Assembly (NCBI RefSeq): GCF_014197535.1
Contig: NZ_JACIFV010000001.1
Span: forward strand, 567,606 to 631,605
DNA: 64,000 nt
Source of the DNA: Rhizobium aethiopicum
GTDB taxonomy: Bacteria; Pseudomonadota; Alphaproteobacteria; Rhizobiales; Rhizobiaceae
Direction: 5' to 3'
The notes under the pieces: generated by a model
What the model saw: the letters and a program-made list of their open reading frames with translations, nothing else
The model's database searches: none
What the model was told of the DNA's origin: nothing
Part shown: positions 1 through 64,000 of the stretch, in pieces
How the letters are laid out: every line of letters starts with the position of its first letter
Numbering within the stretch: the first letter of the stretch is position 1
Translations under genes and position numbers: made by a program

Positions 1-3000
1 GGTGTCGTTGGTCAGCACGTTGCCGCTGGCGGCCACGCCGCCCGAACCATTGGCCACACCACCCTTCTCGGTCGCATCCCCCGTATCGGCAACCGCTGTC
101 GGCGTCGTGTTCGAACTCGGCGTCGTAAACATCACATCGACCCAATAGTTCGTCGACTGGAAGGTGCTCGTGGGGAACAGGCTGTTGCTGCCATAGGCAT
201 AGACGCCGTTGCCGCTGGCCGGCGCCGTGAGCGGACCGCTGGTTACATTTGAAGTGAAGTAGCCGGTCGTTGAGGAATAGTGACCGGTATTGGTATGGTA
301 AGATGCAGTGTAGGTTTGTCCGACCGTCAGCGATACCGGACTGGTGAAATAGGCGGTCTGCCAGCCGCTGGCAGTCTCGTTAGTGAAGGTGAGAGTCGCA
401 ATCCGCGTGCCGGTACTCGACCACAGTGAACCGGTATGCGTGCCGGTATCCAGACTGCCCTTATAAAAACGAATGCCGGTGACGGTACCTGCCACGGACG
501 TCTGGAATTTGAAGCCGAGTTCAACCGCCGAGGTATCGTTGGTGTTGACGACCGCTGGCGTCCCCGAACCGAAGAGAGAGGTGTAACTCGGCCCGCTGAC
601 GGTGACCGTTCGTCCCGCCGAGGGCGTTTCCAGGTTGACGTTATCATCGACTGCGCGAGACCGGATGGTATAGGTGCCCGCGGTTTGCGGCTGCCAGGTA
701 TAAGTCCAGTTCTCATCTCCCGTCGCCGGATGCCAGCTCGCGCCGTTGTCGGTCGAAACCTCGACCGCGGCGATGACCCCGCCTCCGGTATCGGCAGCGG
801 TGCCGGTAATCGTCACGGTGGATCCAACGGTCGCCGTGGCGGGCACCGTAATGACCGATGTCGGCGCAGTGTGGTCCAACGAAGCGGTCGCGGCGGTGAG
901 CCCGGACTGTAGCGTTCCAGGCTGAATGCCCATGTCAGCAAGCAAATTGACCATTGCCTGCTGTACGCGCGAGTCCGTCCGGGTCGCCGTGAGGTCGTGA
1001 TTGTCGCTGAGACCCCACGTCCAGTAGACCGTGCCGGCGCCGAACACCAGCGCGCCGCTGGGGGCGCGATAGAGCGTCAGATTGTGGGTCGCCGTCGCAT
1101 TGCCGGTCGTGTTTCCGTAATCGAGCAAATAGCTGCTGACCGGAAGCGTCGTCGACGACAGCTTCACCAGGCCAGCCGGATCGAAGCCGTTATCGGGCGC
1201 TTCGTCCCACTCGTAACCGAGATAGTTTTTGGTGAGCGTCGCCGTCTGCCCCGGCTGAAGATTGGCAACGCTCGTATTGCGCCAGAAGCGCAAATTAGCG
1301 TCATCATAGCCAACGGTGATCGCGCCGAGATTGCTGCCGACATCGTCGACCTTGAACAGTTGACCGGTCAGCGAATTCTCCGGATTGCCGCCGCCAATGG
1401 CAGGTGGGCTGAAGCGTGGATCGCGGAAGGTGCCTGTCCATTGGTCGGAAGGATCGATATCGCCGCCCGCCCATGTCTCCTTGTAGGTGATCAGGGTGCG
1501 GTAAGGCGTGCCGTCGGCGCTATAGGCGTTGCCCCAGCGAGTTCGCCAATAGACCTCGTTACCGCTCCAGAACATCAGGTTGACGCCCGCATCGCGCGCG
1601 GCCTCGACATTGGTTCTCTGCTGTCCCGACCAGTATTCGTCATGCCCGGCATCGACATAGGTCTTGTGATTGAGCAACAGGCTGCCATAGCGGTCGGCGT
1701 CGACACCCGACAGGTAGGAGACGTCATAGCCGTTCTGTTCCAGCCAGTAGATGCCCGCATATTCAGCACCGAACAGATAGTCCTGGGGACCGGCGTAAGT
1801 GCCGACCCCGCCGCGAGTCGCGATCGGCCTGTTGTAGCTAACGGCATAGGCGCGACCGGCACCCTGCCCTGTCGCCGGACCGTTGCCGCCATAGAGGTTT
1901 GCGCCACCCCAACCATTGTAAGCTTGCCAGGTCTCATCCGCGGTCTGGAAGACAACGTCGCTGTGGCTGTCGTCGTCGCGCACGATGAACGGGATGTGAT
2001 TTTCGCCGGAGGTGCCATCCTGACGGACGAGCTTGGCGATATAGACGCCTGAAACGGCATCATCCGGAACGGTCCAGGACGCCGAGACGGCCCAGTTACC
2101 GGCGTCCACCGTGCCGGTCGTCGCATTGCGCAACGGACTAGGTTGGGTCTGCAATCCTGTGTGCTGCATGGTCGCGACCTTGCGCGCCCCCATGCCGCCA
2201 TAATAGCCGAGCCGATAGATATCGATCCGGTAGTTGGTGGAATTGGTATTGATCTTGAAGCTGATCGTCTTGCCATTATCGACGCTGATATCGGTCGCAA
2301 ACCCTTCGATGTTGGAGCTGCCGGCACCGTCGATGCCCCACTCGCTCTCCGGATTGCCCTGCTTCTGGTTTTCCAGCACGATCGCGTTGCTGACCGCCGC
2401 CGCAGCCGCCAGACTCTGCGTCGTCGAAGACCCCTGCGTGGAAGGCTTAGGTGGCTTCGTCACAGAGCCGGACAGGATACCGATATCCTTGGATTTTGTT
2501 CCCGTTCCCGTCTCTCCCCCGCCTGGCAGAGTTCCATTGGTGAGCGCCGCGTCCGACCATGTTGCAGTGCCGGTCCAGCCCGAGAGTGGGGACAAGTCAC
2601 GATCGAGAAGCGGATCGCTGACCGAGGCGCCGATGGCCTGCTTGATCGTCGCCACATAATCCGGCCCTTCGGTCAGCCTGGTCCCCGGCAATTGACCGTC
2701 CTGTTGAAGCAGGGCGCCGCCATGGGCCCAATCGAGAATCCGCGTGGGGGAGGTAAAATAGCCGCACCCGCACACGCCAAAGGGCATGCCGAAGGCCAGC
2801 GAATTCGCGCCGGCGTCGTGCGCAGTCGCCTGGCCTGACGGGCTCGATTCGAGAATGACGACCTTGCCCGAATGAGCACGCCCGGCCGCCACCTTAGGAG
2901 CCCCACGCCCCGAAGCTGTCGGTGCGGGGCTTTGCGGCAGATAGGGAGCCAGAGGATCGTCGCCCATGGAGCTCATTGCGGTATCGGTGCGCTGAAGGGA

Positions 3001-3408
3001 CGATGCGGCCCCGAACGCAACTCCATCCGCGTGCCATTGGAAACGTGCAAAATCCGGCTTAAGCGCCGACAGCGCGGCCACATCGCCGCTTCGAATTCCC
3101 ATTTCGCCAGGCGTTGCGAAAGTGTCAGGCAACGGTCGCTCTTCGAGGCTGTTGACCGCGTCGCCGTTCACGTGCGCTCTCTGCCCGCCATCATGCTCGT
3201 TGAGGGCCGCATCCTTATAGGGATCGTCGACAAGGGTGCCCTGCTTGTGTCCATCGGCGGTTTGCACAGATGCCGCAAGTTGAGCACTATCCTTATGTTT
3301 TTCGGCAGGTTTGCGCGATCTTTCTTTTCCGCCGACGGTCAACCATCGGGGCACCAACGAATCCACCAGAAGTGAGTGCGAAATCCACCGGCGAGCGTTG
3401 CGATACAT
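1..3408 (-). CDS. Large multidomain, probably secreted protein (DMFase-like, Ig-like, DUF4082, VCBS-type repeat), C-terminus beyond window
   Basis: An uninterrupted minus-strand frame of 1136 codons runs from ATG 3408 to the window edge. Residues 1-330 match nothing I know and show no classic signal peptide. Residues about 340-835 resemble the C-terminal domain of the N,N-dimethylformamidase beta subunit: RLGYYGGMGARKV near 400, AGHDEYWS near 580, FWSGNEVYWRTRW near 610. An Ig-like domain follows (about 840-935), then DUF4082 (about 940-1090, with GFKFQTSVAGTVTGIRFYK). The visible end, GGVAASGNVLTNDT, is the start of a VCBS/cadherin-like repeat, so more repeats probably follow off-window. Such repeat proteins without an N-terminal signal are usually type I secretion substrates; that is inference. 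It is transcribed divergently from the ExoF-like gene, which suggests a surface role such as adhesion or polysaccharide interaction. The function of the DMFase-like domain here is unknown. Confidence 0.85.
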   Translation of the reverse strand, partial: MYRNARRWISHSLLVDSLVPRWLTVGGKERSRKPAEKHKDSAQLAASVQTADGHKQGTLVDDPYKDAALNEHDGGQRAHVNGDAVNSLEERPLPDTFATPGEMGIRSGDVAALSALKPDFARFQWHADGVAFGAASSLQRTDTAMSSMGDDPLAPYLPQSPAPTASGRGAPKVAAGRAHSGKVVILESSPSGQATAHDAGANSLAFGMPFGVCGCGYFTSPTRILDWAHGGALLQQDGQLPGTRLTEGPDYVATIKQAIGASVSDPLLDRDLSPLSGWTGTATWSDAALTNGTLPGGGETGTGTKSKDIGILSGSVTKPPKPSTQGSSTTQSLAAAAAVSNAIVLENQKQGNPESEWGIDGAGSSNIEGFATDISVDNGKTISFKINTNSTNYRIDIYRLGYYGGMGARKVATMQHTGLQTQPSPLRNATTGTVDAGNWAVSASWTVPDDAVSGVYIAKLVRQDGTSGENHIPFIVRDDDSHSDVVFQTADETWQAYNGWGGANLYGGNGPATGQGAGRAYAVSYNRPIATRGGVGTYAGPQDYLFGAEYAGIYWLEQNGYDVSYLSGVDADRYGSLLLNHKTYVDAGHDEYWSGQQRTNVEAARDAGVNLMFWSGNEVYWRTRWGNAYSADGTPYRTLITYKETWAGGDIDPSDQWTGTFRDPRFSPPAIGGGNPENSLTGQLFKVDDVGSNLGAITVGYDDANLRFWRNTSVANLQPGQTATLTKNYLGYEWDEAPDNGFDPAGLVKLSSTTLPVSSYLLDYGNTTGNATATHNLTLYRAPSGALVFGAGTVYWTWGLSDNHDLTATRTDSRVQQAMVNLLADMGIQPGTLQSGLTAATASLDHTAPTSVITVPATATVGSTVTITGTAADTGGGVIAAVEVSTDNGASWHPATGDENWTYTWQPQTAGTYTIRSRAVDDNVNLETPSAGRTVTVSGPSYTSLFGSGTPAVVNTNDTSAVELGFKFQTSVAGTVTGIRFYKGSLDTGTHTGSLWSSTGTRIATLTFTNETASGWQTAYFTSPVSLTVGQTYTASYHTNTGHYSSTTGYFTSNVTSGPLTAPASGNGVYAYGSNSLFPTSTFQSTNYWVDVMFTTPSSNTTPTAVADTGDATEKGGVANGSGGVAASGNVLTNDT

Positions 3409-4039
3409 GGCGGGTACCTCTCGCTATATTTATCAGGATCAAATCTATGAGGATCGTTTGACACGACTCTGGGAAGTATAGTCGAAAAGTAAGCGAGTAT
3501 ATCCTACGCCTTTCGCTCTACGGGCGCCATCCTTTGGGCAACAGCCGTGTTGTATGAACTAGTGACGGGTGCGACGGGCCGTGAAGCTGCGCCGCGTCCG
3601 GTGCAGGGGCTCAAGCCGCGGCGGCGGCTTAGTCCACCATCGCCACTTGGCGGCACTGACGCTGGAAACGCCCAAGCAGGAAGCAACGGACCGGGTCGAC
3701 CAAGCGATGCAAAGGCCGTCTGCATCGGGGCGCCTTCGATCCGGCACGCTTATGCGATCGCGGTCCTTCACTGCGAGCGCACCTATTCCTGCGTGCATGA
3801 TCTCGTGATTTTTCAGGATGATCCCTCTCTGAGATATACGCTCCTGCTCGATTTAGACTGAGGCACCCACCCCATCTCATCAATAGTGATGAGGCAAAGC
3901 AAACGACCTTCACCTTCCTCAAGCCTTCGCCAGACGGCACACTAACGATGCGGCTTCGGACCTGCCGGCCGGCGGTCGAATGGCGTCAAGGCATTGGATC
4001 AGCATCCGTTCAAGGATGCTTCGCAGGCGAGATATGTAT
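3409..4039. other. Divergent intergenic region between the giant protein and the exoF-like gene
   Basis: About 630 bases without a convincing gene. Short overlapping frames on both strands have no Shine-Dalgarno sequence or family resemblance. The stretch nearest the giant gene (about 3415-3510) is AT-rich and probably holds its promoter. The middle (3560-3780) has coding-like GC content but no open frame I can identify, so it may be decayed coding sequence. A TCCTACGCCTT segment at 3502-3512 recurs at 19699-19709, upstream of another polysaccharide operon. Confidence 0.5.
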
Positions 4040-5350
4040 ATGAATTCATCGCACCGCATCCCTCAGCTGCTCTTTCGCACGACGTTTGTCATCGGTGCAC
4101 TCGCATTTCTTGCCGGAGCGGTGTCGCCGGCTCTCGCCGACAGCGCGTTCTTCGCTCCACAAACGAAAATCCGACTGAGCGTCGTGCAATGGATACCGTC
4201 CAAGGGTCAGTTTGATCGGTTGGATGGGATCAGTGGGGAATACACTGTTTCGGATTCAGGCATAATTTCCCTGCCCTTTTTGGGGTCGCTGGCGGTCGCC
4301 AATCTCGACAATGAGGGCCTTACCATCGAGATTGCCAAGCGCCTTCAGGCGAAAATGGGTCTGACCCAGGCACCTGCAGTGACCATCGACGTTCTGGACT
4401 ATTCCTCCATTTACGTGGTGGGAGACGTGATGGCGCCCGGAGAATACAAGTTTCGCTCCGGCCTCAGCGTCTTGCAATCCCTCGCCATGAGCGGCGGCCC
4501 GTTGCGGGCGGCGGCGCAGCAGCAATCGCAGGCGATCAGGCTTGCCGGCGATTTGCGGGACATTGACCACTCGCTGCTGCGCAGTTCGGCAAAGCTCGCG
4601 CGGCTGCAGGCGGAGATGGCCGGTGCGAAGGAGATAGTCTTCGATCAGCCGTCCGCCGCCGATCGGCAATATGCCGAGAGTATCTACGAGGAGGAGCGGG
4701 TCATTTTTCAGGCCCGTGCAAGCGCGCTGGACAGACAGTCGGTAGCGCTCGTCGAATTGCGTAATCTCTTGACTGCGGAAATCGAAACGCTGGAAGAAAA
4801 GCTGAAAGGCTCGGATGACAATATCCAGTCGGTGGAGGAACAACTGACGAGCGTGAAGACGTTGGTCCAGAAGGGCCTGTCGATCAGCTCACGTCAGATG
4901 GATCTGGAACGATTGCTCACCACCTATCGTTCGGATCGGCTCGATCTCGTGACCGCCATCATGCGGGGACGCCAGGCAATCAACGAGACGACGCGCAGTC
5001 TCGAGGGCCTCTCCGACACTCGCCGCAACGAGCTCGCTACCGAGCTACAGGCGGAAAAGGCCAACCTCGATCAGCTCAAATTGAAGCGTGACACCACGCA
5101 ACAGCTGCTTGTCGAAGAACTGGCGAGCGGCGCCAGCGTGAAGAATTACAATGAAGAACTTCCGCTGACGTTCATCGTGAGCCGGCGGGAAAAGGGTGAG
5201 GTCAGTCAGTTCCAGGCTTCCGAAATGACGGAGCTGGCACCGGGCGACGTGGTCAAGGTGACTCGGGTACGCACCGCCGATGCGTCATCCGAAGACGCCG
5301 CTGCGCTGCCTGTCCAGACAGGGGCGAATGTCAGTCAGGTAAGCCGATGA
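4040..5350 (+). CDS. ExoF-like polysaccharide export outer-membrane/periplasmic protein
   Basis: A 436-residue protein with a signal peptide (hydrophobic core about residues 10-25, cleavage after SPALA near 33). A polysaccharide-export (Wza/OPX) domain follows at about 40-160, containing the YTVSDSGIISLPFLG and VYVVGD/GEYKF type motifs. A long alpha-helical coiled coil (about 175-375) comes next, then a short C-terminal SLBB-like part. This is the ExoF arrangement of rhizobial EPS systems rather than the short Wza form. The frame opens at 3980, and ATG codons lie at 4034 and 4040. I chose 4040 because AGGCGA sits 9 bases upstream and the start gives a clean signal peptide. It probably acts with the Wzc-like protein at 28.2 kb to export the polymer. 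The flippase gene follows 19 bases downstream. Confidence 0.85.
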   Translation: MNSSHRIPQLLFRTTFVIGALAFLAGAVSPALADSAFFAPQTKIRLSVVQWIPSKGQFDRLDGISGEYTVSDSGIISLPFLGSLAVANLDNEGLTIEIAKRLQAKMGLTQAPAVTIDVLDYSSIYVVGDVMAPGEYKFRSGLSVLQSLAMSGGPLRAAAQQQSQAIRLAGDLRDIDHSLLRSSAKLARLQAEMAGAKEIVFDQPSAADRQYAESIYEEERVIFQARASALDRQSVALVELRNLLTAEIETLEEKLKGSDDNIQSVEEQLTSVKTLVQKGLSISSRQMDLERLLTTYRSDRLDLVTAIMRGRQAINETTRSLEGLSDTRRNELATELQAEKANLDQLKLKRDTTQQLLVEELASGASVKNYNEELPLTFIVSRREKGEVSQFQASEMTELAPGDVVKVTRVRTADASSEDAAALPVQTGANVSQVSR

Positions 5351-5369
5351 TAACGGGCTGGGATTTTCG

Positions 5370-6875
5370 ATGACTTTCAGAATGATCCCACCAAGCCAGA
5401 CCTATACCCAGATCCTCAAATCGACGATGCTGATGGGCGGCTCTTCGCTCGTCAACGTCGCACTCAGCATCGTCAGAAACAAAGCCATGGCCGTCCTGCT
5501 CGGGCCGGAAGGCATCGGGCTGATCGGCCTTTACAGCTCGATCGTGGATATGGCGCAGTCCCTCGCTGGTCTGGGCGTCGGCGGCAGTGGCGTGCGTCAG
5601 GTCGCTGAGGCAGCCGGCACCGGCGATACAACCAGGATTGCCCAATCGGCGACCGTACTGAGACGCATATCAGTGGTGCTGGCGCTCTTTGGGGCGCTCC
5701 TTCTTGCCGCATTGGCGTATCCTGTCTCAAGTTTCACCTTCGGTGATTACCAGCACGTCGGGGGCATTGTGCTGCTGTCGCTCGCCGTTTTCTTCCGGCT
5801 GGTGTCTGCGGGGCAAGGCGCATTGATTCAGGGTATGCGCGGAATTGCGGATCTTGCCCGTATCAACGTGCTTGCCGGGCTCTTCGGTACAGCGGTGAGT
5901 ATCCCTCTGATCTATCTCTTCGGGGTGCAGGCGATCGCACCGTCGCTTGTGCTCATTGCAGCTGCCTCAATCGTTCCGACGTGGTGGTACAGCCGGCGGA
6001 TCTTTCCAAATCCCTACCCGATGTCGGCGCGCCAGTTCAGCCGGCAGGTGTCGGCGCTGCTCCGGCTCGGGTTCGTCTTTATGGCAAGCGGGCTTCTGAC
6101 CTTCGGCGCGGCCTATGCCATCCGCATCATCGTGCTGAAGGAAGGCGGCGTCATGGCGGCGGGATTGTATCAAGCTGCCTGGGGTCTCGGCGGTCTCTAC
6201 GCCGGCTTCATCCTGCAGGCCATGGGGACGGATTTCTATCCTCGCCTGACTGCAATGATCGACAACAATGTCGAATGCAACCGGCTCGTCAACGAACAGG
6301 CCGAAGCCAGCATGCTGCTCGCCGGCCCCGGCCTGCTCGGCACGCTGACGCTGGCGCCGCTCATGATGAGCCTGTTCTATTCGGCAGAATTCCACGGTGC
6401 AGTCGAACTTCTGCGCTGGATCTGTCTCGGCATGATGCTGCGCATTATTTCCTGGCCGATGGGTTTCATCGTCGTGGCGAAGAACACCCAGGCGATTTTC
6501 TTCTGGACTGAGGTTGCGGCTGCAGTCGTGCATGTTGGGCTTGCCTGGCTCCTGGTATCGCTGCTCGGCACCCAAGGAGCCGGCATGGCATTTTTTGGCC
6601 TGTATGTCTGGCACGCCATCCTGATCTATGTGATCGTCCGCAAATTGACCGGTTTTCGCTGGTCCGCCGCCAATCGCCGACACGCGTTGCTTTTCTTGCC
6701 CGCATCGGGACTGGTATTCCTGATGTTCTCAATTTTGCCGCTGTGGCCGGCGACGGTGATCGGCTTCGTCGCCGTCCTTGTCTGTGGGTTGTATTCACTG
6801 CGCATGCTGGTCGACCTGCTTCCGCCGGAGTCCGTGCCGGCCATGATTCGCGGATGGATCACGAAGTCAGCCTAG
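5370..6875 (+). CDS. Wzx-type polysaccharide flippase (MATE/PST family)
   Basis: A 501-residue integral membrane protein with about 12-14 predicted helices. The N-terminal stretch (STMLMGGSSLVNVALSIVRNK, then AVLLGPEGIGLIGLYSS) is typical of O-antigen/exopolysaccharide translocases, which flip undecaprenyl-linked repeat units to the periplasm. An alternative ATG lies 15 bases downstream of 5370. It follows the exoF-like gene closely and is probably co-transcribed. It faces the minus-strand sugar operon, and a hairpin lies between the two. The family is clear; the substrate is not determined by sequence. Confidence 0.85.
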   Translation: MTFRMIPPSQTYTQILKSTMLMGGSSLVNVALSIVRNKAMAVLLGPEGIGLIGLYSSIVDMAQSLAGLGVGGSGVRQVAEAAGTGDTTRIAQSATVLRRISVVLALFGALLLAALAYPVSSFTFGDYQHVGGIVLLSLAVFFRLVSAGQGALIQGMRGIADLARINVLAGLFGTAVSIPLIYLFGVQAIAPSLVLIAAASIVPTWWYSRRIFPNPYPMSARQFSRQVSALLRLGFVFMASGLLTFGAAYAIRIIVLKEGGVMAAGLYQAAWGLGGLYAGFILQAMGTDFYPRLTAMIDNNVECNRLVNEQAEASMLLAGPGLLGTLTLAPLMMSLFYSAEFHGAVELLRWICLGMMLRIISWPMGFIVVAKNTQAIFFWTEVAAAVVHVGLAWLLVSLLGTQGAGMAFFGLYVWHAILIYVIVRKLTGFRWSAANRRHALLFLPASGLVFLMFSILPLWPATVIGFVAVLVCGLYSLRMLVDLLPPESVPAMIRGWITKSA

Positions 6876-6999
6876 AGCGATTCAGCTCTTCACGGAAACG
6901 CAGGACCGCTCCAACCTTCTGCGTTTACGGCAATTCCCGGCAAAAGCGCTTCGCGCTTTGCCCGGGAAAACCGCTTCGCACTTACCTGGTGCTTTAACG

Positions 7000-7033
7000 A
7001 ACAATGCGCGCATCCTCAGATCCGCGCATTGTT
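7000..7033. terminator. Hairpin between convergent operons
   Basis: An 11-bp perfect stem AACAATGCGCG / CGCGCATTGTT encloses a 12-base loop between the flippase gene and the end of the minus-strand sugar operon. On the plus strand it is followed by TGTTATG, only a weak U-tract. It could serve both directions. A second imperfect GC-rich palindrome (about 6933-6968) precedes it. Confidence 0.5.
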
Positions 7034-7067
7034 TGTTATGCAAATTGCCGCGTCAGGCAGATGGCAT

Positions 7068-8285
7068 TCAGGCGACAGCGATATCCATGGCAGGCTGGAC
7101 GCTGGCGGCTCCGACGGTCGCCTCCTCAAGGGCTGCGCGAAGTGCCTCAACAACCCTGACGATGTCGAGGTCGGTCATCTGGGCGAAGAGCGGCAGGATT
7201 ATCGTTTCCTGCTGCGCTGACACGCTTCGCGCCAGGCCAGCGGCGGCTCGATGGACGCTCTGGCCGGAATAGGCTCCTTCCAGATGAATGTTCATCACGC
7301 CGCGCCTGGTCGATATCCCTTGATCGAGCAGCACCTGCATGACTGCCCTTTGGTCGACGGCATCAGGTAATCTCACACAAAAGCTCTGCCAGTTGCTGCG
7401 GGCCCAATGAGGCTCCATCGGCAGCGTTAGGCCGGCGATCGTCGACAGGCGCTCGCAATATTGAGCGGCAATCCGCCTTCGCTCTGCAACCAGCTCCGGC
7501 AGCCGGCGGAGCTGCACCCGTCCGACCGCGGCCTGGAGGTCGGTCATGCGATAGTTGTAGCCCAGTTCATCATAGTCTTCGAAAATCACCTGTTTCGAGC
7601 CGTGGCGGACAGCGTCGGTGACGCTCATGCCATGCTGGCGCCACAGCCGGAATTTTCGGTCATATTCCGGATTCACAGTCGTCAGCATGCCGCCATCACC
7701 GGTGGTGACGACCTTTCGGGGATGGAAGGAGAAGCAGGCAATGTCGCCATGCGGCTTGCCGATCTTTTCCCAACGCCCGTCCCAAAGGATTTCGCTTCCC
7801 GTCGCACAGGCCGCGTCCTCGATAACCGGTATCGAATGGCGTTTGCCGATCTCAACGATCGAACGGAGATCGCAGGGCATGCCGAGCTGATGCACGCACA
7901 GGATTGCCTTGGTGCGGGGCGTGATTGCCGTTTCGATCAAGCTGGGGTCGATATTGTAGCCACCCGGCTCGATGTCGACGAAGACGGGCACTGCGTCGCA
8001 GTATCGAACGGCGTTCGCGGTGGCGATGAACGAATGGCTGACCGTGATGACTTCATCGCCGGCACCGATGCCGACCGCCATCAAGGCGAGATGAAGCGCG
8101 GTTGTGCAGTTGGAAACCGCACAAGCGTGCTCGGTGCCGACGAGGGCTGCGAATTCCTTTTCAAATGCCGCGACTTCCGGCCCCTGCGTCACCCATCCCG
8201 ACAGGATGACGCGACGCGTGGCCTCAGCCTCTTCTTCTCCGAGAACGGGTTTGGCGACGGGAATCGTCGATAATAACGGGCTCAT
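7068..8285 (-). CDS. DegT/DnrJ/EryC1-family sugar aminotransferase (perosamine-synthase-like)
   Basis: A 405-residue PLP enzyme. The start is ATG 8285, which overlaps the TGA of the upstream epimerase gene (ATGA); an in-frame upstream extension to 8327 is inside that gene. The N-terminal IPVAKPVLGEEE...SGWVTQGPEV and the PLP lysine at about K191 in CFSFHPRKVVTTGDGGM are diagnostic of nucleotide-sugar aminotransferases acting on 4-keto or 3-keto sugars. The N-terminus most resembles GDP-perosamine and related C4 aminotransferases. A Gmd gene in the same locus (30.4 kb) would supply GDP-4-keto-6-deoxymannose, so GDP-perosamine is a plausible but unproven product. It is the last gene of the six-gene operon. 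Confidence 0.85.
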   Translation of the reverse strand: MSPLLSTIPVAKPVLGEEEAEATRRVILSGWVTQGPEVAAFEKEFAALVGTEHACAVSNCTTALHLALMAVGIGAGDEVITVSHSFIATANAVRYCDAVPVFVDIEPGGYNIDPSLIETAITPRTKAILCVHQLGMPCDLRSIVEIGKRHSIPVIEDAACATGSEILWDGRWEKIGKPHGDIACFSFHPRKVVTTGDGGMLTTVNPEYDRKFRLWRQHGMSVTDAVRHGSKQVIFEDYDELGYNYRMTDLQAAVGRVQLRRLPELVAERRRIAAQYCERLSTIAGLTLPMEPHWARSNWQSFCVRLPDAVDQRAVMQVLLDQGISTRRGVMNIHLEGAYSGQSVHRAAAGLARSVSAQQETIILPLFAQMTDLDIVRVVEALRAALEEATVGAASVQPAMDIAVA

Positions 8286-9256
8286 GCAGCCTGGCCTCCT
8301 GCCGAAGCAGTCTTCGACTGCCACCACGCGACAAGGTCACGAAGCCCCTGCTCCATCGAGATTTCCGCCTTGAAGCCCAGAAGCCTTTCGGCCTTGCTGG
8401 TGTCGGCAAGACGACGTGTGACGCCGTTGACGGCGCGCGCCTCTTTGTGCTGCGGCTCGAGTGAGGATCCCATGATATCGCTCAGCATCTGCGCGAGTTC
8501 CAGCAGGCTTATTTCCCTGCCGCTCGCCACGTTGAACACCTCGTCCGTAACGTCGCTCTTTGCCGCCAGAATGTTTGCCCGCGCGATATCGCGTGCATCG
8601 ACGAAGTCCATCGTCTGGCTGCCGTCTCCATAGACGAGCGGCGGCATTCCAGCCGCCAAACGTTCCATCCAGCGGATCAGAACTTCCGTATAGGCGCCGT
8701 AAACGTCCATTCTCGGCCCGTAGACGTTGAAATAGCGCAGCGCCACATAGCGCAGGCCGTACATTTCCGCGAAACTGCGCAATAGACCCTCGTTGAAGGT
8801 CTTGGCCGCGCCGTAGATCGTCCGGTTATTATAGGGATGATGCTGCTCGGTCGTGGGGAAGCTTTCGGCAAGCCCCAGCACGGAGGCGGAGGAAGCAGCA
8901 ACGACCTTCGACACGCCAGCCTTGACCGCAGCTTCGAGGACGTTGAACGTGCCCTCGGCCAGAACATCGAAGGCGAGCCGCGGTTCTTCCGCGCATTGCG
9001 TGATGCGGATCGCAGCCTGGTGAAAGACGATGTCGACGCCGTCGAAGGTTTTCGCCAGCAATGCCCTGTCGCGGATATCGCCCTCGATGATGTTGACGGA
9101 GCCGCTTGATATTGCCGTGCTGAGATTGTCCCGCCGCCCACGCACGAAATTGTCGAGGACGATGATCTCGCGAGGCTTTTCCAATGCGACAAGATCGGCA
9201 ATATGCGAACCGATCAGACCGGCACCGCCGGTGATGAGCACCCGTTTGTTTCTCAT
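8282..9256 (-). CDS. NAD-dependent epimerase/dehydratase (extended SDR)
   Basis: A 324-residue extended short-chain dehydrogenase. It has the nucleotide-binding GGAGLIGSHIAD at residues 10-21 and the active-site YGAAK (YxxxK) near residue 147. It resembles UDP-glucose/UDP-GlcNAc 4-epimerases and related sugar epimerases, but the exact substrate cannot be fixed. The start ATG 9256 overlaps the stop of the acyltransferase gene by ATGA, and its own stop overlaps the aminotransferase start the same way. Confidence 0.85.
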   Translation of the reverse strand: MRNKRVLITGGAGLIGSHIADLVALEKPREIIVLDNFVRGRRDNLSTAISSGSVNIIEGDIRDRALLAKTFDGVDIVFHQAAIRITQCAEEPRLAFDVLAEGTFNVLEAAVKAGVSKVVAASSASVLGLAESFPTTEQHHPYNNRTIYGAAKTFNEGLLRSFAEMYGLRYVALRYFNVYGPRMDVYGAYTEVLIRWMERLAAGMPPLVYGDGSQTMDFVDARDIARANILAAKSDVTDEVFNVASGREISLLELAQMLSDIMGSSLEPQHKEARAVNGVTRRLADTSKAERLLGFKAEISMEQGLRDLVAWWQSKTASAGGQAA

Positions 9257-9969
9257 GATCTTCCCTCACGCGACATGTTCGTCATGGGATCATTCTCCGA
9301 ACGCCAACGTATGAATTTCGCCGGTACACCGGCGGCAACCGAGAACGGCTCGACGTCGGAAACGACGACGGCTCCCGCTCCAATGATTGCCCCCTTCCCG
9401 ATGGTCACGCCGGGAAGAATGGTCGCATTCGTTCCGATATCGGCCTCTGCACAGATGCGTACCGGCTTGATTTCAAGATCCGTACGGATGATCGGCACGT
9501 CTATCGGCAGTGCGGTGTGGGTCGAGCCAAGCACCTTGGCGCCCGGCCCCCACCCGACAGAATCCTCGATCACCAGGTCGCGCGCGTCGAAATAGGCCAT
9601 CGGGCCGATCCAGACATTGTCGCCGATGACGCAAGTGCCATCGTAGCGTCCCTGGATGTAGGCCTGAGCGCCGATGAACACGCCATTGCCGATTTCGAAC
9701 GTTTCCGGATGTTTGAAACCGGCGCCGCTTGCGACCTGCAGACCTTCGCCGCAACTCCGTGTGATAGCCTGCCAGATGGCTTTGCGCATCAGCGCGTCGA
9801 CGACGCCGTCGCCTGTCGCGAAGCGGCCGTAGAGTTCGATCAGGCCGGCGCGCCCATATGCTTGCCTGAGTTCTTCGGCGAGGCCCGCCTGATAGGCTGG
9901 ATCTGCCGGCTTCTGGCCGCGGCCGTGGACGGCCTGCACGACGCGAGCCTCGCGTGGACTAGCTGACAT
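9253..9969 (-). CDS. Left-handed beta-helix acyltransferase (hexapeptide repeat)
   Basis: A 238-residue protein starting at ATG 9969, 11 bases inside the end of the upstream aminotransferase gene; the longer frame to 10299 is only overlap. A helical N-terminus (about 1-85) is followed by hexapeptide repeats ([50 protein letters not shown]) ending in the typical GVPAKFIRWR tail. Such enzymes transfer acetyl or other acyl groups from acyl-CoA to sugars. In this operon it could acylate the amino sugar made by one of the aminotransferases or O-acetylate the repeat unit. Confidence 0.8.
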   Translation of the reverse strand: MSASPREARVVQAVHGRGQKPADPAYQAGLAEELRQAYGRAGLIELYGRFATGDGVVDALMRKAIWQAITRSCGEGLQVASGAGFKHPETFEIGNGVFIGAQAYIQGRYDGTCVIGDNVWIGPMAYFDARDLVIEDSVGWGPGAKVLGSTHTALPIDVPIIRTDLEIKPVRICAEADIGTNATILPGVTIGKGAIIGAGAVVVSDVEPFSVAAGVPAKFIRWRSENDPMTNMSREGRS

Positions 9970-11062
9970 AGGCATACTCCAGCGCAGCCGCGACCTGATC
10001 GACGTGCTGCACGGGCATTTCAGGATAGATCGGCAAGGAGAGAACCTCGCGTGCGGCGGCTTCCGAGACCGGGAAGTCGCCTGCCTGGTAACCGAGGTCG
10101 GCATGGGCCTTCTGCAAATGAACGGGAATAGGATAGTGCAGACCGGATGGAATGCCCTCTGCTGTGAGCACACGTTGCAGGCCGTCCCGATCATGGCTTC
10201 TGATGGCGTAGACATGGTAGACATGCCGCCGCTCCGGCACTTCGACAGGCGTTCGCAAATGCGGCGATCCTGCAAGCAGCGAGGAGTAGCGGCGGCCATG
10301 CGAACGACGGGCTTCGGTCCAGGCTTCGAGATGCCGGAGCTTGACGCGCAGAATGGCTCCCTGGATGGCGTCCATGCGATAGTTGAAGCCCTTCAGCAGA
10401 TGGTGATAGCGCTGCTCCTGACCCCAATCCCGCAGCATGCGCATTGTCTTGGCCTGCTCATCGCTGTTCGTGACGGCGATCCCGCCCTCGCCGCAGGCGC
10501 CGAGGTTCTTGCCCGGATAGAAGCTGAAGCAGCCAGATGCGCCGATGCTGCCGGCGCGCGCACCCTTATACCGGGCGCCATGTGCCTGGCAGGCGTCCTC
10601 GATGACCGGGATCTGGTAGTGATCAGCGACTGCCATGATGCCATCCATATCCGCCATCTGACCGTAGAGATGGACGGGGATGATGGCCTTGGTCCGGGAG
10701 GTGATCTTCGCCTCGAGCTGAGCCGGATCCATGGTCAGCGTCACCGGCTCGACATCGACGAATACGGGTGTTGCGCCGGTATAGCAGATCGCCGACACAG
10801 TCGCGACAAAGGTGAACGGCACGGTGATGACTTCATCGCCGGGACCAATGCCCGCCGCAAGCAAGGACAGATGCAGGGCACTCGTCCCGGTGTTGACGGC
10901 GATCGCGTGTTTGACATTGCAATAATCAGCGAATTCCTGCTCGAGGCGGATGACTTCCTCGCCCAGTATGTATTGCCCAGAGGCGAGCACGCCGAGCACG
11001 GCGGCGTCGATTTCGCTCTTGATCGATTGATATTGTGCTCTGAGGTCCAGAAAGGGGATCAT
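9959..11062 (-). CDS. DegT/DnrJ/EryC1-family aminotransferase (WbpE/WlbC-like)
   Basis: A 367-residue PLP enzyme opening with [19 protein letters not shown], the usual N-terminus of the WbpE/WlbC/FdtB group that aminates C3-keto sugars. The PLP lysine is at about K185 in [17 protein letters not shown]. It sits directly after a Gfo/Idh oxidoreductase and a WbpD-like acetyltransferase, the same trio that makes UDP-2,3-diacetamido-2,3-dideoxyglucuronate in Pseudomonas and Bordetella. No UDP-GlcNAc 6-dehydrogenase gene is visible in this window, so the first step must be encoded elsewhere if that is the product. ATGA overlap with the upstream gene. Confidence 0.85.
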
Positions 11063-12096
11063 GCGATGCGCCTCGCCTCTTCGAGCTCGACGATACGACC
11101 GCGCTGTGCGAGCGACCGGCTTGCGGCTTCAAGGACTCGAACGACACGCAACCCGGCATGCCCGTCCGTAATGGGCCGGGAATTCTGCTCGATGCACTCG
11201 ACGAAGTGATCCAGTTCGCGCTTCAATGCCTCGGTCATATCGAGCTTGGGCGCCCACATATCGCCGCTGCGGTAGCCGACCAGCATCTGATGCACCTTCT
11301 CGCCATACGCATCGGAATTTGGGCACATGGTGATGCCCTTGTCATAGACCTTGATCTTTTCGCTGGGCTCGAGATCGTCATAGACGATCATCTTGTTGCT
11401 GCCGCCGATCAGCGTGCGGCGCACCTTGACCGGCGCCAGCCAATTGACGTGGATGTGCGCGATGAGCTTGCTCTCGAAAAAGAGCGTCAGATAGGCGATG
11501 TTCTCCGGCTCGCCGAGCACGTGGCTCATGCCCGTCGCAGAGACAGCCACCGGTTTTTCCTGCAGGACGTGGTCCAGGATGGAAAGGTCGTGCACGGCGA
11601 GGTCCCAGATGACGCTGACATCATGCTGGAAGAGCCCGAGATTGACCCGAACCGAGTCATAATAATACATGTCGCCAAGGCCGCTTTCGACCAGTTCGCG
11701 CATTTTGCGCACGGCGCCGGTGTGGACGAAGGTGTGATCCACGGCCAGCACGAGGCGTCGGCGCGCAGCTTCGTCGACCATTCGCGAGGCTTCTTCCGCC
11801 GTCGCTGCCATCGGCTTTTCGACGAAGACATGCTTTCCGGCCATCATCGCCTGCATTGCAAGCTTGAAATGCGTCGAGACCGGCGTCGCGATGGCGATCG
11901 CGTCCACTCTCGGATCGCGCAAGACTTCCTCGAAATTGTCGGTGACCGTTGTTGCGGGGTACCGGCTTTTGACGGCTCCCAACCGTTCGACATTGAGATC
12001 ACAGACTGAAACAAGGTGGGCGCCGGCCGCTTCCGAGATGTTACGAACCAGATTCGGACCCCAATACCCATATCCGACAACAGCGATACCGATCAT
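11059..12096 (-). CDS. Gfo/Idh/MocA-family nucleotide-sugar oxidoreductase (WlbA/WbpB-like)
   Basis: A 345-residue NAD(P)-dependent dehydrogenase with a Rossmann motif [12 protein letters not shown] at residues 8-19 and the family EKPMA motif near 97. The C-terminal half is the alpha/beta substrate domain. WlbA/WbpB relatives oxidise C3 of UDP-GlcNAcA to the 3-keto sugar used by the next enzyme, and the downstream WbpE-like aminotransferase and upstream WbpD-like acetyltransferase support that role. The start ATG 12096 overlaps the stop of the acetyltransferase gene (ATGA), and the stop overlaps the aminotransferase start. Confidence 0.82.
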
Positions 12097-12599
12097 TCCA
12101 TTTCTCCCAACGCAAACATATCCACCGGTCCGTCATTGACGCGGCCGATCACCCGAGCCGGAACGCCCGCGACGATGGCGCCGTCAGGCACGTCCTTTGT
12201 TACAACCGCTCCGGCGCCGACCTGCGCGGCCTCTCCGATGGTCACGCCAGGCAGAATGGTGGCATTGCTGCCGATCGAAGCGTGGCGCTTGACCAAAGTG
12301 GGGATGAGTATCCAGTCGGTCTCCGTTTGGAGGCTGCCGTCCGGGTTAATGGCGCGCGGGTAGGTGTCGTTCGTAAACATGACCCCGTGGCCGATGAACA
12401 CACCGTCTTCCAGTGTCACGCCCTCGCAGAGGAAGGAATGGCTGGAAATCTTGCAGTCTCTCCCGACCACGACATTCTTCTGGATTTCGACAAAGGTGCC
12501 GATGCGCGTTCCTGCGCCGATCGTGCAGCCATACAGATTCACGAGATCTCGATGGTGAATGACGCTGCCGTCACCCAGCTTGACATCTGATGCAATCAT
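12093..12599 (-). CDS. WbpD/WlbB-like hexapeptide N-acetyltransferase
   Basis: A 168-residue left-handed beta-helix protein ([95 protein letters not shown]). The [11 protein letters not shown] segment is typical of WbpD/WlbB, which acetylate the 3-amino group of UDP-GlcNAc3NA. It is the first gene of the six-gene operon. The promoter must lie in the AT-rich region at 12600-13155. Confidence 0.82.
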
Positions 12600-13155
12600 C
12601 CCTGAAAACCCCTACTACTCCTGACAGGGCCCGATTTTCAGTTGAAACAAACAATCGGGCGATTGCGTCCAAGGTTTCAAACCAACAGGACAAATATTTC
12701 CCTACACTTCAAAGAGAATTGTTTTCGTCATCCGAGTAAAGAAACAAAACGGTTAAGCTCACTCACCTAAAGGCGTATCTACTTATGACGACTTACGCCC
12801 TGGCTAACGCTATCGACCAGCACTGGTGGCTTGGGTCACATCCCGCACGCAATGCGGGCCTACGCTGGAGACAGCGATTGTTTCCATGCATTTAGTGGCT
12901 TGTCATAAAACTGATATGTAAAAACAGAGACTATCCTGCGGGGAATCCAGTAAGACCTAAGTCTATACTCATGATTACCTTCCAATTTCCAGCCATTTAT
13001 GGAAGTTGTGCTGTACTTAGCCTATATTAGCTACTGTAACGTTCCGCGAATTGTGGTATTCGATTCCTACTTTAGAGTTTCCTAAACCCCCGTATTGAGA
13101 GGGGTCGGTACTCGGGTCGTAGTGAAGCGTAACGTGTTAGAGGGAGGGTGAAGCT
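12600..13155. promoter_or_regulatory. Long divergent regulatory region between the sugar operon and the LuxR-type regulator
   Basis: About 555 bases, much more AT-rich than the neighbours, with no credible ORF. It must contain the divergent promoters of the acetyltransferase-led operon (minus) and the regulator gene (plus). A 15-base segment AGCGATTGTTTCCAT (12873-12887) is repeated with one change at 19643-19657, upstream of the second minus-strand operon of this locus. CCGTATTGAGAGGGG lies about 60 bases before the regulator start. Extended regulation or a small RNA are possible; neither is shown. Confidence 0.5.
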
Positions 13156-13911
13156 GTGAATTCAGCACTTATACCGAATTTGGACCTCAGGCAGGAAAAC
13201 GTAGCTCTTCCCCTTAATAACGCGCACACACTTGCCCTGTCGGCAGGACAGACGCATTCGCTCGTCATTCTCGATAATCGCGAACTTGATCGTCAATGCC
13301 TGGCGCAATGCATGGCTGCCCAAAAGGCGGATTTGCAGATTCTGGCGTTTGGATCGATTGAGGAGTGGAAGCAGAAGCGCGACGAATACGCTCCGCTTGC
13401 GGCAATCCTCTTGAACGTCGGCGGCAAGAAGGTCGATGAACCGGCCGTTTCGGAGCAAATCCGGAAACTTTCGTCGGAATTCGCGTCTACACCTCTTATC
13501 GTATTGGCCGATAGCGACGACTTCGGCCAAATCGTTAGGGCTCTTGAGTACGGCGCCAAAGGGTTCATACCCGCCTCGGTCAGCGTCAGTGTCTGCATGG
13601 AGCTGATCGCGCTGTCGGTGGCAGGAGGAATATTCGTGCCTGCAAGCGCCCTGTTCGCCATGCGTCACCTGCTGGACTCGAGCAACTCGACGGCCCGCCC
13701 GCTCTCCGGCATCTTCACCGATCGTCAGGCAGAAGTGGTGGAGGCGCTCCGACGCGGAAAGGCGAACAAGATCATCGCCTATGAGCTCAATCTTCGAGAG
13801 AGCACCGTCAAGGTGCATGTTCGCAACATCATGAAAAAGGTCAAAGCGACCAACAGAACGGAAGTTGTTTTCAAGCTCAACGACTTGTTCCAAAGTGGTG
13901 TTCCGGCGTGA
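13156..13911 (+). CDS. LuxR/NarL-family regulator with a degenerate receiver domain
   Basis: A 251-residue protein with a GTG start preceded by a strong AGGGAGGG at 13141-13148. Residues about 33-155 have the receiver fold (SLVILDNRELDRQ, PLIVLADSDD, GAKGFIPAS). The phospho-acceptor Asp position carries Asn (ILLNVGG), the first acidic pair is reduced to DN, and the conserved C-terminal Lys is missing. Residues about 185-245 are a LuxR-type HTH (FTDRQAEVVEALRRGKANKIIAYELNLRESTVKVHVRNIMKK). DNA binding is therefore expected, and classical phosphorylation is not. Its central position in the locus suggests it regulates polysaccharide genes. A terminator follows. Confidence 0.85.
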   Translation: MNSALIPNLDLRQENVALPLNNAHTLALSAGQTHSLVILDNRELDRQCLAQCMAAQKADLQILAFGSIEEWKQKRDEYAPLAAILLNVGGKKVDEPAVSEQIRKLSSEFASTPLIVLADSDDFGQIVRALEYGAKGFIPASVSVSVCMELIALSVAGGIFVPASALFAMRHLLDSSNSTARPLSGIFTDRQAEVVEALRRGKANKIIAYELNLRESTVKVHVRNIMKKVKATNRTEVVFKLNDLFQSGVPA

Positions 13912-13973
13912 TGTGCTGATACAATTCTTCGGGTAAATCTTTTCGTATTTTGCAGCACATTTGTGCTCAAATC

Positions 13974-14007
13974 ACCCGGTGGCGCGAAATGCGTCACCGG
14001 GTTTTTT
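13974..14007 (+). terminator. Rho-independent terminator of the LuxR-type regulator gene
   Basis: A perfect 8-bp stem ACCCGGTG / CACCGGGT with a 13-base loop, followed by six T on the plus strand, 63 bases after the regulator stop codon. It also separates the gene from the convergent glycosyltransferase operon. Confidence 0.85.
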
Positions 14008-14053
14008 ATACCGGGCAGGTCTGTCGTGTATGGCGTGAAGAGCGATCGAGCGC

Positions 14054-15232
14054 TCAGCTGCCGACCGTTGTTCCCGTACTTGCAGATGAACTAACCCGGT
14101 TCCTGCGCATGCATCCTGCAACTCGTCGCGCGATGGACTTCAAGGCGTACCAATGCTTCGGCCCGATCGTTTGCTTGCAGGCCAATTTGAGCCGGGGCAA
14201 CGAATTTCGCAGCTCAGGAGAGACCTCCAGTGCAAAACGCTGAATGGCCGCGGCCGTTGGAAGGTCGAAGTTGTTGAAGGCGATGCCAGCCTGTTGAAGC
14301 GCCTTATTTCCGAGCTCCCTGGCAAGAAAGCGTCTCAGCATCTGATCCTTTTTGAGGCTATCTGTCGCTTGGCTAAACAGGGCATCAAAAGCCTTTTTTC
14401 TTTGCAGAAGGTCCGAAAGAATGTTTTCTCCGTAGTATTGCAGCGACATATTCGAAGCATGTCGGCGGTATACTGCTTGATCCTCTTTGATGAAGCCTAC
14501 ATCAGCATGTGATGCGAGCCGCAGCCACATTTCCATATCCCCGGCATGCGGCAGCTCCTTACGATAGCCGCCAACCTGCTTTTGCAGGGCTGTCCTCACG
14601 ACAGCCGTCGGCGTTGGAACGAGATTGCTTGCCCCACTCAACCGTATGAATTGCAGACCGGACAAGACCTGCATGGGACGCACGTTATTGTCGCCGAGAG
14701 GATCAGCGCGGCTCGTATTACCGTCCGGCTCAGCTATGAGCGCGTTCCCGAACGCCATCCCCACATTCGGATAGGTGCGCATCAGTTCCGCCGCGCGGCC
14801 CAGCGAGCCCGGCAAAAGATAATCATCCGCAGAAAGAAGCAGGAATAAGTCACCGCCTGCCCAATCGATTCCCTCATTGTAGGTGGCGATGTGGCCCATG
14901 TTTGTCGTGTGCCGCCGATAAGTGACCCGATCATCCCGGGACGCCAGCGCCTTTCCGACTTCAGGTGTATTGTCCGGCGAGCAGTCATCCAGAATAAGCA
15001 CGCGCACATCGACGCCTGTTTGTGAAAGGACACTCTCAACAGACTCCTGCAGGAAATGAGCGTAGTTATAGCAGGGAATGACGACATCAACACGTTGCAA
15101 ACTTATTCCTCCGCTGGTACAGCGCCATGCTTGGTTCGACAGATCTTCCGCCCGCGGCATCGTCTTGTTGTTAAGTGGCGTTTGCTTCCCGCTCGCAGGT
15201 GCGTTGAGAGATGTTTCCGCCTCGGCACTCAT
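14054..15232 (-). CDS. Family 2 glycosyltransferase
   Basis: A 392-residue GT-A fold transferase. The nucleotide-binding start VDVVIPCYNYAHFLQESVESVL is at about residues 48-69, LILDDCSPDNT near 80 and the metal-binding region LLLSADDYLLPGS near 133. An extra 45-residue N-terminal segment precedes the domain. The acidic MEMWLRLA motif and YRRHASNMS are typical of GT2 acceptor/catalytic regions. No membrane segments, so it is probably a cytoplasmic enzyme adding one sugar of the repeat unit. Last gene of a minus-strand operon; its ATG overlaps the previous stop (ATGA). Confidence 0.82.
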   Translation of the reverse strand: MSAEAETSLNAPASGKQTPLNNKTMPRAEDLSNQAWRCTSGGISLQRVDVVIPCYNYAHFLQESVESVLSQTGVDVRVLILDDCSPDNTPEVGKALASRDDRVTYRRHTTNMGHIATYNEGIDWAGGDLFLLLSADDYLLPGSLGRAAELMRTYPNVGMAFGNALIAEPDGNTSRADPLGDNNVRPMQVLSGLQFIRLSGASNLVPTPTAVVRTALQKQVGGYRKELPHAGDMEMWLRLASHADVGFIKEDQAVYRRHASNMSLQYYGENILSDLLQRKKAFDALFSQATDSLKKDQMLRRFLARELGNKALQQAGIAFNNFDLPTAAAIQRFALEVSPELRNSLPRLKLACKQTIGPKHWYALKSIARRVAGCMRRNRVSSSASTGTTVGS

Positions 15233-16038
15233 GTTTTGGCTCCGAGATAGGAATACGGGGAAAGTCTTGACAGCGCATATTGACCGACCAGCTTCGCTAC
15301 CGTGCGCCGCCTGAGCGGAAAGCCGAAATCCTGCCAGATGCGCCAGCGGTCTCGAACCGGAAGGGACTTGAACCAGTAGTAGGGCTGGTCAGTGAACGCG
15401 AGGGTCTTGCTGCCCGCGGGGGCAGGTTCACCCATCCGCTTGTAGTCGGCTTCCCAAGTCGTGCGGTAACAGACCGTCGAGATCGGCTCATGAGAGCGCG
15501 ACAGCCCAGAGCTCCGTATCGAGCTCCAATAGACAGAATCTCCTACTGGATAGAGTTCCCTCGGCATGTGAGCCCAACGCGCGATGATCGGCAGGCACGG
15601 CCGCGTGAGAAACAAGCAGTTCGTATCCACGTGCGTGCGGCCGTCGCTTTTTGAGTCGTCGAACATGTAGGTACCGTCTGCGCGATGCATCGAACGTCTC
15701 GATGAGCAAACCGCAGCACCGGTACGGTGGTGAAGTTCAAGCAGACGCAGGATGTGGTCGGATCTGTACCAGTTGTCCGCATCGAGAAACGCCACCGCGT
15801 CATAACCCTGGGCGAAGGCGCTGAGGCTGCCGATTACGCGAGCCATGTTGCCCGCGTCGCCGTGAGCATTGGGCAGGATGAAATGTTTTGCGCCCCAGCG
15901 ACCGACGGAACTGTTCGGAAAGCCGTCGGCAACAAAGACATGGTCGCATGCAACGGTTTGGTCGACAACGCTCGCCCGGCACTGCTCAAGGAGTTCGTTA
16001 GGCTCCTTGTAATATGGTGTAATAACAGCAACGCGCAT
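15229..16038 (-). CDS. Family 2 glycosyltransferase
   Basis: A 269-residue GT2-type protein starting MRVAVITPYYKEPNELLEQC. I chose ATG 16038, although the frame is open to 16134, because the GT2 fold begins there. Motifs include VFVADGFPNS, AVAFLDADNWYRSDHI (DxD-like DAD) and VGDSVYWSSI. No transmembrane segment. The acceptor and sugar are unknown. It overlaps the next gene by ATGA and follows the UDP-xylose-synthase-like gene after 130 bases. Confidence 0.8.
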   Translation of the reverse strand: MRVAVITPYYKEPNELLEQCRASVVDQTVACDHVFVADGFPNSSVGRWGAKHFILPNAHGDAGNMARVIGSLSAFAQGYDAVAFLDADNWYRSDHILRLLELHHRTGAAVCSSRRSMHRADGTYMFDDSKSDGRTHVDTNCLFLTRPCLPIIARWAHMPRELYPVGDSVYWSSIRSSGLSRSHEPISTVCYRTTWEADYKRMGEPAPAGSKTLAFTDQPYYWFKSLPVRDRWRIWQDFGFPLRRRTVAKLVGQYALSRLSPYSYLGAKT

Positions 16039-16168
16039 TGCCCATGTCCTCAGCGTTTTTGCGGCGATTTGCACGTCCGACGATCGCCGCCCCTTTTTAC
16101 AAACCGCGATATGGGCTCGGTTCAGTAAACCCAAACCCGAGCCATGATTTGCGCTTTGACGTTGCCGA

Positions 16169-17221
16169 TCACGTTCCCAAGGGCGCAGCGTGCGGAACGG
16201 GAACGCCGACGGCCGGAGCAGGCGGACTGGTGAAGGCCATCTGCGGAAATCTGACGCCGGGCATGCTTCTGGCCTCGCCGGAAAGCTTCCACTCGAAATA
16301 GGCGATCGTTCTTTCGAGCCCTTGGCGCAGGCTCACCGTCGGCTGCCAGCCCAGTTCCTGCTTTGCCCGGCTGATATCGGGCTTGCGCTGGGTCGGATCG
16401 TCGATCGGCAGGGGTTTGAAGACGATGCTTGATTTCGATCCGGTCATGTCGATGACCATTTCGGCCAGTTCCCGGACCTGGAATTCTCCCGGGTTGCCGA
16501 GATTGATCGGACCCGTTACGCCAGCCGGCGTACCCATCAGGCGGATAAAGCCCTCGATCAGATCGTCGACATAGCAGAAGGAGCGCGTTTGCGTGCCATT
16601 GCCGAAGATGGTGATCGGCTCGTTTTGAAGCGCCTGAACGATGAAATTGGAGACGACGCGGCCGTCATTGGTCTGCATTCGTGGCCCGTAGGTATTGAAG
16701 ATCCGCGCCACCCGGATTTCCACACCATATTGACGGTGATAGTCGAAGAACAGCGTCTCGGCGCACCGCTTGCCTTCGTCATAGCATGCCCGCGGGCCGA
16801 TGGGACTGACGCTTCCGCGATACTCCTCGGGCTGCGGGTGAACCGCCGGATCGCCGTAGACCTCGCTCGTCGATGCTTGGAAGATCTTCGCCTTGGTGCG
16901 TTTGGCCAGGCCGAGCATATTGATCGCCCCGTGCACATTGGTCTTCACGGTCTGCACGGGATCGTGCTGGTAGTGGACCGGAGATGCTGGGCAGGCGAGG
17001 TTGTAGATCTCATCGACCTCCACATAAAGCGGGAATGTGATGTCGTGGCGGAGTATCTCAAAACGAGGATCGTCAAGAAGATGCAGCACGTTATCGCGCG
17101 AGCCGGTATAGAAATTGTCCACGCAGAGGACATCATTGCCCTCTCGCAAAAGCCTTTCGCACAGGAATGATCCCAGGAATCCGGTGCCGCCGGTAACCAT
17201 AATTCGCTTCTGTCCGTGCAT
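16169..17221 (-). CDS. UDP-glucuronate decarboxylase-like SDR (UDP-xylose synthase)
   Basis: A 350-residue extended SDR with [15 protein letters not shown] at residues 11-25, the family signature [12 protein letters not shown], and the active site YDEGKR (YxxxK). These are strong marks of UXS, which converts UDP-GlcA to UDP-xylose (or the 4-keto pentose). GGAG lies 9 bases before ATG 17221. A Pro/Ala-rich C-terminal tail of about 35 residues (after WKLSGEARS) is unusual. It suggests the polymer contains xylose or a derived pentose. Confidence 0.88.
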
Positions 17222-17267
17222 TGATTTGCTCCGTTGTTAATGTTTGCCCACAGGGATGGAGAACATG

Positions 17268-18722
17268 TCAGCAGGCTCCCTTGCCTTTCAGGACCGCAGG
17301 AATTGTGCTGAGAAGGATGTGCCAGTCGAACCACAAGGATCGATTGTCGATGTAGAACTCGTCGAGTTGCTGCTGCAGTTCGATATCCGCGTTGCTTCGT
17401 TCGGATATCTGCCAAAGCCCCGTCAGCCCCGGCGTTACCGAGCGCCGCTTGGCACGAAACTCGCTATCCATCGCCGAAAGGTGATACTCCGGGAAGGGGC
17501 GCGGCCCCACGAAGGACATCTCTCCTGCAATGATGTTCACCAGCTGCGGGAGTTCGTCGAAACTCGATGCGCGAAGGACATGCCCGATCACCGGCAGGAT
17601 GCGCGGGTCCTGCCGAAGCTTGAAGTGGTTCGACCACTCGGCTTGTATGTCCGGATTGTCCCGGAACAATGTTTCGAGCCGCTGCTCCGCATCTCTGTAC
17701 ATCGTTCTCAGTTTCAGGACGCGCACCGGCTTGCCAGACAAGCCTTCCCTGGCGTGTCTGAAGAAGACGGGACCCGGATCGATGGCATAGATCGCGGCGG
17801 CGGCAACCAGAATACAGGGCATCAGCACCAGCGTCGCAGGGATAGCGATCACGAGATCGAGGACTCGACGAACCAGGTTCGAGCTTGCCGATCTCCCGCC
17901 GACGGCCAAGCGAACACCGATCTCTCCGCCGACGTCCGCCGGTCGCAATCCGGTTATCTTGAGGTTCGGCGTGTCGGAGAGGAGGATGACTTCGGCGAAC
18001 TGCCGACGCATCGTTGCCAACTCGGCGATAAAGGAGCCCGTATCATCAGCGATCAAGGCAATCGACGGCCCGTTGTCGGCTAATACTTCCGAAGTATCGG
18101 GAGAAAAGGATTCCGGCCGAATGCCGTAGTGCCAATGCTCTGAGAAATACGCCATGAGCGAGGGGATGCGATTGCGGGCACCGACGATCACTGCCCGCTC
18201 ACCCCAGATACCAAGCCTCCAGGACAGTCCTCGTGCGGCCCCGCGCATAAGAGGTTGAACAACCAATCCGAGGCCAAGGAAGCCGATGATCGGAAACAGC
18301 AGTCCTAGCCCTTCCGGCAGAAGGATCGCCCCAAGCGCTGCTATGATGGACACCTTGAAGGACGCCGTCGTGCGGCGGCGCAGATGTTCGTGGTCGTGAA
18401 GGCGATATCCGGGATAGAGCCCGTTCGATGCATAAAGAACGATCGCTGCCAGTGCTGCGAGAGCGAAAGCGCGCTCCAGCACCATTTTCTCCGAACCGTG
18501 CGGAAGAAACGGCAGGAGAAGAAGATAGGCTATCAGATAGCTTGCGATGTCGCCGGCAACCAGAAATGACGACGTAGCAAGCCGAGGCAACCTGCGCCTG
18601 AATGGAACCGGTATCTTCAGCCCTGCCCGCGTGCTGAATTCGGCGGTCGGCGTGGGGTTTGCCACGAAAGGGTTCGCCTTCCGCAGGTCGGACGTGATTG
18701 CTGACGGCGCAAATAGGGACAT
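17268..18722 (-). CDS. WbaP/ExoY-type undecaprenyl-phosphate sugar phosphotransferase
   Basis: A 484-residue polyisoprenyl-phosphate hexose-1-phosphate transferase. The N-terminal half has four or so predicted helices (about 48-165) and a nucleotide-binding-like central domain. The C-terminal catalytic domain (about 285-484) has one helix, then PGPVFFRHAREGLSGKPV, LKLRTMY, FDELPQLVNIIAGEMSFVGPRP and PGLTGLWQISERS. The bipartite form is that of WbaP/WcaJ, longer than ExoY. It would start each repeat unit by transferring sugar-1-phosphate to undecaprenyl phosphate at the inner membrane. It starts 7 bases after the WecG-like gene; the ribosome site AAAGGTG lies within that gene's end. Confidence 0.9.
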   Translation of the reverse strand: MSLFAPSAITSDLRKANPFVANPTPTAEFSTRAGLKIPVPFRRRLPRLATSSFLVAGDIASYLIAYLLLLPFLPHGSEKMVLERAFALAALAAIVLYASNGLYPGYRLHDHEHLRRRTTASFKVSIIAALGAILLPEGLGLLFPIIGFLGLGLVVQPLMRGAARGLSWRLGIWGERAVIVGARNRIPSLMAYFSEHWHYGIRPESFSPDTSEVLADNGPSIALIADDTGSFIAELATMRRQFAEVILLSDTPNLKITGLRPADVGGEIGVRLAVGGRSASSNLVRRVLDLVIAIPATLVLMPCILVAAAAIYAIDPGPVFFRHAREGLSGKPVRVLKLRTMYRDAEQRLETLFRDNPDIQAEWSNHFKLRQDPRILPVIGHVLRASSFDELPQLVNIIAGEMSFVGPRPFPEYHLSAMDSEFRAKRRSVTPGLTGLWQISERSNADIELQQQLDEFYIDNRSLWFDWHILLSTIPAVLKGKGAC

Positions 18723-18729
18723 GGTCGCT

Positions 18730-19596
18730 TCACACCTTTACGGCTGTTGCTTTTGGCGCACTCGATCCAAAAACCTCGTCTTCGATCGGAAAATTCCGAA
18801 GACCCAGTCTCTGGAATGCTGTCAGTGAGATGAAGGTCGGCACGACGAGCGCATAGCGCCGCCACAGCCGTCGCGGCTCGCACAAAAGACGAAAGGCCCA
18901 TTCGAAGCCGCTTCTTTGAATGAATCTTGGAGCTTGCCGCTTGAGGCCGGCGTGAAAATCGAATGCAGCTCCGACGCCGATAAGCATCGATGCATCCAGA
19001 CGGTCACGCATGCGCGCCATCCAGAGTTCCTGCTTGGGACTGCTCAGCCCCACCCAGATGATATCGGCGCCGGATCGATTGAGCCGGTCCGCAATATCGG
19101 CTTCCTCTAGCGGTGACAGTTTATGAAAAGGCGGTGCATAGGAGCCGGCTATCTCAGCTTCCGGGAATTTCGCGAGAAGCCGCGCCTGCAAGTGCTGCAG
19201 CGTCTCGGGCGTTGCGCCATAAAGGAAGTGGCGTATACCCTTCGATGTGCCGGCCTCGAAAACAGACAACATCAGATCAGGTCCGTAGACCCTGTCGCTC
19301 TCCACATGGCCAGCACGCTTCAACGCCCATACCAACGGCATGCCGTCGGGGGTTACGAGGAAAGCCCGGTTATGTATCGACCGGAGCTCTGGGTCATCTT
19401 GACATCGGACGACACCGTGTGCGTCGCGAACACACACATATTCCCTCCTGCCGTCTTCAATCCCTTTTTGAATAAAACCGGTCGCGCTTTTAAGATTAAC
19501 TGCCGAAATGCGAACACCAAGGACGTTAGTCCATTCCAGGGAGTCCTTTTGTTTAAGAACTGAAGTTTGGCCTCTGTCTGCTGGTTGCTTTCCCAT
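18730..19596 (-). CDS. WecG/TagA/CpsF-family glycosyltransferase (GT26)
   Basis: A 288-residue GT26 protein. Family motifs are LGVRISAVNLKSA, the DAHGVV region near 60, TPDGMPLVWALK, RVYGPDLM, VGLSSPKQELWMA and GVGAAFDFHAG. These enzymes add the second sugar to undecaprenyl-diphosphate-linked intermediates, commonly ManNAc-type, at the membrane face. It is the first gene of the operon that continues with the WbaP-like, UXS-like and two GT2 genes. Confidence 0.88.
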   Translation of the reverse strand: MGKQPADRGQTSVLKQKDSLEWTNVLGVRISAVNLKSATGFIQKGIEDGRREYVCVRDAHGVVRCQDDPELRSIHNRAFLVTPDGMPLVWALKRAGHVESDRVYGPDLMLSVFEAGTSKGIRHFLYGATPETLQHLQARLLAKFPEAEIAGSYAPPFHKLSPLEEADIADRLNRSGADIIWVGLSSPKQELWMARMRDRLDASMLIGVGAAFDFHAGLKRQAPRFIQRSGFEWAFRLLCEPRRLWRRYALVVPTFISLTAFQRLGLRNFPIEDEVFGSSAPKATAVKV

Positions 19597-19885
19597 GACA
19601 TACGCTTTCGCGATTTAAACTGTCACCAGAATATGCCGGCAGAGCGATTGTCTCCATACTTTCAGTTCCAACTATTGGACGTAGAAGACACTTCATATTC
19701 CTACGCCTTCGGCCGAGATAAGTTACAATATTCGAAGTAAGGCGGCGTACTCCCACGGCTTGCCACGTTGCTCTTTTTGATGAGTGCGACCCCGAAAGAG
19801 CGGTTTGACCTTCACAACGCCGCGGAAGATAGTCACTCTCGCGCCAAGCCTGGGCGGACCTGCGCGCGAACGAAGCGGGGGAGAG
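19597..19885. promoter_or_regulatory. Divergent promoter region (WecG operon / PhyH gene)
   Basis: About 290 bases between divergent genes with AT-rich segments near 19600-19735. It contains AGCGATTGTCTCCAT (19643-19657), matching 12873-12887 in 14 of 15 positions, and TCCTACGCCTT (19699-19709), also at 3502-3512. Both could be sites for a shared regulator of the locus; not proven. Confidence 0.45.
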
Positions 19886-20806
19886 ATGGTTAACCCGACA
19901 GGCGAGATGACGGGCCCGGCTGGCGAGCCTTCAGAGCTGCCCGGCAAAACCAACCAGCTGCAGAAAGACCTGAGCTCTGATGGGTATATCATCATCAGAG
20001 AACTATTGTCCCCTGATCAGGTGGAGCGCCTACGGCTGGTTATCAAGCAACACCTGAAGTCGGAAGGTCGTTACCAGTACGGCGGCAAATTCCAACTTCA
20101 TGCCATGTATGTCGCAGAGGAAATCGCCAAGTTTCTGAGTTCCGATGTGATCCTCAATCGCCTCAAGGAAATCACGCGGCCGCTTGACGTCGTTCTCACG
20201 GGCGAATGCGATATGATGATCAACACGACATCGTCATGGCATAACGACGTTCCCCACCACCCTGCCTGCATCGACGGAGCCATCTTCGCGGACGAGTCTT
20301 TCAGGGTCTACAAAATCGCATTCTACCTACAGGATCAGGACGAACATTCGCCGGCGACATTGAAGGTTCGACCAAGATCTCACCTCAAGGGCCTGGTTGA
20401 GAGCATGCCGGAGAAGGGCTTGGGTATAGGGGCAGGCGATGCCATCATCTTCGACGTGCGCATCGAACATGCCGGCCAAATGCCGACACTCGTCGACAGA
20501 AGCCTACGCAAGTTCTTTGAGCGGATCGGGCCGCGACTTCGGCTCGACTCGCAAAAGGCTTTCACCCTGACACGTTCAGCCCTCCGACGGATAGCCGGCA
20601 CCCCCGACCGCATGGCGCTTTTCATGACCTTTGGTCCGTCCGATTCATGCACCCATTCTTATGCCGAAGAAGGCTGCAATCGCCATTCCGGCGTTCGGGG
20701 GACGCTGAGCGCAGAGGTTCTGAAACAGCTCGCGGCCAATAACATCAGTCCGCCCATTATCGGCAAGCCGGTCGCACCCCAGCAGGTTTCCGGGCCGGGA
20801 ACTTGA
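19886..20806 (+). CDS. PhyH-type Fe(II)/2-oxoglutarate dioxygenase
   Basis: A 306-residue phytanoyl-CoA dioxygenase-family protein. The iron ligands are visible as H119-x-D121 (SSWHNDVPHH) and H195 (DVRIEHAGQ). The fold starts with LSSDGYIIIRELLSPDQVERLR. ATG 19886 is the first ATG of the frame; an upstream GTG at 19784 is possible, and the ribosome site is not decisive (GGGGGAG only two bases before the ATG). It is a lone gene in the polysaccharide locus. It could hydroxylate a sugar, lipid carrier or acyl group, but no substrate can be named. The C-terminal 90 residues look unlike the core family. Confidence 0.78.
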   Translation: MVNPTGEMTGPAGEPSELPGKTNQLQKDLSSDGYIIIRELLSPDQVERLRLVIKQHLKSEGRYQYGGKFQLHAMYVAEEIAKFLSSDVILNRLKEITRPLDVVLTGECDMMINTTSSWHNDVPHHPACIDGAIFADESFRVYKIAFYLQDQDEHSPATLKVRPRSHLKGLVESMPEKGLGIGAGDAIIFDVRIEHAGQMPTLVDRSLRKFFERIGPRLRLDSQKAFTLTRSALRRIAGTPDRMALFMTFGPSDSCTHSYAEEGCNRHSGVRGTLSAEVLKQLAANNISPPIIGKPVAPQQVSGPGT

Positions 20807-20941
20807 TGCGTAGCTGTGTCGGCGTATGGATTCGAACCTGACGCACGATCCGTTGGAATTTTCGCTCTGGGCCGGTTCGCCGAGGCCATGATGTCATAGC
20901 TCCTATCGGCAGCAGTCATTTCCGTCGCGTCGCCGGTCTTG

Positions 20942-23071
20942 TTATTCGGCGTGCGACGCTACGCTGCCTGTATCGATCCCAGCCTTCTGAAGATCGCTTA
21001 GACTGCCAAACTCTCCCGAAGGCATGATCTCCGGGTGGATCCTGAAGCTCTTGTCGTTCAGATTGCCGCTGTAACGGTTACGCGCAAATTGCACCGATCC
21101 GAGCTTGTGGTCAGGCACGTAAATGTATGCTGCAAGCCCATTACCGCTGTCGACCGACACGATATTGTCCTCGATACGATTGGGGCCTGCCCAAGGCGGA
21201 CGCCACCCCCGGCCCGTACCGTCATCGACGCGAAAGGCAGCCCCAGATCCGCCTGTAATGGTGTTCCCCGTCACCAGGTTGCTCCAGCCGCCGTTTATGC
21301 CGATCGCCGATATGTTATCCAAAAGCCTATTTCCTTCGATGCGCACTCCACTCGCCTTGCCGTCGGTATAGATCGCCCAACTGATAGGAGAAGGCCATTC
21401 ACTGGTATTTTCATATCCAGGCGGCCAGAATGTCCCATCGATCCTGTTCATAAGCTGACCTGTTCCGGTGACGAGATTGTAGCGAATGCTGCTGTTCAAA
21501 GGGTCCGTCTGCTCACCCATCAGCTTGATGGCGCCGCCGTCTGCCGTTTGCTGATTGGCGTTGCGGACCACGTTGTGTTCGATGACCGCGTCATGGACTG
21601 CGTCCTGATCTCCCCATAGGGAGCCACCGGCGATACCGAACTGGGCTGCGTTTTCGATGAGATTATGAGCGATCCTGACATTGTCGGCAGCTTGGAACCA
21701 GATCCCGGCCGTTTCGAAATAGACCCTGCCGATGTCATGGATGTGGTTCGACAGGATTGTCGCACCGTGGGATTTGAGGAAGGTGCCATAGGTCGTGCCG
21801 ACATAAATTCCATTGCCGGCCACATCCGCAATCACGTTGCCGGCAATCAGGACATCTTTGCTCTCGGAAACATGGATGCCGACGCCGACATTGTCGATGG
21901 AATTGCCGAGCAGCCGGACGCCGTCCGCCCGGTCGAGCCGTATGGCGCCAAAGCTCCTGGTGTCGGTACCGAACTTGCCGCTGCCGCGCGGATCCCCATC
22001 CCGGAACTGGAGTCCGGATACAACCATTCCGTCGGCCCCATCCAGCCTGAAGAATGTCGGCAGGATGCCGGTGACAGCCGTAGAGCTGATTGGCAATCCA
22101 TCGGTCGGGAGGTAGACGAGTTGCTCCTTGGCGCGGTCATACCACCACTCCCCGGGAGCATCGAGCAGGGCCGCCGCCCCGGTCAGGAAATAGCGACTGC
22201 CTTCCGCGGTGAAGAAATAGGCAGTGCCTCTGGTGTTGATGGCCCGGTTCGCGGTGTCGATTGAGACCACTGGGAGGGTGTCACTGCCCCATTGGCTGCC
22301 GGGGCGAAAACCACCGACGATGTGGGCGACAAGCCCCGCTGTATTTTTCGAGATCGGAAGATCGCCGGCATGGAAGCAAAAGCGCGTGTTGCCATGCCAT
22401 ATGTCGTCATCCTCAGTGCACTTGGCCGCAAAAAGCCATCCTTTGCGCGGATCTCCATCGAGCGGGGCGTTGGGAAAGCGTGCCTGCGTCTGCAGCGCGC
22501 CCTTGACGAAAAGGTCGCCCACCTCCCTGCCTGCAGGCAGCTTCAGTGATGCCGTCCAGCGGCCATCGGCCTGTGCCGTCCAATTGCGTACAAGCGGGCC
22601 GCCGTGCAGAACCGGCGTTTCGTTGCACCTTGCCGCGATGACCAGGCCCGCGTCGCGCGCGTCGAAGACGATCGGTTCAGTGAGATAATAGTCTCCGCCG
22701 CCCATTGCGATCGTGTTTTGGCCGCGCTTCTCACGCGCAGCATCCCGAGCTCTCTCGATGCTGACAAAAGGACCGTCGGTATGCTGAGGATTGGGTTTGG
22801 GAAGACGCCCACTCCAACTGTCCTTGCCATCAGGAGAAACATAGAATACTGCCCGGGCCGCAGATGTGCCCGTCAGTACTTTGCTCAGTGAAGTCCCCTT
22901 CAGCCTGTCCGAAAAGGTCGCCGGCGACGCTTCCGCGCAAGTCGCTTCCCTGAGCGCCGTCTGCAGCTTATCGGGCGCATCTGCGTCCCGAGTCACTGGG
23001 GCCAGGTTGCTCGGCTGCGGAAAGAGCGTCGCAAACAGAATGCTCAAGATCGGTGCGAAAGGCAGCCTCAA
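20942..23071 (-). CDS. Secreted right-handed parallel beta-helix protein (possible polysaccharide lyase/hydrolase)
   Basis: A 709-residue protein with a signal peptide (MRLPFAPILSILFATLFPQP). The opening after it, VFYVSPDGKDSWSGRLPKPN...DGPFVSIERARDAAR, is typical of beta-helix glycan-active enzymes. PbH1-like coils are plentiful between about 360 and 620 (VRLLGNSIDNVGVGIHVS, VLIAGNVIADVAGNGIYV, VRIAHNLIENAAQFGIAG). Eight or so Cys-free coils suggest a long solenoid. Related proteins cleave or epimerise polysaccharides; the catalytic residues cannot be assigned. Its start overlaps the polymerase stop (ATGA), linking it to polymer length or turnover in the periplasm or outside. Confidence 0.85.
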   Translation of the reverse strand: MRLPFAPILSILFATLFPQPSNLAPVTRDADAPDKLQTALREATCAEASPATFSDRLKGTSLSKVLTGTSAARAVFYVSPDGKDSWSGRLPKPNPQHTDGPFVSIERARDAAREKRGQNTIAMGGGDYYLTEPIVFDARDAGLVIAARCNETPVLHGGPLVRNWTAQADGRWTASLKLPAGREVGDLFVKGALQTQARFPNAPLDGDPRKGWLFAAKCTEDDDIWHGNTRFCFHAGDLPISKNTAGLVAHIVGGFRPGSQWGSDTLPVVSIDTANRAINTRGTAYFFTAEGSRYFLTGAAALLDAPGEWWYDRAKEQLVYLPTDGLPISSTAVTGILPTFFRLDGADGMVVSGLQFRDGDPRGSGKFGTDTRSFGAIRLDRADGVRLLGNSIDNVGVGIHVSESKDVLIAGNVIADVAGNGIYVGTTYGTFLKSHGATILSNHIHDIGRVYFETAGIWFQAADNVRIAHNLIENAAQFGIAGGSLWGDQDAVHDAVIEHNVVRNANQQTADGGAIKLMGEQTDPLNSSIRYNLVTGTGQLMNRIDGTFWPPGYENTSEWPSPISWAIYTDGKASGVRIEGNRLLDNISAIGINGGWSNLVTGNTITGGSGAAFRVDDGTGRGWRPPWAGPNRIEDNIVSVDSGNGLAAYIYVPDHKLGSVQFARNRYSGNLNDKSFRIHPEIMPSGEFGSLSDLQKAGIDTGSVASHAE

Positions 23072-24387
23072 ATCTGCCGCTCCGCCGTTTTGCTGCGCGC
23101 CGATGCCCGCATTTGCTGGCCGGGGGTCATCGAAACAACGGGCTCGTATAGAGAGAACATGATGATGCCCGACATAAACAGAACGAAAATCGCGTCATTC
23201 TGGATTAGGAAGATTGTCTCGGTCATGTTCATCACCAAAATGACGACGGTGAAGACATTCAGCCAGAGCCAGCAATAGCGCGGATCCCGGCATTGGAGGA
23301 CCGCCCCTTGGCGCAATGCCTGTAGAAGCATCAGAGCGAACAAAATCATTCCGCTTATTCCGAAGTTCAGCAGCGTATCGCGGAATCCGTTATGGGCGTG
23401 GGGAGCCATCCATCCGATCTTCGACCAGATAATCCAGGCGTCGGGATTAGCTTCTGTCCAAAAGGCCTGGTAGCCGAAGCCGAGCAGCAGATGATCGGCA
23501 ATCTGACCATCGACCAGTTCCCACAAGGGTACCCGGCCGGTCAAAGTGGCATCCTTGCCAAGCGCCTCCAGGAATGGAACCAGGAATTCGTGAAGCAATA
23601 GGAGGAGCCCGATGAACATTTGAACAAAAAACAGGATGAGGACGATGCGACTGATGCCGCCGATCCGCCGCAACAGGGTATAGAACCCGATCAAGCAATA
23701 GGCAGATACCGTCGCAATGATCGCGGTCATCGATCCGGAGCCCATGAGACAGGCCCCACCCGCGATCAAGAAAAGCAAAGCGGTTCGCCGTAAACCCCGG
23801 TTACCGTCCATTAAAACGGCCGTCGACACCAGTGTCATCATCGCGGCATACCAACCGAGACTGTTCTTGTGGATGAATATGCCACGCACGGCGCCGTCCA
23901 TCGGCATGCGAGCGAGACCCGGCGACGCCACGAAGACCAGCAGGCTGAGGACGATGCATGTTCCGAAGGTGGCAAATGCCAGGAGAAGCAACTGCCGTGG
24001 TGTGAAGCGTATCGCCAGCACGTAAGCCAGAAGCACAGTAAAGAGCAGGCCGATGGCTCGCCTGAATGTCGTTGATGGGCCTACCGACCAGAAGACGGAC
24101 ACAAACGGCATGGCGACCATCAGCGGGACAAACCAATTTCGCTTGAGCGCCGTTAGAAATTGCGGAAAATTCCGTACCAGCATCAACAATGTAAAGCCGT
24201 ATACGGGTAGGCAAAGCAGACGCAATATAGACCTGGCGTGATCGCTAAGGGCTCCGTCGGCGTCCGCCAGCATGAGCGGGAAAAGGGCGCCTGTCTGAAG
24301 GAAAAGGCAGAAGCCCGCGCCCCAGCATTCTATCGCTCGCCAACTGACGGTCGGCCCATTCGCGGCTCTAAGCGTATCGGCTCTCAT
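23068..24387 (-). CDS. Wzy-type polysaccharide polymerase (ExoQ-like)
   Basis: A 439-residue membrane protein with 10-12 predicted helices and a large periplasmic loop. The O-antigen ligase/polymerase core FIHKNSLGWYAAMMTLV and the later loop APHAHNGFRDTLLNFGISG (with the usual H-N-G motif) are characteristic of Wzy_C/ExoQ proteins. It would join undecaprenyl-linked repeat units in the periplasm. First gene of a two-gene operon with the beta-helix protein. Confidence 0.87.
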   Translation of the reverse strand: MRADTLRAANGPTVSWRAIECWGAGFCLFLQTGALFPLMLADADGALSDHARSILRLLCLPVYGFTLLMLVRNFPQFLTALKRNWFVPLMVAMPFVSVFWSVGPSTTFRRAIGLLFTVLLAYVLAIRFTPRQLLLLAFATFGTCIVLSLLVFVASPGLARMPMDGAVRGIFIHKNSLGWYAAMMTLVSTAVLMDGNRGLRRTALLFLIAGGACLMGSGSMTAIIATVSAYCLIGFYTLLRRIGGISRIVLILFFVQMFIGLLLLLHEFLVPFLEALGKDATLTGRVPLWELVDGQIADHLLLGFGYQAFWTEANPDAWIIWSKIGWMAPHAHNGFRDTLLNFGISGMILFALMLLQALRQGAVLQCRDPRYCWLWLNVFTVVILVMNMTETIFLIQNDAIFVLFMSGIIMFSLYEPVVSMTPGQQMRASARSKTAERQI

Positions 24388-25003
24388 TATCGGTCCCGAT
24401 TTGCCTGGACAGATGAGGGGCTGTTGATCGCGGCAATTTGGAAAGACATGGGTCCCCTTTCACAGCTGCGCTGCTTACCAACGAACATCCCGACACCTCC
24501 CCAGTCAACTGACGCAAACGAAGACGGAGCTAAGCCTAACGCGCATACCCACCGTCCAAGGACGTTGGTTGGATTAAGCTCACGGTCGACCCCTCCCCCA
24601 AAAGTTGGTGCTTGGGCCAATGGCATTGCCCATAAGAGCAGATGTCACCGGTGACCAATCGCCGGTAGCTTGGCGATGAAAACATACCGCGAAGATCGCG
24701 CTGAGCCGCAGTTGGTGGTGAAGTGAGGCAATAATTCTGGCGCAGCTGGCTGTTTGGCAGTGACGCTTGGAAGGGTTGGGATTCTTATGGTTCTGCGTCA
24801 TGGTCCTGGTTTCGTATGCACTATAACGGAAGCGTCACGCGTTGCGGTGGTGACCCTACGAGCTCAGGGCAGAAGCCTGATCGCGCAGAATGATGCCTGT
24901 CCGCCTCTCATCTCTTTCCATCAATTCGCGTTGCCGAACGAACGAGCGTTCGCAACTCCGGCGTACCGATGTGTCGCGCAGCAACGCGCTTGAGAGGGGT
25001 GTC
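24388..25003. other. Divergent intergenic region between wzy and the glycosyltransferase/wzc operon
   Basis: About 615 bases. It must hold the promoter of the wzy operon (minus) and of the GT operon (plus). I see no gene with a credible ribosome site; short frames here lack family resemblance. No strong hairpin or repeat stands out. Confidence 0.4.
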
Positions 25004-25954
25004 ATGGAGCGGCCGACGATCAGCGTCCTCATCAACAACTACAACTATGGTTGCTTTCTTCCTCGGGCGATCGACAGCGCCTTGCGCCAAAGGGCGTCTG
25101 ATGCCGAGATCATCGTCGTCGATGACGGCTCGAGCGATCAGTCGCGCTCGGTTCTCGAAGGTTATGAAAAGCGGGTGAAGGTGGTCTTCCAGGAGAACCA
25201 GGGACAGGCCGCCGCCATTAATGCCGCTGTAAAGGCAAGCAGTGGTGACATCCTCTGTTTTCTCGATGCCGATGACTGGTGGGCGCCGGGCAAGCTGTCG
25301 GCAACAGCCGCTGCTTTCCAGTCGAATCCTCATGCATCGCTTGTTTATCACCGACTTCAGCCAACGCAGACCGATGGCTCAATAGCCTTCAAGCCAATTC
25401 CTCGAACCCTGTGTTCGGGAGATTTGTCGCCGCGCCTTGCGAGATCGGCTGGCTGGTGGCCCTTCCCACTGACATCAGCCATCGCTGTAAGACGCAGCGC
25501 CTGGGATGCGGCAGGAGAGATTCCCGAGCAGTTTCACATTTCCGCCGATGCCTGGCTCGCGGGCATCTACCCATTTCTGGGGGATGTTGTCGCCCTGTCG
25601 GATTCACTCGGATTCTACCGGATTCACAACAACAACTGGTATCGGTCAGTCGATGACGCCGCCATGCTGCGAAAGCGGATGGCCCATTGGCGGACTGTCG
25701 TTGACGCGACGAACCAGTTTCTTTCCGCGCACGGCTTAGCCGGAAGGCTGCGTCTGACCGATCACTTTCCGTATCGGGTCGCCTCAGCCAGGCTGGAGGG
25801 CGCAGATGCACGCACCCGGTTCAGACTTGTCGCCGAAGGACTTTTTTTCGCCGGAGAACCAAACTTGCTGAGGCGTATGCGTGAGGCATTGCGGACAGCC
25901 CGCGACCTTCCTCGACGCGGTCAGGCGGTTGGCTTGTCGGAGTCGGCACGATGA
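25004..25954 (+). CDS. Family 2 glycosyltransferase
   Basis: A 316-residue GT2 transferase starting MERPTISVLINNYNYGCFLPRAID, with IIVVDDGSSDQSRSVL near 35 and CFLDADDWWAPGKL (DxD region) near 85. ATG 25004 is preceded by GAGAGGGG; the frame is open from 24890 but the domain starts here. No membrane segment. Its stop overlaps the start of the next GT gene (ATGA), so the genes are translationally linked. Confidence 0.87.
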   Translation: MERPTISVLINNYNYGCFLPRAIDSALRQRASDAEIIVVDDGSSDQSRSVLEGYEKRVKVVFQENQGQAAAINAAVKASSGDILCFLDADDWWAPGKLSATAAAFQSNPHASLVYHRLQPTQTDGSIAFKPIPRTLCSGDLSPRLARSAGWWPFPLTSAIAVRRSAWDAAGEIPEQFHISADAWLAGIYPFLGDVVALSDSLGFYRIHNNNWYRSVDDAAMLRKRMAHWRTVVDATNQFLSAHGLAGRLRLTDHFPYRVASARLEGADARTRFRLVAEGLFFAGEPNLLRRMREALRTARDLPRRGQAVGLSESAR

Positions 25955-27054
25955 AGGCGCTGATGCTGGTTTCCGAACTCGAAGACTACACCATCTCCTT
26001 CGCCAGCGGTGTTGCGCAACACCTGCAGGTCGTGCTCGCAGTCCCGCGTCGGCGCTACGCCAATCTTGTCTCCTCTTTCGATCCGGCTGTCGATCTGCAC
26101 CTTTTGGACTGGCCACGGCACCGCTCACTCTCCAATCCCTGGTTTCTGCACCAACTCACGCGTCTCATCCGGCACGAGCGGCCGAACGTCATTCACCTTT
26201 TGAGCAATTCCACACTCTGGTTGAACTTTGCTGCGCCATTCTGGCGGCCGATCCCGCTCGTGACGACCGTCCATGACGTTGACGTGCATCCCGGTGATTC
26301 CGACACCCGAACGCTCCCGGCCTGGGCTCCGCAATTGATCGTGCGGCAATCGGGTCATGTCGTCGTCCATGGCGAGGGGCTGAAACGAATGGTTCTCGAG
26401 CGATATTCAAAATCGCCCGAGTGCGTCCATGTCCTGTCGCATCCGGCCATTCATCGCTACGCGGAACTCGCTCGGCAGCACAAGATGGCGCGGCGCCACG
26501 CAGATGGAACCTTGCGCGTCCTGCTTTTCGGGCGGATTTTTGCTTACAAGGGGTTGGAACATCTAGTCCGCGCCGAGGCGATGCTGAAGGATCAGCTCCC
26601 CAACCTGCGCATCACGGTCGCCGGCCGCGGCGATGATCCCTGGATCTTCCAGCCTCTTATGGGCGAAGCCGGCCGCTATGATATTCGCAACCGCTTTATC
26701 GAGGACATGGAGGTCGCCCAGCTTTTTCTGGATGCCGATATCGTTGTTCTTCCCTACACGGAAGCCTCGCAAAGTGGTGTGCTCAACCTTGCCGCGGCAT
26801 TTGGCAAACCGGTCATCGTGACCGATGTCGGCGAATTGCGCGCCACCGTTCTGCCGAACGGACTGGGAATGGTGGTTCGGCCAGGGGACGTCGAACAGCT
26901 CGCCAGTGCCATCCGGACACTGGCTGATAACAGCGAACTGAGAAGCAGCTTCGGGACCAGCGCGCTCGCCTGGGCCACAGGTCCGAATTCGCCTGAACAG
27001 GTCGGGGCACAGGCCGCGGCCGTTTATCGTGAGGTGGTCGGAGCATGCGAATGA
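25951..27054 (+). CDS. Family 4 glycosyltransferase
   Basis: A 367-residue GT-B fold protein. The N-terminal domain ends around residue 185. The C-terminal donor domain has LLFGRIFAYKGLEHLVRA, ITVAGRGDD and VLPYTEASQSGVLNLAAAFGKPVIVTDVG, the usual GT4 E-x7-E region (EASQSGVLNLA). It is a cytoplasmic retaining transferase adding one sugar of the repeat unit. It begins in an ATGA overlap and ends within the next start. Confidence 0.85.
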   Translation: MKALMLVSELEDYTISFASGVAQHLQVVLAVPRRRYANLVSSFDPAVDLHLLDWPRHRSLSNPWFLHQLTRLIRHERPNVIHLLSNSTLWLNFAAPFWRPIPLVTTVHDVDVHPGDSDTRTLPAWAPQLIVRQSGHVVVHGEGLKRMVLERYSKSPECVHVLSHPAIHRYAELARQHKMARRHADGTLRVLLFGRIFAYKGLEHLVRAEAMLKDQLPNLRITVAGRGDDPWIFQPLMGEAGRYDIRNRFIEDMEVAQLFLDADIVVLPYTEASQSGVLNLAAAFGKPVIVTDVGELRATVLPNGLGMVVRPGDVEQLASAIRTLADNSELRSSFGTSALAWATGPNSPEQVGAQAAAVYREVVGACE

Positions 27055-28190
27055 CGGCGCTCACAGAGGGGGATCGGACAGCGGTGCGGAATGCAGCAGC
27101 GACCGTGCGCCACTACGTCCCGGGTGGTCGCGAGAACGGCGGCGGAATTGGCAGGATGGTCGGCTATATATCGAGCACGGCCAAGGAGGCGGGCGAAACG
27201 CATCTCGTCACCGACACCAGAGGACCGCGCTGGTCCCTGGTTACGTCGCCGATGCGCATGCTCAGCGCCATCTTGATGATGGCCAAGGATCGGATAATTG
27301 CTCCGGCACGCATTCACCATATCCATATCGCCGGTCGCGGCAGCACAACAAGAAAACTGATCCTCACCGAGGCGGCCCGCCTCCTCGGATGCTCTCACAT
27401 ATTACACCTGCACGATTACGACTATGCGAGTGACTTTGCCGCACGCTCGCCACGGCAACAAATGCTCATACGCCGGATGTTCCAACATGCCGACCAGGTC
27501 GTAGCGCTGGGGCAGCGCGATCGTGTGACGCTAACGACGCTTCTGGGCGTGGACGAGCGCCGCGTGGCCGTCATCCGCAATTGTGTTCCCGACCCCGGGG
27601 CGCGCAGTGTCCACGTCGGCAAGATGCCGTTGATCGTCTTTCTCGGCCGACTGAGCGAACGCAAAGGCGTTGGGGAGCTTCTGCTTGCCTTAAGTCATCC
27701 GATTATGAAGGCGCTCCAGTGGCGAGCCGTGCTGGCAGGCGACGGACCTGTGGAGGACTACCGACGCCAAGCCGCGGCCCTGGGCCTTTCAGATCTGGTG
27801 AAAATGCCGGGCTGGCTCGGCGCCGACGAGGCGCAAGCCTTGTGTGCACGGGCAGATATCCTGGTCCTACCTTCGCATGCCGAGGGCTTGGCAATGGCTG
27901 TGGTCGAAGGGCTCGCCCACGGGCTTGCGGTCGTTACCACGCGCGTCGGCGCGCATGGCGAAGTCATCTCCGACGGTGAAACGGGCATCTTCGTGCCTGT
28001 CGGAGACAAGGATGCCCTGGCTGCGGCGCTGGCAAAACTCGTCAGCGATCCGGAAATCCGCAACCGCCTCTCGGCCAAGGCCCGAGCTCATTATCTCAAT
28101 CAGTTCAGTATGAAAGCTTACATGCGATCGCTGGAAAAACTCTACGACGCCGTCTCCGCGCAACCTCAAACGTCGGTTGGTGAACGATGA
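27051..28190 (+). CDS. Family 4 glycosyltransferase
   Basis: A 379-residue GT4 protein with VFLGRLSERKGVGELL, AVLAGDGPVEDYR, MPGWLGADEAQALCARADILVLPSHAEGLAMAVVEGLAHGLAVVTTRVGAHGEVI and the E-x7-E motif (EGLAMAVVE). ATG codons lie at 27045 and 27051; GGAG at 27040-27043 has proper spacing only to 27051, which also gives the ATGA overlap seen throughout this operon. Specificity unknown. Confidence 0.86.
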   Translation: MTALTEGDRTAVRNAAATVRHYVPGGRENGGGIGRMVGYISSTAKEAGETHLVTDTRGPRWSLVTSPMRMLSAILMMAKDRIIAPARIHHIHIAGRGSTTRKLILTEAARLLGCSHILHLHDYDYASDFAARSPRQQMLIRRMFQHADQVVALGQRDRVTLTTLLGVDERRVAVIRNCVPDPGARSVHVGKMPLIVFLGRLSERKGVGELLLALSHPIMKALQWRAVLAGDGPVEDYRRQAAALGLSDLVKMPGWLGADEAQALCARADILVLPSHAEGLAMAVVEGLAHGLAVVTTRVGAHGEVISDGETGIFVPVGDKDALAAALAKLVSDPEIRNRLSAKARAHYLNQFSMKAYMRSLEKLYDAVSAQPQTSVGER

Positions 28191-30394
28191 CCATTTCAAC
28201 TATCCCGCCAGACCGCAACGCCTCGCTCTCGTCGATGCGTTACGATCCCCGGTTTCAGGTAGAAACGAGGTCGGACGACTTTGACCTCACATCGGGCCTG
28301 CGTCTTATCCGGCGAAGGATGGTGATGATCGCGGCTATCATCACGCTGTTTATGGCGATCGCCGCGATCATGGTTTCGGGGTTGAAGCCGAGTTTTCATG
28401 CCGAGTCCCGGCTGATAATCCACACACCTCTGGCGACGAAACTCGGGCCTGAGGATTCCGGTCGCAACGATCCGCTGGACGCCGCATCGGAGACCGAACG
28501 GCTTCTTTCCAGAAGCATTGCAGAGCGGGTAATCCGCGACCTGCGGCTCGATCAGTGGCCGGAATTCAATCCGGCGCTGCAGGAGAGCTCGCTTATCGAC
28601 AGAGTCCGAGCAATGTTGCGCGGTCTGGTCGACAGAGAAAAACCATTCTCGCCGGTACGAAACAGCATCGAGCCAATCATCCCGAAGTACTACAAGGCAT
28701 TGCGCGTATGGCGCGATGGCCAGAGTGACGTTATTCAGATCGGCTTCGATGCGAGCGATCCCCAACTGGCAGCCTCAGTCCCGAACCGGCTCATCAGCAT
28801 CTATCTCGAAGAGCGGAAGGACGGTCTGCGGGGGCGCCTGGATGCGGCAGAAGAATGGGTTCTGCAGCGCATCGCCGAACAGAAGGACCGCGCTGCGGCA
28901 GCACGCGATGCCGCCGACGCGTATCAGAAAACGATGGACGTCGTCTCAAATGACGACGATCAGGTTGAACAGATCAAGTCAATAATGGAGCTGGGCGAGC
29001 GGCAGACAAAAATCGAACAAAGCCGCACTGAAGCGAGAGCAACGATATCTGCACTGGAAGCGGCTGACGACCTCTCGCTTGCCCTGCAGAATATGGTTAT
29101 TCCCGACAGCATTGGCGCGGCGCAACGGGAGCTTCGTTCGCAGGAGCAAGATCTCGAGCGCCTTCTCGAGATATATGGCAACACCGCCGAAGCCGTGGTC
29201 GATATGCGGGCGAAGATTCTTAAATCCCGCACCGATCTCAGCCTTGCGGTCGATCGATATCTTCAATCCATCCGCTCCAAGCTTGCGGCGCTCGATCATG
29301 AGGATGACGCGGTCCGGTCGGCCTTGGCGGTTGCGCATGAGAAACGCGCTCGCTCTGCCCTGGCGCAAACGGAGCTGGCGCGACTCCAACGCATGTCTGA
29401 CAAGGAGCAGACCGCGCTTGATAAGCTCGAGGAGCAGCGCCGTGGCCTGGCTGCGCAAGCCATGCTGCCGGGAGCGGAACTGGAAGTTTTGTCACCGGCA
29501 GCAGTGCCGCTGGCACCGCAGGGGCGCGGACGACTTTTCTATCTGGTCGGCGCCCTCCTGGCTTCGATATCGATCGCGGTAACAGCCGCTTTCGTGGTCG
29601 AGATGCTGGATAACTCGGTCCGCAGCTTCGATCAGATGGCCGGAATGCCTCGCATAGTGCCAGCCGGATTCATCCCGCGCCTGAAACGGAAGGACCGGGG
29701 GGATCCATCTATGCTCTTTGGGTACATTCAAGACGGGATGTTTGACGAAGCAATTCGCTCGGTCATAACTTCGCTCAAACAGTCCAACGGTGGAAAGCTG
29801 CCTAACAGTATTGTCGTGACGTCGGCTCACAGCGGAGAGGGCAAGTCGCTTGTCGCCAGATCACTGGCAATCGATCTCGCCGCCAACGGAATTCCGGTGC
29901 TGCTTGTTGATGGCGACCTCAGACACGGAAATCTCGACTCGTTTTTCAGGTCAGAACTACAGCAGGGGTTGAACGAATTCCTGTGTCGACAGGCTGGAAT
30001 CCGGGACATCATCGATCACCATCCGAGCGGCATCGACTTCATTCCGGCCGGCAATGCCACTCTCCATCGGCGCGCCCGTATGACGGATGCGGCCGACATC
30101 GTCTCGATGGCCGCCTCGCTGGGCCAAGTCGTCATCTTCGACAGCGCACCCGTGCTCGCCTCGGCTGATACGATGCATCTGACGGCGTTAGCAGAACGAA
30201 CGCTCGTAGTCGTTAAATGGGGTAAGACGAGCCGTCGCGCCGTCGAATTTTGCTTACATCAGCTGAGGACCGCACGCAACGCAGAGCTCTGCGTTGCCAT
30301 AAACAACGTCAATCCGAAACAACACGCCATGTACAACTTCAGCGATTCGGAATTGTTTGTGAAATCACTGAGGAAATACCACGAATTCACCTGA
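28187..30394 (+). CDS. Wzc/ExoP-like polysaccharide copolymerase with BY-kinase domain
   Basis: A 735-residue inner-membrane protein. Predicted membrane segments are at about 44-66 and 448-470, flanking a periplasmic Wzz-type domain with a long coiled coil (about 215-440). The C-terminal kinase domain has Walker [10 protein letters not shown] (about 546-554), Walker A' [11 protein letters not shown] (about 571) and Walker [10 protein letters not shown] (about 648). The C-terminal tail holds only two tyrosines ([14 protein letters not shown]), fewer than in Wzc of enteric bacteria. It would control polymer length and couple to the ExoF-like exporter. ATGA overlap with the preceding GT gene. 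Confidence 0.88.
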
Positions 30395-30446
30395 ACCGGG
30401 AGTGCATTCACATCTGGTTCCGCCGAAACAAATTACGGAGACCGTA

Positions 30447-31538
30447 GTGAAGAATAAAAACAAGGTTGCGCTGATTACGGGTATAACAGGTCAGGACGGT
30501 GCTTACCTGGCCGAGTTTCTCTTGGAGAAGGGTTATATTGTTCACGGCCTCAAGCGACGCTCATCGTCCTTCAACACCAGCCGCATCGAGCATCTATACG
30601 AGGATCCCCATGTCGAGAATCCCCGGTTCATCTTGCATTTCGGGGACATGACCGATTCAACGAACCTCATCCGTGTCGTTCAGGAAACGCAGCCTGACGA
30701 GATCTATAACCTCGCAGCACAGAGCCACGTTCAAGTCTCCTTCGAGACGCCGGAATATACGGCCAACGCCGATGGAACCGGCACACTTCGGTTGCTTGAA
30801 GCAATTCGCCTCCTGGGACTGACCAGGAAGACTCGCTTCTATCAAGCGTCCACCTCGGAACTCTACGGCAAAGTGCAGGAAGTCCCGCAAAGCGAAACGA
30901 CGCCTTTCTACCCTCGATCACCCTACGCAGCGGCCAAGCTCTACGCGTATTGGATCGTGGTCAATTATCGCGAGGCATACGGCATGCACGCCTCGAACGG
31001 CATCTTGTTCAATCATGAAAGCCCGATTCGCGGCGAAACATTCGTGACCCGTAAAATCACCCGGGCGGCGGCTGCGATCCATCTTGGACTGCAGGAAAGG
31101 CTCTATCTCGGCAATTTGGATGCACAGCGCGACTGGGGACATGCGCGCGAGTATGTCCGTGGGATGTGGCTGATGCTGCAGCAGGACGAACCGGAGGACT
31201 ATGTCCTTGCAACCGGCGAAACGCACTCGGTTCGCTCCTTTGTCGACAAGGCCTTTACCAAGGTGGGCATGCCAATTGATTGGCGTGGGACCGGAGTTGA
31301 GGAAAAGGGGTATGACAAGACATCCGGTCGCTGCGTGGTGGAAATCGATCCGGCTTATTTCCGCCCGACTGAAGTTGACCTTCTGATCGGCGATCCGACG
31401 AAGGCGCATACGAAGCTTGGCTGGAAACACGAGACCAGTCTTGATCAGCTGGTTACGGAGATGGTCCGCGAGGATCTGAAAGTCATGGCACGAAATGTTC
31501 CGGCGGTGAGTGTAACCAAAGGCTTTGCCTATGCCTGA
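30447..31538 (+). CDS. gmd: GDP-mannose 4,6-dehydratase
   Basis: A 363-residue extended SDR. I chose the GTG at 30447, 6 bases after ACGGAG, giving [26 protein letters not shown]; the upstream ATG at 30402 adds an implausible leader. The signatures are [43 protein letters not shown] and [20 protein letters not shown] (YxxxK). It converts GDP-mannose to GDP-4-keto-6-deoxymannose, precursor of fucose, rhamnose, talose or perosamine. No fucose synthase follows, so a downstream enzyme such as the 7.1-kb aminotransferase may use the keto sugar. It lies 52 bases after the wzc-like gene. Confidence 0.93.
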
Positions 31539-31664
31539 GGTGATCTACAGCCTTGCCGGAAAAAGGGTCTAGGCCGCCGCTCCCCGCGGCATGGTTGCTC
31601 CGCGATCGTGCGATCGTCTCGCTCCGAGGGCTGCGAGATTCAAATGCTGCCCCCGCATAAATGC

Positions 31665-31692
31665 AAAAAAAGCCCGGCTCGAGAGCCGGGCT
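31665..31692 (-). terminator. Strong Rho-independent terminator of the porin gene
   Basis: A 9-bp GC-rich stem AGCCCGGCT / AGCCGGGCT closed by a 4-base loop, followed on the minus strand by seven T. It lies 28 bases beyond the porin stop. On the plus strand it could also weakly end gmd transcription. Confidence 0.9.
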
Positions 31693-31719
31693 TTCCTGAT
31701 CGACCGAAGTCAGACCAGA

Positions 31720-32742
31720 TTAGAACGAACGCTGCAGGCGGAAGTAGCCCGACGTGGAGTCGTCGCCGTCTTCCGGATCGAGGTACTGAACCGAAGCCTT
31801 GGCGTAGAAGTTGTCGACGATCTGGTAATCAACCGTCAGACCAACCTTCCAGGCATCGCCGTCGGCGAAGTCGTTGCCGTCAACACCGTAGTCGCTGTAG
31901 TACTGGACGCCGGGGGTGATCTTGAGCTTGTCGGTTGCCTTGATTGCGTATTCGGCAGCGATAGCCCATTCAGCTGCAGTGTAGTAGGAGCTCGGGCCGG
32001 TGGCGTAGACGGCTGCGAGGCCGAGCGTGCCGGGACCGATGTCAACCGTACCCATTGCGCGGATAGCGCCTTCTTCGTTGTCGACGTCGTAGCCGGCAGT
32101 GATCTGGTAGCTGAAGATACCACCCTTGCCGCCGAGACCGACTGCAACGCCAACGTTGTTGGCTTCTTCGTCAGACTTGTAGAAGCCGTCTTCCAGTTCG
32201 TCGACGCTGATGCCAGCGTAGAAGGCGTCGGTTTCGTACTGATAACGGATGGAGTTATGCAGCGTGACCGGAGAACCGATATCGTCGGTTTCGCCAGAGA
32301 GGCCATCGTCCCACCAGCTGTAGAAGAGACCAGCGCGGAAGCCTGCGATGTCGAGGTAAGCGGAGTCGAGCTTGGCGCCCTGATCCGATGCGTTGTCAGC
32401 ATTGAACTGCATGACGATGACGCCGGTCAGCGGACCATATTCGGTGTCGCTCTTAGCAGTGAACTGAACCTGACCGCGAGTACGGGCATCCCAGTCGCTG
32501 TCGTTGCTGGCCGAGCCGTTGAGCGGCTGATCACCAACGTCGACCTGGAAACGGATGTAACCGTTGATCTTCAGGCAGGTTTCGGTGCCGGGGATGTAGA
32601 AGTAGCCGGTGCCGTAAGCGTCGCAGACGCGAACATATTCAACCGGTTCCGGCTCGGCAGCAACGATAGCGTCAGCAGCCTGAGCACCGGAAACTACTGC
32701 CAGAGCAGCAGCGGAGCCGAGAAGAAGGCTCTTGATGTTCAT
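31720..32742 (-). CDS. Outer-membrane porin of the RopA / Porin_2 family
   Basis: A 340-residue porin. It has the start MNIKSLLLGSAAALAVVSGAQA (signal peptide), the mature N-terminal EPVEYVRVCDAYGTGYFYIPGTETC characteristic of rhizobial RopA/Omp2b-type porins, and a C-terminal Phe. The start at 32742 is favoured by GGAGG located 8 bases upstream; the frame otherwise runs open to 32883. Its codon use (AAC, GAC, GGT-rich) suits high expression. It forms a general diffusion channel in the outer membrane. Confidence 0.93.
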   Translation of the reverse strand: MNIKSLLLGSAAALAVVSGAQAADAIVAAEPEPVEYVRVCDAYGTGYFYIPGTETCLKINGYIRFQVDVGDQPLNGSASNDSDWDARTRGQVQFTAKSDTEYGPLTGVIVMQFNADNASDQGAKLDSAYLDIAGFRAGLFYSWWDDGLSGETDDIGSPVTLHNSIRYQYETDAFYAGISVDELEDGFYKSDEEANNVGVAVGLGGKGGIFSYQITAGYDVDNEEGAIRAMGTVDIGPGTLGLAAVYATGPSSYYTAAEWAIAAEYAIKATDKLKITPGVQYYSDYGVDGNDFADGDAWKVGLTVDYQIVDNFYAKASVQYLDPEDGDDSTSGYFRLQRSF

Positions 32743-33306
32743 AAATGACCTCCAATTCAAAGTTTCGATCGGGTTTGGGATCTTTCGCTGAGCAGCGTTC
32801 CCTGCCCCATCCCCGTGTTTTAAGAAGTGGACGATCCGTCGCCCTTGCTTCCGAGGGTGAAAATACAAGACGGCGGCCGTCACGCAATCACCAACTTACT
32901 CGAATGGGTGGTTTGCGGGAGCCTTCCCGACACTCTGTTGCCGAAAGGACACAAGTCGGGCAACCGGCCCTGATTTCCTTTATGCTTTGTTAAGAAAAGC
33001 CTGATTTTGCCGCAGCTTAGGCGAGCCAAACAAAGAGATGGACATGCGCCCTTCGACGCATTTTGGACACGTTTTTGACAAGTTCAGGCTATTGCGGTGG
33101 AGATGGCAGTTCCCGAAAGCGTAACCGGACGTTCACCCATCCGCTCTCGCTACCGCCTGAGGGCAGAAGCGCGGGACGTGATTCCCGCCAGCGATCTCTC
33201 TCTTCGAAGCGATTCTCCCTTGCGCGCGACTGGCAGGGATAGCCGATTAAGCGGCCGTGATTCGCCGACGGAAGTTGAGATCAGAGATACGCGGTGGAAA
33301 TCAAAG
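32743..33306. other. Intergenic region upstream of the porin
   Basis: About 565 bases with no credible gene on either strand. The part next to the porin gene presumably carries its promoter and leader. The half towards the tRNA is moderately AT-rich with no clear hairpin or repeat. Confidence 0.4.
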
Positions 33307-33397
33307 TGGCGGAGAAGATGGGATTCGAACCCACGATACGCTTTTGACGTATACTCCCTTAGCAGGGGAGCGCCTTCGACCACTCGGCCACCTCTCC
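33307..33397 (-). tRNA. tRNA-Ser (GCT anticodon)
   Basis: The minus strand reads GGAGAGGTGGCCGAGTGG at its 5' end, the anticodon loop CTGCTAA with GCT, a variable arm as expected for serine, the T-loop GGTTCGAATCC and a CTTCTCC acceptor followed by encoded GCCA. The acceptor stem pairs with one G-U. Length 91 bases including CCA. Confidence 0.95.
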
Positions 33398-33566
33398 GGT
33401 GCCGCCTAACTAGGGTGAGCGGTCTGTGAATGCAAGGGTTTTTTGAGTTTTCACCAGAAGAAATGCAGGGGCCGGCGTTTCGGCTTTTGACGGACAGCGC
33501 CTGCCCCCAAAAGCTCGGCCGATCGATCCTCCAGGCGCACACGCCTTGTAGCGCGCGCTCGCGGAC

Positions 33567-34784
33567 TCAGCTCAATAGGCTCTTGAGATCGGCCGAGGCG
33601 TCGGCGAGAATCGCTCGATCGGGATTGGTTCCGGATTCCAGTAGCTTCTTGCCGGTCACATAGGCCTTCGCGTCATTGATCGCATCGACAGCGATCAGCT
33701 GACCTTCCCTGAAGTACCAGATCGAATGAGCCCCTTCGCGGGCGCCCGGACGCAAAAGCGTGTCGTCATAACCGAGATTGAAACCGGCGATCTGGAGTTT
33801 GACGTCGTACTGGTCGGACCAGAACCAAGGCTTCGGCTCATAAGGCTCGTCGCCGCCGGCGATGAGAGCTGCCGCAGCTTCGGCCTGGTCGACGGCATTC
33901 TGCACCGATTCGAGCCTGATGCGCCCACCCTGCCATGGAAGTGCGGCGCAATCGCCGGCCGCAAAAATCGCCGGATCGGAGGTGCGGGCGAATTCGTCGA
34001 CGATAATGCCGTTGGCGACTTCCAGGCCGGCTTCCTTGGCAAGCTGGTCGTTCGGCACGACGCCGATGCCGACGACGACGAAATCGACATCGATGACCGA
34101 GTCGTCGGAAAGGGCGGCGCCGGAAACCCGACCATCCTTGCCGATCAGATGTTTCAGGCCGGTCTTCTCGCGGATCACCACGTCGTGGCTCTCGTGGATG
34201 GCGCGCATGAGGTCGGCCGTTTCCTTCGCCGCGACGCGCTGCAGGATGCGATCGGCCATTTCGATGACCGTGACTTCGAGACCACGATGGCGAGCGACGG
34301 CCGCAGCCTCGAGGCCGATGTAACCGCCGCCGATGATGAGAACGCGACGGCCGGGGCGCATTTCATCGGCCAGCAGATCGGCATCGCGCTTGTCGCGGGC
34401 GACATAGACGCCTTCGAGATCACCGCCGATTGCTGCCGGCAGCCGGCGCGGCGTCGAGCCGGTGGCGAGCACCAGCGTACCATAGTCGAGAACAGAGCCG
34501 TCCTGCAGCAGAACTTGCTTGCTGTCCCGCTCGATCTGCTCGGCCCAGGTCGAAAGGCGAAGATCGACGTCGTTGTCGGCATACCAGTGTTCCGGGCGGA
34601 ACAGCAGGCGGTCGAAGCTCATTTCGCCGAGCAGATATTTCTTCGAAAGCGGCGGGCGCTGATAGGGGGCTACATCCTCGGCGCCGATGAGGGTGATCGG
34701 GCGCGTATCCTTCAAAGCACGCAGTTTGGCTGCCAAGGCGAAACCCGCCTGTCCCGCGCCGATGATCACCACTCTATCCGTCAC
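33567..34784 (-). CDS. NAD(P)/FAD-dependent ferredoxin-reductase-type oxidoreductase
   Basis: A 405-residue two-dinucleotide-binding flavoprotein. The FAD motif VVIIGAGQAGFALAAKLR is at residues 5-22, the NAD motif VLIIGGGYIGLEAAAVAR is near 148, and ATGSTPRRLP and FAAGDCA mark the second FAD contact. This is the rhodocoxin/putidaredoxin reductase family. I chose GTG 34784, preceded by CAGGAG at 8-base spacing; the ATG at 34850 adds 22 unrelated residues. No ferredoxin gene is adjacent, so the partner is unknown. Confidence 0.88.
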   Translation of the reverse strand: MTDRVVIIGAGQAGFALAAKLRALKDTRPITLIGAEDVAPYQRPPLSKKYLLGEMSFDRLLFRPEHWYADNDVDLRLSTWAEQIERDSKQVLLQDGSVLDYGTLVLATGSTPRRLPAAIGGDLEGVYVARDKRDADLLADEMRPGRRVLIIGGGYIGLEAAAVARHRGLEVTVIEMADRILQRVAAKETADLMRAIHESHDVVIREKTGLKHLIGKDGRVSGAALSDDSVIDVDFVVVGIGVVPNDQLAKEAGLEVANGIIVDEFARTSDPAIFAAGDCAALPWQGGRIRLESVQNAVDQAEAAAALIAGGDEPYEPKPWFWSDQYDVKLQIAGFNLGYDDTLLRPGAREGAHSIWYFREGQLIAVDAINDAKAYVTGKKLLESGTNPDRAILADASADLKSLLS

Positions 34785-34870
34785 GATCTCACTCCTGAAA
34801 CTAGGCTCGACATTTACGCCAGGCCTATCCCCTGCCCCATGCGCCGTCAACGGAAAGCGGCTTCTTACAT

Positions 34871-35986
34871 TCAGCCGATTTCGATCCAGCGACGCTCGTG
34901 GAAGGACTGTGCCATGGCATGCACCGACTTTTCTATCCTGAGACCGTCTTTAAATGTCACGATCGACGACGGCTCGCCTGATATTGCCCGGATCAGCTCG
35001 CGGCACTCGATGATCTTCAGATCGTTGAAACCGAGGCCATGGCCAGGAGCCGGGATGAAGCGATCATAGGGCCGATGGGCAGGCGCCGCCAGTATCTTGC
35101 GGAAGCCCTGCTCCGAACCGGGCCCTTCTGCCTGATAGAGTTCAAACTCGTTCATGCGCTCCTGGTCGTAGAGGATCGAGCCTTTCGAGCCGTAAATCTG
35201 CAGGGCGATGCGCCCCTTGCGACCCCAGGCGGCGCGATTCGCCATCAACACGGCGGAGATGCCGCCGCCAAGCCGCATCAGCACGTTGGCTGCATCGTGA
35301 TTTTCGACGGCACGGCGGCCACCCTGGCTGAGCGGACGGTCGGCATAGGGCTTCACCATATCCGTTATGACGGCCTCGACATGGCCGAAAAGATACCAGA
35401 GCAACGACAGCGGGTGCACGGCGAAATCGTCAAGCGCACCATAGCCGGCGGAAAGCTCGCTCTTCCAATAAAAGAAGACGTCGGGATCGGCCATGAAATC
35501 CTCGTCCATTTCGACGCGGACATGATTGACCGCACCGATGGCGCCGTCGCCGACAAGTTTCCTGATGTGCCGCATGACGGGATTCTGAATGTAATTATAG
35601 CCGAGAGCGGCAACCTTTCCGGAGCGCTCTGCCGTCGCCAGCATGCGCTCGGCATCGGCATAGGCGGGCGCCATAGGCTTCTCACACCAGACATGCTTGC
35701 CGGCTTCCAGGGCCGCGATCGCCATCTCGGCATGGAACTGGTTGGGCGTGGTGACGGAAACGACGTCGACATCGGGGTCGGCGATCAGCGCCCGCCAGTC
35801 GGCCGTTGCCTTCTCGAAGCCGAACTCGCCGGCACGGGCCTCGGCAAGCGCGGCATTGGCTTCAGCCAGGTGCACGAGCCGCGGACGCTCGACATCGCCG
35901 AACACGGTCTTTACCGCATTCCAGGCCAGCGCATGGCACTTGCCCATATAACCCGTGCCGATCAAACCGATGCCAAGTGGCTTCAT
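34871..35986 (-). CDS. Gfo/Idh/MocA-family dehydrogenase, inositol-cluster associated
   Basis: A 371-residue NAD(P)-dependent oxidoreductase starting MKPLGIGLIGTGYMGKCH (G-x-G-x-x-G) with VWCEKPMA near residue 97. ATG 35986 has a strong GGAGGAGA upstream. It is transcribed divergently from iolR. In this family myo- and scyllo-inositol dehydrogenases are common, and the position next to the iol cluster supports an inositol or inositol-derivative substrate; the exact isomer is not readable from sequence. Confidence 0.8.
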   Translation of the reverse strand: MKPLGIGLIGTGYMGKCHALAWNAVKTVFGDVERPRLVHLAEANAALAEARAGEFGFEKATADWRALIADPDVDVVSVTTPNQFHAEMAIAALEAGKHVWCEKPMAPAYADAERMLATAERSGKVAALGYNYIQNPVMRHIRKLVGDGAIGAVNHVRVEMDEDFMADPDVFFYWKSELSAGYGALDDFAVHPLSLLWYLFGHVEAVITDMVKPYADRPLSQGGRRAVENHDAANVLMRLGGGISAVLMANRAAWGRKGRIALQIYGSKGSILYDQERMNEFELYQAEGPGSEQGFRKILAAPAHRPYDRFIPAPGHGLGFNDLKIIECRELIRAISGEPSSIVTFKDGLRIEKSVHAMAQSFHERRWIEIG

Positions 35987-36162
35987 TTTCCGTCTCCTCC
36001 AGAACTGTGCGCGGATTTTTGGAATATTTGGATCATTTTGACAAGAGACCGTTGGCAGGCATATGGCCTTCATTCTTCGCTGCGATTGTACAAAACCCTT
36101 CAATTACAGGCGATTAAAAACAATTAGGCGCGCCGTTCGAAATCGTCTATGCTCAGGAATAT

Positions 36163-36176
36163 GGAATATTTGTTTC
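36163..36176 (+). promoter_or_regulatory. Candidate IolR operator upstream of iolR (one mismatch)
   Basis: GGAATATTTGTTTC matches the palindrome GGAA-N6-TTCC reported for the Sinorhizobium meliloti IolR repressor, with one base different in the second half. It lies 19 bases before the iolR start, as expected for autoregulation. A related half-site GGAATATTTGGATC lies at 36021-36034, before the divergent dehydrogenase gene. Confidence 0.6.
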
Positions 36177-36194
36177 ATCCCGTGAGCCGCAAGC

Positions 36195-37070
36195 ATGGAT
36201 AATGATCCCCAAAGGCACGCGCGCGTGCCGCGCGATTTCGAAAGCCTGCGCAGCACTATCATCGAGCGCAAGGCGAACATGCCGAAGCGGCTGGCGCAGG
36301 TCGCCGCCTTCGCGCTCGGCAATCCCGACGAAATCGCCTTCGGCACGACGGCGAGCATCGCGGCCGCCTCCGAGGTCCAGCCGTCGACGCTGGTGCGCTT
36401 GGCGCATCATCTCGGTTATGACGGCTTTTCCGATCTGCAGAGCATCTTCCGTGAAAGGCTGCGCGACCGGACGCTGAGCTATGAAGAGCGGCTCGTCACG
36501 CTGGAGCAAACGAGCGGCGACGACGAAGACGCCAACCTGCTTTCTGGATTCATTGCCGCGGCGAACCAATCGGTCAACCGGCTGGCCGCGACGGTTCAAA
36601 GCGAGACGTTCACGAAGGCGGTGGATATCCTCGCCGCCGCCGAAACGATCTACCTGATCGCCAAGCGCCGCTCCTATCCGCTGACGGCGCATATGAGCTA
36701 CGCATTTTCCAAGCTCAACATCCGCCACCAGATCGTCGCCTCGCCGAACGGAGTCGATCCTGAAATGGTGCAGTTCGCATCGCCGAGGGATGCGGCGATC
36801 GCGGCGAGCTTCTCGCCCTATGCAGCCGACAGCCTTAGCCAGAGCCAGGAGCTTGCCGACCGCGGCGTCCCGGTCATTGCGATCACCGATTCCGCCTTCT
36901 CGCCGCTTGCCGCCTGCGCCACACATTGGTTCGAGGTGGCGGAAGCGGATTTCGCCGGCTTCCGCTCGCTTTCAGCCTCGATGGCGCTCACCATGGCGCT
37001 GCCGGTTGCGATCGCCGAGCGGCGTCGCAAGCGTCAACATCACAAAGCTGGAAAAGAGAAAATGGAATAA
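36195..37070 (+). CDS. iolR: RpiR-family transcriptional repressor of inositol genes
   Basis: A 291-residue RpiR-type regulator. The N-terminal HTH (about 15-85: PKRLAQVAAFALGNPDEIAFGTTASIAAASEVQPSTLVRLAHHLGYDGF) is followed by a SIS sugar-binding domain (about 125-260, IYLIAKRRSYPLTAHMSYAFSKLN and VIAITDSAFSPLA). It is adjacent to iolC, with palindromic operator-like sites at both ends. By analogy with the S. meliloti protein it should repress the iol genes and be relieved by an inositol degradation intermediate. Its stop codon lies inside the first operator. Confidence 0.88.
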   Translation: MDNDPQRHARVPRDFESLRSTIIERKANMPKRLAQVAAFALGNPDEIAFGTTASIAAASEVQPSTLVRLAHHLGYDGFSDLQSIFRERLRDRTLSYEERLVTLEQTSGDDEDANLLSGFIAAANQSVNRLAATVQSETFTKAVDILAAAETIYLIAKRRSYPLTAHMSYAFSKLNIRHQIVASPNGVDPEMVQFASPRDAAIAASFSPYAADSLSQSQELADRGVPVIAITDSAFSPLAACATHWFEVAEADFAGFRSLSASMALTMALPVAIAERRRKRQHHKAGKEKME

Positions 37071-37077
37071 ACATTCC
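37064..37077 (+). promoter_or_regulatory. IolR operator (perfect GGAA-N6-TTCC)
   Basis: GGAATAAACATTCC is an exact match to the reported IolR motif. It overlaps the stop codon of iolR (TAA at 37068-37070) and lies 85-98 bases upstream of iolC. Confidence 0.75.
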
Positions 37078-37093
37078 GAATTGACAAAATATC

Positions 37094-37107
37094 GGAACCA
37101 ATGTTTC
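37094..37107 (+). promoter_or_regulatory. Second IolR operator-like site before iolC (one mismatch)
   Basis: GGAACCAATGTTTC, one base from GGAA-N6-TTCC, starts exactly 30 bases (about three helical turns) after the first site. This tandem, in-phase arrangement would suit cooperative repression of iolCDEB. Confidence 0.65.
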
Positions 37108-37161
37108 ATTATCGACATTCGCAGGCACTGGAAGCCGCGCAAAATCTAGCGGGAGGACATC

Positions 37162-39096
37162 ATGGTACAATCGAATCCGGGTTCACAGCCGGAGCCGGCG
37201 CTTGATGTAATCACCATCGGCCGCTCTTCGGTCGATCTTTACGGCCAGCAGATCGGTTCGCGGCTGGAGGATATCGCCTCCTTCGCCAAATCCGTCGGCG
37301 GCTGCCCGTCCAATATCGCCATCGGCACGGCGCGGCTCGGCCTCAAGTCCGGGCTCATCACCCGCGTCGGCGACGAGCAGATGGGACGCTTCATCCGCGA
37401 GCAGGCGGCGCGCGAGGGTGTGGCGACGGATGGCATCGTCACTGACAAGGAACGGCTGACGGCGCTGGTGCTGCTGGCGGTCGAGGCCGAAGGCGTATCG
37501 CCGATGATCTTCTATCGCTCCGACTGTGCCGACATGGCGCTCGAAGAAGGCGATATCGACGAGAACTTCATCAAATCCTCACGCGCCGTTCTCGTCTCCG
37601 GCACACATTTCTCCCGGCCGAATACCGAGGCCGCGCAACGCAAGGCGATCCGCATCGCCAAGGAGAACGGCCGCAAGGTGATCTTCGACATCGACTACCG
37701 GCCGAACCTCTGGGGGCTTGCCGGCCATGCGGAAGGTTTCGAGCGTTATGTGAAATCCGACCGCGTCTCCTCGAAGATGAAGGAGACGCTGCCGGATTGC
37801 GATCTCATCGTCGGCACCGAAGAGGAAATCCTGATCGCATCAGGCGCCGACGACGTGCTCGGCGCGCTGAAGGAAATCCGCCGCCTGACGCCGGCGACGA
37901 TCGTGCTCAAGCGCGGCGCCATGGGCTGCATCGTCTATGACGGGCCGATCGCCGACGACCTCGAAGCCGGCATCGTCGGCCAGGGCTTCCCGATCGAGGT
38001 GTTCAACGTGCTCGGTGCCGGCGACGCCTTCATGTCCGGTTTCCTGCGCGGCTTTCTGCGCGACGAGCCGCTGAAGACCTGCGCCACCTGGGCCAATGCC
38101 TGCGGCGCCTTCGCCGTCTCCCGCCTGCTCTGCTCGCCGGAATATCCGACCTGGGCGGAGCTCGACTTCTTCCTGAAATCCGGCAGCAAACATCGGGCGC
38201 TGCGCAAGGACGAGGCGATCAATCATATCCACTGGGCATCGACGCGGCGCGGCGAAATCCCGCTGCTGATGGCGCTGGCGATCGACCACCGCTCGCAGCT
38301 TGTCAGCGTCGCCGACGAACTCGGCGTCGGCCATGACAAGATCGTCGCCTTCAAGCGGCTGGCGGTCGAGGCGGCAGCGCGCGTTTCGAACGGCCGCGAT
38401 GGCTACGGAATGCTGATCGACGAACGCTTCGGCCGCGACGCCTTCTTCGATGCGGCGACGAAGAACTTCTCCTGGATCGGCCGGCCTGTCGAACTGCCGG
38501 GCTCGAAGCCGCTGCGCTTCGAATTCAGCCAGGATATCGGCTCGCAGCTTGTCGAATGGCCGCTCGGCCATTCCATCAAATGCCTGTGCTTCTATCACCC
38601 CGACGATCCAGCCGAATTGAAGACGGAGCAGCAGGAGAAGCTGCGCACCCTATTCGAGGCCGCGCGCAAGGTCGGTCGCGAGCTCCTGGTGGAAATCATC
38701 GCCGGCAAGAACGGACCGCTCACCGACGATACGATCGCGACCGCGCTGGAGGAGCTCTACGCGCTCGGCATCAAGCCGGACTGGTGGAAGCTGGAGCCGC
38801 AGGCTTCCGGCGAAGCCTGGAAGAAGATCGATGCGGTCATCGCCAAAAATGATCCATGGTGCCGTGGTATCGTGCTCCTGGGACTTGAGGCGCCCGCCGA
38901 CGAGCTGATCTCCTGCTTCGAGGCGACGCTGGCAGCTCCCTCCGTGAAGGGCTTTGCCGTCGGCCGGACGATCTTTGCCGATCCGGCGCGCGCCTGGCTC
39001 TCGGGCAACATGAACGACGAGGAGGCGATCGCCGACATGGCCGGCCGCTTCCGGCAATTGACAGAGGCCTGGCTTAAGACGCGTGGGCTTCACTGA
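37162..39096 (+). CDS. iolC: IolC 5-dehydro-2-deoxygluconokinase fused to DUF2090 domain
   Basis: A 644-residue protein. Residues about 10-335 are a PfkB-family kinase (DVITIGRSSVDLYGQQIGSRLEDI, NVLGAGDAFMSGFLRGFL with the catalytic GAGD). Residues about 345-640 are the DUF2090 region (PLLMALAIDHRSQL, FYHPDDP, GRTIFADPARAWL), related to 5-dehydro-2-deoxyphosphogluconate aldolase. Fused IolC-DUF2090 is standard in rhizobia. The kinase phosphorylates 5-dehydro-2-deoxygluconate, and the second domain probably performs the next aldol cleavage. The ribosome site GGGAGG precedes ATG 37162. Confidence 0.92.
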   Translation: MVQSNPGSQPEPALDVITIGRSSVDLYGQQIGSRLEDIASFAKSVGGCPSNIAIGTARLGLKSGLITRVGDEQMGRFIREQAAREGVATDGIVTDKERLTALVLLAVEAEGVSPMIFYRSDCADMALEEGDIDENFIKSSRAVLVSGTHFSRPNTEAAQRKAIRIAKENGRKVIFDIDYRPNLWGLAGHAEGFERYVKSDRVSSKMKETLPDCDLIVGTEEEILIASGADDVLGALKEIRRLTPATIVLKRGAMGCIVYDGPIADDLEAGIVGQGFPIEVFNVLGAGDAFMSGFLRGFLRDEPLKTCATWANACGAFAVSRLLCSPEYPTWAELDFFLKSGSKHRALRKDEAINHIHWASTRRGEIPLLMALAIDHRSQLVSVADELGVGHDKIVAFKRLAVEAAARVSNGRDGYGMLIDERFGRDAFFDAATKNFSWIGRPVELPGSKPLRFEFSQDIGSQLVEWPLGHSIKCLCFYHPDDPAELKTEQQEKLRTLFEAARKVGRELLVEIIAGKNGPLTDDTIATALEELYALGIKPDWWKLEPQASGEAWKKIDAVIAKNDPWCRGIVLLGLEAPADELISCFEATLAAPSVKGFAVGRTIFADPARAWLSGNMNDEEAIADMAGRFRQLTEAWLKTRGLH

Positions 39097-39105
39097 GAAT
39101 TAAGA

Positions 39106-39260
39106 CCCCTCCCCAACCCCTCCCCACAAGGGGGAGGGACTTACGTTGAGGCATCGCTTTACGCCACAAACGAGCTCTCTTGCGGACGCAAGGTTGCGGT
39201 GAAATGCGGTGAGCCACACGAGTTAGCCCCTCCCCCTTGTGGGGAGGGGTTGGGGAGGGG
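39106..39260. repeat. Perfect 33-bp inverted repeat with 89-base spacer between iolC and iolD
   Basis: Arms at 39106-39138 and 39228-39260 are exact reverse complements (CCCTCCCC-rich). Each arm also holds an internal partial palindrome (CCTCCCC..ACAAG..GGGGAGG). It has the form of a GC-rich intergenic palindromic element and may form an mRNA hairpin separating iolC from iolD. It starts 9 bases after the iolC stop and ends 34 bases before iolD. Confidence 0.9.
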
Positions 39261-39294
39261 AAACCAACTAGAGCGAAGATTGCGGGAGGCCCCG

Positions 39295-41145
39295 ATGGGC
39301 AAGACGATACGGTTGACGATGGCGCAGGCCGTCGCGCATTTCCTGAAAGTACAGATGACGGTTGTCGACGGCAAAAAGGTGCCGATCTTCGGCGGCGTCT
39401 GGGCGATCTTCGGTCACGGCAACGTCGCTGGTATCGGCGAGGCGCTCTACCAGGTGCGCGGGGAATTGACGACCTATCGCGCCCACAATGAACAGGGCAT
39501 GGCGCATGCTGCGATTGCCTATGCCAAGGCGAATTTCCGCACGCGCTTCATGGCTTGCACCACCTCGATCGGCCCAGGCGCGCTGAATATGGTGACGGCC
39601 GCAGGTGTCGCGCATGTCAACCGCATTCCGGTTCTCTTTCTCCCTGGCGACGTCTTCGCCAACCGCGCGCCCGACCCGGTGCTGCAGCAGATCGAGGATT
39701 TCGGCGACGGCACGGTTTCCGCCAATGATGCCTTCCGCCCGGTTTCGCGCTATTTCGACCGAATCACCCGCCCGGAGCAGATCATCACGGCGCTGAAGCG
39801 GGCCATGCAGGTGCTGACCGATCCGCTCGATTGCGGGCCGGTGACGCTGTCGCTCTGCCAGGACGTTCAGGCCGAGGCCTTCGATTATCCGGCAAGCCTA
39901 TTCGAAGAAAAGGTCTGGACGACCCGCCGGCCGCAGCCGGATGCGGACGAGCTGGCAAATGCCATCGCGCTGGTCAAGGCGTCTGAGAAGCCGGTGATCG
40001 TCGCCGGCGGCGGCGTGCTTTATTCGCAGGCTACGAAGGAACTCGCGGCCTTCGCCGAAGCCCATGCCATCCCCGTCGTCGTCACCCAGGCCGGCAAGTC
40101 GTCGATCAACGAGACCCATCCGCTGGCGCTCGGCTCGGTCGGCGTCACGGGCACATCGGCGGCGAACGCGATCGCCGAAGAGACGGATCTCGTCATCGCC
40201 GTCGGCACGCGCTGCCAGGATTTCACGACCGGTTCCTGGGCGCTCTTCAAGAACGACAGCCTGAAGATGGTCGGCCTCAACATCGCCGCCTATGACGCGG
40301 TGAAGCACGACAGCCACCCTGTGGTGGCCGATGCCCGCGAAGGGCTGAAGGCGCTTTCGGCAGGCCTTTCCGGCTGGAAGGCGCCGGCAGCACTTGCCGA
40401 GAAGGCAACGGCGGAAAAGAAAATCTGGATGGAGGCTGTCACCAAGGCTATGGCGGCGACCAACATCGCCCTGCCCTCCGATGCGCAGGTGATCGGCGCG
40501 GTGGCGCGCACGCTCGGCGCCGAGAACACGACGGTGCTTTGCGCCGCAGGCGGTCTGCCAGGCGAGCTGCACAAGCTCTGGCCGGCGACGGCGCCCGGTA
40601 GCTATCACATGGAATACGGCTTCTCCTGCATGGGCTACGAGATCGCCGGCGGGCTCGGCGCCAAGATGGCGCGCCCCGAACGGGATGTCGTCGTCATGGT
40701 CGGCGACGGTTCCTATATGATGATGAACTCCGAGATTGCGACCTCCGTCATGGTTGGGGTCAAACTCAACATCGTCGTGCTCGACAATCGCGGCTATGGC
40801 TGCATCAACCGGCTGCAGATGGGAACCGGCGGCGCCAACTTTAACAATCTGCTCAAGGACTCCTATCACGAGGTGATGCCGGAGATCGATTTTCGCGCGC
40901 ATGCCGAAAGCATGGGCGCCATCGCTGTCAAGGTCAGTTCCATCGCCGAACTCGAGCAGGCGATCGTCGATTCGAAGAAGAACGATCGCACGTCCGTCTT
41001 CGTCATCGACACCGATCCCTTGATCACCACTGAGGCCGGCGGCCACTGGTGGGATGTCGCGGTGCCGGAAGTCAGCCCGCGCGAAGAGGTCAACAAGGCG
41101 CGCAAGGGTTATGTCGAAGCCCGCGGCTCCCAGCGCATTGGCTGA
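39295..41145 (+). CDS. iolD: 3D-(3,5/4)-trihydroxycyclohexane-1,2-dione acylhydrolase
   Basis: A 616-residue thiamine-diphosphate enzyme. ATG 39295 has GGGAGG upstream and gives MGKTIRLTMAQAVAHFLKVQ; an upstream in-frame start would read into the repeat. The ThDP pyrimidine domain (IGEALYQVRGELTTYRAHNEQGMAHAAIAYAKA), the central domain (VIVAGGGVLYSQ) and the C-terminal ThDP-binding GDGSYMMMNSEIATSVMVGVKLNIVVLDNRGYG are all seen. It opens the ring of the trihydroxycyclohexanedione in inositol breakdown. Confidence 0.95.
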   Translation: MGKTIRLTMAQAVAHFLKVQMTVVDGKKVPIFGGVWAIFGHGNVAGIGEALYQVRGELTTYRAHNEQGMAHAAIAYAKANFRTRFMACTTSIGPGALNMVTAAGVAHVNRIPVLFLPGDVFANRAPDPVLQQIEDFGDGTVSANDAFRPVSRYFDRITRPEQIITALKRAMQVLTDPLDCGPVTLSLCQDVQAEAFDYPASLFEEKVWTTRRPQPDADELANAIALVKASEKPVIVAGGGVLYSQATKELAAFAEAHAIPVVVTQAGKSSINETHPLALGSVGVTGTSAANAIAEETDLVIAVGTRCQDFTTGSWALFKNDSLKMVGLNIAAYDAVKHDSHPVVADAREGLKALSAGLSGWKAPAALAEKATAEKKIWMEAVTKAMAATNIALPSDAQVIGAVARTLGAENTTVLCAAGGLPGELHKLWPATAPGSYHMEYGFSCMGYEIAGGLGAKMARPERDVVVMVGDGSYMMMNSEIATSVMVGVKLNIVVLDNRGYGCINRLQMGTGGANFNNLLKDSYHEVMPEIDFRAHAESMGAIAVKVSSIAELEQAIVDSKKNDRTSVFVIDTDPLITTEAGGHWWDVAVPEVSPREEVNKARKGYVEARGSQRIG

Positions 41146-41166
41146 AACAAGTTAGCCCCATTTTTC

Positions 41167-41190
41167 CGGAGGAGCGGACCCGCTCCTCCG
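41167..41190 (+). repeat. Perfect 10-bp stem hairpin between iolD and iolE
   Basis: CGGAGGAGCG / CGCTCCTCCG enclose a 4-base loop (GACC). It is a compact GC hairpin without a U-tract, so probably an RNA stability or processing element rather than a terminator. It ends 23 bases before the iolE start and 13 bases before its AAGGAG site. Confidence 0.75.
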
Positions 41191-41213
41191 CCATGTCTTT
41201 AAGGAGAATATTG

Positions 41214-42131
41214 ATGAAGGCCAAACTCGGCATGTCGCCCATCGCATGGTGGAACGACGACCTTCCTGAGCTTAGCGACGATGTGTCCCTCGAAGAATGC
41301 CTGCGGCAATCGCGCAGTGCCGGTTTCACCGGCATGGAACAAGGCCGCCGCTTCCCCAGCAACCCGGAAGAAATGCTGCCGATCCTGCGCGCCGCCGACG
41401 TGACGCTATGCGGCGGCTGGTTCTCCGGCACGCTTGTCAATGAAGAGCTTGCGGCCAACAAGGACCGCATCGCGCCGATGATCGAGCTGTTCAAGGCGGT
41501 CAACGCGCCCTGCATCGTCTATGGCGAAGTCGGCCGTTCCATCCAGGGCGATCGGTCCAAGCCGCTCGCGACCAAGCCGCGCCTTTCCGACGACGAGATG
41601 AAGGCCTATGCGCGCCGCGTCACCGAATTCGGCGAATGGTGCGCCGAGCAGGGCATGCCGCTCTCCTATCACCACCACATGGCCGCCGTCGTCGAAACCG
41701 AGCCGGAACTCGACGCTTTCATGCACAATTCGGGCGAAGGTATTCCGCTGTTGCTCGACGCCGGGCATCTGGCCTTTGCCGGCGGCGATGTGCTGCGCGC
41801 CATCGACAATCACCACGCCCGCATCAACCACGTCCACGTCAAGGATATCCGCAAGTCGGTGGTGGACGGGCTCGACCGCAGCCGCCGGTCCTTCCTCGAC
41901 GCCGTGGCGCTTGGCGCCTTCACCGTCCCCGGCGACGGCTCGCTCGATTTCGGCGCCATCGTCCAGCGTTTCGCCGACCACGGCTATGAAGGCTGGTTCG
42001 TCGTCGAGGCCGAACAGGATCCGCGCAAGGCGCCGCCGCAGAAGATGGCCGAGATCGGCCATGCCGAACTGATGCGGGTGATGACGGCGGCAGGCTATAC
42101 TGTGGAAACGGAAGGCTACCCGAAGGGGTAA
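41214..42131 (+). CDS. iolE: Inosose dehydratase
   Basis: A 305-residue TIM-barrel protein of the xylose-isomerase-like fold. ATG 41214 is preceded by AAGGAG and starts MKAKLGMSPIAWWNDDLPEL, as in known IolE. GMEQGRRFP and YHHHMAAVVETEPELD (metal-site histidines) and LLLDAGHLAFAGGD match. It dehydrates 2-keto-myo-inositol to the dione that IolD hydrolyses. Confidence 0.94.
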   Translation: MKAKLGMSPIAWWNDDLPELSDDVSLEECLRQSRSAGFTGMEQGRRFPSNPEEMLPILRAADVTLCGGWFSGTLVNEELAANKDRIAPMIELFKAVNAPCIVYGEVGRSIQGDRSKPLATKPRLSDDEMKAYARRVTEFGEWCAEQGMPLSYHHHMAAVVETEPELDAFMHNSGEGIPLLLDAGHLAFAGGDVLRAIDNHHARINHVHVKDIRKSVVDGLDRSRRSFLDAVALGAFTVPGDGSLDFGAIVQRFADHGYEGWFVVEAEQDPRKAPPQKMAEIGHAELMRVMTAAGYTVETEGYPKG

Positions 42132-42186
42132 CGAGACGAAAGACCCCTCTCACAAGAGGGACGAACTGGCCGGACCGCTGGAGCAA

Positions 42187-42307
42187 GCGGCCCCCTCATC
42201 CGCCCTTCGGGCACCTTCTCCCCTATGGGGAGAAGCGAAATACGACGGCGCGGCATATCCCTTCTCCCCTCGGGGAGAAGGTGGCGGCAGCCGGATGAGG
42301 GGGCCGC
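42187..42307. repeat. RIME-like composite palindromic element between iolE and iolB
   Basis: Two arms, 42187-42235 and 42261-42307, are inverted copies with conserved ends (GCGGCCCCCTCATCCG and CACCTTCTCCCC..GGGGAGAAG) and a variable centre. This layout and the CCCCTCATCCG / CACCTTCTCCCC words are typical of abundant rhizobial intergenic mosaic elements as I recall them. The element fills most of the 204-base gap between iolE and iolB. Confidence 0.8.
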
Positions 42308-42335
42308 GCCCACCAACATACGAGGAGAAACGCCA

Positions 42336-43133
42336 ATGCCAAACCTCAAGGTGAAACCATCCGGCACGCATGGCCGCGTGACGCATGTCACCCCGGAGAA
42401 TGCCGGCTGGACCTATGTCGGCTTCGATCTGCATCGGATCAAACCGGGTGAGACCGTTTCTGGGGAAACCGGCGAGCGCGAGGTCTGCCTGGTCTGGGTG
42501 ACCGGCAAGGGCAAGGCGTCGGCCGGCTCGAAGGATTTCGGGACGCTCGGCGAGCGGATGAACCCCTTCGACGGGGCTCCGCATGCGCTTTATATCCCGA
42601 TGGGCTCGACATGGTCGGTCACGGCGGAGACCGATCTGGAGCTCGCTGTCTGCTCGGCGCCCGGCGGCGGCGGCTATGAGGCAAAGGCGATCCCGCCCGG
42701 CACGCATCCGCAGGTGACGCGCGGCAAGGGCACGAATGTGCGCTACGTCAACAACATCATGCCTGAGGACGATAATTCGGCGCATTCGCTGCTCGTCGTC
42801 GAGGTGATCACGCCAGGTGGCCATACCTCCTCCTATCCGCCGCACAAGCACGATCAGAACGACCTCCCGAACGAGAGCTTCTTGGAGGAGACTTACTACC
42901 ACCGCCTCAACCCGCCGCAGGGTTTCGGTTTCCAGCGCGTCTACACCGACGACCGCTCGCTCGACGAGGCGATGGCGATCGAGGACGGCGACGTGACGCT
43001 GGTGCCGAAGGGCTATCATCCCTGCGCCGCAACGCATGGCTATGATCTTTATTATCTCAATGTCATGGCCGGGCCGAAGCGGATCTGGAAATTCCACAAT
43101 GCCGCCGAGCACGAATGGCTGCTGAAGGCATGA
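42336..43133 (+). CDS. iolB: 5-deoxy-glucuronate isomerase
   Basis: A 265-residue protein. ATG 42336 follows GAGGAGAAACGCC and gives MPNLKVKPSGTHGRVTHVTP. Conserved IolB blocks include GFDLHRIKPGETVSGETGEREVCLVWVTG, SSYPPHKHDQNDLPNESFLEETYYHRLNPP (cupin metal histidines) and VPKGYHPCAATHGYDLYYLNVMAGPKR. It isomerises 5-deoxyglucuronate to 5-dehydro-2-deoxygluconate. The cluster ends here; iolA is not present in the window. Confidence 0.95.
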   Translation: MPNLKVKPSGTHGRVTHVTPENAGWTYVGFDLHRIKPGETVSGETGEREVCLVWVTGKGKASAGSKDFGTLGERMNPFDGAPHALYIPMGSTWSVTAETDLELAVCSAPGGGGYEAKAIPPGTHPQVTRGKGTNVRYVNNIMPEDDNSAHSLLVVEVITPGGHTSSYPPHKHDQNDLPNESFLEETYYHRLNPPQGFGFQRVYTDDRSLDEAMAIEDGDVTLVPKGYHPCAATHGYDLYYLNVMAGPKRIWKFHNAAEHEWLLKA

Positions 43134-43221
43134 AGGCCGCGCTCGATCGCTAAATAATCTGACAGCGCCAAACTGTCGGTGATGGTTCACTGCCTCCGTC
43201 CAATGAGGATGGAGTATCATC

Positions 43222-43443
43222 ATGCACAGCTCGCATTTCACGATACCGGCCAGCAATATCCGCTCTTCGCGGCGGCCCGGACTTCTTTCTGCAGCGGCCA
43301 CAGCAGTCCGCTGGCTGGGGCGCAAGATCAGCGAACGGCGCAACTACAATGCGCTGATGGAACTTTCCGACGCTCAGTTGAAGGATGTCGGCCTCTCCCG
43401 CGGGCAGACAGAAAGCGACGTGCACGTTTACAGCCGCTACTGA
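43222..43443 (+). CDS. DUF1127 small basic protein
   Basis: A 73-residue basic protein. The C-terminal two thirds (about 27-66: VRWLGRKISERRNYNALMELSDAQLKDVGLSRGQTESDV) is a DUF1127 motif, arginine-rich with a conserved LxDIGL-like end. Such proteins in alphaproteobacteria are linked with RNA binding and with carbon/phosphate responses. GAGGATGGAG precedes ATG 43222. Position next to iolB may be coincidence. Confidence 0.8.
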   Translation: MHSSHFTIPASNIRSSRRPGLLSAAATAVRWLGRKISERRNYNALMELSDAQLKDVGLSRGQTESDVHVYSRY

Positions 43444-43515
43444 AGCATCAGACTCGCTGTGGTACTGTGCCCCTGCGCAGCCTTGTCGGGCTGCTGTCTG
43501 AACCCGGACGATACG

Positions 43516-44355
43516 ATGTCGCAGTTTTCAACAGCACTGCTCCTGAAAACAAAGACCGTCACCATTCGTGACGTTGTCTGCAATGGCGAGTGCCGCCACA
43601 AGAGCGACGAGGAATGTGCGCACAAGACAAGCCTCGTCTATCCCTATCGCGGCGTCTTCATGCGCCATGTCGGCCGCACCGATACGGTGGCTGAAGCCAA
43701 TCAGGTGTTGTTCTTCAATGCCGGTCAGGGCTATCGGATCAGTCATCCGATCGAGGGCGGCGACGCCTGCATCGACCTGTCGATCGACGAATCCATGCTG
43801 GAAGAGCTGGCGCCGAAGGAGCAGTCCCAGCCCGGCCCGGCCTTTTCCTTCCGTCGCCAGCGCCGGCGGATCGACCCGCGCGCGCAGGCGCTGATCGCGC
43901 TGCTGCGTCACGGCCTCAGGCGCAACGTCGCCGAAACGCTCGAGGCGGAAACGCTGGCCCTGACGCTGGTTCGCCGCTCGCTCGGCGAGCGCACGTCGCA
44001 TGCAGCCGGCGCCAGCGTCGGCCGGCAGAAACTCGTCGACCGGGCAAAGCTGGTGCTTTCCTCCGATCTCGCGAGACGCTGGACGCTCGCGGAAATCGCT
44101 TGGGAAGTCGGCGTTTCCCCTGTTTACCTCACCCAGGTCTTCCAGCAGGTCGAGGCCACGCCGCTCTATCGCTATCAGCTGAGGCTGCGGCTTGCCCGGG
44201 CGCTCGATCTGCTCGGCCAGTATGACGATCTGACCTCACTCGGCCTCGATCTCGGTTTTTCCAGCCACAGTCATTTCAGCGCTTCTTTCAAACAGGCCTT
44301 CGGTCAGACTCCGGCCGAATTTCAGCGCTCGGCGCAACTGCGGCGCCGACCCTAA
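43516..44355 (+). CDS. AraC-family transcriptional regulator
   Basis: A 279-residue regulator with an N-terminal AraC-like ligand region (FMRHVGRTDTVAEANQVLFFNAGQGYRISHPIEGGD) and two C-terminal HTHs (about 180-270: LVLSSDLARRWTLAEIAWEVGVSPVYLTQVFQQ; LDLGFSSHSHFSASFKQAFGQTPAEFQRS). I chose ATG 43516 (MSQFSTALLLKTKTV); an upstream start at 43459 is possible, and neither has a strong ribosome site. No target is evident. Confidence 0.8.
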   Translation: MSQFSTALLLKTKTVTIRDVVCNGECRHKSDEECAHKTSLVYPYRGVFMRHVGRTDTVAEANQVLFFNAGQGYRISHPIEGGDACIDLSIDESMLEELAPKEQSQPGPAFSFRRQRRRIDPRAQALIALLRHGLRRNVAETLEAETLALTLVRRSLGERTSHAAGASVGRQKLVDRAKLVLSSDLARRWTLAEIAWEVGVSPVYLTQVFQQVEATPLYRYQLRLRLARALDLLGQYDDLTSLGLDLGFSSHSHFSASFKQAFGQTPAEFQRSAQLRRRP

Positions 44356-44453
44356 TCCCGATTGATCGCTAAAGTTTTCGACAGCGGTGATGCGGTCTTC
44401 GATGCTCTTATGACGCTGTCCCGATCCGGGGACGATCAATGGAGGATTACCCG

Positions 44454-44615
44454 ATGAAGAAGACCACATGCGCTGCCTGCGACTGCGAACTCGGCGCCGA
44501 GATCATCACCGTCAAGCTGGGCGGCAGGACCGTCGAAGTCTGCTGTCAGGAATGCGCCGAGGCGCTCAACGAGGCGGAAGCGTCGACGTCGGCCGCTCAG
44601 AGCAGCAAGGAATAG
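44454..44615 (+). CDS. Small cysteine-rich protein, CxxC zinc-ribbon-like
   Basis: A 53-residue ORF starting MKKTTCAACDCELGAEIIT, with two cysteine clusters, C-x2-C-x-C (residues 6-11) and CC-x2-C (30-34). GGAGG lies 8 bases before ATG 44454. The spacing is like a metal-binding TRASH/YHS-type or short zinc ribbon domain. Good ribosome site and cysteine pattern make it a real gene, but the function is unknown. It faces the MATE transporter gene. Confidence 0.7.
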   Translation: MKKTTCAACDCELGAEIITVKLGGRTVEVCCQECAEALNEAEASTSAAQSSKE

Positions 44616-44631
44616 AGGGCAATCGACAGAG

Positions 44632-44651
44632 GCCGCGCCAGGAAGCGCGGC
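44632..44651. terminator. GC hairpin between the small CxxC gene and the MATE transporter gene
   Basis: A 7-bp stem GCCGCGC / GCGCGGC with a 6-base loop lies between the two convergent genes, with no strong U-tract on either strand. It may assist termination in both directions. Confidence 0.4.
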
Positions 44652-44660
44652 TTCCACGTC

Positions 44661-46025
44661 TCAGGCGGGCAGAAGCCCGTATCGCCAGCCGCGGCGCCTG
44701 GCATTCTCAGACAGCACCAGCAGGGCAAGCACCACCATGCCTGCCTCGGCAAAAACAGGCACCATCCAGATTCCCTGCTCGCCGAAGACGAAGGGCAGCA
44801 GGAAGGTGAGAGGCAGGGTGAGAAGATAGGGTCGCGACAGACCGAAGATCGCCGCGCGCGGCGCATCGCCGATCGACTGGAAATAGGACGACAGGATCAG
44901 CATCTGCCCGAACAGAAAATAGGCGCCGATCGTCCAGGGCAGAATTCGCCTGACCTCGGCGATAATGGCGGGATCGCCGACGAAGGCGGCGCCGATGCGA
45001 CCAGCCAGCAGTTCCACCGTGATCTCCACCAGGCTGCAATAGACCAGCGCCGAGAGCATGGCGATCTGCAGGCTGCGGCCGACGCGCAACCCAAGGCCGG
45101 CGCCGTGATTGTTGCCGGCGATCGTCTGCAGGGCGATGCTGAGACCAAGCAGCGGCAGATAGGTGAAGGTCAGGATACGGGTGATGATGCCGTAGGCGGC
45201 AATGGTGGCGGTATAATCACGCGTGCTCCAGAGCGAGACGTTGACCAGAATCGCGGCCGAGGCAAGCGATATGCCGATGAAACCGAGGCTCATGGGCGCG
45301 CCCAAGGCGACGATGCCGCGCCATTCGACAAGGGCGAATGTGGGAGAAGGCCTGAGCGTCGCCGGCCGGCGCCAGCGATAGACGAGCACGGCGGCGAGAC
45401 AGACGAATTGCGAAGCGATGGAGCCTGCGGTCGAACCGAGCACGCCCCAATGCATCACTGCCATGAACAGCCAGTTGGCGAGGATGTTGAGCAGCGAGGC
45501 CGAGGCCGTGACCGCCGTCATGAAACCGATCCTGCCTTCACAGCGCAGCCCATCGAGATGCAGTGACAGGAGAAAACTCACTGGCGTCGAGGCGATCATC
45601 GCGCCCATGAAAAGCATGGCGCCCTCGGCCACGGCGGTGTTGCCGGCGGCGGCATCGATGATCCGCCCGCCGAGGCCCCAGTAGACTATGATGAGGATCA
45701 CAATGACGGCGAGCGCCAGCGTATGGGCGCCGGAAAATACCCGGCGCGCGCCCTGCCGATCGCCGGCACCGAGCCGACGGGCGAGGATGCTTCCCATGCC
45801 GTTCGAGACGAGCGATTGCAGGGCGACCAGCAGCATAAGCCCTGGGAAGATCAGGCTGACGGCTGAGAGCGCATCGGGGCCGACATAGGCGCCCAGGAAA
45901 TAGGCGTCGACGACAGCAAAGAGGCCGTTGACAGTGGTGATCGCGACGATCGGCGCCGCAGTCCTGATGAATACGCCCGGCAGCCAGCCGGTGAGGAAAG
46001 CATTGCCTTTGGAAGGATTGGTCAT
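44661..46025 (-). CDS. MATE-family multidrug/toxin efflux transporter
   Basis: A 454-residue membrane protein with about 12 predicted helices. The two-fold repeat of the MATE fold is visible: APIVAITTVNGLFAVVDAYFLGAYVGPDALSAVSLIFP in the first half and LGAPMSLGFIGISLASAAILVNVSL..ATIAAYGIITRILTF in the second. It probably exports cationic compounds using Na+ or H+. The frame and start ATG are unambiguous; the ribosome site is weak. Confidence 0.88.
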   Translation of the reverse strand: MTNPSKGNAFLTGWLPGVFIRTAAPIVAITTVNGLFAVVDAYFLGAYVGPDALSAVSLIFPGLMLLVALQSLVSNGMGSILARRLGAGDRQGARRVFSGAHTLALAVIVILIIVYWGLGGRIIDAAAGNTAVAEGAMLFMGAMIASTPVSFLLSLHLDGLRCEGRIGFMTAVTASASLLNILANWLFMAVMHWGVLGSTAGSIASQFVCLAAVLVYRWRRPATLRPSPTFALVEWRGIVALGAPMSLGFIGISLASAAILVNVSLWSTRDYTATIAAYGIITRILTFTYLPLLGLSIALQTIAGNNHGAGLGLRVGRSLQIAMLSALVYCSLVEITVELLAGRIGAAFVGDPAIIAEVRRILPWTIGAYFLFGQMLILSSYFQSIGDAPRAAIFGLSRPYLLTLPLTFLLPFVFGEQGIWMVPVFAEAGMVVLALLVLSENARRRGWRYGLLPA

Positions 46026-46108
46026 GGGGAAATCCGTGCGATATCGGGCGACATCCGCTGCGGCTTGAACAAGCGCATGCGGGCAGCCTGGAAAGGATGA
46101 GGAGCAAA

Positions 46109-46543
46109 TCAGAGATCGAGCACCAGATGAGGCACGCCGTTCGAGGTCTTCCTGGGGGAGACGCCGTCGCCATCGATCTGCGCAGTCACGCGCCGCCGAA
46201 AGGCTGAAAAGCTCTCGAAGGTGACCACGTCAACCGCTTCGTCGAAATGGATGGTGATCCGGTGGAGGCCGCCCGGCAGAGCCGAAAGCGAGAGGATTTC
46301 GCCAGTGAACGGCTGATTGAGATAGCGGCCGCGAATATGGGCGCCGACGATGAGCGGCGTCTTCGCAGCCGCATTGGGCTTTGCCGCCAGAGCGGCCAGC
46401 GTGTTCCAGTCACGCACGCCATGCTGGCGGGCGATCATTTCCAAGGCCGCACTGTGGGTCAGCGCGGTGCCGCGATCGTTCATCGCCTGGCGCAGGCGCT
46501 TAGCCTGGGCCTTCAGTTCTTCAATGCCGGGATAGGTCGTCAT
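46109..46543 (-). CDS. Glyoxalase-related (Glyoxalase_8-like) protein
   Basis: A 144-residue protein. ATG 46543 gives MTTYPGIEELKAQAKRLRQAMNDRGTALTHSAALEMIARQHGVRDWNTLAAL, matching the N-terminal block of a family annotated as glyoxalase-superfamily/Glyoxalase_8. A beta-rich C-terminal part has GRYLNQPFTGEILSL. It lacks obvious VOC metal ligands and its function is unknown. The longer frame to 46594 has no better start. Confidence 0.65.
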   Translation of the reverse strand: MTTYPGIEELKAQAKRLRQAMNDRGTALTHSAALEMIARQHGVRDWNTLAALAAKPNAAAKTPLIVGAHIRGRYLNQPFTGEILSLSALPGGLHRITIHFDEAVDVVTFESFSAFRRRVTAQIDGDGVSPRKTSNGVPHLVLDL

Positions 46544-46897
46544 GGAGTGAGCCTTCGCAAGGCATGCTCTTCGACTGTCAATGGGAGCTCGCATTGCCGT
46601 CAGTCAGCATGCACAAGGGGCCGTGACCATGATCGCGAGGGCTTCACCATGGATTTTCATCCGCGAGCGGCCGGTGCCTCGAACCGGGGTTTTGTATGCG
46701 CGATCGCCGTCTGCATGTCAAGAATGACGCGGCTGCCCGCGGAATTGCGCGAATTTGGAGCAGATCTGGCCGAAATCGGTGCGATTTCCAGCGATTCTTG
46801 GCAACAGCCTTCAATCTTAACGATGATCTTCAGCAATCGTCAGCACTCTTGCATTATTCTCTGCCTACGATGAGCGGAGGCTAAAAGGGCCTTTCAG
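46544..46897. other. Intergenic region before PilZ gene
   Basis: About 350 bases. Both strands have short frames without family signature or ribosome site. An AT-rich stretch at about 46790-46870 probably holds the promoter of the PilZ gene (TTGCATTATTCTC near 46851). Confidence 0.35.
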
Positions 46898-47230
46898 ATG
46901 CACCTCGACACAGAACACCCCAAGCCGGAACGTGCCTACAGGGAGTTTCACCTCGACAGGCCCGGCAATATCATCTTCGTCGGCCATCACCTCAGCACCG
47001 GGACGCAGGTGCGCTGCCTGATCCGCACGATCACGCTTGCCGGCGCGGTGCTCGAAGTCAGTCCGAGCCTGGAGATGCCGAGCCATTTCTTTCTCGAAAT
47101 ACTCGGCATCCATGACGAGATCGGCGCCACCGTGGTCAAACGCGAGAACGAACTGGTGACGATCAGCTTCAACATGCTGCTCAATCCGGAATTCCTGCAC
47201 CACGTGCTACGACTGAGCTTCGAAAACTGA
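46898..47230 (+). CDS. PilZ-like domain protein (degenerate c-di-GMP site)
   Basis: A 110-residue PilZ-fold protein: YREFHLDRPGNIIF then CLIRTITLAGAVLEVSPSLEMP and FLEILGIHDEIGATVVKRENELVTISF. The second c-di-GMP motif, usually D/N-x-S-x-x-G, reads TITLAGA here, so nucleotide binding may be lost. It resembles the PilZ protein at 49304-49729 in layout. ATG 46898 is the natural start. Confidence 0.72.
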   Translation: MHLDTEHPKPERAYREFHLDRPGNIIFVGHHLSTGTQVRCLIRTITLAGAVLEVSPSLEMPSHFFLEILGIHDEIGATVVKRENELVTISFNMLLNPEFLHHVLRLSFEN

Positions 47231-47429
47231 GGCGTCTTCCAATCGCCGCCCGATCGTGGCGCGGCCTCCTCGTCTCGCCTCTTCTTGCCGAGAGATGCGC
47301 AATGATCGGTATGATCCAGAGAAGTCCGCGCCATTCCGGGCCATCGAGCGGATCGGCCATGGGATCGCGGCGCACCCGGTAATTGCGGGACGCGACTTCG
47401 TTGAAGAGAACTACCCAGTTGAGAAGCAT
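47181..47429 (-). CDS. Small hypothetical protein overlapping the PilZ gene end
   Basis: An 82-residue minus-strand frame starting MLLNWVVLFNEVASRNYRVR, preceded by TGGAGGA at proper spacing (about 7 bases before ATG 47429). The last 50 bases overlap the 3' end of the PilZ gene on the other strand. No family recognised; the C-terminal half is Arg-rich. It may be real because of the ribosome site, but it is weakly supported. Confidence 0.4.
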   Translation of the reverse strand: MLLNWVVLFNEVASRNYRVRRDPMADPLDGPEWRGLLWIIPIIAHLSARRGETRRPRHDRAAIGRRLSFRSSVVARGAGIPD

Positions 47430-47518
47430 TGCCTATCCTCCATCTATTGCTGGAGTAGTTGAGCTAGGCCTTCACGCCCTCGCTATGTAGAGGCATGGAG
47501 GAAAGGGGGTTTTCATCC

Positions 47519-48385
47519 ATGAAAGAGGCGAGCTGGGACGATCTGCAGCTTTTCTTCCATGTCGCGACCGGCGGCGGGCTTTCGGCAGCGGCGGCGCGGA
47601 CGGGGCTCAGTGCGCCGACGATCGGCCGGCGCATGCTGGGACTCGAACGGGTGACCGGCCGGTCGCTGTTCAACCGCGGCCCCACAGGCTACCTGCTTGC
47701 CAAGGACGGCCAGGAGCTGCTCGATCGCGTCCGGCTGATGCAGGATGCGGCGCGGGCGATCTCCGACTGGCGCGGTGAAGTTCTGACGCTGCCGATTGTG
47801 TCGACAGTCGTCGACAGCTGGACGTCGCGCTTCATCGCCGACCACCTGGCCAGCGTCTGGACGCCGAAAGACTGCTTTCGCATGTGCTACAAGACCCGTG
47901 ACGCGAGTGTCGATTTCACCTATCGCGAGGCGCATATCGCCATTCGCCACAGCCGGCCGGACAGCGGCAACGTCGCGATCCGCCGTTCAGTCAACGTCGC
48001 GCATGCGGTTTATCAGGCAGCCGATTATGACGAGACCAATTGCAACTGGATCTCGCTCGGAACGGACATCGCCATCACACCGGCGGACAAGTGGACTTTC
48101 GAACAGCCGGATTATTGGATCACCAGCTGGACGAACACGCCGCATATGCTCTTTTACCTGATCCGAGGCGGCGCCGGCCGCGGCGTGATGCCCTGTTTCA
48201 TCGGCGACCGGGAGCGCAAGCTCGTCCGCGCCGGGCCTATCATCGATGAATTGACCTACGAGATGTGGATCGTCGCGCATGACGACGAGCGGCAAAGGCC
48301 TGAAGTCAGGACGGTCATCGATCGCCTGGCCACATTGTTTGCCGATCATGAAGATCTGTTTGCCGGAGAGAGGCCGTTGGTCTGA
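47519..48385 (+). CDS. LysR-family transcriptional regulator
   Basis: A 288-residue regulator. The N-terminal winged HTH (SWDDLQLFFHVATGGGLSAAAARTGLSAPTIGRRMLGLERVTGRSLFNRGPTGYLL) is followed by an effector domain. I chose the ATG at 47519 (GGGGG at 9-base spacing); 47495 is an alternative, eight residues longer. The effector domain is somewhat divergent. It is convergent with the host-attachment gene, and the hairpin at 48400-48417 separates them. Confidence 0.82.
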   Translation: MKEASWDDLQLFFHVATGGGLSAAAARTGLSAPTIGRRMLGLERVTGRSLFNRGPTGYLLAKDGQELLDRVRLMQDAARAISDWRGEVLTLPIVSTVVDSWTSRFIADHLASVWTPKDCFRMCYKTRDASVDFTYREAHIAIRHSRPDSGNVAIRRSVNVAHAVYQAADYDETNCNWISLGTDIAITPADKWTFEQPDYWITSWTNTPHMLFYLIRGGAGRGVMPCFIGDRERKLVRAGPIIDELTYEMWIVAHDDERQRPEVRTVIDRLATLFADHEDLFAGERPLV

Positions 48386-48399
48386 AGCGAACAAGAAAT

Positions 48400-48417
48400 G
48401 CGGGCCACCGGGCCCGC
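48400..48417. terminator. Bidirectional GC hairpin between lysR and host-attachment gene
   Basis: Perfect 7-bp stem GCGGGCC / GGCCCGC with a 4-base loop, 14 bases after the lysR stop. On the minus strand it is followed by ATTTCTTGTT, a partial U-tract. Confidence 0.6.
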
Positions 48418-48439
48418 GTTAGCTCACCGGTTGGTTTCA

Positions 48440-48886
48440 TCACGCGGCGAGATGCCGCTCGATCTCGTCGATCGGCAGATTGGTATAGTCTTTCGCCAAT
48501 TCCGCTAATATCGCTGCCTGCGTCTCGGCGCTCAGCGCCGGCCGCAGGGTGCCGAGCGCCTTCGGCGGCGCGATGAGGACGATACGGCGCGCATCCTTTG
48601 CCTGCGTCAGCTCGTCCATTCGCTCCGCCACATGTTTCAGAAATTGCGCTTCGGCCTGCTCCTGCCAGCTGGTCTCTTCGACAGCGCTGCGGCTCCATCC
48701 ATCAGCGGCATGGCTGCGGCCAGGCTTGTCGGTGCCGAGCTCGCGATCGGGCTCGTTCGGCTGCGTCAGGGTTTCCAACACCTTCAGGTTCATCAGCTGG
48801 GCATCGCCGGCATTCTGCATAATCAGGGCCTTGGCTCCATTGCAGACTACGACCCATGATTTCCCGGGGATTCTGATGTCGGTCAT
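48440..48886 (-). CDS. Host attachment protein family (PF10116-like)
   Basis: A 148-residue protein: MTDIRIPGKSWVVVCNGAKALIMQNAGDAQLMNLKVLETL, then DKPGRSHAADGWSRSAVEETSWQEQAEAQFLKHVAERMDEL and IVLIAPPKALGTLRPALSAE. These blocks characterise the family named after Agrobacterium proteins needed for attachment to plant cells. ATG 48886 is preceded by GAGGAG at 7-base spacing. The fold is cytoplasmic-like and the name may not reflect the molecular role. Confidence 0.85.
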   Translation of the reverse strand: MTDIRIPGKSWVVVCNGAKALIMQNAGDAQLMNLKVLETLTQPNEPDRELGTDKPGRSHAADGWSRSAVEETSWQEQAEAQFLKHVAERMDELTQAKDARRIVLIAPPKALGTLRPALSAETQAAILAELAKDYTNLPIDEIERHLAA

Positions 48887-49303
48887 CTTCAACTCCTCGC
48901 TGTCGTCATCGAAGCGCCCTCGCTTCATCGATCGAAAGCGCGTCGCGATCTTTCAGATTCGCTCCTTGCGCTTTCGGTGTTTGTTTTTACGCATGTCGTT
49001 ACCGCAAAACCGATGACACTTTTGGGCGACATGCTTTAGGCAGAACGCCCGGCCATTGAAAGAGTTCGGGAAAACTGCGCCGAAATCGGTCGGGGCACAG
49101 TCCGTAATGCGTTTTGGCAGCACAGTCTGCGTGCCGATTGTGAACATTCGGCGTCCCGCATGGAAACAAAATTTGAACTCGTTAAAATTGTCTTTTTATA
49201 TTTGACGAATGTGCAAAACATTCATGTGACCGTGGCTGAAGCAAGATCAGCTTGCTCCAGAGCAAGAACCCCCAATTGTGCCCTGTCTGACGGAGAATGT
49301 AAG
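48887..49303. other. Intergenic region with a small inverted repeat upstream of the second PilZ gene
   Basis: About 415 bases without a gene. The part from 49150 is AT-rich and probably carries the promoter. GAATGT-N5-ACATTC (49207-49223) forms a 6-bp inverted repeat 80 bases before the PilZ start; it could be an operator. Confidence 0.4.
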
Positions 49304-49729
49304 ATGACTATGCTCCGCGCCACACACCTTGCAACGGTCAAGTCCGCCATTTACGACCTGCGCTGGGAAGAGTTCAACGTCAAGCGCCCGGCCCGTATCG
49401 TCGCCGTCCGGCCGTGCCTCACCGGCGTCTCGATGCGAAGCGCCGAGATCATCGACATATCGCAGGGCGGTGCGACGTTCATTGTCTCGACCACGGCTGG
49501 TCTGCCGAAACATTATTATCTCAACATTCTCGGCCTGGCCTATCGCATCGGTTGCGCCGAGGTCTATCGCAATAAAGAACGCATCGGCGTAAGGTTCATC
49601 AACCTCCTGGACCCCGAGGTTCTGCGCCGCGTCGTGCGCGCCGATTTCCTTGTCGGCAATATGGAAGCGATCGACGCCCGGCGTGCACCGATGTTCCGCG
49701 AGACGAGGCCGGCGGCCAGTCTCGCATAA
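49304..49729 (+). CDS. PilZ domain protein
   Basis: A 141-residue PilZ protein. ATG 49304 is preceded by GGAGAATG at proper spacing. The motifs KRPARIVAVR and EIIDISQGGATFIV (D-x-S-x-x-G) are intact, so c-di-GMP binding is plausible, unlike in the neighbour at 46.9 kb. The C-terminal part FINLLDPEVLRRVVRADFLVGNMEAID is shared with rhizobial PilZ-only proteins. Role likely in motility or EPS control; not shown. Confidence 0.78.
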   Translation: MTMLRATHLATVKSAIYDLRWEEFNVKRPARIVAVRPCLTGVSMRSAEIIDISQGGATFIVSTTAGLPKHYYLNILGLAYRIGCAEVYRNKERIGVRFINLLDPEVLRRVVRADFLVGNMEAIDARRAPMFRETRPAASLA

Positions 49730-49898
49730 GTCGTCGATCGAAGACGAAATCAGGCGGCGATTCAAAGCGCTCGCCGTCCCTGCCGCGTTTGAATAGGCGG
49801 GCCGGGCTGCTGTGGTTGCGGAATAATCTTGCTTGCCTTGGCCGTGCCCGGGCCTATTGTTGCGCCTGATCTCAACATGTCCGGGAAACCGCCTTCGC

Positions 49899-51011
49899 AT
49901 GTCCGCCTTCTCGCGCTTCACGCCCCTTATCAGCGGCCTGCCCTCCACAGTTCCCTTTGTCGGCCCCGAGGCCATCGAACGCCAGCGCGGACGTGCCGTT
50001 CTGGCGCGCATCGGCGCCAATGAGAACGGCTTCGGCCCGGCCCCCTCCGTGCTTGCCGCGATGCGCGAAGAGGCACGCGACATCTGGAAATACAACGACC
50101 CGGAAAATTTCGCGCTGAGGGAAGCGCTTGGCGCGCATCTTGGTGTGACGGCCGCCAATATCGCCATCGCCGGCGGCATTGACGAATTGCTCGGCCAGAT
50201 CGTCCGGCTGGTGATCGAGCCGGGGGCGCCCGTCGTTACCTCGCTCGGCGCCTATCCGACATTCAATTTCCATGTCGCCGGTTTTGGCGGCCGGCTGGTG
50301 ACCGTCCCCTACGCAAACGACCGCGAGGATCTCGACGGGCTGCTCGACGCGGTCAGGCGCGAGAATGCGCCCCTCGTCTATTTCGCCAATCCCGACAATC
50401 CGATGGGAAGCTGGTGGGACGCCGACAGCATTGTCGCTTTCGCCCGGGCGCTGCCCGAGACCACGATGATGGTGCTGGACGAAGCCTATAGCGAAACCGG
50501 GCCGGCACATTCGCTGCCGTCGATCGCTTCGCTCATCGAGTTGCCGAACATCGTGCGCACCCGCACCTTTTCCAAGGCTTACGGGCTTGCCGGCTCCCGC
50601 ACCGGCTACGTGATCTCGACCTCAGGCACGGCGCAGGCCTTCGACAAGATCCGCAATCATTTCGGCATGAACCGGCTGGCGACGGCCGCAGCGCTGGCCG
50701 CGCTCAAGGACCAGGCTTATCTGGCCGAGGTGGTCGGGAAAATCCATGCAGCACGGGAGCGGATCGGCCGCATCGCCCGGGCAAACGGTCTTGAGCCGCT
50801 GCCCTCGGCGACGAATTTCGTGGCGATCGATACCGGCCGCGACGGCGCCCATGCGCGGGCGATCGTCGATGGCTTGATGGAGCACGGCATCTTCATCCGC
50901 ATGCCGGGCGTTGCGCCGCTCAATCGCTGCATCCGCGTCAGCGTCGGACCGGAGGCTGAGATGGCGCTGTTCGAGGAAGCGCTGCCGCAGGTCCTGAAAA
51001 CGCTCGCCTGA
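49899..51011 (+). CDS. Class I/II aminotransferase (histidinol-phosphate aminotransferase-like)
   Basis: A 370-residue PLP enzyme. Substrate-fold blocks are IGANENGFGPAPSVLAAMREE, YFANPDNPMGSWWD, LDEAYSETGPAHS, RTRTFSKAYGLAGSRTGYVIS (PLP lysine in TFSKAYG) and NRCIRVSVGP (carboxylate Arg). It resembles HisC/CobD-type enzymes, but no his or cob gene adjoins it. I chose ATG 49899; an upstream frame to 49833 lacks the fold. Confidence 0.85.
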   Translation: MSAFSRFTPLISGLPSTVPFVGPEAIERQRGRAVLARIGANENGFGPAPSVLAAMREEARDIWKYNDPENFALREALGAHLGVTAANIAIAGGIDELLGQIVRLVIEPGAPVVTSLGAYPTFNFHVAGFGGRLVTVPYANDREDLDGLLDAVRRENAPLVYFANPDNPMGSWWDADSIVAFARALPETTMMVLDEAYSETGPAHSLPSIASLIELPNIVRTRTFSKAYGLAGSRTGYVISTSGTAQAFDKIRNHFGMNRLATAAALAALKDQAYLAEVVGKIHAARERIGRIARANGLEPLPSATNFVAIDTGRDGAHARAIVDGLMEHGIFIRMPGVAPLNRCIRVSVGPEAEMALFEEALPQVLKTLA

Positions 51012-51072
51012 GGTTGTCATTCTGCCCGATCGCCGACATGGTCAGGTCTTCGGCATTTGCCTGCGTATTGCG

Positions 51073-51510
51073 TCAGCTGAGTTCCTGGGCGAGGCCGATC
51101 AGAATCCCTTCAGGTCCGCGGATATAGCAGAGCCGATAGGCGTCCTTATATTGAACGACCTCCCCTACGAGCTGCGCGCCGCGCCTGCGGAGCCTTTCAA
51201 GCGTCTCGTCAATGTCATCCACTGCGAACATGACGCGGAGGTAGCCGAGGGCGTTGACCGGGGCGTTCCGGTGATCTGCGACGACATCAGGCGCCAGGAA
51301 GCGGGAGAGCTCGAGCCGGCTGTGGCCGTCCGGTGTGCGCATCATGGCAATCTCGACACGCTGATCGCCCAGTCCGGTGATCCGTCCGGCCCATTCACCT
51401 TCGACCGTGGCCCGCCCTTCGAATTCGAGGCCGAGTTCGCGAAAGAAATCAATCGCCTCTCCGAGGTCTTCGACGACGATTCCCACATTGTCCATTCGCT
51501 TGAGCGCCAT
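51073..51510 (-). CDS. VOC-superfamily glyoxalase/dioxygenase-like protein
   Basis: A 145-residue VOC protein: DNVGIVVEDLGEAIDFFRELGLEFEGRATVEGEWAGRI, then VEIAMMRTPDGHSRLELSRFL and YLRVMFAVDDIDETLERLRRRGAQLVGEVVQYKDAYRLCYIRGPEGILIGLAQEL. The paired beta-alpha-beta-beta-beta modules and candidate metal ligands are present. ATG 51510 is preceded by TTGGAG; the frame begins at a TTG five codons earlier. Confidence 0.85.
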   Translation of the reverse strand: MALKRMDNVGIVVEDLGEAIDFFRELGLEFEGRATVEGEWAGRITGLGDQRVEIAMMRTPDGHSRLELSRFLAPDVVADHRNAPVNALGYLRVMFAVDDIDETLERLRRRGAQLVGEVVQYKDAYRLCYIRGPEGILIGLAQELS

Positions 51511-51707
51511 GTTTTTGATCTCCAAGGTGTCGTTGCAATCGACAAGGTATCGCCTCGTCCAACAAAGGACGTCTGAGGCGTCCCAACACCGACAGCCTCA
51601 GAAACGTCTGTTGGAGCGCCGTAGGTCCTTTTGGACACGCGGCGCTCCAACACGTCGAATTGGGGTATTATTCCGACTGAAATCGCTTCAGATTTTCGGT
51701 CGATGCG

Positions 51708-51977
51708 TTAGTGAACCGTCATCCATTCGCGGGCAGCGCGCAGTGCTTCCACGAGCTGCATCTTGTTCATAGCGGCGGCCACGTCGGCGCGAAGCTCGGC
51801 GGCGCGGTCGTTGCCCTTGATCGCGGCGATGTTCAGCCACTTGTGGGCGGCAACGAGATCGACGGCGCAGCCGCGGCCGGTTGCGTACATCAGACCCATT
51901 TCGCAGAAGACATCGGCGCTGTTGTTGTCGCCACCCATGGTGGCCGTTTCAGCATTGTGCATTTCAAAGCGTGCCAT
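51708..51977 (-). CDS. Sel1-repeat-containing small protein
   Basis: An 89-residue protein with one clear Sel1-like repeat (about 23-57: VFCEMGLMYATGRGCAVDLVAAHKWLNIAAIKG) starting with MARFEMHNAETATMGGDNNSA. Single-repeat proteins of this kind are common in rhizobia; the function is unknown. It lies alone between a VOC gene and a large gap. Confidence 0.8.
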   Translation of the reverse strand: MARFEMHNAETATMGGDNNSADVFCEMGLMYATGRGCAVDLVAAHKWLNIAAIKGNDRAAELRADVAAAMNKMQLVEALRAAREWMTVH

Positions 51978-52421
51978 CGGTTTTATCCCTGTTAGCCTGT
52001 TTATGACTTACCCTGTTTTACCTTCGGACCCTGCCGTCTATCGCGGCTTTGCGGCCCTTCCGGTCCGGCGGGTTTGGCCCCGCTCGTCTGATGGCTTGAC
52101 TATGCCAAAGGGCTTTCAAAAAACGCCTAAAATGCATGATTAATTTGAGACAAACAAACTGCAAACGCTTGGTAAAATTGGGTTTTTGTTAAACATCGGA
52201 TTCCCTGGGATTTAAGCATTTTCGCTCAAATTTTACAAAAAATTCAGATTCCCAAATAAACGGATCATTCATCATGAAATCAGCAGGTGACGGGTTTAAA
52301 AGCTCTACGGTCGGCTTTTCGGCTGCTTTCAGCTAGCGGCGAACGGACAGCCGGCTCTATTTACCTTTACGTTCGCGTCAGTTATTTTTGCGACCGGTCA
52401 GAGGACATCAGGGAGGAAAAG
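51978..52421. other. Intergenic region upstream of DUF2147 gene
   Basis: About 440 bases. The segment 52130-52270 is very AT-rich for this genome and probably holds divergent promoters (for the Sel1 gene and the DUF2147 gene). No gene with a plausible ribosome site is visible. Confidence 0.4.
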
Positions 52422-52760
52422 ATGATCCGCAGTCTCATTCTTGCCGGCGCTATCGCCGTGATCGCGGGTACAGCCCATGCCGAGGAACCTATCGTCGGCA
52501 AGTGGAAGACGGCTTCCGGCGAAACGGCGGTGATTGCCGCCTGCGGCGGGAGTTATTGCGTGACGCTGAAAACCGGCAAATATACCGGCCGCAAGATCGG
52601 CACCCTCGCCGGGACCGGCGGCAGCTATGCCGGTGAGATCACCGACCCCGCCGCCGACAAGACCTATAGCGGCTCAGGAAAGATTTCCGGCAATTCACTG
52701 AAGATGCAGGGCTGCGTGATGAATATCCTCTGCAAGACGCAGACCTGGACGCGGCTCTGA
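52422..52760 (+). CDS. DUF2147-family secreted protein
   Basis: A 112-residue protein with signal peptide MIRSLILAGAIAVIAGTAHA. The mature part EEPIVGKWKTASGETAVIAACGGSYCVTLKTGKYTGRKIGTL..YSGSGKISGNSLKMQGCV matches the DUF2147 pattern. A good GGGAGG site precedes ATG 52422 (the frame is open further upstream). Role unknown, envelope-located. Confidence 0.85.
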   Translation: MIRSLILAGAIAVIAGTAHAEEPIVGKWKTASGETAVIAACGGSYCVTLKTGKYTGRKIGTLAGTGGSYAGEITDPAADKTYSGSGKISGNSLKMQGCVMNILCKTQTWTRL

Positions 52761-52975
52761 CGCGCTAAGGCCGACGCAACAATCATCCCAAACATCTAAT
52801 CATGCCGGCCGAAATGCCGGCGTGCCTCAAAGCCTTCTCCGGCTTGCCGATCCTCACTGCAATCGCCCGAACTGCCCCGCAAGCTGAACGGCGGATGAAC
52901 CGGCATCTCAGCACTCGTTCAGCCGAGGTGTGGCAAAACTCATGTCACGGTTAGGTTGCGTATCGGGGGCCTGGG

Positions 52976-53155
52976 ATGAACTTCTATATTCTGGCAAGAC
53001 GTTTCACCATCATCACGCTGTTCGCGGCGATCTTCGCCGTCACATTTTCGGCGGTCGTCGTGCACAATGGCGGCGGCGGCACGCAGTCGCATTTCGGTGC
53101 GAGCTATACCTGCCTGGAGAGAAGCGGAACCTTCTGCGCACCCACGGTGCGGTGA
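52976..53155 (+). CDS. Small membrane or secreted hypothetical protein
   Basis: A 59-residue frame starting MNFYILARRFTIITLFAAIF with one hydrophobic segment (about 11-29), then NGGGGTQSHFGASYTCLERSGTFC with two Cys. The ribosome site GGGGG lies about 10 bases upstream. The Cys pair may form a disulfide in the periplasm. Too short for a confident call; no family recognised. Confidence 0.4.
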   Translation: MNFYILARRFTIITLFAAIFAVTFSAVVVHNGGGGTQSHFGASYTCLERSGTFCAPTVR

Positions 53156-53209
53156 CCGGCATCAGACTCGCGAGAAGATAAAAAATCGGATTCCGCCGGC
53201 GCGCGTCGT

Positions 53210-53237
53210 TTGCTTGTCAAAAACAACTCTCTATAAT
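53210..53237 (+). promoter_or_regulatory. Sigma70-type promoter close to the amn start codon
   Basis: TTGCTT (53210-53215), 16-base spacer, then a consensus TATAAT (53232-53237). The expected transcription start would be at or next to ATG 53243, predicting a leaderless message. No Shine-Dalgarno is seen before the ATG. Confidence 0.55.
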
Positions 53238-53242
53238 GCGTC

Positions 53243-54745
53243 ATGAACAAACGAATCTCCCCTCTGTCGCCCCTCGACATATCCTCTCCGCCTCCTTTCC
53301 AGCCCGAGAGTTTCGATGATCCGGCCAAGGCCGTCGAGACGCTGACAGCGCTTTATGAACGCAATACGGCGTTCCTGATCCAGAGCTTCACCGACCTTGC
53401 CCAGGGCGCTCCGATCGCCTCGCGCTACCGCGCCTTCTATCCGCAGGTCAGCATCGAGACGACGAGCTTCGGCCATGTCGATTCGCGCCTCTCCTACGGC
53501 CATGTCACGGCGCCCGGCATCTACACGACGACGGTCACCCGGCCGAAGCTCTTCAAGCATTACCTGAAGGAGCAGCTGTCGCTTTTGATACGGAGCCACA
53601 ATGTTCCGATCGTCGTCTCGGAATCCTCGACGCCGATTCCGCTGCACTTCGCCTTCGGCGAGGGCGCGCATGTCGAAGCATCGGCCTCAGCCTTCGTCGA
53701 CGTTCCAATGCGCGATATCTTCGATACGCCCGATCTTAACACCACCGACGACGAGATCGCCAACGGCGAATATATTCCGCCGCCGGGAGAGCCCTCGCCG
53801 CTTGCGCCATTCACCGCGCAGCGCATCGACTATTCCCTCGCCCGGCTGTCGCATTATACGGCGACGCATGCCGAGCATTTCCAAAACTTCGTTCTGTTTA
53901 CGAACTACCAGTTCTATATCGACGAATTCTGCAGTTGGGCGCGCAAGCTGATGGCGCAGGGCGGCGATGGCTACACGGCCTTCGTCGAGCCCGGCAACAT
54001 CGTCACCCTGCCCGGCTCGAGCGTGCCGCAAACGGATGCTACACTGACCCGCCTGCCGCAGATGCCAGCCTATCATCTGAAGAAAAAGGGCCATGCCGGG
54101 ATCACCATGATCAATATCGGCGTCGGCCCCTCCAACGCCAAGACGATCACCGACCACGTCGCCGTGCTGCGCCCGCATGCCTGGCTGATGCTCGGCCACT
54201 GCGCCGGCCTGCGCAACAGCCAGCGGCTCGGCGATTACGTTCTCGCCCATGCCTATATGCGCGAGGACCATGTTCTCGACGACGACCTGCCGGTGTGGGT
54301 GCCGATTCCGGCGCTGGCCGAAGTGCAGGTGGCGCTGGAAGCGGCCGTGGCCGAAATCACCGGTTACGAGGGTTTCGAGCTGAAGCGCATCATGCGCACC
54401 GGCACAGTCGGCACGATCGACAACCGCAACTGGGAACTGCGCGACCAGCGAGGGCCGGTGAAGCGGCTGTCCCAGGCGCGCGCCATCGCGCTCGACATGG
54501 AATCGGCCACGATCGCCGCCAACGGCTTCCGCTTTCGTGTGCCCTACGGCACGCTGCTCTGCGTCTCCGACAAACCGCTGCACGGCGAGTTGAAGCTGCC
54601 TGGCATGGCGACGGCCTTCTACCGCACGCAGGTGAACCAGCATCTTCAGATCGGCATCCGTGCCGTCCAGAAGCTGGCCGCCATGCCGAAGGAAGCGCTG
54701 CATTCGCGCAAACTTCGCAGCTTCTTCGAAACGGCCTTCCAATAG
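53243..54745 (+). CDS. amn: AMP nucleosidase
   Basis: A 500-residue protein. The N-terminal domain (about 1-185) is the AMP nucleosidase-specific region, and the C-terminal part is a purine phosphorylase-like domain (HAGITMINIGVGPSNAKTITDHVAVLRPHAWLMLGHCAGLRNSQRLGDYVLAHAYMREDHVLDDD; ALDMESATIAANGFRF). It hydrolyses AMP to adenine and ribose-5-phosphate. ATG 53243 lacks an SD site and lies 5 bases after TATAAT, so it may be translated leaderless. Confidence 0.93.
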   Translation: MNKRISPLSPLDISSPPPFQPESFDDPAKAVETLTALYERNTAFLIQSFTDLAQGAPIASRYRAFYPQVSIETTSFGHVDSRLSYGHVTAPGIYTTTVTRPKLFKHYLKEQLSLLIRSHNVPIVVSESSTPIPLHFAFGEGAHVEASASAFVDVPMRDIFDTPDLNTTDDEIANGEYIPPPGEPSPLAPFTAQRIDYSLARLSHYTATHAEHFQNFVLFTNYQFYIDEFCSWARKLMAQGGDGYTAFVEPGNIVTLPGSSVPQTDATLTRLPQMPAYHLKKKGHAGITMINIGVGPSNAKTITDHVAVLRPHAWLMLGHCAGLRNSQRLGDYVLAHAYMREDHVLDDDLPVWVPIPALAEVQVALEAAVAEITGYEGFELKRIMRTGTVGTIDNRNWELRDQRGPVKRLSQARAIALDMESATIAANGFRFRVPYGTLLCVSDKPLHGELKLPGMATAFYRTQVNQHLQIGIRAVQKLAAMPKEALHSRKLRSFFETAFQ

Positions 54746-54754
54746 GCCGTTTCT

Positions 54755-54970
54755 TCATCGGCCCGTCAGGACAGGCGCCGAACTCTGGGCAGGCATCTGC
54801 GGCCTGCCGGCAGCAATATTCAGCACTGCAATCAACAGGGTAAAAGCGACGAAGATGAAAGCGACGCGCAGAAGGGCCTTCAGGCCACCGCTTTCGTCGA
54901 ATGCCAACGCGCGCTTCTCATGGCGCCGCGCCCAGATCTGGCTTGCCAGTGCGATTTCAAGAATACTCAT
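54755..54970 (-). CDS. Small single-pass membrane protein
   Basis: A 71-residue frame from ATG 54970, preceded by GAGGAG at proper spacing. MSILEIALASQIWARRHEKR, a hydrophobic helix (about 35-57: ALLRVAFIFVAFTLLIAVLNIAAG), then a polar tail. No family recognised. It ends 9 bases after the amn stop on the opposite strand. Confidence 0.5.
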   Translation of the reverse strand: MSILEIALASQIWARRHEKRALAFDESGGLKALLRVAFIFVAFTLLIAVLNIAAGRPQMPAQSSAPVLTGR

Positions 54971-55003
54971 TGCCATTCTCCTCGACAGGTTTCGACGAAG
55001 CGT

Positions 55004-55030
55004 TGTCGAGTGCTGTCTTGCGATTTCGAC
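55004..55030 (+). promoter_or_regulatory. Candidate ECF42-type promoter, distal
   Basis: TGTCGA (55004-55009), 17-base spacer, CGAC (55027-55030). This matches the TGTCGA / CG(A/T)C pattern I recall for ECF42 sigma factors. It lies 97 bases before the first DGPF gene. Confidence 0.55.
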
Positions 55031-55063
55031 GCCGGACCGGCACAAAAGATTTTTTTCCGCCGC

Positions 55064-55090
55064 TGTCGAAATGCGTGCGGCTCGGTCGTC
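55064..55090 (+). promoter_or_regulatory. Candidate ECF42-type promoter, proximal
   Basis: TGTCGA (55064-55069), 17-base spacer, CGTC (55087-55090), exactly 60 bases downstream of the distal copy and 37 bases before the first DGPF gene start. Confidence 0.6.
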
Positions 55091-55126
55091 CAGGGTTGTT
55101 GAACACGCACAAGGAGGCTGTCCGCG

Positions 55127-55477
55127 ATGAAATATCTCTGTCAGGTCTGGTTCGATGGCGCAGTGCTCGGCGCCAGGACGAAAGAGGAAAAGGCCGAACT
55201 CGGCACGGACTCACTCAACTATGACAAGGCGCTTGCCGAAAGCGGGCATCTGATCGTCGCCCATGCGCTGCAGCCGCCGACATCGGCGGTGACCGTCCGG
55301 GTACGAAGCGGTGAGACGTCAGTGACGGACGGTCCTTTCGCCGAGACGAAGGAAGCGCTCGGCGGCTTCATCCTGATCGAGGCCAAGGATCTCAATGAAG
55401 CAATCCTCGTTGCGGCCGGCATCCCGCTCGCTATGCTCGGCGCTATCGAAGTGCGGCCAATACACGAATTCGGCTGA
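55127..55477 (+). CDS. YCII/DGPF-domain protein
   Basis: A 116-residue YCII-related protein: MKYLCQVWFDGAVLGARTKEEKAEL, VTVRVRSGETSVTDGPFAETKEALGGFILIEAKDLNEAI, with the DGPF motif. These proteins accompany ECF42 sigma factors. The fold is ferredoxin-like alpha/beta; a biochemical role is not established. AAGGAGG precedes ATG 55127. First of three paralogues in a row before the sigma factor gene. Confidence 0.88.
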   Translation: MKYLCQVWFDGAVLGARTKEEKAELGTDSLNYDKALAESGHLIVAHALQPPTSAVTVRVRSGETSVTDGPFAETKEALGGFILIEAKDLNEAILVAAGIPLAMLGAIEVRPIHEFG

Positions 55478-55489
55478 GGAGGTCATATC

Positions 55490-55849
55490 ATGAAGTTTCT
55501 GGGTCAGATCTGGTTCGATACCGAAAAGAGCAAACGTGTCACCCGTGAGGAGTGGGAGGCCGTTACGCAGGAATGCATCGTCAGTGACGACCACTGGCGC
55601 GACAGCGGTCATATGTTGAGCGCGCTGGCGCTCTATGAGCCGGAACAGGCCGTGACGCTTAGGGTTCGCAACGGCTCCGTCGCCGCCACAGATGGTCCCT
55701 TCGCCGAAACCAAGGAGCATCTCGGCGGCTTCGTGGTGATCGAGGCCAAGAATATGGCGGAAGCACAGTCGATCATTTCCACCTTCCCGATCCTCAAATA
55801 TGCATCGATCGAAATCCGGCCGGCCTATTCGATCAAGGATGGGAAATAG
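55490..55849 (+). CDS. YCII/DGPF-domain protein
   Basis: A 119-residue paralogue of the previous gene: MKFLGQIWFDTEKSKRVTREEW, VTLRVRNGSVAATDGPFAETKEHLGGFVVIEAKNMAEAQ, with an intact DGPF motif. It starts 12 bases after the previous stop, behind GGAGGTC. The close spacing shows a single transcript with its neighbours. Confidence 0.88.
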   Translation: MKFLGQIWFDTEKSKRVTREEWEAVTQECIVSDDHWRDSGHMLSALALYEPEQAVTLRVRNGSVAATDGPFAETKEHLGGFVVIEAKNMAEAQSIISTFPILKYASIEIRPAYSIKDGK

Positions 55850-55851
55850 CC

Positions 55852-56211
55852 ATGCGCTTCGTCTGCCTCATCTATAATCCCGCCGACGCGGACAGCACAC
55901 TCAGCCAGGCCGAGGGCGATGAGCTCGTGAGGGCGCATTTCCGCTATGACGAGGAGCTCGAGCACAAAGGCATCATGATCCATTCCGATGCATTGGAAGG
56001 TCCTGACAGCGCCTCGGTGCTGAGAGTGCGCCATGGCATTCTGTCTTCGACCGACGGCCCCTATGTCGAGACAAAGGAACATCTGGCCGGCATCTACATC
56101 ATCGAGGCCGCCGATCTCGAAGAGGCGCGCAAAGTCGTCGCGGGCATTCCAAGCGTCCGGGTCGGGGCGATCGAATTGCGGCCGGTGAGAACGCTCACCC
56201 TGCCACAGTGA
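55852..56211 (+). CDS. YCII/DGPF-like protein with DGPY variant motif
   Basis: A 119-residue paralogue: MRFVCLIYNPADADSTLSQAEG, VLRVRHGILSSTDGPYVETKEHLAGIYIIEAADLEEARK. The DGPF motif reads DGPY here. It starts 2 bases after the previous stop, behind GGAAATAG. It is the most diverged member of the trio and immediately precedes the sigma factor gene. Confidence 0.87.
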   Translation: MRFVCLIYNPADADSTLSQAEGDELVRAHFRYDEELEHKGIMIHSDALEGPDSASVLRVRHGILSSTDGPYVETKEHLAGIYIIEAADLEEARKVVAGIPSVRVGAIELRPVRTLTLPQ

Positions 56212-56221
56212 GGATAGGCAC

Positions 56222-57463
56222 TTGGAACGGGTGATCGAGGACCTCTATCGACAGCATTCGCGCCGGGTGCTGGCGACGCTAATCCGCCTGCTCGGAGATT
56301 TCGATCGGGCGGAGGAAGCGCTTCAGGATGCCTTTGCCGCGGCCGCCCGGACATGGCCGACGGATGGCATCCCCGGTAACCCGTTCGCCTGGCTCGTCTC
56401 AACGGGACGTTTCAAGGCGATCGACACCATCCGGCGGCGAGCGCGCTTCGATGCCTCGCAGCAGCACATCGAGGACAGCCTCTACAGCGTCGACGAAACG
56501 GAGATCGGCGATATGGAAGCGATCGAAGACGACATGCTGCGGCTGATTTTCACCTGCTGCCATCCCGCTATTCCCGCCGACGCGCAGACGGCGATGGCGC
56601 TGCGGGAAATCTGCGGATTGACCACCGAAGAGATCGCCCATGCCTTTCTCGTTCCGGCGCCGACGGTCGCCCAGCGGATCGTCCGCGCCAAGAACAGGAT
56701 TCGGTCGGCGAAGATTCCCTACGAAGTGCCGGACCGCGACGCACTGCCTCAGCGGCTCGATCAGGTGCTGCACGTCATCTATCTCGTCTTCAACGAGGGT
56801 TATTCCGCCTCGTCAGGTATAGACGTGGTTCGCGCCGACCTGACCGCCGAGGCGATTAGGCTGGCGCGGCTGCTTCTGACGCTGCTGCCACATCCCGACG
56901 CAAGCGGTCTGCTGGCGCTGATGCTGCTGCAGGAGTCCCGCCGCCTGGCACGCAGCAAAGAGCAGGGGTCGCTGGTGCTGCTTGCCGACCAGGACCGCTC
57001 GCTCTGGGACCATGCAAAAATCGCGGAAGGCCTGGCGCTGCTCGCCGAAGCGATGCGGGCGGCAGAGCTCGGCGCCTATACGGTGCAGGCAGCGATCGCT
57101 GCCGAGCACGCCAGGGCGCCGACCGCCGAAAAGACCGACTGGCGGCGGATCGCGTTCTACTACGATCTGCTGCTGGCGGCGCAGCCATCGCCGATCGTGG
57201 AACTCAACCGCGCCGTTGCAATCGCCATGGCGGAAGGGCCGGCAAAGGGACTGGATCTGATCGATGCCATTCTTGGGCGCCAGGAACTCAAGGCCTATCA
57301 CCTCGTCCATTCGGCGCGCGCCGATTTCCTGCGCAGGCTCGATCGCACCGAAGAGGCGATCGCTGCCTATCAAACGGCGCTGTCGCTCTGCCGGCAGGAG
57401 CCGGAGCAGGCCTTTCTGCGAAAACGGATTTCAGAGCTTGCCGCGGCGCCCGAGCGGCAGTGA
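56222..57463 (+). CDS. ECF42-type RNA polymerase sigma factor with TPR-like C-terminal extension
   Basis: A 413-residue sigma factor. The start is TTG 56222, 8 bases after GAGG; GTG 56231 is an alternative. Region 2 is at about 1-75 (VIEDLYRQHSRRVLATLIRLLGDFDRAEEALQDAFAAA), region 4 at about 107-165 (LREICGLTTEEIAHAFLVPAPTVAQRIVRAKNRIR). An extension of more than 200 residues follows (DUF6596-like, then TPR-like helices, about 300-400). This long extension and the upstream DGPF genes mark the ECF42 group, which has no anti-sigma factor nearby. Its 3' end overlaps the convergent membrane-protein gene by 33 bases. Confidence 0.9.
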   Translation: MERVIEDLYRQHSRRVLATLIRLLGDFDRAEEALQDAFAAAARTWPTDGIPGNPFAWLVSTGRFKAIDTIRRRARFDASQQHIEDSLYSVDETEIGDMEAIEDDMLRLIFTCCHPAIPADAQTAMALREICGLTTEEIAHAFLVPAPTVAQRIVRAKNRIRSAKIPYEVPDRDALPQRLDQVLHVIYLVFNEGYSASSGIDVVRADLTAEAIRLARLLLTLLPHPDASGLLALMLLQESRRLARSKEQGSLVLLADQDRSLWDHAKIAEGLALLAEAMRAAELGAYTVQAAIAAEHARAPTAEKTDWRRIAFYYDLLLAAQPSPIVELNRAVAIAMAEGPAKGLDLIDAILGRQELKAYHLVHSARADFLRRLDRTEEAIAAYQTALSLCRQEPEQAFLRKRISELAAAPERQ

Positions 57464-58393
57464 GATTGCGGTGCCCGTCAGCGCCGAGACGATGATCAAG
57501 AGATGCGCATTGACGCTTGCCTGCGCCAGCGCAGCCAGAGCCATCCGCTCGCTCGAGGCTCCGAGCGCAATGGCGCCGGCGGTGATACCGGCCGGATAGG
57601 TGCCGACGCCGCCCGGCGCGTGCACCGGCAGAACAGAGGAGAGTTCGCCGCCGAGCGCGCCGCCGAAGCTTGCCGCCATCGGCAACACACCCATTAGGCC
57701 GAGCGCCCAAGCGAGCACGATCACCTTCACCAGCCAGTTGACGATGGTCATCGCCCAAGCGCGCGCAAAGGCCGCGGCATCGAGCGGCAGCCCGTTTTCG
57801 ATTTCGACCACGAATTTCTGCGCCTTATCAGGCAACAGCCTGGCGGCGACCCGCAGAAGCGGCTTGCGTGCAGCGAAGGCTGCGACCGGCAGCAGCAGGA
57901 AGACCGCCCAAAGCGACCACGCGACGAGCGCATCGGCCGCGGCGAGCGCAAAGCCGATGCCGGCCGCCGCCAGCAGGGCGTGCAGGTCGAGCAGCCGCAT
58001 CACCAGGAGCGCTGAGGTTCCGCGGGTCAGCGGGATGCCGAACTCGGTGCGCATCAGCAGCGGAAAGCTGGTCTCGCCGGTGCGGAAGGGCAGCATGATG
58101 TTCAGGAGATTGTGGATCTGGGTGACGCGAAAGAGGGTCGCGAACCGGCCCGCAGTTTCCTTGGGAAAATAGTCGTAGATGCGCCAGGTGCGCAGGAAAT
58201 AGGTGCTCGTCAACGCCACGAGCGCGCCGATCACCGGGCCTGCCCCGACATCGGCCCATTGGCTGATGATGACGGGCCAACCCCAGAACCATTGCACGAA
58301 GAGCGCATAGGCTGCGACAATTACGACCGTCAGCGCCGTCATGCGATTGCGCATAAACCAGGACTGCTGGCTTTCAACGATCGAACTCTTCAT
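57431..58393 (-). CDS. Lysylphosphatidylglycerol-synthase-TM-like (flippase-like) membrane protein
   Basis: A 320-residue membrane protein with about 8 helices: LTSTYFLRTWRIYDYFPK, LFRVTQIHNLLNIMLPFRTGETSFPLLMR and GGELSSVLPVHAPGGVGTYPAGITAGAI, as in the UPF0104/LPG-synthase TM family. Related proteins move lipids or lipid-linked sugars. It is divergent from the Rgt-like cluster, so it may help supply polyprenyl-phosphate sugars to the periplasm; that is inference. Its 5' edge carries the repeat CTTCATGTAGTAGGC. Confidence 0.78.
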   Translation of the reverse strand: MKSSIVESQQSWFMRNRMTALTVVIVAAYALFVQWFWGWPVIISQWADVGAGPVIGALVALTSTYFLRTWRIYDYFPKETAGRFATLFRVTQIHNLLNIMLPFRTGETSFPLLMRTEFGIPLTRGTSALLVMRLLDLHALLAAAGIGFALAAADALVAWSLWAVFLLLPVAAFAARKPLLRVAARLLPDKAQKFVVEIENGLPLDAAAFARAWAMTIVNWLVKVIVLAWALGLMGVLPMAASFGGALGGELSSVLPVHAPGGVGTYPAGITAGAIALGASSERMALAALAQASVNAHLLIIVSALTGTAISLPLGRRGKL

Positions 58394-58576
58394 GTAGTAG
58401 GCAATCCTCGCTTGGCGTCGGCATGAGCCTCGGCTCCATTGCCAGGCGTTTTAGGAGAAATGAAGGTTGGGCACAACGGCGGAGTTGAAGCGACGGCGGC
58501 GAGATCGCTTTAAGGCAGACAACCGCCGCGGCAGACCGACAGATCACGGCGCCTTGCCGGCTTGACTTGGAGATCG

Positions 58577-60070
58577 ATGTTGGAGCGCATTACCAGAAAC
58601 ATTACGAGCGCGAGCATTTTTCTGGCAGTCTATTTCCTGCTGAACATCGTGCTCCGCATCGCATTGCCCCATACGCTCGATCTCGACGAGGCGGAACAAT
58701 CGTTCTACTCGCAATATCTTCTGGCCGGCTACGGCCCGCAGCCGCCCTTCTACAACTGGATCCAATACGCCATCGTCTCGGTCACCGGGATCACGATGTG
58801 GGCGCTCTCGGTTCCGAAGAACATCATTCTCTTCGGCTGCTATCTGTTCTATGGGCTTGCTGCCCGCGAGGTGCTGAAGAGCCGTCTGCTCCCGCCCATC
58901 GCCATGCTGAGCCTGATCACCCTGCCACAAGTCGGGCTGATGGCGCAGCGCGAACTGACCCACACCGTTGCCCTGCTGTTTGCGACCTCGCTCTTCCTCT
59001 TCGGCTTTTTTCGCACACTTCGGCAGCCGACGATCGGCAGCTATCTCGTCATCGGCATCGCCACCGGCATCGGCCTCATCTCTAAATATAATTTCGCCAT
59101 TCTGCCGTTTGCCACCTTCGTCGCAGTCCTGGTGGACCGAAAGTGGCGCAGCCGGCTGATCGACTGGCGTCTGCTGCCGGCGTTCGCAATCGCCATTCTG
59201 ATCGTTCTGCCGCATGCGCTCTGGCTGCCCGATAATCTCCTCAGCGCTTCGGCCCCGACCATGGAGCGGATGACCGCCGAGCACGAGGCCGCCGCTGGCC
59301 TTCCCCGTATCGGACAGGGGCTGTTGTCCCTCGTCATCGCCGTCCTCGGCTTCGTCGCGTTGTCGATCGTTCTCTTCGCGGCAGCCTTCCGACGGGATTT
59401 CTTCCATGCGCTTTCCGCGTCCAGCCCGATGATCCGGGTCATCGAGCGGATGATGATCGTCAGCCTGCTTGCCTTCGTCGGTGTCGTCATCGTCGCCGGC
59501 GCAAGCGATATCCATGAGCGCTGGCTCGACCCGTGCCTGCTCGTCCTGCTGATCTATCTGTTCCTGAAGCTGGAAACCGCAGGCTTCGATCTTTCCGCCG
59601 GCCTTGCATGCTTCCGGCCTGTGGTGCCGGTCTTCATGGTCGTCATCCTGGCGATCCTTCTGCTCAGGATCGTCGCCATGCAATATACCGGCGTTTATAC
59701 GAGAACGAACGTGCCCTTCTCCGGCTACGTGGCCGAACTGACCGCGACCCGCAAGCCGGTGCTCATCGTGGCGGGAACCAAGTTCGTGGCCGGCAACATG
59801 AAGCTGGAATTCCCCGACGTTCCCGTCGTGATCCCGTTCTTTCCAGGCCCCGGGGTACCTGAATATGCGGCTGCGAAGGGTCCTGTGCTCGTCGTCTGGC
59901 GCGGAGAAACCGCAAATGACCCCACCATTTCTCCCGACTTTGCCGATGATCTCGTGAAATCGGGTATTCATCTGCAGGAGGTGAAGACGCTGACCCTTCC
60001 CTATCTTTTCGGTGACGGCAAACATACGTTCTCGATTGGGTATTCCTGGGTCGAAGGCGGCGCGAAGTAG
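58577..60070 (+). CDS. ArnT-like GT39/83-family glycosyltransferase (Rgt-like)
   Basis: A 497-residue membrane glycosyltransferase with about 11 helices. The first loop, [29 protein letters not shown], holds the catalytic-type acidic residues. The C-terminal periplasmic region includes [22 protein letters not shown] 58577 is preceded by GGAG; the frame begins at TTG 58562. In R. leguminosarum such proteins (RgtA, RgtB, RgtC) attach galacturonic acid to LPS core from a polyprenyl-phosphate donor. I cannot tell which paralogue this is. Confidence 0.83.
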
Positions 60071-60131
60071 GGTTGCGGCAAGTCGGCCGATTGCGGGGAA
60101 AGCGGCATTGCCCGCTGGCAACGGCCGGACA

Positions 60132-60146
60132 CTTCATGTAGTAGGC
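60132..60146. repeat. 15-base repeat, second copy
   Basis: CTTCATGTAGTAGGC is identical to 58388-58402 at the start of the flippase-like gene. The copy here lies between the first ArnT-like gene and the rgtE-like gene, in a position with no gene. Confidence 0.6.
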
Positions 60147-60208
60147 TTCCGCAAGCGCGGTGGCGGCAGTAAGATTGCAAGGCCGCCCGGCCTTTTGGAG
60201 ATGCAAAG

Positions 60209-61225
60209 TTGCAGACAACGGTAGAGCCCATTCGCGGCACGAATGATCCGGTACAATCGCTCGAGCTGTCGCTGGTCGTGCCCGTTTTCAACGAAGAGGA
60301 AAGCGTCGGTCCGCTGGTCGAGCGCATCGTTGCGGCGATGGCCGAGTATCCGCATCGCTGGGAACTGATCCTCGTCGACGACGGCAGCACGGATGCGACG
60401 CTCGTCAACGCCCGCAGATTCGTCGGCCGCGAGGGCCTGGCGCTCCGGATCGTCGAGCTGCAGCGCAACTTCGGCCAGACCGCCGCCATGCAGGCCGGCA
60501 TCGATACCGCCCGCGGCCGGCTGATCGCGACGATGGACGGCGATCTGCAGAACGACCCGAAGGATATCCCTGCGATGGTCTCCGAGCTGGAGCGGCGCCA
60601 ACTCGACCTCCTGGTCGGCTGGCGCAAGAACCGCAAGGACGGCCTGTTCCTACGCAAGATTCCGTCATGGTGCGCCAACTACCTGATCGGTCGCATCACC
60701 GGCGTCAAGCTGCATGATTACGGCTGCAGCCTGAAGATCTACCGGGCCTCGATCATCAAGCAGGTGAAGCTGATGGGTGAAATGCACCGCTTCATCCCGG
60801 CCTGGGTGGCCGGTGTCGTCCCGAGCTCGCGCATCGGCGAGATGGCCGTCACCCACCATGCTCGCGAGCACGGCGTTTCGAAGTACGGCATCTCGCGCAC
60901 ATTCCGCGTCATCCTCGACCTGCTGTCGGTCATGTTCTTCATGCGCTACAAGGCAAGGCCCGGCCATTTCTTCGGCTCGCTCGGTCTCGGTCTCGGCGCG
61001 GTTGCCATATTGATCCTGCTCTATCTCGGCTTCGACAAGTTCATCCTGGGCAACGATATCGGCACACGCCCGATGCTGATGGTCGGCGTCGTGCTGCTGC
61101 TTTCGTCGGTGCAGATGATCACCACCGGCATTCTGGCGGAAATGATCGCGCGCACCTATTATCGTGACGATGCCTCCCCGAACTATATCGTGCGGCAGAT
61201 CTTCGACGATCAAAGCCAAGCGTAA
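60209..61225 (+). CDS. rgtE: Polyprenyl-phosphate-sugar synthase, GT2 with C-terminal TM helices (RgtE-like)
   Basis: A 338-residue GT2 protein with the DPM1/ArnC pattern: LSLVVPVFNEEESVGPLVERIV, LILVDDGSTDATL, IATMDGDLQNDPKDIP (DxD), HHAREHGVSKYGISRTFRVILDLLSV, then two membrane helices (about 255-280 and 290-315). The start is TTG 60209 after GGAG at 9-base spacing. In Rhizobium RgtE makes dodecaprenyl-phosphate galacturonic acid for the ArnT-like RgtA-C; the flanking genes make that the best reading here. Confidence 0.75.
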   Translation: MQTTVEPIRGTNDPVQSLELSLVVPVFNEEESVGPLVERIVAAMAEYPHRWELILVDDGSTDATLVNARRFVGREGLALRIVELQRNFGQTAAMQAGIDTARGRLIATMDGDLQNDPKDIPAMVSELERRQLDLLVGWRKNRKDGLFLRKIPSWCANYLIGRITGVKLHDYGCSLKIYRASIIKQVKLMGEMHRFIPAWVAGVVPSSRIGEMAVTHHAREHGVSKYGISRTFRVILDLLSVMFFMRYKARPGHFFGSLGLGLGAVAILILLYLGFDKFILGNDIGTRPMLMVGVVLLLSSVQMITTGILAEMIARTYYRDDASPNYIVRQIFDDQSQA

Positions 61226-61237
61226 ACCGGCAGCACG

Positions 61238-62737
61238 ATGCTTGACCGCGCGACGAGGACGATCAGAACCGCGGCGCTGCTGCTTGCAGCCTATTTCGTG
61301 CTGAACATCGCGCTGCGACTGGCGCTCCCGCACGCGCTGGAGCTCGACGAGGCCGAGCAGTCCTTCTTCTCGCAATATCTGCTGGCGGGCTACGGTCCGC
61401 AGCCGCCCTTCTACAACTGGATGCAATATGCCGTCGTTTCGGTGACCGGCTTGTCGATGAGCGCGCTTATCATCCCGAAGAACATCCTGCTCTTCCTGTG
61501 TTACCTCTTTTACGGCCTTGCCGGGCGCGAGGCACTGAAGGACCAGAAGCTTGCCGCCGTCGGGATGATGGCGCTGATCACCCTGCCCCAGGTCTCCTAT
61601 ATGGCGCAGCAGGATCTGACCCATACGACGGCGCTGCTCTTTGCAAGCTCGCTCTTCCTCTACGGCCTCTTCCGAACGCTCGAGCGACCCGGCATCGGCA
61701 GCTACCTCCTGCTCGGACTCGCCACGGGCATCGGGCTGATCTCGAAATATAATTTTGCGCTGATGCCCGCCGTGGCGCTGATCGCCATCCTGCCCGATGC
61801 CGAATGGCGGCGCAGGGCGCTGGACTGGCGTATCCTGGCGGCGATCGCCGTCGCGCTCGTCATCGTGTTGCCGCATGCGATCTGGCTGCGGAGCAACCTC
61901 GAATTCGCCTCCTCCGATACTCTGGTCAAGATGGCCGCGGGCAATGAACCGGCCGGCGCCTTGCGAATCGGCAAAGGCATTCTTGCCTTTCTCATCGCCA
62001 TCATCGCCTTTGCAGCGCTGCCCGTCGCCATTTTCGCCGCCGCCTTCCGCCGCGATTTCCTCCGGGCGCTCTCATCCGGAAACCGCTGGACGGGGATGCT
62101 GGAGCGAATGATGCTCGCGAGCCTCGCCGGCATTCTTCTGATCGTGCTGTTCACCGGCTCCACGACAGTGCGTGAACGCTGGCTCGACCCGTTCCTGCTC
62201 GTGCTGCCGATCTACTTCCTGGCAAAGATGCAGGCGGCCGGGCTCGACCTTTCCGCCGGGCTGCGCCGCTTCCGGCCCGTCGTGCCGGTGCTGATGGCCT
62301 GCGTCCTGGTCGCGCTCGGCTTCCGCGTCGTCGGCGCCGGGCTGATCGGCACCTACAGCAGGCCTAATGTGCCGATGGCCGATCTCGCGCACGATATGAC
62401 GCGGCAGGCCGAACCTGCGCTGGTGATCGCCTCGGATACCTATGTCGGCGGCAACATGCGCCTGCAGTTTCCTGACTTGCCCGTGGTGATCCCGGATTTC
62501 CCCGCACCCGGCATTCCGGCCTATGCGACATCGGACGGGCCGGTGCTCATCGTCTGGCGCGGCAAGAAGACGGCGACGGCCGCGGATGCGGTCATGCCGG
62601 AGCGATTTTCGTCGGCGCTGGCGGCGGCCGATATCGCACCGCAGGAGATCGGCGCCTTGTCGCTTCCCTATCATTTCGGCCGCCAGGGCGATAATTTCGC
62701 ACTCGGTTATGCCTGGGTTCGGCCGGGAGCGAGATAG
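61238..62737 (+). CDS. ArnT-like GT39/83-family glycosyltransferase (Rgt-like)
   Basis: A 499-residue paralogue of the 58.6-kb gene, with the same opening block [29 protein letters not shown] and matching helices and C-terminal region (VIPDFPAPGIPAYATSDGP). It starts 12 bases after the rgtE-like stop and is followed directly by the third paralogue (stop TAG, then ATG). The high similarity to the first copy points to tandem duplication. Probably transfers galacturonic acid in the periplasm. Confidence 0.83.
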   Translation: MLDRATRTIRTAALLLAAYFVLNIALRLALPHALELDEAEQSFFSQYLLAGYGPQPPFYNWMQYAVVSVTGLSMSALIIPKNILLFLCYLFYGLAGREALKDQKLAAVGMMALITLPQVSYMAQQDLTHTTALLFASSLFLYGLFRTLERPGIGSYLLLGLATGIGLISKYNFALMPAVALIAILPDAEWRRRALDWRILAAIAVALVIVLPHAIWLRSNLEFASSDTLVKMAAGNEPAGALRIGKGILAFLIAIIAFAALPVAIFAAAFRRDFLRALSSGNRWTGMLERMMLASLAGILLIVLFTGSTTVRERWLDPFLLVLPIYFLAKMQAAGLDLSAGLRRFRPVVPVLMACVLVALGFRVVGAGLIGTYSRPNVPMADLAHDMTRQAEPALVIASDTYVGGNMRLQFPDLPVVIPDFPAPGIPAYATSDGPVLIVWRGKKTATAADAVMPERFSSALAAADIAPQEIGALSLPYHFGRQGDNFALGYAWVRPGAR

Positions 62738-64000
62738 ATGAGCGAGACGAGCCTTCGTGACGTCAGGTGGATTTTCATCTTGCTGGCCGCCTATTTCGTC
62801 CTTCAGATCGGTGTGAGGCTGGCGACATCGCATTCGCTCGATCTCGACGAGGCCGAGCAGGCCTTTCGCTCGCAATGGCTCGCCGCCGGTTATGGCCCGC
62901 AGCCGCCCTTCTACAATTGGCTGCAATATGCCGTCTTCCAGTTTGCCGGCGTCTCGCTTGCCGCCCTGTCCGTCGTCAAGAACCTTCTGCTGTTCACCTC
63001 CTATCTGCTGTATGGCCTGACGGCGCGGCTCGTCCTGCGCGACAAGGCGCTCGTGGCGATCGCAACACTCGGGCTGCTCACAATCCCGCAGATGGTTTTC
63101 GAGATGCAGCGGGACCTGACGCACACGGTCGCCGTCTTCTTTTCAGCCAGCATCTTCTTCTACGGCTTCGTCCGCAGCCTGAAGCAGCCAAGCCTCGCCT
63201 CCTATCTGATTGCAGGTATCGGCATCGGTTTCGGCCTGCTTGCCAAGTATAATTTCGCCATCCTGCCGGCGGCGGCCCTGATTGCCGCGCTGGCTGATGC
63301 ACGCCTGCGGCCGCGGATCTTCGACCGGCGGCTGGCGCTGACCGCGGTCGTGGCGCTCGTCATCATCCTGCCGCATCTCTTCTGGCTCAAGGACAATCTC
63401 CATTTCGCAACCGCGCGCACGCTGGAGAAGATGACCGCGAGCGGCCATGCGAGTTATTCCATGCAGGTCGCCATGGGCATCGGCTCGCTCGCTCTCTCGG
63501 TCATCAGCTTCGCTGGATTGACCGTGGCGGTGTTCGCGATTGTCTTCGGCAAGAAGCTTCGCGCAGCGTTCGCCGCTCGATCGGAATGGACCGGGCTTCT
63601 CGAGCGGATGATGCTTGTCTTCGTCATCGGCATTTTGTTTTTGATCGTCTTCGGCGGCGCGGCCGGCATCAAGGATCGCTGGCTGGTGCCGATGCTCTTC
63701 ATCGTGCCGCTCTATCTTTGCCTCAAGATCGAGGCGGCGGGCGCGGAAACCGACGAGGCATTCCGGCGCTTCATGCCCGTCGTCGCAATCATCATGATCG
63801 GCGTGCCGGCCGCCCTTTACGGCAGCGTCGCGGCGGCACGCTTCACCGGTCATTACGAACGATTGAACAGACCCTATGCTACGATGCTGGGAAACCTGCG
63901 CCAACAGGCGGAACCGGCGGCAATTCTTGCCGGCGACAGCCTGCTTGCCGGCAATCTCAGGCAGGATATTCCCGGGGTGCCGGTCCTCTCCGTCGATTAT
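62738..64000 (+). CDS. ArnT-like GT39/83-family glycosyltransferase (Rgt-like), C-terminus beyond window
   Basis: The first 421 codons of a third paralogue run off the right edge without a stop. The catalytic loop [29 protein letters not shown] is conserved. It diverges more than the other two (LFWLKDNLHFATARTLEKMTASG). The start ATG 62738 follows the previous TAG immediately, so the genes are co-translated. Confidence 0.82.
   Translation, partial: MSETSLRDVRWIFILLAAYFVLQIGVRLATSHSLDLDEAEQAFRSQWLAAGYGPQPPFYNWLQYAVFQFAGVSLAALSVVKNLLLFTSYLLYGLTARLVLRDKALVAIATLGLLTIPQMVFEMQRDLTHTVAVFFSASIFFYGFVRSLKQPSLASYLIAGIGIGFGLLAKYNFAILPAAALIAALADARLRPRIFDRRLALTAVVALVIILPHLFWLKDNLHFATARTLEKMTASGHASYSMQVAMGIGSLALSVISFAGLTVAVFAIVFGKKLRAAFAARSEWTGLLERMMLVFVIGILFLIVFGGAAGIKDRWLVPMLFIVPLYLCLKIEAAGAETDEAFRRFMPVVAIIMIGVPAALYGSVAAARFTGHYERLNRPYATMLGNLRQQAEPAAILAGDSLLAGNLRQDIPGVPVLSVDY

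Follow-up and report, generated by a model that had tools for sequence, protein, structure and literature searches.

Results

Genes and features of the locus

The stretch of Rhizobium aethiopicum DNA analysed here, 64,000 nucleotides long and referred to below as the window, contains an operon in which three DGPF/YCII genes precede the gene of an ECF42-type sigma factor (Table 1). This gene content had been proposed in the initial annotation, and profile matches confirmed it. The YCII (PF03795) motif reads TDGPF in two of the proteins and TDGPY in the third. Sigma regions 2 and 4 are present in the sigma factor, with no other sigma regions (Sigma70_r2, E 1.6e-10; Sigma70_r4_2, E 6e-08; both over cut-off), and they are followed by a C-terminal TPR extension of about 200 residues that matches DUF6596 over cut-off (E 4.6e-36) and TPR_2 just below the Pfam cut-off (E 2e-05). 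Regions 2 and 4, DUF6596 and the TPR match are hallmarks that would place the protein in group ECF42, and the neighbourhood is also that of the group, with three PF03795 genes directly upstream in an operon that is kept through the genus. Genes 2 and 3 are mosaic (55490-56211; loci L043-L092). Gene 3 shares about 92% identity with its counterpart in some relatives and about 65% in others while the sigma factor is equally close (86-93%) in both, a pattern suggestive of allele exchange inside the operon. One relative (L135) has four YCII genes in the operon, the first apparently duplicated.

On the other side of the 156-nt intergenic region (54971-55126) lies a small divergent gene that the initial annotation had missed. 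Of the 90 relatives, 88 have an ORF at the same place, and one of the other two loci is a truncated contig. Its pN/pS ratio in two clades is 0.41 and 0.48 in frame, as compared with 0.98-1.33 in the shifted frames (1.01 and 1.27 where the in-frame value is 0.41), and because the ratio is low in frame only, the pattern of substitution shows the ORF to be a real gene under purifying selection. The predicted structure of the protein has helices at residues 3-23 and 26-54, with a hydrophobic stretch in the second (mean pLDDT 69), and we predict with modest confidence a bitopic membrane protein with a single transmembrane segment and an N-terminal helix. Four members gave no hit above the Pfam cut-off, the weaker Pfam hits being to unrelated membrane domains, and NCBIfam gave no match at E values up to 0.01; by these two collections the protein is not a member of the known small membrane or anti-sigma families. 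A search for relatives in plasmid records found none.

Table 1. Features of the divergent locus, in positions of the window
Feature	Position	Strand	Details
Small divergent gene, 71 aa (MSILEIALASQIWARR...TGR)	54755..54970	-	ATG at 54970; absent from the initial annotation
Shine-Dalgarno GAGGAG of the small gene	54978..54983	-	7 nt before ATG 54970; GGAG kept in relatives
Plus reading of the near-palindromic upstream site	55004..55030	+	TGTCGA-N17-CGAC; first motif of the initial annotation
P1-minus, putative divergent ECF42-type promoter	55005..55031	-	-35 CGTCGA 55031-55026 (one mismatch), N17, -10 CGAC 55008-55005
A/T tract AAAAGATTTTTTT	55044..55056		Sequence; A/T-rich tract conserved in the alignment
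P2, putative ECF42-type promoter of the DGPF/sigma operon	55064..55090	+	-35 TGTCGA 55064-55069, N17, -10 CGTC 55087-55090
Shine-Dalgarno AAGGAGG of the first DGPF gene	55111..55117	+	Sequence
DGPF/YCII gene 1, 116 aa	55127..55477	+	PF03795, E 3.3e-22
DGPF/YCII gene 2, 119 aa	55490..55849	+	PF03795, E 1.2e-13
DGPF/YCII gene 3, 119 aa, DGPY variant	55852..56211	+	PF03795, E 2.1e-20
ECF42-type sigma factor, 413 aa	56222..57463	+	TTG start; domain matches

Two motifs in the intergenic region

The initial annotation had described two motifs of the ECF42 type ahead of the operon, and both are found on the plus strand exactly where it placed them, 60 bases apart (TGTCGA-N17-CGAC followed by TGTCGA-N17-CGTC). 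The combined pattern TGTCGA-N17-CGWC has two matches in the whole window, both of them in the intergenic region, where 0.56 are expected; shuffles of the whole window contained at least two matches in 10 of 100 cases, and in window-wide terms the motif by itself is weak evidence. When the 156-nt intergenic region was shuffled 20,000 times with dinucleotides preserved, one site appeared in 0.15% of the shuffles and two sites in none, so the presence of two sites within this region is not due to chance. The bare motif, allowed a spacer of N16-18, has 452 matches in this GC-rich genome and was rejected as a definition of the regulon. The stricter TGTCGAWN16CGWC has 29, most of which fall within long ORFs. 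An A/T tract lies between the two sites, upstream of both -35 elements once the upstream site is read on the minus strand, and could be a shared UP element.

For comparison, the sigma factor had a match in all 148 genomes of the genus that were searched, although some of the matches were distant only, and another 80 loci, with organism names, were added. Footprints were read from 90 distinct upstream regions and the A/T-pair comparison was made on 88 sites; the relatives behind these counts share ancestry. The downstream site, P2, is TGTCGA-N17-CG(T/A)C in all 90 regions, usually 57-64 nt ahead of the first DGPF ATG, and an A/T pair follows TGTCGA at each of the 88 compared sites. The sequence of the spacer varies among the relatives, and because the boxes stay constant while the spacer between them changes, P2 is under selection. 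P2 is intact even in two relatives (L096 and L100) that carry an insertion between it and the gene. This insert of about 103 bp in the leader, with an apparent inverted repeat around GAGCG, is possibly a Rhizobium intergenic repeat.

The TGTCG -35 element, 17-nt spacer and CGTC or CGAC -10 element of P2 are those of the mapped Sinorhizobium meliloti RpoE10 (ECF42) targets SMc01149 and SMb20475, for which the available text of PMC6180224 gives TGTCGG-N17-CGTC promoters with mapped start sites; by analogy with SMc01149 in that text, transcription from P2 is predicted to start near 55099. P2 ends in CGTC, is not symmetric and reads in one direction only. Conservation, the match to the RpoE10 promoters and the occurrence of the same motif before likely targets together strongly support the view that the DGPF/sigma operon is transcribed from P2 as an ECF42-type promoter. 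To this extent the earlier proposal of ECF42-type promoters for the operon stands; it is not supported for the upstream site as a second promoter in tandem and in the same direction. Positive autoregulation, also proposed earlier, is a plausible prediction for P2, although in S. meliloti the operon of RpoE10 did not respond to overexpression of the sigma factor even with a motif ahead of it (PMC6180224).

Direction of the upstream site

Conservation of the upstream site is found mainly on the minus strand, where it lies about 34 nt ahead of the small gene and predicts a start near 54996. The minus reading matches all ten consensus positions in 78 of the 90 relatives and nine in a further 10; in the two remaining loci (L047 and L109) the minus TGTCGAAA is perfect and the spacer differs in length by one base. 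Exceptions to N17-CGAC are N16-CGAC in L047, N18-CGTC in L109 and CGAT in L115, all with the perfect minus TGTCGAAA. The A/T pair after the -35 element is present in 87 of 88 sites on the minus strand and in 7 of 88 on the plus strand (missing in 81), and a matrix trained on P2 sites scored the minus reading higher than the plus reading in 87 of 88.

The plus reading is explained by the symmetry of the motif. Reverse-complemented, TGTCGA-N17-CGAC becomes GTCG-N17-TCGACA, which has the form xGTCGy-N17-CGAC, so that eight of the ten consensus letters are forced on the opposite strand; the ninth (y) is supplied by a conserved T before CGAC. Whether the plus reading is perfect then depends on base 55004 alone, which is not conserved. 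The two sites looked like a tandem pair because a minus-strand TGTCGA-N17-CGAC site also resembles a plus-strand promoter. The plus reading is probably a by-product of this symmetry and would be at most an auxiliary promoter.

In the R. aethiopicum genome itself, the minus -35 element carries one mismatch (CGTCGA) whereas the plus reading is perfect, and for this reason the plus direction could fire here too. Both readings are also perfect in most members of the R. etli/leguminosarum clade, which raises the possibility that in this clade the upstream site fires in the minus direction into the small gene and in the plus direction as an auxiliary promoter of the operon. We consider this unlikely, since the plus reading lacks the A/T pair found at every P2 and is not consistently kept outside the clade.

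Two plus-strand promoters driving the DGPF operon together were what the initial annotation had envisaged; such a pair would give stronger or graded positive feedback, and the plus reading agrees with the idea in being a 10/10 match both here and in 59 of the 90 relatives. The first base of the -35 element, however, is invariant at P2 and is lost at the upstream site in about a third of the relatives (31 of 90). The T is not conserved at this position, being G in 24 relatives, and on the sigma-factor tree its loss amounts to about 10 changes, at least 9 of them on strongly supported branches. Eight of the ten matching letters are those forced by symmetry, the A/T pair after the plus -35 element is absent, and the transcript would carry a leader of about 88 nt as against about 28 from P2. 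The exact 60-base spacing does not hold either: it occurs in 6 of the 90 regions only, with 59 in 35, 62 in 28 and 58 in 12, and all but three relatives have a distance somewhere from 56 to 63. We therefore reject the 60-bp geometry as a fixed functional spacing, and the upstream site is not conserved as a plus-strand promoter held at a set distance from P2; a tandem arrangement is very improbable. Also very improbable is transcription of the operon by a housekeeping or other sigma factor with the motifs as bystanders. In its favour, overexpression of S. meliloti RpoE10 switched on other targets while its upstream YCII gene and operon did not respond, despite the motif and a mapped start that overlaps it (PMC6180224). 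This reading is at odds with the invariance of P2 amid otherwise divergent spacer sequence and with a scan, by consensus match only, that found no sigma-70-like promoter in 54700-57700. The same scan found no intrinsic terminator in this region.

Other sites in the genome and counterparts in other genera

The regulon scan was made by pattern searches. The genome encodes four ECF42 sigma factors, which could cross-recognise the sites of the intergenic region. TGTCGA-type sites precede a lone YCII gene (contig 17) and a DUF899 gene (contig 6), and across the genus this promoter type is kept before DUF899 in 29 of 30 loci and before the lone YCII gene in 12 of 14. Another precedes a glyoxalase-like ORF that follows the ECF42 gene of contig 27; this ORF (L183:3837-4208) has an in-frame TAG and may be a broken gene. 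At the contig-2 paralogue the sigma gene lies between a YCII gene and, downstream, an AHSA1 gene, with two TGTCGG-N17-CGTC sites, and the last base of the -35 element may separate two ECF42 paralogues. No matching promoter was found at the fourth ECF42 locus, on contig 4. On contig 6 (L165, 219375-219401), an MFS-type transporter gene has TGTCGAAA-N15-CGTC 58 nt ahead of it, outside any long ORF, and is a possible further target.

In other genera, counterparts of the small gene occupy the same divergent place behind TGTCGAWW-N17-CGAC (L203, L206, L208, L209, L211, L212 and L223). Their N-terminus is mostly M-x-[ILV]-[LI]-[ED]-x-A-L, with deviating starts in L206 and L209, and the distance from site to ORF is 30-41 nt (L203, L206, L209 and others), or 54 nt in L208. 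L211, L212 and L223 have a weak hydrophobic segment or none, and may encode a different protein that shares the N-terminus. The same scan of ECF42 operons in several other genera (L213-L216 and L218-L220) found P2 and no divergent site. One locus (L196, genome G191) has the small gene with a TGTCGA-N17-CGAC promoter in a genome that does not appear among those listed with a close homologue of the sigma factor; its small gene is possibly an orphan.

Discussion

Our comparison makes it very likely that the 54971-55126 region is a divergent ECF42-controlled region, in which P2 serves the operon on the plus strand and the upstream site serves mainly the small gene on the minus strand. P2 would transcribe the three DGPF/YCII genes and the sigma gene, and the active sigma factor would raise transcription of the operon that encodes it. 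The upstream site, acting mainly on the minus strand, would transcribe the gene of the 71-residue bitopic membrane protein. Both predicted transcripts would have leaders of about 26-28 nt, and the A/T tract between the promoters would be shared. A single sigma factor would thus feed two divergent transcripts, one for its own operon and one for a small membrane protein. The comparisons show the sequences and their conservation, the strand that this conservation favours and the coding constraint on the small gene; that this particular sigma factor recognises the sites, where transcription starts, that the operon is autoregulated and what the small protein does are inferred.

The closest parallel that we have considered is the S. 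meliloti SMc01151-rpoE10 operon, in which, according to the available text of PMC6180224, a YCII gene likewise lies upstream of an ECF42 sigma gene, the promoters with mapped starts have the TGTCG-N17-CGTC form and the regulon is small. In contrast to the present locus, that system has TGTCGG in place of TGTCGA and one YCII gene in place of three, and the same text reports no divergent small gene. Because the contig-2 locus of R. aethiopicum has the RpoE10 architecture (YCII-sigma-AHSA1 with TGTCGG-N17-CGTC), the sigma factor of the window is probably a paralogue of RpoE10 and not its orthologue. The Streptomyces venezuelae ECF42 proteins Sven_0747, Sven_4377 and Sven_7131, as described in the available text of PMC8999054, share an essential TPR-rich C-terminal extension, an adjoining YCII/DGPF gene and the lack of a known anti-sigma factor; the present locus differs in its three DGPF genes and its divergent gene for a small membrane protein. 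Pseudomonas putida ECF-10, also an ECF42 protein, has an adjoining YCII gene as here (PMC8999054, available text). In the Pseudomonas-type loci that we compared (L148-L151), a single YCII gene stands directly before the sigma gene and no TGTCG-type site of the present kind was found in the 300 bp upstream.

The symmetry of TGTCGA-N17-CGAC means that motif scans will call such promoters on both strands. To tell the direction, one has to see whether the base that precedes GTCG and the A/T pair that follows it are conserved.

The overlooked divergent gene is a more interesting result than a tandem pair of promoters. ECF42 sigma factors are widespread, and the available text of PMC8999054 describes their signal and the partner of their TPR extension as unknown. 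The small membrane protein is likely to be a new part of this bacterial switch, and it may act as an envelope effector or as the protein with which the TPR extension interacts. Speculatively, and with the odds against it, it could be the missing ECF42 partner, its conserved N-terminal helix (M-x-[ILV]-[LI]-E-x-A-[LI]) binding the TPR extension and holding the sigma factor at the membrane as an anti-sigma factor or sensor; with the sigma factor switching on both, the result would be a circuit of coupled positive and negative feedback. A conserved, uncharacterised membrane protein whose promoter stands back to back with that of the sigma operon gives a concrete candidate for the TPR partner or for an effector of ECF42 sigma factors.
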